Shown: positions 1 through 40,707 of the stretch, in pieces | Layout: every line of letters starts with the position of its first letter | Position numbering within the stretch: position 1 is the first letter of the stretch | Assembly (NCBI GenBank): GCA_009697815.1 | Contig: WLRQ01000020.1 | Location: 1 to 40,707, forward strand | Source of the DNA: Actinomycetota bacterium | GTDB taxonomy: Bacteria > Actinomycetota > Actinomycetes > S36-B12 > CAIYMF01 | Direction of reading: 5' to 3' | Length of the DNA: 40,707 bases | Program-made: the position numbers and the translations under genes | The notes under the pieces: model-generated | The model's input: the letters and a program-made list of their open reading frames with translations, nothing else | What the model was told of the DNA's origin: nothing | Database searches by the model: none

Positions 1-558
1 CCGCAACCGGGCCGCTGCCCGGCGCACCTGAGCCGGCCCGGCGGCTTTCGCGACCTGCAGCAGGATCCCTTCAGCAACGACCCGGTTCGCCGTCGCCTCC
101 GCGGCGCCCATCCCGGCCAAGGCCGTGTTGATCCCCGTAGTGATCTCCCGCACCGACCCGGAACTCACCGAACCCCCAAGCCAGGCCTGCTCGGTCGCGG
201 GGAAATCACCGCGCAGATCACGGGCCCGGCCCAACACCGCACCCGCCTGCCCGGCGGAATGACCGCACACCGTTTGCAGCCAGCGCTTGGCCGTCACGAA
301 CCCCTCAACCGCGAGCACCCCCGACCCTTCCAACACCCCCGTCGCCACCGTGGCGAGGGCCTCACCACGATCAAGAGCCACATGCACCGCCGCCACCAAC
401 TCCGACAGCGCCGCCGACGGCACCTGCGACCACGCGCCCTCCGCCGTGAGCTCCGCGAGCTGACCAACCACCTGCCCGAGCTGCGCGACCAACCCCGCCA
501 TCACCACACCCGGATCACCCGGCGACCCCGAACCGGAGCGGGAGAAGGAGGAGGACAT
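1..558 (-). CDS. DUF222 / HNH endonuclease family protein (13E12-type), 5' part only
   Basis: The minus strand stays open from the ATG at 558-556 to the window edge (186 codons, no stop). The translation has a short Ser/Gly-rich start, then helical segments. The stretch with VEGFVTAKRWL followed by AGAVLGRARDL and FPATEQAWLGG resembles the N-terminal DUF222 domain of actinobacterial 13E12-repeat proteins. These usually end in an HNH nuclease domain, which here would lie outside the window. The family is multicopy in many actinobacteria and its role is poorly known. The start is supported by a TAGGGT hexamer exactly 6 nt upstream with no Shine-Dalgarno sequence, suggesting a leaderless mRNA. 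The HNH domain itself is not seen, so the nuclease assignment is inference. Confidence 0.75.
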   Translation of the reverse strand, partial: MSSSFSRSGSGSPGDPGVVMAGLVAQLGQVVGQLAELTAEGAWSQVPSAALSELVAAVHVALDRGEALATVATGVLEGSGVLAVEGFVTAKRWLQTVCGHSAGQAGAVLGRARDLRGDFPATEQAWLGGSVSSGSVREITTGINTALAGMGAAEATANRVVAEGILLQVAKAAGPAQVRRAAARLR

Positions 559-564
559 GAGACA

Positions 565-570
565 ACCCTA
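565..570 (-). promoter_or_regulatory. -10 hexamer TAGGGT of a leaderless promoter (DUF222 gene)
   Basis: TAGGGT on the minus strand lies 6 nt (TGTCTC) before the ATG at 558, so transcription would begin at or next to the start codon. No clear -35 element is visible. It is one of five identical geometries in this window. Confidence 0.55.
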
Positions 571-765
571 GAGACCACCACTGACAGTGCCCCCACCAAA
601 CAGGCCCCCGAAACCCGTTGATACACAACAACATTTACGCCCACAGCGATCACAAACGATCACCCACGGCACCGGCCCTGCATCACGTCAATCACAAGCC
701 ACCGATCACCGCAGGCGTGCAAAACAACCGTGTCCGAGCTGCCTGGGCGCACCCACGTCACGCGA

Positions 766-1950
766 TCAGCGCGTTGAGCACGACCCAGTCGCCACAGCGA
801 CACTGGATCGCGCGCCCGCACGCGCGGCCACCGTGATCGACGCCGCCGTCAAGGCGTACCCGGTCTCGGGATCATCGATCGACGTGGCGAAGACGACGCC
901 GTCGACCCTGCCGTCGGGAGCCAGGAGCGGGCCACCGGAGTTGCCCGGTCGAATGGTGCCGCGCACGGAGTACACCTGACGGATGACGGTGCCACGGCCG
1001 TAGATATCCGAGCCCCGGGCGGAGATCGTCCCCCGGATTCGTGCCGACGTCGCGGTGAGCGTGCCTCCACCCGGGAACCCCGCGACCACCGCTGAGGCGC
1101 CAGCCTTCGCCGCACCTGCGAAGGTGAGCACGGGCGCATTGAGGCCGGGGACGTACAGCACGGCGACATCGAGCCGCGGGTCGATATAGACCACCCGAGC
1201 CGGCCAACGCTTACCCGTGCCGCGCACGAGGACATCGGGATTGTCGATCCCGGCCACAACGTGGGCATTGGTCATGACGTGGTCCTTGGCGAAGACGAAG
1301 CCCGAACCATCGACCCGAGTACTACATGCGGTCGCGACACCCTCGACCTTCACCAGCGAGCCCCACGCCTTGCGGACCGCGGGGTCCTTCAGCAACGCCG
1401 GATCGGGCTCGGCGATGGGGATCACCGGATCGAGGGTGAATCCGGAGAAAGCCTGGGGGAGCCCAGTGGAGTCCAGGGCGGAACGAAGTCCACTCACCCA
1501 ATCACGTGTGGTCTCGGGCAGGAGTCGATCGATCTCGCCAAGGACGGCCGAACCCCGGACCTGGCTCGACAAGGCCCCGAGCGGGGCCACAGCCGCCGCC
1601 GACGCGAGCACCCAGGCAACGAGCGCCACGGTGAGGACGCTGAACAGGGCACCTCCCACCGAATCGACCACGCGCACCGGCCGCCAGGAGACCTGCCGCC
1701 TAATCCACGAGCCGAGCAGCCCGGCCACCAGGTTGCCGGCACCTGCCGCGATGATCACGATCCCGATGCCTGCGAGGAACGCCACGAAGCCCGTCAGGCC
1801 ACCGATGAAATGCGGGGCGACCACCGCCCCGATGATCGCGCCCGCGAGGAATCCGGCGAAGGACAGGACACCACCGACGAGCCCGCGCTTCCAACCGGAA
1901 AGCGCAGCACCCGCCGCGATGAGCACGACGACGATGTCGAGGAAGTTCAC
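766..1950 (-). CDS. marP: MarP-type membrane serine protease (CvpA domain + trypsin-like domain)
   Basis: A 394-aa protein. The first ~150 residues hold four hydrophobic helices of the CvpA/colicin V production type; a trypsin-like protease domain facing the periplasm follows. The triad is readable as His230 (TNAHVVAG), Asp261 (RLDVAVLYV) and Ser338 (GNSGGPLL). Cys209 and Cys391 match in position the disulfide cysteines of M. tuberculosis MarP (Rv3671c), which maintains cell-wall and acid-stress tolerance. A longer frame opens at 2001, but the GTG at 1950 overlaps the Nudix stop as GTGA and gives the usual family N-terminus, so I chose it. It is the last gene of an nth-Nudix-marP operon, as in mycobacteria. 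The family call is firm; the physiological role here is inferred. Confidence 0.92.
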   Translation of the reverse strand: MNFLDIVVVLIAAGAALSGWKRGLVGGVLSFAGFLAGAIIGAVVAPHFIGGLTGFVAFLAGIGIVIIAAGAGNLVAGLLGSWIRRQVSWRPVRVVDSVGGALFSVLTVALVAWVLASAAAVAPLGALSSQVRGSAVLGEIDRLLPETTRDWVSGLRSALDSTGLPQAFSGFTLDPVIPIAEPDPALLKDPAVRKAWGSLVKVEGVATACSTRVDGSGFVFAKDHVMTNAHVVAGIDNPDVLVRGTGKRWPARVVYIDPRLDVAVLYVPGLNAPVLTFAGAAKAGASAVVAGFPGGGTLTATSARIRGTISARGSDIYGRGTVIRQVYSVRGTIRPGNSGGPLLAPDGRVDGVVFATSIDDPETGYALTAASITVAARAGARSSVAVATGSCSTR

Positions 1951-2597
1951 CAGGGCTCCGGGGGTGTTCGGGTAACGGAAGAATCCCAGGCCAGTTCCCA
2001 ACCGGCCAGGGCGAACAGCCGCGACAGGAGGCCCGCGGTGAAGCCCCAGACCAGCAGACCTCCCACCTCGAAACCTGGACCCTCGTATCCCGAGGGGTGA
2101 ACGACGAGCATCCGGTTAGCCGGGTCGAGGAACTCCGACACGGGAATGCGCAGCACCGACTCGACTTCACCGGGGTCGACCACCCCCACGGGCGACGAGG
2201 AATGCCACCATCCGAGAACGGGCGTGACGACGAACCCGCTCGCAGGAAGGAAGAGCGCCGGAAGCGTGCCGAAGATGTGCACACCCGAAGGATCAACACC
2301 CGTCTCCTCCTCGGCCTCACGTAGTGCGGCCGCCACGACACTGGAGTCGGAGTCGTCCACAGCACCGCCGGGGAAGGCGGGCTGCCCCGCATGGCTCGAC
2401 ACGGTCGAGGCGCGCTGAATGATCAACAAATCGGGGCCGAGTTCGCCCTCACCAAACAGCACCAGGACCGCAGATTCGCGACCCCCCTCGGGAGGCGGGA
2501 CGAAGCGCGAAAGCTGCTCGGCCAGAACGTTCTGCGCGAGCTTCTCCATCGGCAGGAGCCAGTCGGGCAGGGCAGCCGCCGAGGGTTGCGACGTCAT
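1947..2597 (-). CDS. Nudix hydrolase, CoA pyrophosphatase (NudL) type
   Basis: A 216-aa cytoplasmic protein. Residues about 60-78 carry the NudL/CoA signature ([18 protein letters not shown]). The Nudix box follows at 77-101, ending in [11 protein letters not shown], whose acidic residues would bind the catalytic metal. NudL enzymes split CoA into phosphopantetheine and 3',5'-ADP; CoA as substrate is inferred from the signature. The ATG overlaps the nth stop (ATGA, 2594-2597) and the stop overlaps the marP GTG start, so the three genes look translationally coupled. The same gene order occurs in mycobacteria (Rv3672c). In the Nudix box an Asp replaces the first Glu of the canonical motif, which is tolerated in CoA-type members. 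Confidence 0.88.
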
Positions 2598-3319
2598 CGT
2601 CGCCCCTCAGTGGTGACAAGTAGCGCTGCCTCGACGGGGTCTGTGGGGCCCTCGCCGTACGACGGGCACTCTCGGGCCAGGGGACACGCTCCGCACGCGG
2701 GCTTGCGCGCGTGGCAGCACCGCCGACCGTGGAAGATCACCCGGTGTGAGAGAACAGTCCATTCCGGACGCGGGATGAGGGTGCCGACCTCCGCCTCGAC
2801 CTTGTCGGGATCGGCCGCAGTGGTCCACCCGAATCGCCGCGCGAGTCTGCCTACATGGGTGTCGACCGTGATCCCGGGGATGCCGAATGCGTCGCCGAGA
2901 ACGACATTGGCGGTCTTTCGACCGACACCGGGAAGGGTGACGAGGTCGGCGAGCCGACCGGGCACCTCGCCCTCGAAGCGCTCGCACAGCGCCTGACCGA
3001 GGCCTACGAGGGAGTTCGCCTTGGCGCGGAAGAACCCCGTGGAGCGGATGAGCTCTTCGAGCTCGGTGCGATCAGCAGATGCGTAGTGCGCTGCCGTGGG
3101 GTAGCGCGCAAACAGAGCCGGGGTGACGAGATTGACCCGCCGATCCGTGCACTGGGCCGACAGGACGGTCGCCACGACCAACTCCAGCGGCGAGGTGAAG
3201 TCGAGCTCGCAGTGGGCCTCAGGATAGGCCCCAGCAAGGATCTTGTTCATCCGTCGGGCACGTCGTACTAGGGCCGTACGGGACTCCCCGGTCGGCAGGG
3301 TGAACTCGGGTCCGGACAT
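2594..3319 (-). CDS. nth: Endonuclease III (DNA glycosylase/AP lyase)
   Basis: A 241-aa base-excision repair enzyme removing oxidised pyrimidines. The helix-hairpin-helix [13 protein letters not shown] carries catalytic Lys135, and catalytic Asp153 lies in [11 protein letters not shown]. The C-terminus has the [4Fe-4S] cluster pattern C-x6-C-x2-C-x5-C at Cys202, 209, 212 and 218. The open frame extends up to 3547, but that extension reads into the divergent gene. I place the start at ATG 3319: a TAGGCT hexamer lies 8 nt upstream (3328-3333), giving a nearly leaderless message. ATG 3352 is an alternative, with AGGTGAGG about 12 nt before it. First gene of the nth-Nudix-marP operon. Confidence 0.93.
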
Positions 3320-3327
3320 TGGTCGCC

Positions 3328-3333
3328 AGCCTA
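3328..3333 (-). promoter_or_regulatory. Candidate -10 hexamer TAGGCT for the nth operon
   Basis: TAGGCT on the minus strand ends 8 nt before the nth ATG at 3319, implying a leader of only 1-2 nt. No -35 element was recognised. If instead translation starts at 3352, this site lies inside the gene and is irrelevant. Confidence 0.35.
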
Positions 3334-3444
3334 CGTCGCCCGGAGCGCTCATCCCGCACACGCGCCTCACCTCAGGTTTTCCTCTACTGTGCCGATGACA
3401 GGCACGGGGAATCTCCATGACGGCTCCAGGACGAAGGCAGCACA

Positions 3445-4038
3445 GTGACCAGCACAGGCGGCTCCGAGCCGGGTGACTCCCTGGCGGAGGACACCGCGGC
3501 GCGCGCGGCTGAGGCGAAGGCCCGTAGGGCAGCACGCAAGGCGGCACGCGCCGCCGAGCCGCCGCCCGTGCGCGACACGGCCTACGACCGCCTCTCGCTC
3601 GCGGACCTCCGCGCCGCGCGGACCGACCTCGCCCAGGAGGAGACCCGGGTCTCTTACTGGCGACGCATCATCCAGGCCCGACTCGACGTCGCGCGTTCCC
3701 AGGCGCCCAATCAGGACCCGGTCGCCGACCTCAGACGAGTACTCACCGACGCTCAGTCCTCCGTGCACCGGCTGGCACATGTCGACGTTTTTCCCATCGA
3801 CGACATCCCGCCGCTTCCCGACCTCTCCGAAGTCTGGGCCCGCCAGGTCGACCGCTCCGACCCTGCGGCCACCGAGCGGTTGGTCCTTGATCTGGTCACC
3901 GCCGAGGACAAACTCTCGAATTTCCGCCGGGAGCTCCACCGCCGCATCGACCTCGTGACCAACGAGCTCATTGCCCGCTATCGAGAGCAGCCACTGCTAG
4001 CCCTGCAGATCCTGCCCGACAGCCCGATGCGCCGCTAG
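3445..4038 (+). CDS. RsiG-like anti-sigma factor with two c-di-GMP-binding motifs
   Basis: A 197-aa soluble, helical, charged protein. A disordered Ala/Arg-rich N-terminus (1-45) precedes two helices carrying the RsiG signature E(x)3S(x)2R(x)3Q(x)3D. Copy one is exact: Glu66, Ser70, Arg73, Gln77, Asp81. Copy two is Glu154, Ser158, Arg161, His165, Asp169, with His in place of Gln. In Streptomyces, RsiG bound to c-di-GMP sequesters the sigma factor WhiG; orthologues are often annotated as aerial mycelium formation protein. That this protein binds c-di-GMP and a sigma factor is inference from the motif; no sigma gene is in the window. Start GTG 3445 has AGGACGAAGG upstream. It lies between nth and crp, where mycobacteria have the unrelated-looking Rv3675. 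Confidence 0.8.
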
Positions 4039-4155
4039 AAAGCGCCACCAACCCGGCCCGGGGGGAGATCTCCAGCGCCCCGATAGCCGAGGGCAGGCAC
4101 GTCGTGGTGACCGAATGTCGCTTCGATAGGCCAGACTGTCCCCTGCCACTCGATC

Positions 4156-4185
4156 GCCGCGGACCCGCGGCATCCCGCAAGGAGG
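4156..4185 (+). promoter_or_regulatory. Hairpin and strong Shine-Dalgarno in the crp leader
   Basis: GCCGCGG (4156-4162) and CCGCGGC (4165-4171) form a 7-bp inverted repeat with a 2-nt gap. Eight bases later comes AAGGAGG (4179-4185), 6 nt before the GTG at 4192. This ribosome site is the strongest in the window and fixes the crp start. The hairpin could affect translation, but that is only a possibility. Confidence 0.5.
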
Positions 4186-4191
4186 TCCCTC

Positions 4192-4866
4192 GTGGACGAC
4201 GCACTGATGGGCGCACCTCTGTTCGCCGCACTCGACGTTGAGGCTGCCTCAGCCCTCAAGTCATCGATGGACGAGAGGCGCCTGCTCAAGGGCGACATCC
4301 TCTTTCACGAGGGCGAGCCCGGTGACCGGCTCTATGTCGTCACCTCGGGCAAGATCAAGCTTGGTCACGCCTCAAGCGACGGACGCGAGTCCCTCCTCGC
4401 GGTCATGGGCGAGGGCGAGATGTTCGGCGAGCTCTCCTTGTTCGACCCCGGCCCCCGCACCGCTACGGCAACCGCGCTCACCGACGCCATCGTCCTAGGG
4501 CTAGGCCACCAGGCCCTCCGACCGTGGCTTACCGGCCGGCCCGAGGTCGCCGAGTCACTCCTGCAGGCCCTGGCCCAGCGGTTGCGGCGCACCAACGAGG
4601 CAATGGCCGATCTCGTGTTCTCCGATGTCCCCGGCCGCGTCGCCAAGGCGCTGCTCGATCTCGGAGAGCGATTCGGCCAGTCACGGCCCGACGGCCTCCA
4701 TGTCACGCACGACATGACCCAGGAGGAACTCGCCCAACTCGTCGGGGCCTCGCGGGAAACGGTGAACAAGGCCCTCGCCGACTTCGCCTCGCGCGGCTGG
4801 CTCCGCCTCGAGTCTCGTTCCGTCGTCCTCCTGGACGTCGAGCGTCTGCAGCGCCGCTCGCGCTAG
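4192..4866 (+). CDS. crp: Crp/Fnr-family transcriptional regulator
   Basis: A 224-aa regulator, the same length as M. tuberculosis Crp (Rv3676), which occupies the same place next to nth. The cyclic-nucleotide fold spans about residues 5-115; GEMFGELSLF with Gly79/Glu80 and Arg89/Thr90 matches the phosphate-binding cassette that contacts cAMP in Crp. A dimerisation helix (about 118-145) leads to a winged helix-turn-helix, whose recognition region is near 176-195 (TQEELAQLVGASRETVNKAL). There is no Fnr-type N-terminal cysteine cluster. GTG start with AAGGAGG at ideal spacing. The gene ends convergently, overlapping the last 4 nt of the metallo-hydrolase gene. Ligand and regulon are inferred. 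Confidence 0.93.
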   Translation: MDDALMGAPLFAALDVEAASALKSSMDERRLLKGDILFHEGEPGDRLYVVTSGKIKLGHASSDGRESLLAVMGEGEMFGELSLFDPGPRTATATALTDAIVLGLGHQALRPWLTGRPEVAESLLQALAQRLRRTNEAMADLVFSDVPGRVAKALLDLGERFGQSRPDGLHVTHDMTQEELAQLVGASRETVNKALADFASRGWLRLESRSVVLLDVERLQRRSR

Positions 4867-5684
4867 CCCGCTCCGGGTTCGTCAAGGTAGGCGAGCTGCG
4901 CGAGCACCGAGAGTCGCGCAGCTGGCCACAGTGCGCGGGGCACGTCGCGGTAGACATCCTCGAGCACCTCGTCCGCACTGCTCGCACCACCAGCGACCGA
5001 GGCACGAACCTGGTCGAGGCGCACAGCCCGATGGGCGAGGTAAGCCTCGATTGCGGCTGCCGGCTCCGTCACCACGGGCCCATGTCCCGGAAGCACCCAC
5101 CGCGCCGAGGTCGCCTCCGCGAGCTCACGCAGGCGGGTCAGCGAGTCAAGGTAGTCACCGAGGCGGCCCTCGGGGTGGGCGACCACCGTCGGGCCGCGCC
5201 CGAGAACGGTGTCCCCCGTGAGCAATGCGCCATCGCGCACGAGGTGAAACGAGAGAGAGTCGTCGGTGTGCCCGGGAGTCGCGATGATCTCGATCTCGAG
5301 ACCGTCGACGATCACTCGCTCACCTCCGACGATCCCCTCGTCGCCGAGGCGGTGCAACGGATCGAGCGCCGCTACCGGTGCCCCGCTGCGGGCCGAGAGT
5401 GATCGGGCGCCGTCGGAATGATCGGGGTGCCCGTGGGTGAGCAGGATGCGCGCGATGCGGCCCTCGCCGACTTCGGACATGATCGCATCGAGGTGGCCGA
5501 TGTCGTCCGGGCCAGGATCGACGACGACGACCACCTTCGACCCGGGTTCGCGCAGCACCCAGGTGTTGGTGCCCTCCAGGGTCATGGGGCTCGGATTTCC
5601 CGCGAGCACACATGTCGCGCGATCAGTGACGACACCGCCCACCCATGGAGCTGAGTCACCCAGCGGAATCACCTTTCCGCTCAA
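4863..5684 (-). CDS. Metallo-beta-lactamase-fold hydrolase
   Basis: A 273-aa cytoplasmic MBL-fold enzyme. The metal-binding motif THGHPDHSDG gives His84, His86, Asp88 and His89; His139 (TPGHTDDS) and Asp158 (LTGDTV) complete a dinuclear zinc site. A C-terminal winged-helix-like tail resembles LACTB2-type hydrolases. The substrate is unknown; glyoxalase II-like or nuclease-like activity are both possible. It matches Rv3677c in position. The start is TTG 5684, overlapping the upstream Nudix stop as TTGA; the in-frame GTG at 5672 is an alternative. Last gene of the DUF4177-ridA-Nudix-MBL operon, with its 3' end overlapping the end of crp by 4 nt. Confidence 0.88.
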   Translation of the reverse strand: MSGKVIPLGDSAPWVGGVVTDRATCVLAGNPSPMTLEGTNTWVLREPGSKVVVVVDPGPDDIGHLDAIMSEVGEGRIARILLTHGHPDHSDGARSLSARSGAPVAALDPLHRLGDEGIVGGERVIVDGLEIEIIATPGHTDDSLSFHLVRDGALLTGDTVLGRGPTVVAHPEGRLGDYLDSLTRLRELAEATSARWVLPGHGPVVTEPAAAIEAYLAHRAVRLDQVRASVAGGASSADEVLEDVYRDVPRALWPAARLSVLAQLAYLDEPGAG

Positions 5685-6658
5685 GACATCTGGCCGCTCT
5701 GGCTGCCCTCTGCGGCGCTGGCAACCGGGGGATTGGCCACGAGCCCGGACTTCGCTGCGCCACGAATACCGCGAACCCCGTCGGTCTCGCTGGGCGGCGT
5801 GGCCTCAAGGTTGTCGATCGTGACGCCCGTACGTGCGTGGACGAGCCGCCATGCGATCTCGCCGTCAGCGCCGACGTAGGGCTGCGGGAGCAGCGGCGCG
5901 AACTCAGCGAGCGCGGCCGCCGCCAGTGCCGAGGCCACATCAGTGTGCTCGGCGAGCATCTCCAGTGCGGCCACGGTGGGCGTCAGCAGCGGCAGGTGCC
6001 CAGCTGCCGACTCGGCCAGTGCGGCCGACGGGCGCCACCACGCGACACGGTCCGCCTCGCCGCCGAGATGCCTGGCTTCCTGACCCTCGGGCAGTGAGGT
6101 GACGAAGAACCGGGTGTCAAAGCGCCGGTCCTCGACCGCGGGGGTGACCCAATGCGCAAAAGGGATCAGCGCTGAGTCGTCGACCACAAGGCCCCTGCGC
6201 GCGAGCAGATCGGCGAACTCGATCTCACTTGCGGCCAGCGCGGCGCGCTCGACATCGAGGTCGTCGTCCCACACCACCCGGCCTCCGTCGGCCGTGACGG
6301 CGAGCAGTACTCCGCACTCTTCGAAGGTCTCGCGCGCGGCGGCGGCCAGAAGTGCAGCGGGGTCCTCGGTGAACATTCGGTCACCTAGCTCGGCTAGATC
6401 GACGTGTCCGGCGAGGCGCACGGTGGAGTCCGATGTCTCGACTGCCCCGCCCGGGTAGACGTACATCCCCGCGGCGAAGGCCATCGAGGCATTGCGGCGC
6501 ATCAGGAAGATCTCAGGGCCGTCGGCGCCGGTGCGCAACAGGCACACGGTCGCGGCGTTGCGGATCGGGGGCGGAGTCCAGGTGCCCAGTCCGTGCACGA
6601 GGGACTCGGCTCGCTCGCGCTTGCGGTTGAGCAAACCCGCCAAATCCATGGCGTTCAC
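5681..6658 (-). CDS. Nudix hydrolase, NUDT19-like
   Basis: A 325-aa protein. MYVYPGGAVE followed by AAARETFEECGVLL forms a Nudix box split by an insert of about 40 residues, the layout of NUDT19/RP2-like Nudix hydrolases. Those members cleave CoA or acyl-CoA diphosphates; the substrate here is inferred. A large C-terminal half (GGEADRVAWWRP and after) has no second catalytic motif. Start GTG 6658 overlaps the ridA stop (GTGA), preceded by GAGGTGA as Shine-Dalgarno. It sits between ridA and the MBL hydrolase; the M. tuberculosis block as I recall it lacks this gene, so it may be a lineage-specific insertion. Confidence 0.82.
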   Translation of the reverse strand: MNAMDLAGLLNRKRERAESLVHGLGTWTPPPIRNAATVCLLRTGADGPEIFLMRRNASMAFAAGMYVYPGGAVETSDSTVRLAGHVDLAELGDRMFTEDPAALLAAAARETFEECGVLLAVTADGGRVVWDDDLDVERAALAASEIEFADLLARRGLVVDDSALIPFAHWVTPAVEDRRFDTRFFVTSLPEGQEARHLGGEADRVAWWRPSAALAESAAGHLPLLTPTVAALEMLAEHTDVASALAAAALAEFAPLLPQPYVGADGEIAWRLVHARTGVTIDNLEATPPSETDGVRGIRGAAKSGLVANPPVASAAEGSQSGQMS

Positions 6659-7119
6659 GGACTCACCTCAACGATGATCTCGACCTCGACTGGTGAATCG
6701 AGCGGCAGCACCGCGACACCCACGGCGGATCGCGCGTGGACGCCGGCGTCGCCGAATGCCGCGCCGAGCAACTCGCTGGCACCGTTGATGACACCACCCT
6801 GCCCGGTGAATTCGGGCGCGCTCGCGACGAAGCCGACCACCTTGACAACCCGCACGACGCGGTCGAGATCCTCGATCACCGCCTTCACCGCGGCAATGGC
6901 GTTGAGAGCGCAGATCGCGGCGAGCGCCTTGGCGTCCTCGGCGCTCACATCGGCCCCCACCTTGCCCGTCGCCTGCAGGACGCCGCCGACCATGGGCAAC
7001 TGACCGGAGGTGTAGATGTACGAGCCGGTACGTACGGCAGGCACATAGGCCGCGATCGGCGGGCTGACATCCGGGACGACGTGGCCCAGCTCGGCGAGGC
7101 GCGCCTCAGCGGCGGACAC
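6655..7119 (-). CDS. RidA/YjgF family protein (imine deaminase type)
   Basis: A 154-aa protein of the RidA fold. AAYVPAVRTGSYIYTSGQLP followed by a GKVGADVSAEDA stretch matches the N-terminal half typical of the longer RidA subgroup. RidA proteins hydrolyse reactive enamine/imine intermediates released by PLP enzymes. The archetypal catalytic Arg near the C-terminus is not obvious in VAVLPLDSPVEVEIIVEV, so deaminase activity is uncertain. The open frame extends far upstream, but GTG 7119 lies 5 nt after the DUF4177 stop and gives the family N-terminus (VSAAEARLAELG). Second gene of a four-gene operon; matches Rv3678c in place. Confidence 0.85.
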   Translation of the reverse strand: MSAAEARLAELGHVVPDVSPPIAAYVPAVRTGSYIYTSGQLPMVGGVLQATGKVGADVSAEDAKALAAICALNAIAAVKAVIEDLDRVVRVVKVVGFVASAPEFTGQGGVINGASELLGAAFGDAGVHARSAVGVAVLPLDSPVEVEIIVEVSP

Positions 7120-7124
7120 GAACC

Positions 7125-7280
7125 TCAGCCCTTCGAGCGCTTCAGGTAGGCGACCATGTTGTCGGCGTTGGGCCCGGGCACGACCTGGACCAACTCCCAG
7201 CCATCCTGACCCCACGAGTCCAGGATCGCCTTCGTGGCGTGGATGAGTAGAGGGACGGTGGCGTACTCCCAAGTCGTCAT
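7125..7280 (-). CDS. Small DUF4177-like protein (51 aa)
   Basis: A 51-aa protein too short for most gene finders. It reads TTWEYATVPLLIHATKAILD, then SWGQDGWELVQVVPGPNADN and a basic end (YLKRSKG). The pattern WEY...DxWGxxGWELV is that of DUF4177, a small single-domain family of unknown function. M. tuberculosis carries a protein of this kind (Rv3678A) at the same place before ridA, which supports it as real. The ATG at 7280 lies exactly 6 nt after a TAGGGT hexamer with no Shine-Dalgarno sequence, so it is likely leaderless and heads the operon with ridA, Nudix and MBL genes. Confidence 0.85.
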   Translation of the reverse strand: MTTWEYATVPLLIHATKAILDSWGQDGWELVQVVPGPNADNMVAYLKRSKG

Positions 7281-7286
7281 GTGCCG

Positions 7287-7292
7287 ACCCTA
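7287..7292 (-). promoter_or_regulatory. -10 hexamer TAGGGT of a leaderless promoter (DUF4177-ridA operon)
   Basis: TAGGGT on the minus strand is followed by 6 nt (CGGCAC) and the ATG at 7280. The hexamer and spacing are identical to those before the DUF222 gene and dnaX. No -35 element is evident. Confidence 0.6.
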
Positions 7293-7377
7293 GAGCCTCG
7301 CGGGCACTTGCGGACCACCGCTCGCCCCCAATAGACCGTGGCCGTCCGGTCGAGGAGCCGCCAGGGGCGTGGCGCCG

Positions 7378-7383
7378 TACGCT
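7378..7383 (+). promoter_or_regulatory. -10 hexamer TACGCT of a leaderless promoter (Get3-like ATPase operon)
   Basis: TACGCT is followed by 6 nt (CGACCC) and the ATG at 7390. It decides between that ATG and the in-frame GTG at 7369, which would lie upstream of the transcript. It diverges from the DUF4177 promoter 85 bp away. Confidence 0.5.
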
Positions 7384-7389
7384 CGACCC

Positions 7390-8451
7390 ATGCCCTCGTC
7401 CCCCCGACCCGACCCCGAGAAGGCGGCTGACCGTGAGGTCGACTGGGACGGAGTTCGCCTCCACGTCATCACAGGCAAGGGCGGCACGGGCAAGACCACC
7501 GCCGCAGCGTCGCTCGCGATCGCCCTCGCCACAGGTGGCCACCGTGTGCTGATCATCGAGGTCGAGGGGCGCCAGGGCCTGTCCCAGGTTTTCGATGTGC
7601 CTCCCCTTGCCTACGCCGAACGACGAATGGCCGTGGCCCCCGGTGGCGGCGAGGTCTTCGGCCTCGCCGTCGACGCCGAGGAGGCACTGCTCGAGTACCT
7701 CGAGATGTTCTACAACCTGCGCCGCGCCGGCACCGCCTTGCGGCGCATGGGCGCTATCGACTTCGCGACGACTGTGGCGCCCGGGGTGCGCGACGTCCTA
7801 CTCACGGGCAAGGCCAAAGAGGCCGTCCGCCGCCAGCAGGACGGCGTCCCGGTCTACGACGCGGTCGTCATGGACGCACCCCCGACGGGTCGGATCGCTC
7901 GGTTCCTCAACGTCAACGCCGAAGTCGCCGGGCTGGCGCGCAGCGGACCGATCCGTACCCAAGCCGACGCCGTCATGGCCGTGATCGGCTCGCGCCTCAC
8001 CGCGGTCCACGTGGTCACCCTGCTCGAGGAGATGCCGGTGCAAGAGACGGCGGACGGTGTGCAGGCCCTACGTGAGGCTGGACTGCCGGTCGGCGGCGTG
8101 ATCGTGAACCAGATCCGTCGGCCGCGACTCAACCGCACGAACCAAACCAAGGCGCGACGCCACTCATTCGATGTCGCAGCGATCGCGGCCGAGCTCTCGA
8201 GTGCGGGTGTGCTCACCGCGTCGGGCACACTGGCCGGCTCACTGGTTGACGTATCTGGCTCGACGATCGTCGACGTGCTGATCGCCGAGGCGGCCGACCA
8301 CGCCGAGCGGGTCGCACTCGAACAGCGCGAACGCGAGAACATCCAGGCACTCCACCGGCCGACCTACGAGATCGCGTTCATGCCCGACGGGGTCGACGTC
8401 GGCACACTCTATGAGTTCGCTGAGTCCTTGCGAGAGCAGGGAATGGCATGA
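7390..8451 (+). CDS. Get3/ArsA-like ATPase, first subunit
   Basis: A 353-aa P-loop ATPase of the ArsA/Get3 (SIMIBI) class. Residues 29-37 (GKGGTGKTT) are a deviant Walker A with the signature lysine. VVMDAPPTGR is the switch-II/Walker B region, with A-loop features near the C-terminus. No transmembrane helix and no arsenite-binding cysteine cluster are seen, so arsenite export is unlikely. In M. tuberculosis the paired genes Rv3679-Rv3680 lie at this place between ridA and whiB4; I recall work linking them to handling toxic glycerol metabolites, but the exact role is not settled. The stop overlaps the start of the second subunit (ATGA). Start ATG 7390 is chosen from the leaderless promoter. 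Confidence 0.88.
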   Translation: MPSSPRPDPEKAADREVDWDGVRLHVITGKGGTGKTTAAASLAIALATGGHRVLIIEVEGRQGLSQVFDVPPLAYAERRMAVAPGGGEVFGLAVDAEEALLEYLEMFYNLRRAGTALRRMGAIDFATTVAPGVRDVLLTGKAKEAVRRQQDGVPVYDAVVMDAPPTGRIARFLNVNAEVAGLARSGPIRTQADAVMAVIGSRLTAVHVVTLLEEMPVQETADGVQALREAGLPVGGVIVNQIRRPRLNRTNQTKARRHSFDVAAIAAELSSAGVLTASGTLAGSLVDVSGSTIVDVLIAEAADHAERVALEQRERENIQALHRPTYEIAFMPDGVDVGTLYEFAESLREQGMA

Positions 8452-9611
8452 CCCATGCCCACGACGTCGTCCCTCGCGCGCCGTCCCTCGACGTCGACGC
8501 ATTGCTCGATGACCGATCTATTCGAGTCGTCGTGTGCTGCGGTGCGGGCGGGGTGGGCAAGACCACGACGGCCGCGGCTCTCGCGCTTCGTGCGGCCGAA
8601 CGCGGCCGCAACGTCGTGGTGCTCACCATCGATCCCGCGCGGCGACTCGCACAATCGCTCGGGCTCACCGAACTCGACAACGACCCCCGCCCGGTGCCCG
8701 GCACGGCGGGAGAGGGCTCGCTCGCGGCCATGATGCTGGACATGAAGCGGACTTTCGACGAATTCGTCGAATCCAATGCCGATGCCACGCGGGCCGCGAC
8801 GATCCTGGCCAATCCCTTCTACCAGTCTCTGTCGAGCTCATTTGCGGGCACCCAGGAATACATGGCGATGGAGAAACTCGGACAACTTCGAGCCCGCGCC
8901 ATCGCCGATCAATCATGGGATCTGATCGTCGTCGACACTCCGCCGTCGCGGTCTGCCCTGGACTTCCTCGATGCGCCTCGCCGGCTCGGTTCATTCCTCG
9001 ACGGGCGCTTCATCCGCCTTCTCGCGGCTCCCGCGAAGGCGGGGGGGCGTGCCTACATGAAGGTGCTCGCCGCCGGATTCGGAATGTTCACGACCGTGCT
9101 GGGCAAGGTGATCGGTGGACAGGTCCTCACCGATGTCCAGATCTTCGTGGGTGCGGTCGACACCTTGTTTGGCGGATTCCGCCAACGGGCGGATGACACC
9201 TACGCCATGCTCCAGGCCCCCGACACCGCATTCGTGGTGGTTGCCGCACCCGAGCGCGATGCCCTCCGCGAGGCCTCCTACTTCGTGGAGAGGCTCGAAG
9301 CCGAGTCCATGCCACTGGCAGGGCTGGTGCTGAACAGGGTGCAGGCCACCGCATTGCCCGATCTCGATGCCGCAACCTCGACAGCAGCTGCGGCCCGGCT
9401 CGAGGTGGGTTCACCGAAGTCGATCACGGCCGCCCTGCTGCGTATTCACGCAGACCGCATCGCCACTTTCGAGCGCCAGTTCCGCCTCGTCGAGCGATTC
9501 AGTGCGGTTCACCGCGGAGTCCCCGTCGCCACGATCCCGGCGCTGGCCAGCGATGTGGTCGATCTTGCGGGCCTGCGCGCGGTGGGGGCAGCACTCGCGG
9601 AGCAGGGCTGA
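8448..9611 (+). CDS. Get3/ArsA-like ATPase, second subunit
   Basis: A 387-aa partner of the preceding ATPase, translationally coupled to it by an ATGA overlap. The Walker A is GAGGVGKTT (32-40), where Ala replaces the first (signature) lysine of the deviant Walker A. LIVVDTPPSRSALDFLD is the switch-II region. The middle (about 180-260) is richer in hydrophobic residues, resembling the helical client-binding part of Get3. The pair probably forms an asymmetric heterodimer in which only the first subunit supplies the trans-acting lysine; this is inference. The gene ends in a strong hairpin shared with the convergent whiB. Confidence 0.88.
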   Translation: MTHAHDVVPRAPSLDVDALLDDRSIRVVVCCGAGGVGKTTTAAALALRAAERGRNVVVLTIDPARRLAQSLGLTELDNDPRPVPGTAGEGSLAAMMLDMKRTFDEFVESNADATRAATILANPFYQSLSSSFAGTQEYMAMEKLGQLRARAIADQSWDLIVVDTPPSRSALDFLDAPRRLGSFLDGRFIRLLAAPAKAGGRAYMKVLAAGFGMFTTVLGKVIGGQVLTDVQIFVGAVDTLFGGFRQRADDTYAMLQAPDTAFVVVAAPERDALREASYFVERLEAESMPLAGLVLNRVQATALPDLDAATSTAAAARLEVGSPKSITAALLRIHADRIATFERQFRLVERFSAVHRGVPVATIPALASDVVDLAGLRAVGAALAEQG

Positions 9612-9636
9612 CGCCGGGTAAGCCCGGCGTCAGCCC
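9605..9636. terminator. Bidirectional hairpin terminator between Get3-like ATPase and whiB
   Basis: A perfect 14-bp stem (9605-9618 with 9623-9636) and a TAAG loop lie between two convergent genes. The stop codon of the plus-strand gene (9609-9611) is inside the stem. There is no U tract, as is common in actinobacterial terminators. Confidence 0.8.
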
Positions 9637-9640
9637 CACG

Positions 9641-9976
9641 TCAACTGACGACGACGGGTCGCCCGCCAGCACGCTCGCTGGTGCCACCGCCGCCTAGTGC
9701 TGCGTCGTACTCGGCACGCGCGGTCTCCAGAAGTCCGCGCCAGGACGAGACGTGGGGACGACGTCGCAATAGCGCTCGCCGCTCCCGCTCAGTCATGCCG
9801 CCCCAGACCCCGAACTCGGTTCGGTTGTCCAGTGCGTCCGCGAGACACTCGGTGCGCACCGAACAGGCGTGACAGATGACCTTGGCCCGATTCTGGGCAG
9901 CTCCCTGGACGAACAAGGCATCCGGGTCGCTCCTGCGACATGACGCCGACGTTGTCCACTCTGAAATGGAACTCAC
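9641..9976 (-). CDS. WhiB-family iron-sulfur transcription factor (WhiB4-like by position)
   Basis: A 111-aa WhiB protein. Four cysteines in the order C-x22-C-x2-C-x5-C bind a [4Fe-4S] cluster. The following GVWGGMTERERRALLRRR is the family's glycine-rich turn and basic C-terminal region, which contact sigma factor and DNA. Position between the Get3-like pair and a class A PBP matches M. tuberculosis whiB4 (Rv3681c), a redox sensor. I chose GTG 9976 (GGTGGG 6 nt upstream); a TTG at 9982 preceded by AAGGGGG is an alternative adding two residues. Its upstream region is shared with the divergent PBP gene. Redox sensing here is inferred from the family. Confidence 0.92.
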   Translation of the reverse strand: MSSISEWTTSASCRRSDPDALFVQGAAQNRAKVICHACSVRTECLADALDNRTEFGVWGGMTERERRALLRRRPHVSSWRGLLETARAEYDAALGGGGTSERAGGRPVVVS

Positions 9977-10274
9977 GTTCAACCCACCCCCTTACATCCC
10001 CCCGGCTGATTCGGAGGCGGACCAGAGCCCGGCAACGCCGGTCCCCCCGCGATCCGGCCCCCCAGCCGAGTCGAGGCGCAGTGCCTCGACGCGGCTCACA
10101 GTACGCGCAAGAAGATCTTTTTGTCAGGTCATATCAAGCCATCGTTGATAGTTATAAAGGACTACTTGCCACCCCGGCTACGTCGGAGCCCGCCGGCTGG
10201 TGCAGGACTCCCCCACGCCCCTGTGCGAGCCGGGATGGGCCAGGCAGGCCACCGGGACGTACCCTCGTCACGCT
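9977..10274. promoter_or_regulatory. Divergent whiB/PBP regulatory region with an AT-rich island
   Basis: This 298-bp stretch has no convincing gene. It contains a markedly AT-rich island (about 10112-10163) in otherwise GC-rich DNA, including TTGTCA (10121-10126), which could serve as a -35 element, and TATAAA (10153-10158). A TACCCT hexamer (10260-10265) lies 9 nt before the PBP ATG at 10275. I could not assign one clean -35/-10 pair for either gene. The remaining sequence shows nothing else I can name. Confidence 0.45.
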
Positions 10275-12557
10275 ATGTCTGCGCCCCTCGGCCCCCCCGC
10301 GTCCACCCGGGCCCCCACACGGCCATCATCGGCTCACGCTGGAATGACGGCCACGCTCGTCAAACTCGTGCTGTTCGTCATCGTCAGCGCGGTGGCGGGC
10401 GGGCTGGTGGCGCTGGGTGCCCTGCCCTTCGTCGGCGGGGTCGGCGTGGCCGCGCGCACCGCGATCGAGAGCTATGAATCCCTGCCCTCGCAGTTGACCA
10501 CTCCACCCCTGCCGCAGCGCTCGCGCATCCTGGCTGCCGACGGGTCGGTGATCGCAACCCTCTACGAACAGAACCGCGTCGAGGTTCCCCTGTCGGAGAT
10601 CGCCCCTGTCATGCGACAGGCCATCGTCGCCGTGGAGGACGGCAGGTTCTATGAACACCGGGGCATCGACGTCCGAGGGTTATTGCGCGCCGTCGTGGGC
10701 AATGCCGGAGGTAGTTCTGTCACCCAGGGCGGCTCCACCCTCACCCAGCAGTACGTCAAGAACGTGTTCGTCAACAGTGCGGCCACCCCCGACGAGGCCG
10801 CCGCCGCCCGGGCACGCAGCATGACCCGCAAGCTGAAGGAGATGCGCTACGCGCTCGCCCTCGAACGCCAGTTCAGCAAAGACGAGATCCTCGAGCGCTA
10901 TCTCAACATCGCCTATTTCGGTGCCGGCGCCTACGGTGTCGAGGCGGCGTCGAGGCGCTACTTCTCCAAGTCCGCCAGCACGCTGACCCTCGTCGAGGCA
11001 GCCACCCTCGCCGGCGCGGTCCAGCAGCCCGTCGCCTACGACCCCACTCGCAACCCCAAGTCCTCGCAGAACCGACGCGCCCAAGTCCTCGGTCGGATGG
11101 CCGACCTCGGTGACATCACCGTGGCAGAGGCCAAGATCGCGAGCGCGATCCCCACGGCGACCTTCCTCAAGCCGCTGAAGGCACGCAACGGATGCACCAC
11201 CTCCTATGCCCCGTTCTTTTGCGACTACGTCGACCGGATCCTTCGATCGGACCCCGCATTCGGTGCAACCCCTGCCATCCGCGAGGCACTGCTGCGGCGG
11301 GGTGGGCTGACAGTCCGCACCACACTCAGCCCCGCCGCTCAGAAGGCTGCACAGGCCTCGGTCGACGGACACATTCCGCGTGCGGACCCCAGCCGCAAGG
11401 TCGCGGCGATCACCATGGTCCGACCCGGCACCGGCGAGGTTGTCGCGATGGCCCAGAACCGCTCGTGGGGCACCAGCGGCCTAGGCAACACGACGTACAA
11501 CTTCAACGTCGGCATCAAGGACGGCGGAAGCCAAGGGGCCCAGGCGGGCTCGACCTTCAAGGCCTTCACTCTCGCCGCCGCGCTCGAGAAGGGGATCTCG
11601 CCCTACGAGGCGATCCCCTCTCCGCAGAAGGGGATCTTCGACGGCTTCGCCAACTGCACCGACGGATCACTCTTCCCCCCGTACACGGTCAACAACTCCA
11701 CCGGCGCTGGAATCTTCAACATGTTCGAGGGCGCGGCCTACTCGATCAACACCTACTTCATGGCCCTCGAGCAACGCACCGGCCTGTGCCGGCCGGCCGA
11801 GATCGCCGAGGCACTCGGGCTGCGTCGCGGCGATGGCTCGCCGCTCGAACGGGTCCCCTCCTTCACCCTCGGCACCCAGGAGGTCACGCCTCTCGGGATG
11901 GCCGCGACGTACGGGGTGATCGCGAATCACGGCATGCGCTGCTCCACGATCGCGATCGCGCAGGTGACCGACCGCGACGGCAAGGACCTCCCGATTCCGC
12001 GCACCACATGCGAGCGGGTCCTCGACCGGGTCGTCGCAGACTCCGTCGCGAAGATCCTCAGCCAGGTGGTCGATGGCCCCCTACCCGGACGCACCGGCAA
12101 GGCGATGTCTCTGGGGCGGCCGGCAGCCGGCAAGACCGGCACGATCAACGACTCGGCGGCCGTGTGGTTCGTCGGTTTCACCCCTGATCTCGCGGCCGCT
12201 GTCGCCACGTACGACCCGCGGGGCGGGTACCGCTTCCCGATGAAGAACATCACGATCGGCGGCCGCTACTTCGCTCAGGTATTCGGCTCCACCCTTCCGG
12301 GCCCGATCTGGAAAGAGGCGATGCTCGGCGCCCTCGCGGCCAGCCAGCCAGCGCTGTTCGAGCTGCTCACACCCGAGAGTTTCCTTGCCCCCCTCCCGAC
12401 TCCGAGCGTCTCGCCGTCGCCTTCGGCGTCCGGATCGCCTTCGCCCAGTGGCTCCCCGAGCGCATCGCCGACGCCTTCGGGCAGCCCGTCGCCGTCTCCG
12501 ACCCCGGGCCCCTCGATCACTCCGACGCCAACGCCGACGCCAACGGTTCCCCAGTGA
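10275..12557 (+). CDS. Bifunctional class A penicillin-binding protein (GT51 + transpeptidase)
   Basis: A 760-aa peptidoglycan synthase. An N-terminal membrane anchor (about residues 28-55) precedes the GT51 glycosyltransferase, whose catalytic Glu121 lies in AIVAVEDGRFYEHRGID; GGSTLTQQYVKN and RQFSKDEILERYLN are its other hallmarks. The transpeptidase has Ser426-x-x-Lys429 (GSTFK), Ser490-x-Asn492 (SIN) and Lys620-Thr-Gly (KTG). The last ~50 residues are a Pro/Ser/Thr-rich tail without a PASTA domain, unlike mycobacterial PonA2, which sits at the same locus. The open frame starts at 10200, but ATG 10275 follows a TACCCT hexamer by 9 nt; ATG 10344 is also possible. It extends and cross-links the wall outside the membrane. 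Confidence 0.93.
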   Translation: MSAPLGPPASTRAPTRPSSAHAGMTATLVKLVLFVIVSAVAGGLVALGALPFVGGVGVAARTAIESYESLPSQLTTPPLPQRSRILAADGSVIATLYEQNRVEVPLSEIAPVMRQAIVAVEDGRFYEHRGIDVRGLLRAVVGNAGGSSVTQGGSTLTQQYVKNVFVNSAATPDEAAAARARSMTRKLKEMRYALALERQFSKDEILERYLNIAYFGAGAYGVEAASRRYFSKSASTLTLVEAATLAGAVQQPVAYDPTRNPKSSQNRRAQVLGRMADLGDITVAEAKIASAIPTATFLKPLKARNGCTTSYAPFFCDYVDRILRSDPAFGATPAIREALLRRGGLTVRTTLSPAAQKAAQASVDGHIPRADPSRKVAAITMVRPGTGEVVAMAQNRSWGTSGLGNTTYNFNVGIKDGGSQGAQAGSTFKAFTLAAALEKGISPYEAIPSPQKGIFDGFANCTDGSLFPPYTVNNSTGAGIFNMFEGAAYSINTYFMALEQRTGLCRPAEIAEALGLRRGDGSPLERVPSFTLGTQEVTPLGMAATYGVIANHGMRCSTIAIAQVTDRDGKDLPIPRTTCERVLDRVVADSVAKILSQVVDGPLPGRTGKAMSLGRPAAGKTGTINDSAAVWFVGFTPDLAAAVATYDPRGGYRFPMKNITIGGRYFAQVFGSTLPGPIWKEAMLGALAASQPALFELLTPESFLAPLPTPSVSPSPSASGSPSPSGSPSASPTPSGSPSPSPTPGPSITPTPTPTPTVPQ

Positions 12558-12637
12558 CTTCCTGACCGGTGTGGTCACCTGCCCGCGCGATGTGGACCAA
12601 TACCTCAGAAGAGTTACGCGCCAAGGGATCTACGCGA

Positions 12638-13093
12638 TCAGGCGCCCAGCGCCGCGCGTACCGCCGACGCCACCCGGCCGCCATCGGCGCGGCCAGCGAT
12701 CCGCGGCGTGAGCACCTTCATGACCGCGCCCATCGCTTTCGGGTTGTCGGCTCCTGTCTCGGACACGGCGGCCGCGACGAGGGCGATGAGTTCGTCCTCG
12801 GACAACTGAGCCGGCAGATAGGACTCGAGCACCACGAGCTCCGCGCGCTCGCGTGCGGCGAGCTCAGGCCGAGAAGCATCGTCGTAGGCCGTGGCCGACT
12901 CGCGGCGCTTCTTCGCCTCACGGCCGAGCACGCCGACGACGTCGGCATCGGTGAGTTCGCGGGATTCAGTACCTGACACCGACTCGTTTTTGATCGCGGT
13001 GAGCGCCATCCGGAGGGTGGCAGAGCCCACCTCGTCTCGGGCGCGGATGGCGGTGGTGAGGTTGTTGCGCAGTTGCTGCTCCAGGGTGCTCAT
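12638..13093 (-). CDS. GatB/YqeY domain protein
   Basis: A 151-aa protein of the YqeY family, related to the tail domain of the GatB amidotransferase subunit. It starts MSTLEQQLRNNLTTAIRARDEVGSAT... (an all-helical N-terminal domain), followed by the conserved RAELVVLESYLPAQLSEDEL and a GAVMKVLTPRIAGRADG end. Role unknown; a tRNA-related function has been suggested from the GatB similarity only. The open frame extends to 13198, but ATG 13093 has GGGAGG 8 nt upstream and gives the family start. It is convergent with the PBP gene and divergent from the metallophosphoesterase. Confidence 0.9.
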   Translation of the reverse strand: MSTLEQQLRNNLTTAIRARDEVGSATLRMALTAIKNESVSGTESRELTDADVVGVLGREAKKRRESATAYDDASRPELAARERAELVVLESYLPAQLSEDELIALVAAAVSETGADNPKAMGAVMKVLTPRIAGRADGGRVASAVRAALGA

Positions 13094-13163
13094 GAGCCGA
13101 TCCTCCCGCATGGCTGGCCCGATCGGCTCGCGGATCGCGCCCGCAGCGTGGGATCGTGGTCGC

Positions 13164-14105
13164 ATGTCCGAATCTTCGACGACGCGGCGCGGCGTCAACG
13201 CACTTGCCGTGCTTGGCCTCGCAGGACTGGCCTATTGCGTGGCCGAGGCTCACCGCTACACGCTTCGACGCTCCACCGCCGCGGCACTTCCCGACGGCCA
13301 GCCCCCCCTTCGCGTCCTACACCTGTCCGACCTACACCTGACCCCGCGTCACCGTGGTCGCATCGCGTGGGTCCGGTCACTCGAGGCCCTCGACCCGGAT
13401 CTCGTCGTGGTCACCGGTGACTTCCTGGCACATCGTGACGCGGTGCCCAGCGCCCTCGAGGCCCTCGAGCCACTGCTCGCGCGCCCCGGGGTCTTCGTGC
13501 TGGGGTCCAACGACTATTACGCACCCGTCCTGGTGCCGCCCTGGCTCTACCTCAAGGGCCCGTCCGACATCGAGCAGGACCGTCCCGAGTTGCCCTGGGG
13601 TGATCTGGTGACCGCTCTCACCGGGGCAGGGTGGCACGACCTCTCCAACGCCCGGGCCAAGCTCGGGATTCACGGACGTCTGCTCGACGTTCGGGGTGTC
13701 GACGACCCCCACATCGGCCGCGACCGCTACGACCACGTCGCCGGACCGTTCGACCCCGATGCCGACCTCGCAGTCGGTGTCACCCATGCCCCCTATCTCC
13801 GGGTACTCGATGCGATGGTCGATGACGGAGCGGGGCTCGTGCTCGCGGGCCACACCCACGGCGGGCAACTCAGGATCCCTGGCTACGGCGCCCTGGTGAC
13901 CAATTGCGATCTGGACACCGGTCGTTCTCGTGGGCTATCCCGGCATGCACGGCCATGGGAGGGATCAGGAGATCCCAGTTTCGGCGGGGTCGACGGCAGA
14001 GGGGCCTTTCTGCACGTCTCCGCCGGTCTGGGAACCTCGCCGTTCGCACCTGTGAGGTTCGCCTGCCCGCCTGAGGCCACACTCCTGACGCTGACCTCGC
14101 GCTAA
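13164..14105 (+). CDS. Membrane-anchored metallophosphoesterase
   Basis: A 313-aa calcineurin-like phosphoesterase. An N-terminal hydrophobic segment (about residues 11-26) may anchor it to the membrane. The metal-site motifs run in order: HLSDLHL, VVTGDF, GSNDYY (in place of the usual GNHD), GVTHAPY and AGHTHGGQ. YkuE-type members act on phospholipid-related substrates; the substrate here is unknown. It corresponds by position to Rv3683. An open frame continues upstream to 12891, but that part is antisense to the YqeY-like gene, so I chose ATG 13164. A GATCGT hexamer 6 nt before this ATG resembles the leaderless pattern but lacks the first T. The gene ends just before a strong hairpin terminator. 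Confidence 0.88.
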   Translation: MSESSTTRRGVNALAVLGLAGLAYCVAEAHRYTLRRSTAAALPDGQPPLRVLHLSDLHLTPRHRGRIAWVRSLEALDPDLVVVTGDFLAHRDAVPSALEALEPLLARPGVFVLGSNDYYAPVLVPPWLYLKGPSDIEQDRPELPWGDLVTALTGAGWHDLSNARAKLGIHGRLLDVRGVDDPHIGRDRYDHVAGPFDPDADLAVGVTHAPYLRVLDAMVDDGAGLVLAGHTHGGQLRIPGYGALVTNCDLDTGRSRGLSRHARPWEGSGDPSFGGVDGRGAFLHVSAGLGTSPFAPVRFACPPEATLLTLTSR

Positions 14106-14122
14106 GGGTCACCCAACGACGA

Positions 14123-14148
14123 AAGGCCGACCCCGAGGGGTCGGCCTT
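14123..14148. terminator. Bidirectional hairpin terminator (metallophosphoesterase / tRNA-Pro)
   Basis: A perfect 12-bp inverted repeat (14123-14134 with 14137-14148) with a GA centre lies between the plus-strand phosphoesterase gene and the minus-strand tRNA. On the minus strand it is followed by TTTC, so it can serve both transcripts. Confidence 0.85.
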
Positions 14149-14159
14149 CTGCCGTTGTG

Positions 14160-14233
<74 letters not shown>

Positions 14234-14247
14234 GTGGAGCGGACGTG

Positions 14248-14277
14248 AGTCTATGCGGCGCGAGCCTGGGCGACCAA
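14248..14277 (-). promoter_or_regulatory. tRNA-Pro promoter
   Basis: TTGGTC (14277-14272), an 18-bp spacer and TAGACT (14253-14248) on the minus strand place the start of transcription about 7 nt before the tRNA. The same TAGACT hexamer precedes the SRP RNA and lysC. Confidence 0.6.
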
Positions 14278-14360
14278 AACGGGGCGGCCTGCCGCAGTGG
14301 TCATGACGGTGCACACCTAGCCGTCCTTCGCGGCAGCCCCGCTCCGGGTCCGCGGCCACG

Positions 14361-14366
14361 TAGCGT
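14361..14366 (+). promoter_or_regulatory. -10 hexamer TAGCGT of a leaderless promoter (small membrane protein)
   Basis: TAGCGT is followed by 6 nt (GTCCAT) and the GTG at 14373, with no Shine-Dalgarno sequence. It supports the GTG start over later ones. Confidence 0.5.
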
Positions 14367-14372
14367 GTCCAT

Positions 14373-14870
14373 GTGAGCATCCTCTGGACCGCCCGTTGTG
14401 CCAGCCGGGGTATCACCGTTCTCGCACTCGGCATCACCCTCGCCCTTGTCGCCATCGGCCTAGGTTCGGTGATCGCGCTCGCGGGGTCGACCCAGCCCAC
14501 CTGGGTCGGGTGGCTCATCGCCCTGATCGGCATCGCGGTGGGCGGGTTCGGATGGATGATGTCATCGCTCACGGCCACCCTCACCGCCACCAATTTCGTG
14601 GTGGCATTCGGCCGGTTGGGATGGCCGCGCCGCGTGATAGCGCTCGCCGACATCAGTGACGCGAGCGCGATCGTGGTCGAGCCCTTGCAATGGGGCGGTT
14701 GGGGCTACCGATGGGTCCCGTGGGCACGAGCATCGGCCGCCGTAATCCGCCGGGGCCCCGGCATCGCGCTCGTACTGCGCGACGGCAGGAGGTTCGCCGT
14801 CACGGTCGAGGACGCCGTCACAGGAGCGAAGGCGACCTCGGAAGCAATCTCGGGCCCTGCGCTGCCGTGA
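14373..14870 (+). CDS. Small membrane protein with two TM helices and a PH-like C-terminus
   Basis: A 165-aa protein I do not recognise as a named family. Two hydrophobic helices (about residues 14-36 and 44-62) are followed by a soluble region of about 100 residues rich in beta-type sequence (TATNFVVAFGRLGWPRRVIALADISDA and further) with repeated aromatic residues near WGGWGYRWVPWA. The layout of two helices plus a PH-like domain is common among small actinobacterial membrane proteins; this is an analogy, not proof of homology. The GTG start is supported by a TAGCGT hexamer 6 nt upstream. The stop codon falls inside the first unit of a 20-bp tandem repeat. Confidence 0.75.
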   Translation: MSILWTARCASRGITVLALGITLALVAIGLGSVIALAGSTQPTWVGWLIALIGIAVGGFGWMMSSLTATLTATNFVVAFGRLGWPRRVIALADISDASAIVVEPLQWGGWGYRWVPWARASAAVIRRGPGIALVLRDGRRFAVTVEDAVTGAKATSEAISGPALP

Positions 14871-14910
14871 CGAGCCCTGCGCTGCCCTGACGAGCCCTGC
14901 GCTGCCCTGG
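14851..14910. repeat. Three-unit 20-bp tandem repeat
   Basis: Three consecutive 20-bp units (14851-14870, 14871-14890, 14891-14910) differ at only a few positions and each contains CCCTGCGCTGCC. The first unit encodes the last residues and stop of the membrane protein; the other two are non-coding. It looks like recent local duplication in the gap before the convergent asd gene. Confidence 0.85.
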
Positions 14911-14941
14911 AGGTCAGAGCGCTGGCATCAGAACCGGCGCC

Positions 14942-16006
<1,065 letters not shown>

Positions 16007-16061
16007 CTAGTTCGTGCGGGCCACTGCCCATTCGCTGCTGACACAACGAGATGATCGCCGA

Positions 16062-17336
16062 TCAGCGGCCGGTGCCGCCGTAGACGACGGCCTCGCCATC
16101 GGCATCGAGGCCGAAGGCAGTGTGGACGGCCTGCACCGCAGCCGCCGCGGACTCGGCGCGGGTGACGACCGAGATCCGGATCTCGGAGGTCGAGATCATC
16201 TCGACGTTGACGCCCGCGTCCGAGAGCGCCGCGAAGAAGGTCGCCGACACCCCGGGGTGGGACCGCATACCGGCTCCCACCAGGGAGATCTTGGCGATGC
16301 CGTCGTCGTAACGCAGATCCTCGAAGCCGATGGCGTCCTTGACCTTGCCGAGGGCCACCAAGGCCCGCTTCGCATCGTCCTTGGGGCAGGTGAAGGTGAC
16401 GTCGGTGCGCCCCGTCGCCGCTGCCGAGACGTTCTGCACGATCATGTCGAGATTGACCTCGGCGTCAGCGACGGCGCGGAAGATCGCAGCAGCCTCACCC
16501 GGACGGTCCGGCACTCCGACGATGGTGACCTTGGCGTCACCGAGATTATGGGCAACTCCGGCGATGATCGGCTGCTCCACGGCTGCCCCTTCGGGATCGG
16601 ACGAGTCGGACACCACGAAGGTGCCCGTGTTGGAGGAGAACGACGAGCGGACGTGGATCGGGAGATCGAAGCGACGCGCGTACTCGACGCACCGCAAGTG
16701 CAGTACCTTCGCACCGTTGGCCGCGAGTTCGAGCATCTCCTCGTAGGTAATGCGCGGCACCTTGCGGGCCCTAGGAGCGATGCGGGGGTCGGCGGTGTAC
16801 ACACCGTCGACGTCGGTGTAGATCTCGCAGACATCGGCGCCGAGTGCGGCCGCGAGGGCAACCGCCGTGGTGTCGGACCCACCTCGACCGAGCGTGGTGA
16901 TGTCCTTGGTGTCCTGCGACACCCCCTGGAAGCCGGCCACGATCGGGATCGCCCCATCGGCGAGTGCGGCCTGAATGCGGCCAGGTGACACATCGATGAT
17001 GCGTGCCCGGCCGTGCGCGGAGTCGGTGATGAGCCCCGCCTGCGATCCGGTGTAGGAGCGGGCCTCGATTCCGAGGTCGTGGATCGCCATCGCGAGCACT
17101 GCCATCGAGATCCGCTCTCCGGCGGTGAGCAGCATGTCGAGCTCGCGCGCCGCGGGGTTCGGGCTGACCCGCTCGGCGAGGTCGATGAGATCGTCGGTGG
17201 TATCGCCCATGGCCGAGACGATGACGACGACGTCGTCACCGGCGTTCTTCGTCTCGACGATGCGCCGGGCCACGCGCTTAACGCTCTCGGCGTCGGCCAC
17301 GGAGGAGCCGCCGTACTTCTGGACCACGAGTCCCAC
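16062..17336 (-). CDS. lysC: Aspartokinase
   Basis: A 424-aa enzyme phosphorylating aspartate, entry step of the aspartate family pathway. The kinase domain begins with [14 protein letters not shown], and [17 protein letters not shown] is the catalytic and nucleotide region. Two C-terminal ACT domains (about 265-420) bind the feedback inhibitors lysine and/or threonine. The frame extends to a GTG at 17354, but GTG 17336 gives the standard actinobacterial N-terminus [10 protein letters not shown], so I chose it. A TAGACT hexamer at 17379-17384 would give a leader of about 36 nt. First gene of the lysC-asd operon. Confidence 0.95.
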
Positions 17337-17378
17337 GGTGGGAGTCCGCCTCACTGATCGAACTGGGATGGTGCACCC

Positions 17379-17384
17379 AGTCTA
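17379..17384 (-). promoter_or_regulatory. Candidate -10 hexamer TAGACT for lysC-asd
   Basis: TAGACT on the minus strand predicts transcription from about 17372, roughly 36 nt before the preferred lysC start. No good -35 element is visible. The same hexamer occurs at the tRNA-Pro and SRP RNA promoters. Confidence 0.45.
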
Positions 17385-17564
17385 CCGACGCAAGGATTGC
17401 CACCACGCCGCGTCCGAATAGTGGGATATCCTTTCTTCTACCCCGAAAACAGGAGGAACAGCGGCACTTGCTCCGGTGCCATTCACCTCGCGCCGGAGCT
17501 GCGACCCGACCATCAGGCAACCCGGGGCACTGCGCACGTACCGTGTCACGCAGGGGGGCACACC

Positions 17565-18656
17565 ATGGATTCCACATCGACTCGATTCTCAGAACTGGAC
17601 GCGACGCTGGAACGACTGGTCGCGCGAGGTGTCCTGACACCGGCGCAATCCGCCGAGGTCAGGACGGCCATCGCCAGCGAGAGCAAGCCGGGCGCGACAC
17701 CCGAGGAACGCATTCTGATCGACAGGCCCACGATCTCAAGATCCACGATCAGCGGGCGGCTCGGCGAGGTGGCGGGCTACCTCGGAGCAGTGCTCGTGGC
17801 CGCGTCCCTGGTGACCCTCGTCGCCCAGCGCTGGGAGGAACTCAGCGGGCCGGCTCGCGTCGGGCTGATGGCAGGGCTCGGCGTGATCGCCTTCGGCCTC
17901 GGGCTGGGAGTCGCTCTGCGTGCCGGGGTACGAGCCCTGCGCGAACACGCTCACGCTGCTCGGCGCCGCGTGACAGGTGCACTGCTCGCCCTGGGCGCCG
18001 TCCTCCTGGGGGTCGCGGCCTCACAGTTGGTCACCGATGATGCCTGGCCAGGGCTCGTCGGTTCGGCCGTGGCCTTCGCGCTGCTCGTCGTGGCGCATTA
18101 CCTCGCCCCGAGCGCGATCACCGAGATCGGGACGTTCGGCGCCCTCCTCGTCGTCGTGGGCACCGGCACGAACCTGATGGTTCCCGAGGACGTGCGACAG
18201 TGGACGGGCGAGGGCCCGCCGCCCTCGCGCTGGCAGGACTACCTCACACCCATCGGTATGGCTCTGACGGGCCTGGTCTGGGCCGCAGCGGTGGCACATC
18301 GAGTGACACTGACGGCCATGGCCACGGTGCTCGGTCTGGCCACGGCGCTGATCGCCACGATCACCTTGGCAGGCCAGGAGATGACCCGGGCTGGAGGGAT
18401 CACGGTGCTGGCCATCCTGGCCGTCATCGGGGTCGTCGGGTTCCTGGTCTGGAGCGAGTGGCCCTGGGTCGGGCTCACCGTGGGCGCGATCACGGCAGGA
18501 GTGTTCATCATCGTGCTCGACTCCGGGGCGCCGGCGTTCGCCTTCCTGGTGGCCGGAATCGTGCTCCTCGCTGGCGCCTGGGTCGCAACGAGCCTGGGTC
18601 GCCGTGGGCCTAACGGTGGACGTGGACGACCCACAGGCGATCCGAGAGTTGTCTAG
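17565..18656 (+). CDS. DUF2157-type polytopic membrane protein
   Basis: A 363-aa membrane protein. A soluble N-terminus (about 1-60: DATLERLVARGVLTPAQSAEV, the DUF2157 pattern of a short helical domain) is followed by roughly ten hydrophobic helices, the first beginning at AGYLGAVLVAASLVTLVA with the family's QRWEELSGPARVG turn after it. Function unknown. ATG 17565 is chosen because AGGGGGG lies 6 nt upstream; the frame opens at 17397 without support. It is divergent from lysC, and the 228-bp gap between them also contains TACCGT (17539-17544), a possible -10 site. It ends 11 nt from the convergent DUF5063 gene. Confidence 0.82.
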   Translation: MDSTSTRFSELDATLERLVARGVLTPAQSAEVRTAIASESKPGATPEERILIDRPTISRSTISGRLGEVAGYLGAVLVAASLVTLVAQRWEELSGPARVGLMAGLGVIAFGLGLGVALRAGVRALREHAHAARRRVTGALLALGAVLLGVAASQLVTDDAWPGLVGSAVAFALLVVAHYLAPSAITEIGTFGALLVVVGTGTNLMVPEDVRQWTGEGPPPSRWQDYLTPIGMALTGLVWAAAVAHRVTLTAMATVLGLATALIATITLAGQEMTRAGGITVLAILAVIGVVGFLVWSEWPWVGLTVGAITAGVFIIVLDSGAPAFAFLVAGIVLLAGAWVATSLGRRGPNGGRGRPTGDPRVV

Positions 18657-18667
18657 CCCCTTGGCCC

Positions 18668-19237
18668 CTATTCCTGAATCGGGGCGGACAGGCGCAGATC
18701 GGCGCGGACGTGGGTGACGAGCGACTGCAGTGCGCGCAGGGCACCTGAGGCCCCCTGGCCCCAGGTGCTCAGATAGCTGAACTGCCACCACCACAGAGCC
18801 TCTAGGTCGCGGCCGGCCGCGTGGTGGGCAAGACCATGCAGCAGGTCCGAGCAGATGTCGGCGAGATCGTCCGACAAGCGCGCGGCGACCACATCGGGCC
18901 CCGCGTAGGGATCGAACACCTCGACGTACTCGTCGGCCGGGCCGAGCAGTGTGCGCAACGCCTGCCGGAGGCGGTCGACATCAGGCTCATAGCCGGCGTC
19001 GGGCTCGTAGCGCTCGTCGGGGACGACGTCGACGATCGCACCGAGCGGCGCACCTGCGGCGAGCAGTGCCGAGAGCTCGAGCAGCAGGATGGAGATCGAC
19101 TCATCGGGGCTCTGCGCCGACGCAACCGACTCGACGGCGACGATGAACTCGTGTGCCGCAGCCGCGATGTCCGAGGCGATATCGGCCAGATCTGCGGGAG
19201 CCGTCCCGGGGTCGTGGTCTTTCGTCGTGTCCGTCAT
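18668..19237 (-). CDS. DUF5063 domain protein
   Basis: A 189-aa soluble, acidic, mostly helical protein. Recognisable stretches are AHEFIVAVESVASAQSPDES, LLELSALLAAGAPLG and a tryptophan-rich end (ALWWWQFSYLSTWGQGASGALRALQ). This is the DUF5063 family, found downstream of recR in many actinobacteria; its function is unknown, though position suggests a link to DNA replication or repair. ATG 19237 lies 12 nt after the recR stop with only a weak GGGTG ribosome site. Last gene of the dnaX-recR-DUF5063 operon. Confidence 0.82.
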   Translation of the reverse strand: MTDTTKDHDPGTAPADLADIASDIAAAAHEFIVAVESVASAQSPDESISILLLELSALLAAGAPLGAIVDVVPDERYEPDAGYEPDVDRLRQALRTLLGPADEYVEVFDPYAGPDVVAARLSDDLADICSDLLHGLAHHAAGRDLEALWWWQFSYLSTWGQGASGALRALQSLVTHVRADLRLSAPIQE

Positions 19238-19249
19238 ACACCCAGGGTC

Positions 19250-19849
19250 TCAGACGTCGAGGCGTCGACGTCCCTCAAATGCGCGACCGAGGGTGACCTC
19301 GTCGGCGTACTCGAGGTCGCCTCCCACCGGGAGACCACTCGCGAGGCGGGTGACGACCAAGCCCATCGGCTTGATCAACCGTGCCAGATAGGTGGCGGTG
19401 GCCTCGCCCTCGAGGTTGGGGTCGGTGGCGATGATGAGCTCGGTGATGGTGTCGTCCGCGAGGCGGGTCATGAGCTCCTTGACTCGAAGATCATCCGGAC
19501 CGATGCCCTCGATGGGGCTGATCGCCCCGCCGAGGACGTGGTAGCGGCCCCGGAACTCACGGGTGCGCTCGATCGCGACGACATCCTTGGACTCCTCGAC
19601 GACACAGATCACCGTGCGGTCGCGGCGCGGATCACGACAGATGCGGCACTCCGTGTCCTCGGCGACATTGCCGCAGACAGCGCAGAAGCGAACCTTGTCC
19701 TTGACCTCGAGCAAGACCTGGGCCAGCCGGCGGACGTCGACGGGATCGGCGGCCAGTAGGTGGAACGCGATGCGCTGCGCGCTCTTGGGACCAACGCCGG
19801 GCAACCGCCCGAGCTCGTCGATGAGGTCCTGGACTACGCCCTCGTACAC
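19250..19849 (-). CDS. recR: Recombination protein RecR
   Basis: A 199-aa protein, standard length for RecR, which with RecO and RecF loads RecA at gaps. A helix-hairpin-helix ([20 protein letters not shown]), a four-cysteine zinc finger (Cys56, 59, 68, 71), a Toprim domain starting at [12 protein letters not shown] and ending near [15 protein letters not shown], and a Walker B-like C-terminal region appear in order. Start is GTG 19849, 16 nt after the dnaX stop. The dnaX-recR order is widely conserved. Confidence 0.96.
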
Positions 19850-19865
19850 CTGATGCCCACTCGTC

Positions 19866-22022
19866 CTAACTGTTGTCGTACTCGGTCATGACGGTGCCGC
19901 CGAGCTCACGCTGGACGAGTGCGAGACCGGACAGCCCGCTGTCGGCGGCATCGTCGTCGTCGTCGCGGGCGATGTCGTCGGCCGGGGCCACGGTGGTCGC
20001 GATCTCCTCTGCCACCAATGCTTCGGCGCGCGCGCGGGCAGACGGGCCCGGCTCGGAGGCCGTGCGTTCTGTCGGCACAGACGTGAGTTCGGCGGGCTCG
20101 GCTGGCGCGGCTGGCTCGGCTGGCTCGGCGAGCAGGGGGGCCACCGCACCCTCCGACGCAGCGGCCCTGCCCGGATCGAGGGTGAGATCGAGTTCGACGT
20201 CCAGCCGCAGGACGTCGAGGACCGCAATACGCAGCATCTCGAGATGGCCCTTGTTGGCGCGAAGAATCCCCATGCGGACCTTGTCCGGATGTGCGAGCAC
20301 GATCAACGTCGCGGTGCGACTGACCGGCACGGTGCCCTCCGCGAGGGTGTGGGCGACCCGACTGGTGGACTTCAGCAGTTCGAGAACGGCCGGCCACGAG
20401 GTGGCCACCTCGCCGAGGCCGACGGCATGGTTCGTGGTGTCCTGCACCCGGGCCTGCGGCGCAGAGGCGGGTTCTGCTGCGTCGACGGGCGCGACGGGCG
20501 CGACGGGCTCGACGGGCGCGACGGGCGCGACCCGAGCGCCTACGGCCGTCGAGGGGGCGACGCTGGACAGCCGAGGCGGGGCGGGCGGGCCGCCGGGCGA
20601 CGGCGCCACAGGGGGGGCAGCCGGCGCGGTGGGCATCGGACGACTGGGCGCCGACCGGCTCGGAGCCTGGGCCTGTGCTGGGTCTTGGGCCGACGGACGT
20701 ACGTCGGATGACGCCGGCCGTGCAGGACTCACCACCGGAGCGGCGCCCTCTCGATCCCCTGGCGTGGGCTCGATATCCGCTGGCGCTGAAGGGATCTGGG
20801 CTGCGCCTAATGCCGCGGAATGCGCGGCGGAAGATACGGATCCACCCGTGGCGTCGCCCAGGAAGGCGACACGGTGCTCGAGCCGATCGAGGCGGGCAAA
20901 CAGGCCTGAGTGGGAGTCGTCAGCGGCCGGCAGCAGAAGTCGCGCACACAGCAGTTCGAGCTGCAGACGGGGGGCTGTAGCACCCTTGAGTTCGGAGAGC
21001 CCGGTATTGACCAGGTCAGCGGCGCGAGAGAGTTGCGCAAGGCCGAGCCGCTCGGTTTGGGAGCGCATTGCCGCGATCTGGCCGTCCGGTGCATCGATCA
21101 AGCCACCATCGACGGCATCGGGCACCTGGTGGAGAACTACGAGGTCGCGCAGTCGTTCGAGGAGGTCGGCGGCAAACCGCCGTGGGTCAAGGCCCGCGTC
21201 GACGACGCGGTCGACGACGGAGAACATCGCGGCCCCGTCAGCTGCCGCAAGTGCGTCGACGACCTCGTTCAGCAGGGTCGCGTCGGTGAAGCCGAGTTGA
21301 GCGACAGCGGTGGCGTAGGTGAGGCCTTCGGGGCCCGAGCCCGCGATCAGCTGGCCCAGGATCGACAGGGAATCGCGCACCGACCCCGCACCGGCGCGCG
21401 CCACGAGTGCAAGGGCCTCCGCCTCACCGGGCACCGCCTCCTGCTCGCACACCCAGGCGAGGTGCTCCTGCAGCCTGCGGGCGGTGACGAGCCGATACGG
21501 GTAGTGGTGGGTGCGCGAGCGGATGGTGGCCAGGATCTTGTCGGGCTCGGTGGTCGCGAACACGAACTTCAGGTGCGGCGGGGGCTCCTCGATGAGTTTG
21601 AGAAGGGCGTTGGCCGCGTCAACCGTCAGCTGGTGGGCCTCGTCGATGATGTAGACCTTGTAACGGCTAGCGGCGGGGGCGTACATAGCCTTCTCGCGCA
21701 GCTCACGGGCGTCGTCGATGCCCCGGTGGCTTGCAGCGTCCATCTCGACCACGTCGATCGATCCCGAGCCGTTGGGCGCGAGGTCCTGGCAGCTCGGGCA
21801 ATGGCCGCACGGGTCGGAGGTGGGCCCTTGCTCGCAATTGAGCGACCGGGCGAGGATCCGGGCCGTGGAGGTCTTGCCACAGCCACGTGGGCCCGTGAAC
21901 AGGTAGGCGTGATGCGCGCGGCCGGTATCGATCGCCCGGGCCAGGGGGACGGTGACGTGCTCCTGGCCGATGACATCGGCGAGACGCCCCGGACGGTAGG
22001 TGCGATACAGGGCCAACGACAC
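19866..22022 (-). CDS. dnaX: DNA polymerase III gamma/tau subunit
   Basis: A 718-aa clamp-loader subunit. It begins [20 protein letters not shown]; Walker [10 protein letters not shown] is at 44-52, zinc-finger cysteines at 63, 72, 75 and 78, the Walker B DEAH box and the SRC-like sensor regions follow. After about residue 370 there is a long Ala/Pro-rich linker with repeated VAP units, then a tau-like C-terminal region (about 540-650) and an acidic tail. I saw no A-rich slippery site, so a shorter gamma by frameshifting is unlikely. GTG 22022 lies 6 nt after a TAGGGT hexamer, suggesting a leaderless mRNA. It heads the dnaX-recR-DUF5063 operon. Confidence 0.96.
20483..20527. repeat. Five 9-bp tandem repeats in the dnaX linker
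   Basis: Five consecutive units of CGACGGGCG (one with a final T) lie within dnaX. On the coding strand each encodes Val-Ala-Pro or Val-Glu-Pro in the flexible linker. Multiples of three keep the frame, so copy number can vary without harm. Confidence 0.85.
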
Positions 22023-22028
22023 GCGAGA

Positions 22029-22034
22029 ACCCTA
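22029..22034 (-). promoter_or_regulatory. -10 hexamer TAGGGT of a leaderless promoter (dnaX operon)
   Basis: TAGGGT on the minus strand, then TCTCGC (6 nt), then the dnaX GTG at 22022. There is no Shine-Dalgarno sequence. The hexamer and spacing match those of the DUF222 and DUF4177 genes. Confidence 0.6.
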
Positions 22035-22118
22035 GCCGCCCCGACCCACACTGACCCGCCCGCGCACCGGAGATGCCCGACGGCGGGGGACGCCGTCGCG
22101 TCCACCCGCCGTCGGAGC

Positions 22119-22206
22119 TGGCGGAGGATAGGGGATTCGAACCCCTGAGGGTGTTACCCCAACGCGCTTTCCAAGCGCGCGCCATAGGCCACTAGGCGAA
22201 TCCTCC
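22119..22206 (-). tRNA. tRNA-Ser (anticodon GGA)
   Basis: The minus strand gives acceptor GGAGGAT/ATCCTCC, anticodon stem CGCGC/GCGCG with loop TTGGAAA (anticodon GGA), a long variable arm typical of class II tRNAs and the T arm GGGGTTCGAATCCCC. Discriminator G is followed by an encoded CCA. Confidence 0.97.
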
Positions 22207-22213
22207 GCCGAGG

Positions 22214-22219
22214 AGAATA
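22214..22219 (-). promoter_or_regulatory. Candidate -10 hexamer TATTCT for tRNA-Ser
   Basis: TATTCT on the minus strand lies 7 nt before the mature tRNA 5' end, so the primary transcript may need almost no 5' trimming. No convincing -35 element was found at 17-18 bp. Confidence 0.45.
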
Positions 22220-22277
22220 CGTGGACAGGCCGCGTACGCCGAATCCACGTCGGCGTGAGGGCCCAGCAGCCCTCGCG

Positions 22278-22283
22278 TAGACT
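22278..22283 (+). promoter_or_regulatory. -10 hexamer TAGACT of the SRP RNA promoter
   Basis: TAGACT ends 7 nt before the first paired base of the SRP RNA (about 22291), the expected distance to the transcription start. The same hexamer lies upstream of tRNA-Pro and lysC. The -35 region is not recognisable. Confidence 0.5.
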
Positions 22284-22289
22284 GCGAGT

Positions 22290-22379
22290 TGACCCCCCGT
22301 GTGGCGTCATCTCGCCGAACTCCCCCAGGGCCGGAAGGCAGCAAGGGTAGGTGGGCTCTGACGGGTGCACGGGGGGTCA
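22290..22379 (+). ncRNA. ffs: Signal recognition particle RNA, bacterial small type (4.5S)
   Basis: A single long hairpin of about 90 nt. GACCCCCC (22291-22298) pairs with GGGGGGTC (22371-22378) to close it, and the apical part contains the universal SRP domain IV core, GGCCGGAAGGCAGCAAGGG, with its GGAA tetraloop and Ffh-binding internal loop. It partners Ffh in co-translational membrane targeting. It lies beside dnaX-recR, an arrangement also known from other Gram-positive bacteria. Confidence 0.95.
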
Positions 22380-22503
22380 CTCATGCACGTCATCACCAAG
22401 GGTGCACACATCCCCCTGCGCGTGTCCTGACCTTGGTTGACCCGCGCTGGGTGCATCGTGTGGAGTGAGACCGCTCACCGACGCGGGCTCGAGGAGGAGC
22501 ACG

Positions 22504-23190
22504 ATGAGCATGCTGTCGGGCACGGTCCTGGGATCGAGCGGCAAGCGTCGACGCCGCCACCCGGTGGTCACAGGCCTGGTTGTCCTGCTGATGATGGGCG
22601 TTCTGTTCGGTGCCACGTTCGGCGCCGTTCGACTGCTGCGCGGCGGCGGCACCGCGACCCCTGAGGCGATCGCGACAACGCCCGCACCGTGCGTGACCGT
22701 CACCTCACGCCCCGGGCAGTTGCTACCGGAGCCGAGCACGATCACCGTCAACGTATTCAACGCCACCGGCCGCGTTGGGCTCGCGAAGAGTTCCGCCACC
22801 GATCTCACGGCCCGCGGCTTCGTTATCGGCCGTGTGGCCAACGACCCACTGGGCGCCTCGCTCACGGGGATCGCGGAGATCCGCTACGGCACCCAGGGCC
22901 TGGCGAATGCACAACTGGTGCAGTTCTACCTCGTCGGCGCAACTCTCAGCCCGGACAAGCGAACCGATGCCACCGTCGACGTCGTGCTCGGCCAGAAGTA
23001 CACGGTCGTCGCCGACCAGCAGGCGGTCACCGCGGCCTTGGCCCAACCAGTTCCGACCACGTCAGGCGCTGGTTGTCCGGTGTCCCCGACGTCAGAGTCG
23101 ACGTCAGAGCCGACGTCAGGGGCCGGGTCACCGGGGGCGGTCACCCCCACTCCGACGAACGCGTCAACCCCCGTTCCCGCGACGCCGTAG
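22504..23190 (+). CDS. Membrane-anchored LytR_C domain protein
   Basis: A 228-aa protein with a basic N-terminus (SGKRRRRH), one transmembrane helix (VVTGLVVLLMMGVLFGATFG, about 20-40) and an extracytoplasmic part. Residues about 75-165 form a LytR_C (LytR/CpsA C-terminal) domain: TITVNVFNATGRVGLA, LTARGFVIG and IRYGTQGLANAQL are its typical strands and helices. The C-terminus is a Pro/Ser/Thr-rich repetitive tail. The LCP catalytic domain of LytR proteins is absent, so it is not a ligase; a wall-associated accessory role is inferred. Start ATG 22504 follows GGAGGAGC; the frame opens at 22465 without support. Confidence 0.85.
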   Translation: MSMLSGTVLGSSGKRRRRHPVVTGLVVLLMMGVLFGATFGAVRLLRGGGTATPEAIATTPAPCVTVTSRPGQLLPEPSTITVNVFNATGRVGLAKSSATDLTARGFVIGRVANDPLGASLTGIAEIRYGTQGLANAQLVQFYLVGATLSPDKRTDATVDVVLGQKYTVVADQQAVTAALAQPVPTTSGAGCPVSPTSESTSEPTSGAGSPGAVTPTPTNASTPVPATP

Positions 23191-23324
23191 GGACCCTGAC
23201 ACCCGACAACATCTGCGCTTCTCGCCGTGCGGGATTGGGACGATCGGCCTCCGAGCGGCTACTCTGAGAGCGCTTCCCTTCCCCGCGTCACCTTGGTAGC
23301 TCTCATTGACGCGTCCCTGCGCCG

Positions 23325-24602
23325 ATGAACGAGGCCCCTGCTGTGACTGCTCTGCTTGACGACGCGACCTTCGATGTCGCCTCAACCACCAACGATTCCA
23401 CCCCCGATGCCACTGCGGCGCCGGCGGTCACCTTCGCCGATCTCGGTCTGCCCCACGCCCTGGTCACTGCGCTCACGCGCAGCGGAATCACCTCCCCGTT
23501 CCCGATCCAGGTCGAGACGATTCCCGACGCCCTGGCCGGACACGACCTACTCGGACGAGGCAGCACAGGCTCGGGCAAGACCCTCGCGTTCGGGCTCCCA
23601 CTCCTCACCCGTATCGCGCCATTCCCGGCACAGCCCAAGCACCCTCGCGGACTGATCCTTGTTCCGACGCGTGAGTTGGCCATGCAGGTCAGCGACGCAC
23701 TCGAACCTCTTGGCCGCTCGCTCGGCCTGCACTTCAAGACCGTCGTCGGTGGCACCTCGATGCCGCAGCAGATCTACGCCCTCCAGCGCGGGGTTGACGT
23801 CCTCGTCGCCACACCTGGTCGTCTCGCCGACCTCATCCGCCAGGGGGCGTGTTTCCTCTCGGACGTCGAGGTCATCGTTCTCGACGAAGCCGACCAGATG
23901 GCCGACATGGGATTCCTCCCCGAGGTCACCGCGCTCCTCGAGCTCTGCTCGCCCGCGGCTCAAACCCTCCTGTTCTCAGCCACTCTCGACGGTGATGTCG
24001 ATACCCTCGTGCGCGAGCACATGCACGACCCCATCCGTCACGAGCTAGAGCCGGCCACCTCCCCCGTCGACACGATGGAGCACCACGTGCTCATCGTGAA
24101 CCGTGAGGACAAGGCGGTGGTCGCCACGGAGATCGCTCGCCGCGAAGGTCGCACGATCATGTTCGTCCGGTCGCAGCTCGGCGCCGAGCGCGTGGCAGGC
24201 AACATCGCTGATCGCGGCGTGAACGCCCGCGCACTGCACGGTGGCATGTCACAGAACGCACGCACGAAGACCATGGGCGACTTCAAGCAGGGCAAGATCG
24301 ACGTCCTCGTCGCCACTGACGTGGCGGCCCGCGGTATCCACGTCGACGACATCTCGCTCGTCGTCCACGTCGACCCGCCGGAAGACCCCAAGGCCTACCT
24401 GCACCGCGCCGGTCGCACGGCTCGCGCCGGTGCCACTGGTCGAGTGGTCACGATCGTGCTGCGCAACCAGCGCAAGGGGCTGCAGCGGCTGCACCAGATT
24501 GCGGGCGTCACGGCTACGGAGCACGAGGTCGCTCCGGGTTCAGACATCCTCGCCGAGATCACCGGCTCGCGCACCGCACGCGAGGCCCGTCAGTCCGACT
24601 GA
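23325..24602 (+). CDS. DEAD-box ATP-dependent RNA helicase
   Basis: A 425-aa helicase with a complete motif set: Q motif region (FADLGLPHALVTALTRSGI, FPIQ), Walker A GSTGSGKT (79-86), PTRELAMQ, TPGRLADL, DEADQMADMGF (DEAD), SAT, and the C-terminal FVRSQLGAE, ATDVAARGIHV and HRAGRTARAG. No extra RNA-binding domain follows the core, so its specific role (ribosome assembly, cold shock or mRNA decay) cannot be told. ATG 23325 has no ribosome site; the in-frame GTG at 23343 has GAGG 8 nt upstream and may be the true start. TACTCT near 23260 is a possible -10 site. Confidence 0.93.
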   Translation: MNEAPAVTALLDDATFDVASTTNDSTPDATAAPAVTFADLGLPHALVTALTRSGITSPFPIQVETIPDALAGHDLLGRGSTGSGKTLAFGLPLLTRIAPFPAQPKHPRGLILVPTRELAMQVSDALEPLGRSLGLHFKTVVGGTSMPQQIYALQRGVDVLVATPGRLADLIRQGACFLSDVEVIVLDEADQMADMGFLPEVTALLELCSPAAQTLLFSATLDGDVDTLVREHMHDPIRHELEPATSPVDTMEHHVLIVNREDKAVVATEIARREGRTIMFVRSQLGAERVAGNIADRGVNARALHGGMSQNARTKTMGDFKQGKIDVLVATDVAARGIHVDDISLVVHVDPPEDPKAYLHRAGRTARAGATGRVVTIVLRNQRKGLQRLHQIAGVTATEHEVAPGSDILAEITGSRTAREARQSD

Positions 24603-24728
24603 CGAGCCACCGGGGCGTCGCGGTCAGCGAGGGCTCTGCAACCGCGCTGGGTGCATGGTCGCGAAACTCAGACGAGACAGCTCTCAACAGCGCCTGAACC
24701 GGCGGGGGTCGAACTCCGCACGCGGTCG

Positions 24729-25652
24729 CTACTGGTCGGTGCGTCCCTTGTCCTCGTCCATCTCGCGCAGGAACTGCTCGAAATGCGCGGCGAGCTCATC
24801 GCCGCTCGGGAGAGTGCCGTCGTCGGCCATCGGCAACGCGGACTCGGCACCTCGCACGATGGCGTCGTACTGCGCCTCGAGAGCCTGCACTGCTTCGGCG
24901 TTCTCGGGGTTGCCAGAAATCTGCTCGTCGATCTCGCGGTTGCTCGTCTCGGCCGTGACCTCAAGCGCATCGAGGTCGAGGTCGAGATCGCCCGCAACAG
25001 CGATCTCCTTCAGGAGCGCGAGTGCGCCCGCGGGGAACTCGACCTGCGTCAGGTAATGCGGCACGTGCGCCGCGAATCCCATCGCCTCGTGGCCGGACGC
25101 GCCGAGGGCGAGCTCGATACCACCCGACAGGTGACCGGGCACGACGATCATGCCCACGAACGTGGGGCGGCCCGCAACCAGCGAGGAATCAGTTGCGTGA
25201 GCAGTGACCCCCACGGGCCTGCTGTGGGGCGCGGGCCACGGGATGGAGTTGAGCCCGATCGAACGTCGGACACCAAAGCGTTCGACGATCTGAACAACGG
25301 CCTCCGTGAAGGCGCGCCATGCGAAATCTGGTTCGGGCCCATGGACCAACAGGAATCCCGTACCCCGCTTGTCCCGAATCTCGGAGATCAGCAACTCGGG
25401 GTACTGCAGCGCCTCGTAGTGGTCGGTGTCGAAGACCATGCTCGGACGACGCCCCCGGTAGTCATATAGGCAGTCGATATCGAAGGTGCCGACGGTGCGA
25501 TGCTCATGCGTGTCGAGCAAGTAGTTCACGGCGAGCTGTCGGGCAGCGCCGGCGTCCAGGAATCCTGAGAGCGCATGGAGGAGAACCGGCGAGTCGAGGT
25601 CGACGTCGTCAGTGTGGATCTCGTAGAGGCTCTCGGGTCGCATGCTCACCAT
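24729..25652 (-). CDS. PAC2 family protein
   Basis: A 307-aa soluble protein of the PAC2 (proteasome assembly chaperone 2) family. Recognisable parts are SPVLLHALSGFLDAGAA near the start, the YDYRGRRPSM stretch, FLLVHGPEPDFAWRAF and IVVPGHLSGGIELALG. The fold is purine-nucleoside-phosphorylase-like, but bacterial members have no established function. The last ~60 residues are acidic and probably helical. No proteasome genes lie in the window. ATG 25652, GTG 25649 and ATG 25643 are all possible starts; ATG 25643 has a GAGAAT hexamer 7 nt upstream. It is divergent from the CPBP protease and convergent with the helicase. Confidence 0.85.
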   Translation of the reverse strand: MVSMRPESLYEIHTDDVDLDSPVLLHALSGFLDAGAARQLAVNYLLDTHEHRTVGTFDIDCLYDYRGRRPSMVFDTDHYEALQYPELLISEIRDKRGTGFLLVHGPEPDFAWRAFTEAVVQIVERFGVRRSIGLNSIPWPAPHSRPVGVTAHATDSSLVAGRPTFVGMIVVPGHLSGGIELALGASGHEAMGFAAHVPHYLTQVEFPAGALALLKEIAVAGDLDLDLDALEVTAETSNREIDEQISGNPENAEAVQALEAQYDAIVRGAESALPMADDGTLPSGDELAAHFEQFLREMDEDKGRTDQ

Positions 25653-25750
25653 TCTCGCGCACGGGGGAACCCCGGCACATCGTCGGCCATCGTTGTCAGT
25701 GAGAACAGCACCCAGTGACGTCTACATTCCCCATCGGCAAGGATGGCCCC

Positions 25751-26527
25751 GTGGATACACCGACAGCCCCCGCGCTGACCCCTGATCGGGCAACTCTGCG
25801 GGCCGAGATGTGGCTCGTGCTGTGGATCTCGATCGCCGCGAGCGCGCTGCGCTCGGTGCTCTCGATCGTCGAGTCGCTGACACGCGGCGCCCCGCTCTCG
25901 AGCCAGACGCAGACCTTGGTGACAACGTACGTGCCCGATCGCCCCTGGCTTGACGTCATGTACCAGGCAACTCGCATCATCCTGGCGCTCATCCCCGTTC
26001 TGCTTGTGGTCCATCTGCTTCGACGCAGCGGCGAAGGACGCCGCGCCATTGGGCTCGACCTCGGCGACTGGAGACGCGACCTCGTCCGCGGGGCGGTCAT
26101 GGCATCGGTGATCGGGGGTGCCGGACTCGCGCTATATGTCACGGCCTACCACCTCGGCTTCAGTGTCCGCATCGCCGCGGTGACCACGCAGAACTCGTGG
26201 TGGACCGTGATCCTGCTCCTCGCGTCTGCGGCGTTCAACGCCGTGCTCGAAGAGGTCATCGTCCTGGCGTACTTCATCCACCGTTCGCAGCAGATCGGAT
26301 GGAAGCCCTGGCATTCGGTCGGCAGTAGCGCACTGCTTCGAGGGGCGTACCACCTCTACCAGGGCTTCGGCGGCTTCCTGGGCAATATCGTCATGGGGCT
26401 GATCTTCGGAACCCTGTATCGACGATGGGGCCGCGTGATGCCCTTCCTGTTCGCCCACTTCCTGATCGATTCGGTCGCCTTCATCGGCTACGACCTCCTC
26501 GCCGGCAAGATCTCCTGGCTCCCCTAA
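25751..26527 (+). CDS. CPBP (CAAX-like, Abi) family intramembrane protease
   Basis: A 258-aa polytopic membrane protein with about seven hydrophobic helices. The conserved CPBP motifs are present: Glu167-Glu168 in FNAVLEEVIVLAYF, a histidine in LLRGAYHLYQG, and FAHFLIDSVAF near the end. These residues form the metalloprotease site in Rce1-type enzymes. Bacterial relatives process or protect peptides, or act as immunity proteins for bacteriocins; the substrate is unknown here. The frame opens at GTG 25715, but GTG 25751 has AAGGA 7 nt upstream, with TACATT (25726-25731) as a possible -10 site. It ends 9 nt before the left arm of a long inverted repeat. Confidence 0.85.
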   Translation: MDTPTAPALTPDRATLRAEMWLVLWISIAASALRSVLSIVESLTRGAPLSSQTQTLVTTYVPDRPWLDVMYQATRIILALIPVLLVVHLLRRSGEGRRAIGLDLGDWRRDLVRGAVMASVIGGAGLALYVTAYHLGFSVRIAAVTTQNSWWTVILLLASAAFNAVLEEVIVLAYFIHRSQQIGWKPWHSVGSSALLRGAYHLYQGFGGFLGNIVMGLIFGTLYRRWGRVMPFLFAHFLIDSVAFIGYDLLAGKISWLP

Positions 26528-26536
26528 CCCCCATTC

Positions 26537-26672
26537 CGGTGAATGTGCCCTGAGCGGCCCTAGAGGCCGCTGGGCTTCCCCCGATCATGAAGAACGCCGA
26601 TTCTCGAGACGTGCCTGTGGACACAGTGGGGAAGAAGAAGGGCTTCTAGGGCCGCTCAGGGCACATTCACCG
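26537..26672. repeat. 28-bp perfect inverted repeat with an 80-bp spacer
   Basis: Positions 26537-26564 are exactly complementary, in reverse, to 26645-26672. The element sits between the stops of the convergent CPBP and ornithine aminotransferase genes, and the right arm includes the stop codon of the latter (26667-26669). The spacer carries a 20-codon open frame (26587-26649). Possible readings are an unusual bidirectional terminator, a copy of an interspersed palindromic element, or a small non-autonomous mobile element; no target-site duplication was seen. Confidence 0.95.
26547..26575 (+). terminator. Local hairpin inside the left arm of the inverted repeat
   Basis: GCCC (26547-26550) with GGGC (26572-26575) and AGCGGCC (26553-26559) with GGCCGCT (26565-26571) form a strong stem with a TG bulge and a 5-nt loop, followed by TTCCCC. 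It lies 19 nt after the CPBP stop and overlaps 26537-26564, so it competes with pairing between the two long arms. Confidence 0.65.
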
Positions 26673-27881
26673 CAAACGGGGTGGGGTGGTGAGGACGTCG
26701 GTGATGGTGGCCAGGGCGTGAGCGAGGTCTGGTTCGGAGATGGTGAGGGGTGGGGCGAATCGGATCGTCCAGGTGTGGGTGTCCTTCGCCAGGATTCCGC
26801 GGGTGAGCAGGTCGAGGCTGACGTCGCGACCTGTGCGACCGGTGCCGTCGAGTTCGACCGCCCACCACAGGCCGCTACCGCGGATCTCCTTCACTCCGGG
26901 CAACGACGCGCCTCGCAACGTGTCGAGCACGCGCGCGCCGAGACGATGTGAGCGCTCGGGTAGCCCGTCGCTCTCGAGAAGCGAAACCACAGCGATACCC
27001 ACGGCAGCCGCGAGCGGGTTCCCGCCGAAGGTACTGCCGTGCTCGCCCGGCTTGAGAACGCCCAGGACGTCCCAGTCGGCCGTGATCGCCGACACGGGGA
27101 GGATCCCGCCGCCCAGTGCCTTCCCGAGGATTCGAATGTCGGGCTGGACGCCGACAAGATCGCATGCGAACAACGCACCCGCGCGGCCGAGCCCTGACTG
27201 GATCTCGTCGGCAACGAACAGCACCCCTCGACCGGAGCACAGATCGCGAGCGGCCTGCAGAAACCCGGGAGGAGGCAGTACGACGCCCGCCTCGCCCTGA
27301 ATCGGTTCGACGAGGAACGCCACCGTCCGATCGTTGATCGCAGCCTCGAGCGCACCGATGTCACCGAAGGGCACCGTGCGGAATCCGGGCGTGAACGGAC
27401 CGAAGCCGCGCCGCGCCAACGGGTCATCGGAGAAGGAGATGATGGTTGTCGTACGCCCGTGGAAGTTGCCCGCGCACACGATGATCTCGGCTTCGTCAGC
27501 CGCCACACCCTTGCGTTCGTAGCCCCACTTCCGCGCGACCTTGATCGCCGTTTCGACGCCCTCGGCCCCTGAGTTCATGGGCAGGACGGCGTCATGCCGG
27601 GCGAGACGAGCGAGATCGCTGCAGAACTGTCCGAGGCGGTCGTTGTGGAAAGCACGGCTCGTCAGGGTGATCCGGTCCAACTGCTCCTTCGCGGCGCGGA
27701 CAAGTGCCGGATGCCGGTGGCCGAAGTTGATGGCCGAATACGCCGACAGCATGTCGAGGTATCTGCGGCCCTCGACGTCGGTGACCCACGCGCCTTCGCC
27801 CTCGGAGATCACTACCGGGAGCGGGTGGTAATTGTGCGCGCAGTGGGCGGCCTCGAAGGCAATGGCCTCGTCGGTGGTCAC
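26667..27881 (-). CDS. rocD: Ornithine aminotransferase
   Basis: A 404-aa class III PLP aminotransferase converting ornithine and 2-oxoglutarate to glutamate semialdehyde and glutamate, linking arginine and proline metabolism. MNSGAEGVETAIKVARKWGY, GNFHGRTTTIISFSDD, VADEIQSGLGRAG (PLP ring Asp225) and the PLP lysine Lys254 in ILGKALGGGILPVSA match the RocD group; related acetylornithine or diaminobutyrate enzymes are less likely from this pattern. GTG 27881 has GGAGGA just upstream; the longer frame to 27965 is unsupported. The stop codon lies in the right arm of the long inverted repeat. It is divergent from the glycosyltransferase operon. Confidence 0.9.
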   Translation of the reverse strand: MTTDEAIAFEAAHCAHNYHPLPVVISEGEGAWVTDVEGRRYLDMLSAYSAINFGHRHPALVRAAKEQLDRITLTSRAFHNDRLGQFCSDLARLARHDAVLPMNSGAEGVETAIKVARKWGYERKGVAADEAEIIVCAGNFHGRTTTIISFSDDPLARRGFGPFTPGFRTVPFGDIGALEAAINDRTVAFLVEPIQGEAGVVLPPPGFLQAARDLCSGRGVLFVADEIQSGLGRAGALFACDLVGVQPDIRILGKALGGGILPVSAITADWDVLGVLKPGEHGSTFGGNPLAAAVGIAVVSLLESDGLPERSHRLGARVLDTLRGASLPGVKEIRGSGLWWAVELDGTGRTGRDVSLDLLTRGILAKDTHTWTIRFAPPLTISEPDLAHALATITDVLTTPPRLR

Positions 27882-28032
27882 GGCTCCTCCTCGCAGGCCC
27901 GCTCTGACGAACGGCCTCGGCACCACGCTGCCACGACGGGGCCGCCGATGCGGGTCACACAGCAAGGTGGTGGAGACTGGTCCTCAGCGTCTGGAAGCCA
28001 GAACATATGCCGACTGATACCTGTGAGGTCCT

Positions 28033-29385
28033 ATGTCCGACCGACCGTTGACCATCCTGTTCATGCCCGAGTCGGCCTATGGGCCCACCAATCAGTGCAT
28101 CGGACTCGGCAACGTACTGCGTCAACGTGGCCATCGCGTGGTGTTCGCCGCGGAGGCGTCCTGGAAGGGCAAACTCGAAGCGCTCGGATTCGAGGAGGAC
28201 CTCGTCGACCTAGCTCCACCAGCGGAGCCCACAGATGACGCAGTGGCTACCCAGGAGGCAGGGCAGTTCTGGAAGGACTTCATCCGCGAGACGGCCCCCG
28301 AGTTCCGTAAACCCACGGTGGAGCAGCTCGCTACATTCATTCAGCCCACATGGCAGGCCCTGATCGACGGAGCCGTCTACTGCGAGCCACAGTTGCGCGC
28401 GATCCTCACGCGAGTTCAACCAGATGTCGTGGTGGAGGACAACGTCGTCGCCTTTCCCGCACTCATGACCTCGGGTGCGCCGTTCGTCAGAATTGTGTCC
28501 TGCAACCCGCTGGAGCTCAGCGGCAACGAGGTTCCTCCAGCCTTTTCCGGCCTCCCTGGGAATGACCGAAGCGAGTGGGCCGATTTCAGTGCCGAGTACG
28601 ACCGCACCCACCGCGAGATGTGGGCCGCGTTCAACTCCTGGGTCATCGAACAAGGCGCCCAGCCCCTGGCCGACCTTCAGTTCATCCACACCTCGGAACA
28701 CGCGAACCTCTACGTGTTCCCCGAAGAGGCTGACTACACCGCGAGCCGACCCCTCGACACGACCTGGCACCGCATGGACTCCAGCGTGCGCGAGACGGAC
28801 CAGGGATATGAGCTACCTCCTTCCGTGCGAGACAGACCAGAGGGCAGCGCGCTGATCTACCTATCGCTCGGTTCCCTGGGCAGCGCGGACGTCGACCTCA
28901 TGCGACGACTTGTGGACGTCCTGGGCCGCACTCCGCACCGGTTCATCGTGAGCAAGGGCCCGCAGCACTCCGAGTTCGAGCTCGCGGCGAACATGGTCGG
29001 TTCCGAATTCCTTCCGCAGACCACGCTCATACCTCAGGTCGACGCGGTGATCACGCACGGCGGCAACAACACCACGACCGAGTCCCTTCACTTCGGCAAG
29101 CCAATGATCCTGCTTCCGCTGTTCTGGGATCAGTACGACAATGCCCAGCGCATGCACGAGCTCGGATTCGGCGTTCGCCTCGCGACCTATGACTTCACTG
29201 AAGCCGACATGCACGCAGCTCTCGAGGCGGTGCTCGATCCGGAGCTGGGCAATCGGATGGCGGCCATCGGTCGGGACGTGCGCGCTAGGAACGGATTGAG
29301 ACGTGGCGCAGATGTCATCGAGGCAGTGGCTCGTGCTTACGCGGACTCACAGTTGGACTCTGCCGCGGGGGCATCCGGCGAGTGA
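28033..29385 (+). CDS. GT1-family (UGT/MGT-like) glycosyltransferase
   Basis: A 450-aa GT-B fold enzyme transferring a sugar from a nucleotide donor to a small acceptor. The N-terminal half begins LTILFMPESAYGPTNQCIGL with a GHRVVFAAE strand, and the C-terminal half has IYLSLGSLGS, FLPQTTLIPQVDAVITHGGNNTTTE (split by me for length) and PLFWDQYDNAQRM, the donor-binding signature of GT1 enzymes such as antibiotic and plant UGTs. No signal peptide, so cytosolic. Donor and acceptor are unknown. ATG 28033 has GAGG 5 nt upstream. The stop overlaps the GTG of the following kinase (GTGA), so the two are coupled. Confidence 0.88.
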   Translation: MSDRPLTILFMPESAYGPTNQCIGLGNVLRQRGHRVVFAAEASWKGKLEALGFEEDLVDLAPPAEPTDDAVATQEAGQFWKDFIRETAPEFRKPTVEQLATFIQPTWQALIDGAVYCEPQLRAILTRVQPDVVVEDNVVAFPALMTSGAPFVRIVSCNPLELSGNEVPPAFSGLPGNDRSEWADFSAEYDRTHREMWAAFNSWVIEQGAQPLADLQFIHTSEHANLYVFPEEADYTASRPLDTTWHRMDSSVRETDQGYELPPSVRDRPEGSALIYLSLGSLGSADVDLMRRLVDVLGRTPHRFIVSKGPQHSEFELAANMVGSEFLPQTTLIPQVDAVITHGGNNTTTESLHFGKPMILLPLFWDQYDNAQRMHELGFGVRLATYDFTEADMHAALEAVLDPELGNRMAAIGRDVRARNGLRRGADVIEAVARAYADSQLDSAAGASGE

Positions 29386-30743
29386 ACCCCACGCAACGTC
29401 TTTCGCGCCTGGTGGCCACCGCGCGGGGTGATCTCGTACTGCCGTTGCGTCCTCGGGCAGCCGCCGACGTTGTCGCCCTTCCGTTGCGGCTAGCTGACGC
29501 TCTCGACCTCGGAGCGTCCCGGTGGGTGTGCGTCGTGATCGATGCCGACGGCGGGCAATGGACGGTGCCCGTGGTCGAGGGGTCCGGAGAAGTTCGTCGG
29601 GCGATCGCGGGTGACGGCGTCGCGGCAGCACTCGTGACCATGTTGGCTGGCTCCGGCGAGCCCGCCTCCCCCGCATTCGTCATGCGCCGCTGGCGACATC
29701 CCCTGCCGGACAACGCATCCAAGCAACGCAAGCTTCTCTCCGAAGCGGGTACCCATGAGCGCTCGATCGCGGTCGACCAGACGAACGACTCGATCGTGGT
29801 CGGCGAAAGGGCTGTCGTGAAGTGGGCGGTTCGGCTTCCCGCTGATCACTCGGTGGAGCAACCCGCAGCCCGCCGACTCGGCATGTTGGCCGACCATGGA
29901 TTCTCTGGTATCCCGGCCACACTCGGAATGCTGCAATGGACTGGCAGTCCACCACATCCTGCGCTCCTCGCCTCGGTCACCGAGTTCCTCCCGGGGGCAG
30001 TCGATGGATGGACGTGGGCCGTTGACGACGTCCGCGCCTTCGCCGCCGGAGACGTGGCTGCCGACAACGCCCTATTGCCAGCACGTCAACTCGGCGTTCT
30101 GGTCGCCGGAATGCATGTGGCCTTCGCGTCCAGCGGACGAGCCGTGGCCGATGAGAAGACCACCCAGCGGTGGCGAGATCGGGCGAACCACGCACTCGAT
30201 GACGCGCTAAGGCTCGTCGACGGCCCGGAGGGCGAGCGACTCGCGCGACGCGCACCCCGCATACGGGCGGCATTCGAGACCTTCCTCGAGACTTCCGGCA
30301 CGCCCCTCATCGACGTACATGGGGACCTCCACGTCGGTCAGGTCCTGCGACACGGCAGTCCGTCCCGCTATGCGCTCATCGACTTCGATGGCAACCCGGT
30401 GACCGCGATCGAGGAAGGCGCACGACGCCAACCAGTGGCCCTCGATGTCGCTGGCATGCTCGCCTCCCTGGACCACGTGGGCCGAGTGGTCATCAAGCGC
30501 ACCGACGGGGTTGACGTGGATGCCGTCCTCGCATGGATCGGGCAGGCCCAAGCGACGTTCTTCGCGGCATACCGGTCAGCGCTGCTCGAGGCCGGAGCCG
30601 GTGCCCTGCTCGATGACCGCGTGATTCGTCCCCTGCAACTCGAGCAAGAGTGCCGGGAATTCATCTACGCCGTGCGTCATCTCCCGCACTGGCGATACGT
30701 TCCAGATGCCGCCCTGTCGGCCCTGCTGCCCGATGAGGAGTGA
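29382..30743 (+). CDS. Maltokinase/glucosamine-kinase-like sugar kinase
   Basis: A 453-aa protein of the aminoglycoside-phosphotransferase-like kinase fold. An N-terminal cap (1-130) precedes a region containing the catalytic loop VHGDLHVGQVLR (His313, Asp315) and the metal-binding LIDFDGNP (Asp334). HGDLHxGQVLR, the cap domain and PVALDVAGMLASLDH are features of mycobacterial maltokinase and of the related actinobacterial glucosamine kinases described from Streptacidiphilus. Which sugar is phosphorylated cannot be read from the sequence; the SIS protein next door favours glucosamine or another aminosugar. There are no trehalose synthase or GlgE genes here, which argues against maltose. GTGA overlap with the glycosyltransferase and probable coupling to the SIS gene. 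Confidence 0.82.
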   Translation: MNPTQRLSRLVATARGDLVLPLRPRAAADVVALPLRLADALDLGASRWVCVVIDADGGQWTVPVVEGSGEVRRAIAGDGVAAALVTMLAGSGEPASPAFVMRRWRHPLPDNASKQRKLLSEAGTHERSIAVDQTNDSIVVGERAVVKWAVRLPADHSVEQPAARRLGMLADHGFSGIPATLGMLQWTGSPPHPALLASVTEFLPGAVDGWTWAVDDVRAFAAGDVAADNALLPARQLGVLVAGMHVAFASSGRAVADEKTTQRWRDRANHALDDALRLVDGPEGERLARRAPRIRAAFETFLETSGTPLIDVHGDLHVGQVLRHGSPSRYALIDFDGNPVTAIEEGARRQPVALDVAGMLASLDHVGRVVIKRTDGVDVDAVLAWIGQAQATFFAAYRSALLEAGAGALLDDRVIRPLQLEQECREFIYAVRHLPHWRYVPDAALSALLPDEE

Positions 30744-30748
30744 CCCGC

Positions 30749-31708
30749 GTGGACCCTGATCTCTTCGCCGCCGATCTCGAGGCCAAGCCACGCTTCCTTC
30801 GCGAGTTGAGCGAACTCCTCACTGGTGCAGACCCGTGGTCGGTCCTGCCCATGGGCACGAGGTTCGTCTTCGTGGGGATGGGGTCGTCGCACTATGCGGC
30901 ATCCATCGCTGCCGCTCGACTTCGCGCCCGCGGTGTCAACGCCGTGGCCGAACTCGCGAGCAGCGACCTGCTGCCAGCACCGGATGGTCATACTGTCGTA
31001 ATCGCCGTGTCGGCTGGCGGCGGCTCCCGCGAGACTGCATCCGCCGTGCAGTGGTACGCGGGTCACTGCCCGATCGTGCTTCTCACCAACCGACTCGAGT
31101 CTCCTCTCGTGCACGCCGTTGACGCGGTTGTCCCCATGAGCGCTGGCGATGAGCAGGGCGGTGTGGCTTGTCGAACTTTCCAACACACGCTTGTCATGCT
31201 GCTCGCACTTGAAGCCCGACTCGCAAGCCCCTCGCTCGACCTCCCGACGCTGGTAACAGCAGCGGCACGTGCGACAAGTGACCTACTCGATAGACGCGCC
31301 CAGTGGTTGCCCGAGCTCACAGGTCTGCTGGTCGGGCCCGACGGCATTCACGTCGTCGCCCCCGCACGCCGGCTGTCTTCCTCTCAGCAGTCGTCGCTCA
31401 TGCTGCGCGAGGGCCCGCGGATCCCAGCCACGGCAAGCGAAACCGGCGACTGGAACCACGTCGACGTGTATCTCACGAAATCCACGGACTACCGGCTTCT
31501 CCTGCTCACTGGTTCGCCATGGGAGGAAGAACTGCTGAAGTGGACCAACAAGCGGGGGTCCACGGTGGTGGCCGTAGGAGCCGATGTACCGGGCGCCGCC
31601 ATGTCTCTGCGGTATGAAGGTGACGACAACGACGACGTGCGCTTGCTCACCGAGACGCTGGTCGCCGAGTTGCTTGCCGCCAGCCTGTGGCGCAGCCAGT
31701 CGTCGTAG
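30749..31708 (+). CDS. Double-SIS domain protein (GlmS-isomerase/aminosugar isomerase-like)
   Basis: A 319-aa cytosolic protein made of two SIS domains. The first starts at FVFVGMGSSHYAASIAAARL with phosphosugar-binding Ser residues in VIAVSAGGGSRET; VALL-type ACRTFQHTLVMLLALEARL links to the second at GIHVVAPARRLSSSQQSSLM. The arrangement is that of the GlmS isomerase half and of aminosugar-6-phosphate deaminase/isomerases such as AgaS, but no glutaminase domain is present. Likely acts on the phosphosugar made by the preceding kinase; this is inference from coupling. GTG 30749 has GAGGAG 8 nt upstream; GTG 30740, overlapping the kinase stop as GTGA, is an alternative start. Confidence 0.82.
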   Translation: MDPDLFAADLEAKPRFLRELSELLTGADPWSVLPMGTRFVFVGMGSSHYAASIAAARLRARGVNAVAELASSDLLPAPDGHTVVIAVSAGGGSRETASAVQWYAGHCPIVLLTNRLESPLVHAVDAVVPMSAGDEQGGVACRTFQHTLVMLLALEARLASPSLDLPTLVTAAARATSDLLDRRAQWLPELTGLLVGPDGIHVVAPARRLSSSQQSSLMLREGPRIPATASETGDWNHVDVYLTKSTDYRLLLLTGSPWEEELLKWTNKRGSTVVAVGADVPGAAMSLRYEGDDNDDVRLLTETLVAELLAASLWRSQSS

Positions 31709-31806
31709 TACCCAGCCGGCAACCAGCGATTCCTCATCGACAGTCCTTCGGACCTGCGGCACACTGCTGTCAATCCAGATTTCCGTCACCGACGTGGGAG
31801 CCTGCC

Positions 31807-33357
31807 ATGATCTTCACGAGCCCCCTCCCCGACGTCGACATCCCCGACACGGCTCTGACGTCCTACGTTCTCGCTCGCGTGGCCGAACTGGGTGATAAGC
31901 CGGCATTGATCGATGGGCCCACGGGACGCGCCCTCACCTATTCAGAGCTCGACACCGCCATCCGGTCGTTCGCCGGAGGGCTTGTAGCCCAGGGATTCCA
32001 GACTGGGCAAGTACTAGCCCTCATGTCGCCCAACATCCCTGAGTACGCAGTGGTGTTCCATGGTGTCGCGATGGCTGGAGGAACGATCACGACCATCAAC
32101 CCCACCTACACCGAGTACGAGGCGCACCATCAACTCGTCGACTCAGGGGCCTCCCTGCTGGTCACGACCGAGATGTTTCTGTCCGTGGCCACCGCGGCGG
32201 CGGTCGACACCTCCGTAACTCAGATTTTCGTCATGGGGGACGGCGATGTCGACGGGGCCACGCCCATCGCGGCGCTGTTCGGCGAACCCCTGGCCGAGCA
32301 GGTGCCCGTGTCGCCTGGGGATGTCATCGCTCTCCCGTACTCCTCGGGCACGACGGGGCTGAGCAAGGGCGTGATGCTGACCCACCGAAACCTGATCGCG
32401 AACGTGGCCCAGAGCGTCGCCGCGGCCCGCATCCGCGAGGACGAGATGCTCATCGCGGTCCTGCCGTTCTTCCACATCTACGGCATGCAGGTGCTGATGA
32501 ACAGCGGACTTCGCGCTGGGGCGACGGTCGTCACCATGCCACGATTCGACCTCGAGCAATTCCTGGATTTGCACCAGCGATACGGCATCACGAGGTCATT
32601 CGTGGCCCCCCCGATCGTCGTCGCGCTAGCCAAGCATCCGATCGTCGACAACTATGACTTGTCGAAACTGGAGCAGGTCTTCTCTGGCGCCGCCCCCCTG
32701 TCGGCCGAGCTCTCGATCGAGGCTGGCCTCAGACTCGGCTGCGAGGTCGCTCAGGGGTACGGGATGACGGAGATGTCACCGGTATCGCATCTGACCCCTC
32801 CTGGTCGGGTGAAGCCGGGTTCGGTGGGCGTGACCGCACCCAACACCCAGACACGTATCGTCGACCCGATCTCAGGAGCCGAACTCGACATCGACGAGGA
32901 CGGCGAGGTGTGCGTCCGGGGTCCGCAGGTCATGCTCGGGTACCTCAACAACCCCACGGCCACCGAGAGCACGATCGATGGTGACGGTTGGCTGCACACC
33001 GGCGACATCGGCCACATCGATGCCGACGGACACTTGTTCATCGTCGATCGACTTAAGGAACTCATCAAGTACAAGGGTTTCCAAGTCGCGCCGGCCGAAC
33101 TCGAAGCGCTCCTGCTCTCTCACCCGGCAATTGCCGATGCGGCCGTGGTCGGCGAGTTGAACGACGAGGCCGGCGAGGTGCCCGTTGCCCACGTCGTGCT
33201 GCGCCCCGGACACTCCTCGACCGAGAAGGAGATCATGGACTTCGTCGCCGATAAGGTCGCCCACTTCAAGCACGTCCGCGACGTCGTGTTCACCGATCAG
33301 ATCCCGAAATCCGCGTCCGGGAAGATCCTGCGGCGGTTGATCCGACGGCCTGACTAG
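31807..33357 (+). CDS. Acyl-CoA synthetase, 4-coumarate-CoA ligase-like
   Basis: A 516-aa adenylate-forming enzyme (ANL superfamily) activating a carboxylic acid with ATP and CoA. Motifs in order: YSSGTTGLSKGVMLTH (P-loop), LPFFHIYGM, YGMTEMSP, WLHTGDIG, VDRLKELIKYKGFQVAP (hinge) and the catalytic lysine in PKSASGKILRR. The pattern is closest to plant-type 4CL and bacterial aryl- or medium-chain acyl-CoA ligases; the real substrate is unknown. ATG 31807 has GGGAG 6 nt upstream; the longer frame from 31687 runs back over the SIS gene. It lies 98 nt after the SIS stop, so it may belong to the same operon or have its own promoter. Confidence 0.9.
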   Translation: MIFTSPLPDVDIPDTALTSYVLARVAELGDKPALIDGPTGRALTYSELDTAIRSFAGGLVAQGFQTGQVLALMSPNIPEYAVVFHGVAMAGGTITTINPTYTEYEAHHQLVDSGASLLVTTEMFLSVATAAAVDTSVTQIFVMGDGDVDGATPIAALFGEPLAEQVPVSPGDVIALPYSSGTTGLSKGVMLTHRNLIANVAQSVAAARIREDEMLIAVLPFFHIYGMQVLMNSGLRAGATVVTMPRFDLEQFLDLHQRYGITRSFVAPPIVVALAKHPIVDNYDLSKLEQVFSGAAPLSAELSIEAGLRLGCEVAQGYGMTEMSPVSHLTPPGRVKPGSVGVTAPNTQTRIVDPISGAELDIDEDGEVCVRGPQVMLGYLNNPTATESTIDGDGWLHTGDIGHIDADGHLFIVDRLKELIKYKGFQVAPAELEALLLSHPAIADAAVVGELNDEAGEVPVAHVVLRPGHSSTEKEIMDFVADKVAHFKHVRDVVFTDQIPKSASGKILRRLIRRPD

Positions 33358-33386
33358 ACCTACGGACACCTGGTTCCCGGCGAACG

Positions 33387-35435
33387 CTAGTCAGTCGAGT
33401 CGGCGCGAACCCTTCCGGGCCACCAGAATCGCTCACCGACGATGAATGCCAGCGCCGGCACGAGGACCGTGCGCACCAGCAGGGTGTCGAGCAGCACGCC
33501 GATGCACACGATGAGCCCGATCTGGGCCAGCGCGATCAGTGGAAGGACACCCAGCACCGAGAAGACCGCGGCAAGGAGGATCCCTGCACTCGTGATCACA
33601 CCGCCTGTGGCACGCAGCGCCGTCAGCATTCCCGCACGTGTATCGGACCCACTCGCCTCTTCGCGCGCCCGCGTTGCCAAGAAGATGTTGTAGTCGACGC
33701 CCAGCGCAACAAGGAACAGGAAGGCGAGAAGTAGTACTCCGGTGTCGAGCGCCGGGTAGTGCAGGACATTCTGAAAGATCCACCACGAGGAGCCCATAGC
33801 AGCGAAGAAAGTCCCGAGCACCGTTGCCACCAGCAGTACAGGAGCCAGAAGGGAGCGTAGGAGAAGCACAAGGACCCCGCCCACCAGCAGGAGCACGAGC
33901 GGAATCACCACACGGGCGTCCCTCACCGCGACGTCCTTAACGTCGAGCCGGGTGGCCACCTCGCCACCAACCACGGCATCTGCGCCGGAAACGTTGGCGA
34001 CGGCGTCGCGGAGCGCACGAATTGCGGCGTAGGACTCCTCCGTTCCCGGCGAGGACGTGAGCACGACGTCAATCTGCGCGACATCACCCGCGGACGCGCC
34101 CGCCTTCGCTGTGGCCACACCAGGAACGCTCTCGACTGCCGCGATCACCGCGGCGACCGAACTGGGCGCGGTCACGATGGTGGCAGGAGACGCTGCGCCT
34201 GCGGGGAATGCGCGAGCGAGGGTTTCCTGCCCGCTGACGGCCTCGGGCTTCACGCGGAACTGGTCGTTTTGGCTGAGCCCGATCGACAATCCGCTGCCCC
34301 CGAGTGCGAGCAGCACCAACACAGCCGCGGCAGCCAGGCCCACACCCTTCGGACGACGGGCGACCACTGTGCCGACGCGCCCCCAAACCCGACCCTCACG
34401 AGCGGCATCGCCAAGCCGCGGAACGAATGGCCAGAAGATCCTGCGGCCAAAGATGACCATCGCCGCCGGTAGCACGACAAGGCCGGAAAGCATCGCGACG
34501 ACGATCCCGATTGCCGCCGAAAAGCCCAGCCCCCGCAAGGATTCCTGCTGTGCGAAAAGCAGAGTAAGCAGACTCAAGGCCACCGTTGCCGCCGAGGCAA
34601 TGATCGGTTCTGCCGTGCGACGGATCGCAGTGCGCATTGCCTCGAAACGACTTTCCTGCTGACGCAACTGGTCGCGGTATCGAGCGATGAGGAGCAGGGC
34701 GTAGTCAGTGGCGGCGCCGAACACGAGCACACTGGTGATACCCGCCGACGCTGGGTCGATGACAATGCCGAAGTGAGGGGCCACCAGCGCGACGACCTTG
34801 GTCGTGACCTGCTCGGCGATCCCTACGACGAACAGCGGCACGAGCCATAGCCACGGGCTCCGGTAGGTGATCAGCAGCAACACGGCGACGACTGCGGCGG
34901 TGGCGATCAGCAGTGTGGTGTCTGCGCCTTCGAAGACCTTGGTGAGGTCGGTCGTGAACGCAGGGCCACCTGTCACCTGCGCCACCAGGCCAACCGGCAG
35001 AGACGCCGAGGCGATCGCGCGGATCGCCGTGACGGAGGGGCCCACCTTCGCTGCGTCGATCGTGCTCACCGGCACGGCCACGACCGCGACGGTTCCGTCC
35101 GCCGAGTATGTCGGGGGGGACGCCTCACCTCCGATTCCGAGAGGGGCCAAGGCCTGAGCGCGCGCGTTGACCGCATCCCGCTCGGCCGCACTGAGACTGG
35201 CTCCGTCGCTGCTGCTGTAGACCACTATTGCCGGCGCGACACCTGGGCTCGGCAGGGCCTGCTGACGCAGCTCTGCCGCTGCGGACTGATAGGCAACCGG
35301 AAGCCCGGACGACACCGCCGAGGTAGCGGGCGTCGGGGCATGGATCGCGAAGATGGCTCCCACGAGGATCACGACGACTCCCAAGGTCAGCAACGCCGCT
35401 CGGCGGCTGGCGACCTGGGCGGTGGAGATCTTCAT
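33387..35435 (-). CDS. MMPL-family (RND-like) membrane transporter
   Basis: A 682-aa transporter. A first helix (ALLTLGVVVILVGAIFAI) is followed by a periplasmic loop of about 130 residues, five helices ending near FWPFVPR, a helix and second periplasmic loop, and five more helices. FGAATDYALLLIARYRDQL and VDYNIFLATRAREEA are the paired MMPL signatures with the proton-relay-type Asp-Tyr. Mycobacterial MmpL proteins export lipids and siderophores; smaller ones like this also export drugs or signalling molecules. ATG 35435 has GGGAG just upstream. The gene is preceded by two palindromes that may be operator sites. Substrate unknown. Confidence 0.9.
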   Translation of the reverse strand: MKISTAQVASRRAALLTLGVVVILVGAIFAIHAPTPATSAVSSGLPVAYQSAAAELRQQALPSPGVAPAIVVYSSSDGASLSAAERDAVNARAQALAPLGIGGEASPPTYSADGTVAVVAVPVSTIDAAKVGPSVTAIRAIASASLPVGLVAQVTGGPAFTTDLTKVFEGADTTLLIATAAVVAVLLLITYRSPWLWLVPLFVVGIAEQVTTKVVALVAPHFGIVIDPASAGITSVLVFGAATDYALLLIARYRDQLRQQESRFEAMRTAIRRTAEPIIASAATVALSLLTLLFAQQESLRGLGFSAAIGIVVAMLSGLVVLPAAMVIFGRRIFWPFVPRLGDAAREGRVWGRVGTVVARRPKGVGLAAAAVLVLLALGGSGLSIGLSQNDQFRVKPEAVSGQETLARAFPAGAASPATIVTAPSSVAAVIAAVESVPGVATAKAGASAGDVAQIDVVLTSSPGTEESYAAIRALRDAVANVSGADAVVGGEVATRLDVKDVAVRDARVVIPLVLLLVGGVLVLLLRSLLAPVLLVATVLGTFFAAMGSSWWIFQNVLHYPALDTGVLLLAFLFLVALGVDYNIFLATRAREEASGSDTRAGMLTALRATGGVITSAGILLAAVFSVLGVLPLIALAQIGLIVCIGVLLDTLLVRTVLVPALAFIVGERFWWPGRVRADSTD

Positions 35436-35465
35436 GTGGTGCTCCCGAAATGTCGGATCCGGACT

Positions 35466-35491
35466 CTGCCAAGTGGCAGCGTCAGCGCTGA
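35466..35491. promoter_or_regulatory. Two adjacent palindromes upstream of the MMPL gene (possible operator)
   Basis: CTGCCA-AG-TGGCAG (35466-35479) and TCAGCGCTGA (35482-35491) lie side by side, 31-56 bp before the MMPL ATG. A TAGACT hexamer (35494-35499, plus strand) follows at once, so a repressor bound here could affect both the MMPL gene and the divergent GAF gene. No regulator gene is adjacent. Confidence 0.45.
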
Positions 35492-35605
35492 ACTAGACTG
35501 ACCCGGAAGGTATCGCGGGCACATAATTCCCGCGCGCTCAGGGAAGACCTTCATCCCGAGGCACCCCTGCCCGTTCCGCAGCAAGGGGCCTGGCAAGGTG
35601 GTCAC

Positions 35606-36154
35606 ATGCCCTCCTCACACGACGTACCAGCAGCCTCAGAGCGAGCGGCCCTCATACGAGCGAGAGCCGCCCTCGTCATCGACCAAGGCACAGAAGAAGT
35701 GGCGCTTCTTCAGCGCCTCTGCGAACTGATCCTTGAGGCCGACAACTACCACCTCGCCTGGTACGGGAAGTGCATCGACGACTCCGACAAGTCCATCGTG
35801 GTCGTCGCGAGCACTCCGGGCCACGAGAGCTACGTCGACAACGTCAGGGTCTCGTGGGGCGACAACGAGTGGGGTCAGGGGCCCACGGGTCGGGCGATTC
35901 GCAGTCGCACAGCGCACGTGATCCATGACATCGCCAACGACCCCTCCTGTGTCCCCTGGCGCGATCTCGCGGCCGGGCACGACTTCTACGGCTGCATCAG
36001 CATCCCGGTGGTCGTTGGAGATATCGTCGACGGCATTCTCATCGTCTACACGGATGTCGCCGAGACGTTCGATGAACCAGCACGAGCCTTGCTCGACGAG
36101 ATCGCCGACGGCATCGCTCGCGGGCTCGGGCGGCTCAGGGGCCTGCCCCGATAA
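35606..36154 (+). CDS. Stand-alone GAF domain protein
   Basis: A 182-aa soluble protein consisting of one GAF domain. ALLQRLCELILEADNYHLAWYG, VSWGDNEWGQGPTGRAIRSR, DPSCVPWRDLAAGHDFYGCISIPV and GILIVYTDVAETFDEPARALL match the GAF domains found in bacterial signalling proteins (PAS/GAF kinases and GGDEF proteins). No output domain is attached, so it may act as a small sensor on a partner, or be a remnant of a larger protein; the start and length look intact, favouring the first. ATG 35606 has AAGGTGG close upstream. Cys at CYGC-type position (FYGCIS) is a possible ligand site. Divergent from the MMPL gene, convergent with the MFS gene. Confidence 0.8.
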   Translation: MPSSHDVPAASERAALIRARAALVIDQGTEEVALLQRLCELILEADNYHLAWYGKCIDDSDKSIVVVASTPGHESYVDNVRVSWGDNEWGQGPTGRAIRSRTAHVIHDIANDPSCVPWRDLAAGHDFYGCISIPVVVGDIVDGILIVYTDVAETFDEPARALLDEIADGIARGLGRLRGLPR

Positions 36155-36184
36155 GGAGCGCCACGCCGCCCTAGCCCCGAAGAG

Positions 36185-37387
36185 TCAGTGCACTGTCCCA
36201 ATATGTTCGTCGGTCAGCTTGCTCGCGAGCAGCAACTGCACGATCGCGATGATCACAATGAGACCGAACGGTACCGAGAAGCCCCCCGTAACATCGTGCA
36301 ATGCGCCGATCGCGACGGGCACGATCGCTGTCACGCTGAAGCAGATGAGAAAGATCATCGCAGTCAGGGTGCTCGAAGACTGCGCATCGGACGCATAGGT
36401 CACCACTCTCGCCAGCCCCATGGAGAAACCCGCGCCGGACCCAATCCCGAAGATCACAACTGAGACCCAGGGGAGGACATCCGGCAGAAGCCAAAGCCAT
36501 ACGGTCCCGATGAGGGTGAATCCAACAGCGACCATCAACATCGTGCGGAATCCCACCGACCGATCACTGAGCATCGGGAACACGAGCACCGCCACGACCG
36601 ACGTCACCGAACTCGCGCCGTACAGCGACCCGGCCGCCAGCGGACTCCACCCTCGCTCGATGTAGGCGGGGGGGAGCCAGGCGACGTAGGCGTAGGCGAG
36701 CGAGGCTTGTGCGGTCAAGTACAGCGTGAGCAACCATGCGGTTCGGTTGCGCCACGGCAAACGGTGCGGACGCCGGTCGACGGCCCCACCGTGATGGTGC
36801 GCAGGCAGGAACCGCAATGCGATGAGCCACACCACCACTGAGACGAGCGCAGGGATTGCCCACCACGCGAGCGACTTCCGCCAGGACTCGAACGCGACCG
36901 ACAGCGGATCGGACGCCGCAGAGGCGACCGCGGCTCCCAGCGCCAGGGCCGCGGTGTAGGCGCCCGTGGCCATCCCAACGTGATGACGGAACACGTCCTT
37001 CACCACGGCCGGCAAGACGATGCCGAGCAATGCGATCCCCGCACCCGCGACGAAAGTAGCCGCGAGGAGCCCCCATGCGGACTGGCTCAGACCCCGCAAG
37101 CCGCTGCCCACAGTGATCAGCCCAAGGGCCGCCAATGTCGTGTACGGATATCCCACGACACCCGTGAGACGTGATGACACTGGAGCCAGCCACGCCATGC
37201 AGAGCAGTGGAAGTGCGGTGAGCACTCCGGCGACCGCCCCCGTGAGCGGGATGTCGCGTCGGATGTCCGACAGCAGGGTCGGCAACGACGCGATCGTGGT
37301 GCGCAGATTGAACGCGACCACCACAAGGGCGACGCTCAGAACGATCACCGCGGTACGACTGAGCCTGGGGTGCTCGCCCGTCGCCAC
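36185..37387 (-). CDS. MFS transporter, CynX/NimT type
   Basis: A 400-aa polytopic membrane protein with about 12 hydrophobic helices. The start of the first (AVIVLSVALVVVAFNLRTTIASLPTLL, here shortened in meaning) and the pattern GLLAATFVAGAGIALLGIVLPAV suggest the CynX/NimT branch of the major facilitator superfamily, which includes cyanate and 2-nitroimidazole transporters. Substrate unknown. The longer frame to 37555 runs over the hydrolase gene; GTG 37387 has AAGG 7 nt upstream and lies 31 nt after the hydrolase stop. Last gene of the response regulator-kinase-hydrolase-MFS run. Confidence 0.87.
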   Translation of the reverse strand: MATGEHPRLSRTAVIVLSVALVVVAFNLRTTIASLPTLLSDIRRDIPLTGAVAGVLTALPLLCMAWLAPVSSRLTGVVGYPYTTLAALGLITVGSGLRGLSQSAWGLLAATFVAGAGIALLGIVLPAVVKDVFRHHVGMATGAYTAALALGAAVASAASDPLSVAFESWRKSLAWWAIPALVSVVVWLIALRFLPAHHHGGAVDRRPHRLPWRNRTAWLLTLYLTAQASLAYAYVAWLPPAYIERGWSPLAAGSLYGASSVTSVVAVLVFPMLSDRSVGFRTMLMVAVGFTLIGTVWLWLLPDVLPWVSVVIFGIGSGAGFSMGLARVVTYASDAQSSSTLTAMIFLICFSVTAIVPVAIGALHDVTGGFSVPFGLIVIIAIVQLLLASKLTDEHIGTVH

Positions 37388-37418
37388 GGCATCGCCTTGT
37401 TGGACGGCGGCGGCCTCG

Positions 37419-38336
37419 CTATCCCACAACTCGAAGCACCGCCGCCACCGCGTCGTCCACGGCCGCGGTCGCTGCGGGCAGCGCACCCGCCAGGAGGTTG
37501 AAGCAGTGGAACTGCGACTCGAAGTGCATGGCCGATACGTCGACCCCGTCCTCACGCAACCTGGCGATGTACTCCAGCCCCTCGTCGCGCATCGGGTCGC
37601 AGCCAGAGGTGAGCACGTATGCCGCTGCGAGACCCGCGAGTGACTCGGCCCTCAAGGGTGAGGCGTCGGGATTGCCACGCTGGGCGACATCCGGCAGGTA
37701 GTAGTCCCAGAAAGTCACCATCGCGGCTCGTGTGATCAGCATCCCCTCATCGCCGAGAAGGTAGGACGGGCGGCGAAGGTCGTGGTCGGTGACAGGGTGG
37801 CTGAGCACTTGCATCGCCACTGCAAAAGCCTGGGAGTCGCGTGCCTTGCGGGCAACCACCGCGGCCAGGTTGGCACCTGAACTGTCTCCCCAGAGCACCA
37901 GACGCTCAGGATCGGCGCCGAGCCGGGCGGCCTGTCGAGACACCCATGTTGCTGCGGTGACGCTGTCGTCCACGGCCGCCGGAAACGGGTGCTCCGGCGC
38001 GAGTCGATAACCGACCGAGACAACAACCGCGCCCGTGAGATCGGCGATCAGCCGGCAATAGGCGTCGCTGCCAGCGATCGTGCCCGTGACCCAGCCACCA
38101 GGGAGAAAGTAGACGATCACGGGCTTCACGCCCACACCTTCAGGGGTATAGGCCCTGACAGGCACTCCGTCGGCATCGAGATCATGAACGGACGCCATCG
38201 ACGGGCCTGGGGGCGATCCCTCAGCAATGGCCGCCAGTGCTGCACGTGCATCATCGACGGAACACTGGTCGATCTTCGGGAATCCGATGCTCCACAATAA
38301 GTCCAGCACAGACTGTGACTGCGGATCCAGCGGCAC
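37419..38336 (-). CDS. HSL-type alpha/beta hydrolase with altered HGGG motif
   Basis: A 305-aa esterase-like protein of the hormone-sensitive-lipase group. The nucleophile is Ser152 in GDSSGANLA; a catalytic Asp is likely in SGCDPMRDEG and the His in FESQFHCFNLL. The oxyanion motif normally reading HGGG appears as LPGG (residues 78-81, FLPGGW), so the leading His is missing while the two Gly remain. This could reduce activity or change specificity. GTG 38336 has AAGGAG 6 nt upstream; the frame to 38393 would overlap the kinase gene. It lies between a histidine kinase and an MFS transporter, 53 and 31 nt away. Confidence 0.85.
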   Translation of the reverse strand: MPLDPQSQSVLDLLWSIGFPKIDQCSVDDARAALAAIAEGSPPGPSMASVHDLDADGVPVRAYTPEGVGVKPVIVYFLPGGWVTGTIAGSDAYCRLIADLTGAVVVSVGYRLAPEHPFPAAVDDSVTAATWVSRQAARLGADPERLVLWGDSSGANLAAVVARKARDSQAFAVAMQVLSHPVTDHDLRRPSYLLGDEGMLITRAAMVTFWDYYLPDVAQRGNPDASPLRAESLAGLAAAYVLTSGCDPMRDEGLEYIARLREDGVDVSAMHFESQFHCFNLLAGALPAATAAVDDAVAAVLRVVG

Positions 38337-38389
38337 CGAGGTCTCCTTCGCACACAGGGATGACGAATAGTGGCACACGCGCGCGCCCG

Positions 38390-39673
38390 TCACAAAGGTG
38401 TGGTGTGCGACGCGGTACGCGAGGCAAACCTCCCGAATGATGTGCGTCGCCGATCACCGTCAGTGTCGCGCCGCTCGATCGCATCCCCGAAGCGCCCCAA
38501 GATCACAGGGCGAACGAGCGGCATGTGAACAGTGAGCACGAACGAGCCCTTTGTCGAGTCCAGGCTCCACGTGCCCCCCATGAGGCCGGCCCACACCGAT
38601 ATCACCGCTAGGCCTGAACCAGGGCTGACAGCATTCGCCTCCAGGCCCAGGCCGTCGTCGGCCACGCGAATCACGACCTCGTTGGGCCGATCGCAGGTCA
38701 CCTCCACCGACACCTCGCTCGCCTGTCCGTGCCCGGCCGCATTGAGCAGCGCCTGCTCGACGATGCGGTAGACCGCCAATTCGAGATCTCTGTTTCCGGA
38801 GCCGAGGATCGTTTCCTGCACCTCGACATCGAGACGCACCGTGACCTTCATCGCCGCAGACCATGTCCTCGACAGGTCAATCAGCACTGCGTAGAGACCC
38901 GCTTCGCGGATGGGCGGGCTGAGGCGCCTTGCGACATCACGGACCTCCTCCTGTCGGATCGCCTCGACCCGCTCCACTACCGAAAGCAGCTCATCAGCGT
39001 CAGGCGAGGACGCCGACTCAGCGATGCGTCGCAATTGCATGCCCACGACCAGCAAGCCCCCTTGGACACGATCGTGGAGGAATGCCGCCATTTCACGTCG
39101 TGCGCCCTCATCGCTATCGAGGATCAGGCGCTGGTTCTGGCGCACGTTCCGCAGCTCGCCGCGCGTGATGTCGACTTCCTTAGAGAGGTGCGACTCGCTG
39201 AGCCTGATGAGCCACAACATCCCGGTGAGCCCGATGCTCATCCGCAACCCGAGGACGGGCGCCTGAACATCGGGGAACGGGAAGAGCCCGATCCGGTCGA
39301 GCACAACCGCAGTGAGGGAGGCGACCGCCCCGCTCAGTGCGACCGCAGCGACAAGCCCACCTGGCGACAGCCGCCCTCCTCGGCGACGCATTGCCTCCTC
39401 GAAGCCCGCCACCGCCGTCGATGTACATGCGACGATGATGGCCAGCGCGAGCGCGCCGACGAGGGCGTTCCTCCGATAGTCAACCGATGCGAGATCCAGC
39501 GGCCGACTCATGGGCGGGATATACGTCATCAGGGCGAGAGCGCTCGCCACGAGCAGGATCGCGCGAGGGAACCTGCGCCTGTTATGCCTTCCGGAGCCGC
39601 GCAGACGCAATGAACGCCAAGGGATCTCGCGTCTTGCAGCGACACCCGGAGCGATCTCGACGGACGTCACCAT
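38390..39673 (-). CDS. Membrane histidine kinase, NarL-system type
   Basis: A 427-aa sensor kinase. Residues about 36-160 contain four transmembrane helices with short loops, so the input may be sensed within the membrane. The dimerisation domain has phospho-acceptor His200 in AAFLHDRVQGGLLVV (HisKA_3 type), followed by a HATPase domain with an N box around LLNAAGHGQASE and ADDGLGLEA plus GSGLAVI. The C-terminal ~45 residues are basic. The start overlaps the upstream response regulator stop by 7 nt with GGAGG just before it; GTG 39670 is an alternative. Its ligand is unknown. Confidence 0.9.
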   Translation of the reverse strand: MVTSVEIAPGVAARREIPWRSLRLRGSGRHNRRRFPRAILLVASALALMTYIPPMSRPLDLASVDYRRNALVGALALAIIVACTSTAVAGFEEAMRRRGGRLSPGGLVAAVALSGAVASLTAVVLDRIGLFPFPDVQAPVLGLRMSIGLTGMLWLIRLSESHLSKEVDITRGELRNVRQNQRLILDSDEGARREMAAFLHDRVQGGLLVVGMQLRRIAESASSPDADELLSVVERVEAIRQEEVRDVARRLSPPIREAGLYAVLIDLSRTWSAAMKVTVRLDVEVQETILGSGNRDLELAVYRIVEQALLNAAGHGQASEVSVEVTCDRPNEVVIRVADDGLGLEANAVSPGSGLAVISVWAGLMGGTWSLDSTKGSFVLTVHMPLVRPVILGRFGDAIERRDTDGDRRRTSFGRFASRTASHTTPL

Positions 39674-40350
39674 GCCTCCGACCCGCTTGATCGTGCTTCA
39701 CGAAGATAGACGAGGACTGCGGACGTGCGCAGGTGAGTCCCAGGTTCTGGATCGGGAACAAGCACCTGGTAGGCCTTCGACAGTTCTTGGCGGACGGTGC
39801 CCGCGGCCAAATCGAGCCTCGCCGCGATCGCGGGGCCGTCAACTCCGGTGGCCGCCAGCGCCATGACCTGTCGTTGGCGATTGGTCAGGCGCTCGATGAC
39901 GCTCACCTCGGCATCGGTTCGAGCCTCGACCGCACCCGGTTCGATGACGTTCAGCCCCCGGGCCGTCGCGAGGAGGACGTCGACAAGGTAGATCGCTCGC
40001 AGGTCGGCCCTCTTCTCAATGAAGGACCAGCCTCGCTGCTGGTCCCGCGGGAGCCTGCTGACGAAGTCCGGAACAGTGTGCTGGCTCAAGATCACGATGC
40101 CAGCTCGCGGCTGCATCTCCCGCAAGCGGTGGCCGAGTTCGACACCGGTCACGTCGTCGGCACCGAGCGCGAGGTCGAGCAGGGCGACGTCGACCACGTT
40201 GTCCGCCGCCCACGCGAGCGCCTCGACGGATGAGCCCACAGCCGCAGCAACGCGCAACTGCGGCGACATTTCGAGAATTGCCCGCAGGATGCCGCGTAGG
40301 GCTGGGTCATCCTCGACGTAGAGCACGTCCAGGACATTCGCACTGGTCAT
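39667..40350 (-). CDS. Response regulator, NarL/LuxR type
   Basis: A 227-aa two-domain regulator. The receiver domain begins VLYVEDDPALRGILRA with acidic residues Glu13, Asp14 and Asp15 and phospho-acceptor Asp59 (DVALLDLALG). A LuxR-type helix-turn-helix follows near residues 155-190 (LTNRQRQVMALAATGVDGPA then RLDLAAGTVRQELSKAYQ). It surely pairs with the kinase encoded immediately downstream. ATG 40350 follows GGGGGG 6 nt upstream. The 153-bp region before it should contain the operon promoter; CATAGT near 40380 is a weak -10 candidate. Confidence 0.92.
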   Translation of the reverse strand: MTSANVLDVLYVEDDPALRGILRAILEMSPQLRVAAAVGSSVEALAWAADNVVDVALLDLALGADDVTGVELGHRLREMQPRAGIVILSQHTVPDFVSRLPRDQQRGWSFIEKRADLRAIYLVDVLLATARGLNVIEPGAVEARTDAEVSVIERLTNRQRQVMALAATGVDGPAIAARLDLAAGTVRQELSKAYQVLVPDPEPGTHLRTSAVLVYLREARSSGSEAW

Positions 40351-40503
40351 CAGATTCCCCCCGTTGATGCGAAGACCGACTATGCCAGTGCCCGCCCGAC
40401 CCTGGGACGAAAGACGAGTAGTGCCACGCCGATGTCACAGTGGTCAGGACTCACCTAGCCTGCGATCACCGCCCGAAATCCCGGTTCATGCGGGTGTGTG
40501 GCG

Positions 40504-40707
40504 TCACGGTGTGGTGTCGACCGATATCGGGTCCGACCATGCCGAATCCGACGAGGGATTCATCGCCCGCGCGGAGATCGAGTAGGCCGTAGCCACGTCA
40601 AGACCCTCGATCGTGCACATGGGGGCTGTCGCTGGTGCCGCACACGATCGCGAGACTCCCGGCGCAGCGACGAGAACCGCGTACGACGTGATCGGTCCGC
40701 CACCTCC
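40504..40707 (-). CDS. C-terminal end of a fibronectin type III repeat protein (partial)
   Basis: The minus strand is open from the right window edge to a TGA at 40506-40504 (67 residues visible). The sequence GGGGPITSYAVLVAAP, two cysteines flanking APATAP, TIEGLDVATAYSISARAMN, then SAWSDPISVDTTP and the stop is a full FnIII domain of the kind repeated in secreted actinobacterial surface proteins. The protein ends right after the domain, without sorting signal or anchor. The Cys pair may form a disulfide as in other secreted FnIII repeats. The rest of the gene lies beyond the window. Confidence 0.8.
   Translation of the reverse strand, partial: GGGGPITSYAVLVAAPGVSRSCAAPATAPMCTIEGLDVATAYSISARAMNPSSDSAWSDPISVDTTP

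Follow-up and report, generated by a model that had tools for sequence, protein, structure and literature searches.

A conserved actinobacterial gene trio of a non-canonical GT1 glycosyltransferase, a glucosamine kinase-family protein and a SIS protein, with a possible role in amine catabolism

In Puu and N-methylglutamate-type catabolism a primary amine is conjugated first, and a FAD enzyme of the DAO type then oxidises it; the Puu route also uses an aldehyde dehydrogenase. FraB and FrlB are SIS proteins. In the FraD/FraB and FrlD/FrlB pairs, as set out in the excerpted text of PMC9609667, the kinase makes an aminosugar-conjugate 6-phosphate and the deglycase releases hexose phosphate and amine. 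The association of a GT1 glycosyltransferase, a glucosamine kinase (GlcNK) and a SIS protein was described for Streptacidiphilus jiangxiensis and other Actinobacteria, and a role in secondary metabolism proposed, in the sections of Manso et al. 2019 (PMC6520443) drawn on throughout; the exact trio, not known to the sequence-only reading of this DNA, was thus already published. According to those sections, SjGlcNK phosphorylates glucosamine (GlcN) at O6 and MsGlcNK is also a GlcN kinase; of the 20 sugars and 4 aminoglycosides offered to SjGlcNK, only GlcN was a good acceptor (Km 8 mM) and maltose was not used; in S. jiangxiensis the operon also encodes a phosphoglucomutase and a UTP-glucose-1-phosphate uridylyltransferase (PMC6520443). 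A kinase structure has been solved since 2019, and experimental evidence of the physiological role is there called lacking (Manso et al. 2019, PMC6520443). The abstract, early text, complex and specificity sections and discussion of that article contain no amine-uptake context.

The window (the whole 40,707-nucleotide stretch of DNA analysed) carries the three genes as the sequence-only reading had placed them: open reading frames confirmed the coordinates (Table 1), with a 4-base GTGA overlap at both the glycosyltransferase/kinase and kinase/SIS junctions. The proposed families agreed with Pfam above the cut-offs (glycosyltransferase, PF00201, 73.8 bits, cut-off 19.5; kinase, APH-type PF01636, 23.3 bits, cut-off 23.2; SIS, PF01380, 31.7 bits, cut-off 25). 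An acyl-CoA ligase does follow, as a separate gene with a likely ATG start at 31809, 100 bases past the SIS stop, but it was ruled out as a fourth member because it is not conserved beside the trio: 10/83 non-window loci had a ligase-like gene no more than 6 kb away, at 24-34% identity and in nine cases on the opposite strand, and one closer relative (55%) was found near the glycosyltransferase of a GT-only locus (L148). An ornithine aminotransferase (26667-27965, minus strand) was also rejected as a partner, with a match of at least 120 bits at 0/66 loci.

Table 1. Trio genes and sequence features, in window positions
Feature	Position	Strand	Evidence
GT1-type UDP-sugar glycosyltransferase, Pro replacing the GT1 catalytic His	28033..29385	+	450 aa; PF00201 1.7e-20
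Glycosyltransferase signature P-E-S-A-Y-G-P-T-N-Q-C, residues 12-22	28066..28098	+	P18 aligns with His of UGT203A2/UGT202A2
Glucosamine-kinase family protein (GlcNK)	29382..30743	+	453 aa, GTG start; 6hwj E 1.3e-116
GlcN signature Q-x2-RE-x2-YA-x3-LP-x-W, kinase residues 422-437	30645..30692	+	sequence compared with the motif as published (excerpted source)
Double-SIS phosphosugar protein (GlmS-isomerase / NagB-II fold)	30740..31708	+	322 aa, GTG start; PF01380
SIS E224 to H240, aligned to Glu and His of NagB-II (8eol)	31409..31459	+	alignment

The kinase had been proposed to be maltokinase/glucosamine-kinase-like, and a comparison at the sugar-binding residues was suggested; in that comparison the window kinase sided with SjGlcNK (E 1e-116), being identical at 12/12 checked positions, including all checked glucosamine-contact residues. 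The GlcNK signature (QECREFIYAVRHLPHW) and the D-x-H motif (DVHGDLH) are both present. Against NF041273 (GlcNK) the kinase scored 389 bits, under the curated cut-off of 550, a narrow threshold reached in 2/396 genomes; membership is therefore claimed in the wider GlcNK family and not in the NF041273 equivalog. Where maltokinases have the maltose-contact Tyr and Arg, the window kinase has His365 and Leu434, matching SjGlcNK, and TIGR02457 (maltokinase) gave 92.6 bits against a cut-off of 375. By sequence, the kinase is thus assigned to the glucosamine-kinase family, and maltokinase identity was ruled out by residues and scores.

The SIS protein was modelled with AF2 at pLDDT 94.2 and matched 4s1w, 7kqa, 1moq and 8eym by Foldseek, 7kqa and 8eym being GlcN-6-P deaminases. 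E224 is near-invariant and H240 invariant in 28 sequences; we take them to be the counterparts of GlmS E488 and H504. The protein, which the sequence-only reading had described as aminosugar-isomerase-like, has a SIS domain and retains the catalytic Glu/His pair. Neither NCBIfam equivalog cut-off was reached (glmS, 35.8 of 418 bits; NagB-II, 25.9 of 430). The nearest solved SIS structure is 3knz; a supposed link of 3knz to the glucoselysine (gfr) operon was dropped, a literature table placing gfrABCDEF at STM4535-40 and the excerpted text not naming 3knz.

GT1 enzymes carry the C-terminal donor motif HGGxNT...E...DQ. In the window family H342, G343, G344, N345, N346, T347, E350, D366 and Q367 of this motif are invariant (27 sequences), and the glycosyltransferase is the most conserved member of the trio. 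Its AF2 model reached pLDDT 90.5, and the closest solved structures were spider-mite UGT203A2 and UGT202A2 (with 34% and 31% identity across the regions aligned by Foldseek). Fold and domain place the enzyme in GT1, but its His-Asp dyad is non-canonical: the N-terminal catalytic His is absent, and Pro occupied this position in 98/98 rows, with Asp136 retained in 98/98 (rows of at least 50% identity; the window gene contributes two of them, and some other genes also appear twice). In the plant GT1 UGT72B1, the H19Q substitution reportedly lowered O-glycosylation to 1/300 and N-glycosylation just to 1/2 (excerpt of PMC8558338), and GT1s with Cys replacing His showed selectivity for N-glycosylation, with weak O-glycosylation also reported for His-less GT1s (excerpt of PMC12246196). 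A different catalytic base would also fit the loss of His.

A search for conserved GT1-kinase-SIS triplets, as had been suggested, returned both partners at 57/66 kinase loci in the DNA fetched (glycosyltransferase at 59, SIS at 63). SIS lay directly downstream of the kinase on the same strand at 63/66 loci; the glycosyltransferase lay directly upstream on the same strand at 41/66 and on the opposite strand at 16, 15 of these 3.4-4.9 kb away. The kinase-SIS pair is therefore tight and the glycosyltransferase more loosely attached. Across the phylum, SIS occurred in 13/396 genomes, all within the 41 genomes with the glycosyltransferase (hypergeometric p 2e-14, ignoring relatedness), and the association of the trio is beyond chance. 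A SIS match was absent in 28/41 glycosyltransferase genomes, and 6/63 SIS loci had no full-length glycosyltransferase in the DNA fetched (L032, L061, L062, L072, L076, L078), several being clipped by contig ends and two (L032 and L076) being 17 kb long. One locus with a glycosyltransferase and no SIS match (L141) has MreB, MreC and RadC genes nearby, and nine neighbour proteins scanned from GT-only loci (L141, L144, L149) belonged mostly to housekeeping or unrelated families. Because the kinase is of the GlcNK family, the SIS Glu/His pair is kept and the trio is conserved, neither of the outcomes named as fatal to the sequence-only reading (an unconserved triplet, or a maltokinase beside a SIS protein without phosphosugar-binding residues) was seen at the sequence level.

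Neighbouring genes were counted wherever they lay in the fetched DNA, which reached up to 8 kb on either side. At 30/31 non-mycobacterial loci at least one of PotD, a shared TetR-like regulator, an FAD amine oxidase and an aminobutyraldehyde-dehydrogenase-like enzyme was found, PotD at 29/31. At least one of the four was present at 10/35 loci of Mycobacteriaceae (TetR 8, oxidase 7, dehydrogenase 7, PotD 0); the fetched DNA of the other 25/35 showed no amine neighbour, which counts against an amine module. Representatives of the neighbours matched models for PotA/B/C/D and for DAO-type oxidases, and one for aminobutyraldehyde dehydrogenase (NF010000, 611 bits against a cut-off of 615). The three loci with the glycosyltransferases nearest that of the window (L083, L020 and L022; 75, 73 and 72%) all carry PotABCD, TetR and oxidase. 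PotD of the linked clade (E<=1e-60) was found in 5/396 genomes, in four within 4 kb of the glycosyltransferase. The oxidase is widespread (60/396 genomes at E<=1e-100, adjoining the glycosyltransferase in one of them only), and its candidacy as a specific partner was weakened since it is so common. Linked PotD proteins (33 rows) were compared at the amine contacts Glu36, Glu171 and Asp257, as given in the excerpted source: Glu171 is replaced by Trp in 33/33, Asp257 is kept in 33/33, and position 36 is Asp in 17, Glu in 1 and another residue in 15. The linked importer is PotABCD-like, and its ligand is probably something other than spermidine; the Glu-to-Trp change predicts one carrying fewer amines. 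Exact palindromes upstream of the shared regulator were searched at 35 loci, and no common half-site was found beyond five Agromyces loci.

The window locus itself has no PotD, TetR, oxidase or dehydrogenase beside the trio. In the window genome the specific TetR (best match 27%) and linked-clade PotD (best 30%) are missing, with a diverged Pot/oxidase/dehydrogenase operon found on a different contig; these gaps count against an amine module.

We tentatively propose, as the leading explanation though one well short of probable, that the three proteins deal with the sugar side of an amine-catabolic module. Some small amine would be taken up, in many lineages via the PotABCD-type importer encoded beside the trio, and the His-less GT1 would attach it, through nitrogen, to the sugar of a UDP-sugar. 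Where present, the FAD amine oxidase and aldehyde dehydrogenase would convert the alkyl side of the conjugate to an aldehyde and then an acid, leaving an aminosugar. The kinase would phosphorylate the aminosugar (or conjugate) at O6, and the SIS protein would strip the nitrogen substituent to give hexose 6-phosphate, in a scheme much like that of the kinase FraD and the deglycase FraB with fructosamines. What has been shown is that two homologues phosphorylate GlcN; every other step, and which amine is involved, we infer. In favour were counted the amine neighbours (30/31), Pro for His (98/98) and the 13 SIS genomes nested in the 41 with the glycosyltransferase. The phosphoglucomutase and uridylyltransferase of S. 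jiangxiensis could close a sugar-recycling loop. In a stricter version, which is decidedly unlikely, the sugar would be a reusable carrier for amine oxidation: the glycosyltransferase would N-glycosylate a primary amine, the FAD oxidase would split the secondary amine to aldehyde and aminosugar, the kinase would phosphorylate, the SIS protein would remove the nitrogen, and mutase and pyrophosphorylase would remake the UDP-sugar. Several observations run counter to the amine module: N-glycosylation gives a C1 amine and the tested kinases favour the C2 amine of GlcN; the oxidase is common; the glycosyltransferase occurs without a SIS match, and some SIS loci show no full-length glycosyltransferase in the DNA fetched; and the lost His fits another catalytic base, with His-less GT1s showing weak O-glycosylation in the excerpt of PMC12246196. 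The earlier order of phosphorylation, isomerisation, activation and transfer was a guess that left out the strongest context evidence, namely importer, oxidase, dehydrogenase and regulator; of that interpretation as a whole the kinase family, SIS residues and conservation stood, and the novelty of the trio, the ligase and the reaction order did not.

Other readings were weighed on the same evidence. A maltokinase of glycogen metabolism, yielding maltose 1-phosphate, would share the fold and accounts for some TIGR02457 match; it is extremely improbable and already contradicted by a score far under the cut-off and by His365/Leu434, shared with maltose-inactive SjGlcNK. Salvage of aminosugars alone, itself somewhat doubtful, would have the kinase make GlcN-6-phosphate, starting from GlcN or from an aminosugar with an N-substituent. 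The SIS protein would then be a deaminase of NagB-II type or a deglycase of FraB type, and the glycosyltransferase would be separate (e.g. in xenobiotic conjugation) and only co-regulated. The acceptor preference of SjGlcNK, the deaminase-like SIS fold with its Glu/His pair, the tighter kinase-SIS link (63 vs 41 of 66 loci) and the 28/41 genomes without a SIS match all suit it, but a Km of 8 mM is poor for a true substrate (PMC6520443, in the sections cited), and the amine oxidase and dehydrogenase are left unexplained. SIS without glycosyltransferase in 0/13 genomes would also be odd if the latter were dispensable, yet six SIS loci lack it in the DNA fetched.

Under the published proposal, GlcN would pass through GlcN-6-P, GlcN-1-P and UDP-GlcN to transfer onto an aglycon as a secondary-metabolite building block, or GlcN-6-P would be a DasR signal. 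Pointing that way are the location of several of the clusters within predicted biosynthetic gene clusters and the phosphoglucomutase and uridylyltransferase genes adjoining the S. jiangxiensis trio (Manso et al. 2019, PMC6520443, in the sections cited). This route is unlikely here: it offers SIS no obvious place, and the eight scanned of 26 non-trio neighbour clusters (at least four loci each) were importer, regulator-like, oxidase, dehydrogenase and one penicillin-binding type, with no PKS/NRPS. At the 26 loci that lack amine genes, no more than two of the closest ORFs per side were scanned (98 proteins, 40 Pfam families); no ketosynthase, condensation or phosphoglucomutase domain appeared among the 25 of 40 families listed, and AMP-binding was found in three of the 98 proteins.

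New here are the amine-gene context, the nesting of the SIS set in the glycosyltransferase set, the Pro-for-His glycosyltransferase and the loss of one of the three acidic PotD contacts; a link of the trio to amine uptake or oxidation was not found in the open-access literature searched. Such a link would turn an orphan 'antibiotic-related' kinase into part of a testable catabolic pathway, and under the amine reading the glycosyltransferase is predicted to transfer to nitrogen although it lacks the customary catalytic histidine. The spider-mite enzymes UGT203A2 and UGT202A2, the nearest solved relatives by sequence and fold, both carry the His, whereas the members of the bacterial family compared here carry Pro. 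The kinase fold of FraD differs from the maltokinase/APH-like fold of the window kinase. With FraD/FraB and FrlD/FrlB the locus shares the logic of a kinase paired with a deglycase, a putative role for the window SIS protein, and those pathways contain no glycosyltransferase in the excerpted account (PMC9609667). With the S. jiangxiensis association it shares three tightly linked families, the GlcN-contact residues and the signature; it differs in having no adjoining phosphoglucomutase or uridylyltransferase gene and a kinase under the NCBIfam cut-off (comparison with the cited sections of PMC6520443). The Puu and N-methylglutamate routes conjugate glutamate, whereas the proposed module would use a sugar; if true, the carrier cycle would be a sugar-based equivalent of the gamma-glutamyl and N-methylglutamate routes.

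The trio, a GT1 glycosyltransferase (GT), a kinase of the glucosamine kinase (GlcNK) family and a double-SIS protein (SIS), was confirmed by ORF reading at the positions assigned in the sequence-only reading, with GTGA overlaps at the junctions, and in the families named there (Pfam UDPGT, APH and SIS). It had been taken for an unfamiliar set, yet it has been published: Manso et al. 2019 (PMC6520443) describe GlcNK as tightly associated with a GT1 protein and a SIS protein of COG2222, report glucosamine (GlcN) kinase activity for two homologues and a Km for GlcN of 8 mM for the Streptacidiphilus kinase, and propose a role in secondary metabolism, for which they call physiological evidence lacking. 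The window trio is a genuine member of this association. New beyond print are the gene context, a change in the GT active site and a change in a linked PotD, which make the role of the orphan trio testable.

Kinase loci were collected by pattern scan of genome_contigs (66 of 175 candidate stretches), and DNA was fetched for up to 8 kb on each side. The triplet, read earlier as a coupled operon, proved conserved: at 57 of 66 loci the DNA fetched contained GT as well as SIS. SIS followed the kinase directly, in the same orientation, in 63/66. GT lay directly upstream on the same strand in 41/66, on the opposite strand in 16 and elsewhere in 3, in a tally that admits shorter GT matches than the presence tally, and was absent from the DNA fetched at 6. 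Within these loci, identity to the window's protein was 59–75% for GT (median 66, n = 60), 43–59% for SIS (median 53, n = 63) and 34–46% for the kinase (median 40, n = 66); GT is the most conserved member. Among 396 genomes of the phylum, in a search that scored just a handful of candidates in each and may have missed members, the kinase was found in 18 (E ≤ 1e-40), GT in 41 (E ≤ 1e-60; 3 of these only 35–37% identical) and SIS in 13 (E ≤ 1e-20). GT accompanied SIS in 13/13 genomes and the kinase in 12/18, all three occurred in 10, and 28 of the 41 GT genomes gave no SIS match. The six kinase genomes without GT scored weakly (E about 7e-47 to 2e-41), though another genome, G108, has GT with an equally weak kinase (1e-40). 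No SIS match was found in genomes G084 and G344 despite kinase and GT; in G344 the kinase sits on a contig of just 4 kb.

The closest solved proteins to GT by sequence and fold were spider-mite UGTs (34% and 31%), and all solved bacterial GT1s ranked below them among the matches listed. Mite UGTs are thought to be of bacterial origin, and the GT family could lie near their donor. Pro was present in 98 of 98 GT rows (≥50% identity, including two window-gene copies and some genes fetched twice) where both mite enzymes carry His, the GT1 catalytic base; the dyad Asp (D136) and E13 were each kept in 98/98. The surrounding motif P-E-S-A-Y-G-P-T-N showed a single exception at S and a single one at Y across 65 rows, and Pro was also found in three distant relatives (33–36%). 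The distant relatives at loci L149, L150 and L151 (about 33–36%) carried the motif PEAAFGPALNS, that of L149 adjoining M42 aminopeptidase and cyclophilin genes. At L130 and L135–L148, from several deep actinobacterial lineages, a Pro-for-His GT was found where the DNA fetched showed neither kinase nor SIS; MreB, MreC, RadC and an aldehyde dehydrogenase lay near GT of L141, and a PotABCD set near that of L139. In UGT72B1, H19Q lowered O-glycosylation to 1/300 and N-glycosylation only to 1/2 (PMC8558338), and GT1s with Cys for His are described as selective for N-glycosylation with weak O activity remaining (PMC12246196). By analogy with these His-less enzymes an amine acceptor is predicted, not proven, for GT.

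Neighbours were clustered around the loci, and family scans were run on 8 of 26 recurring clusters. These identified transporter genes resembling PotA, PotB, PotC and PotD, an FAD oxidase of DAO type, closest among NCBIfam models to aminophosphonate oxidoreductase and L-pipecolate oxidase, and an aminobutyraldehyde dehydrogenase-like protein; a penicillin-binding-type protein formed a cluster in some mycobacteria. A regulator was assigned as putatively TetR-like from length and sequence, its representative giving no match to NCBIfam and Pfam models at the cut-offs used. Anywhere in the DNA fetched, the 31 non-mycobacterial loci, a group weighted by several Agromyces species, held PotD in 29, TetR in 27, oxidase in 20, dehydrogenase in 11 and any of these in 30; the 35 mycobacterial loci held them in 0, 8, 7, 7 and 10, respectively. 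In deeper lineages GT adjoins PotD even with kinase and SIS 13 kb or a contig away (genomes G106 and G160). PotD of the linked clade occurred in 5/396 genomes, within 4 kb of GT in 4; no GT was found in the fifth, G127. The oxidase is a weaker link because its family is widespread (60/396 genomes, E ≤ 1e-100) and lay beside GT in only one of those.

Spermidine's three amines are held in PotD by Glu36, Glu171 and Asp257 (PMC4096761). In 33/33 rows of the linked clade Glu171 was replaced by Trp, position 168 (Asp in PotD) was Thr and Asp257 was kept; position 36 was Asp in 17, Ala in 6, Gly in 6 and another residue in 4, including one Glu. These contact changes make it probable that the ligand is a cation carrying fewer amine groups than spermidine.

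The source genome of the window (2.66 Mb, 112 contigs) is 93% complete. Its trio has no amine-gene neighbours and adjoins an ornithine aminotransferase, of which none was found near the trio among the 66 other loci. The acyl-CoA ligase noted earlier does follow SIS but was not a conserved partner in the neighbour comparison across loci. A Pot/oxidase/dehydrogenase operon sits on another contig (L129); its PotD, the best in the genome, is only 30% identical to the trio-linked PotD, and no close copy of the trio-linked TetR was found in this genome (27%). A divergent aminotransferase accompanies the L129 operon.

Coordinates of the trio, its neighbours and the operon on the second contig
Feature	Location	Strand	Remarks
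Ornithine aminotransferase	window 26667-27965	minus	TIGR01885 480 bits (curated cut-off 378); divergent from GT
GT	window 28033-29385	plus	
Kinase	window 29382-30743	plus	
SIS	window 30740-31708	plus	
Acyl-CoA ligase	window, from 31809		100 bases past SIS stop, if ATG at 31809 is its start
Polyamine-type operon	L129 4676-17398		two aminobutyraldehyde dehydrogenases, PotABCD, DAO oxidase, methylmalonate-semialdehyde-type dehydrogenase

The closest solved protein to the window kinase was the Streptacidiphilus jiangxiensis enzyme (SjGlcNK, 6hwj; E 1.3e-116), against about 1e-17 to 1e-20 for maltokinases; the glucosamine kinase model NF041273 scored 389 bits, under its cut-off of 550. All 12 checked SjGlcNK positions (W195, D300, H302, H348, Q405, R408, E409, Y412, A413, L417, P418 and W420) were identical. 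In an alignment of 78 rows, window gene and duplicates counted, Q405 was kept in 75 and E409 in 77, while R408 was conserved in just 57 rows and H348 in 60. The majority of Agromyces rows had Ala at R408 and Leu at H348. Many kinases of L054–L080 (Agromyces, Leucobacter, Arthrobacter and relatives) carry Leu at H348, and the Agromyces ones Ala at R408, with Q405 and E409 kept; this pattern hints at a different or larger substrate. The AF2 model of SIS (pLDDT 94.2) matched the GlmS isomerase domain and GlcN-6-P deaminases, and E224 and H240, both conserved, align with Glu and His of NagB-II. SIS fell below the NCBIfam cut-offs for GlmS and NagB-II, so homology does not fix its reaction.

Aminosugar salvage with GT acting independently was considered and is judged only slightly less likely than the amine proposal below; the published secondary-metabolite role (Manso 2019, PMC6520443) is judged less likely than either. 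At the 26 loci lacking amine genes, the flanking ORFs, at most the two closest per side and 98 proteins in all, gave no recurring pathway among the 25 of 40 families listed, which included 6 DUF222, 6 acyltransferase and 5 ABC proteins; at these loci the neighbours lend no support to either the amine or the antibiotic reading. Oxidation of an N-linked amine-sugar with aminosugar recovery is tentatively put forward as the cheapest account of importer, GT, oxidase, dehydrogenase, kinase and SIS. An amine would be coupled to a sugar via nitrogen by the His-less GT, the conjugate would then be oxidised, and the aminosugar would be recovered by phosphorylation and then nitrogen removal. Weak points of this amine proposal are the position of the nitrogen (C1 versus C2) and the lineages with GT alone or the trio alone. 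The logic of the proposed trio route resembles that of the fructosamine kinase-deglycase route (PMC9609667).
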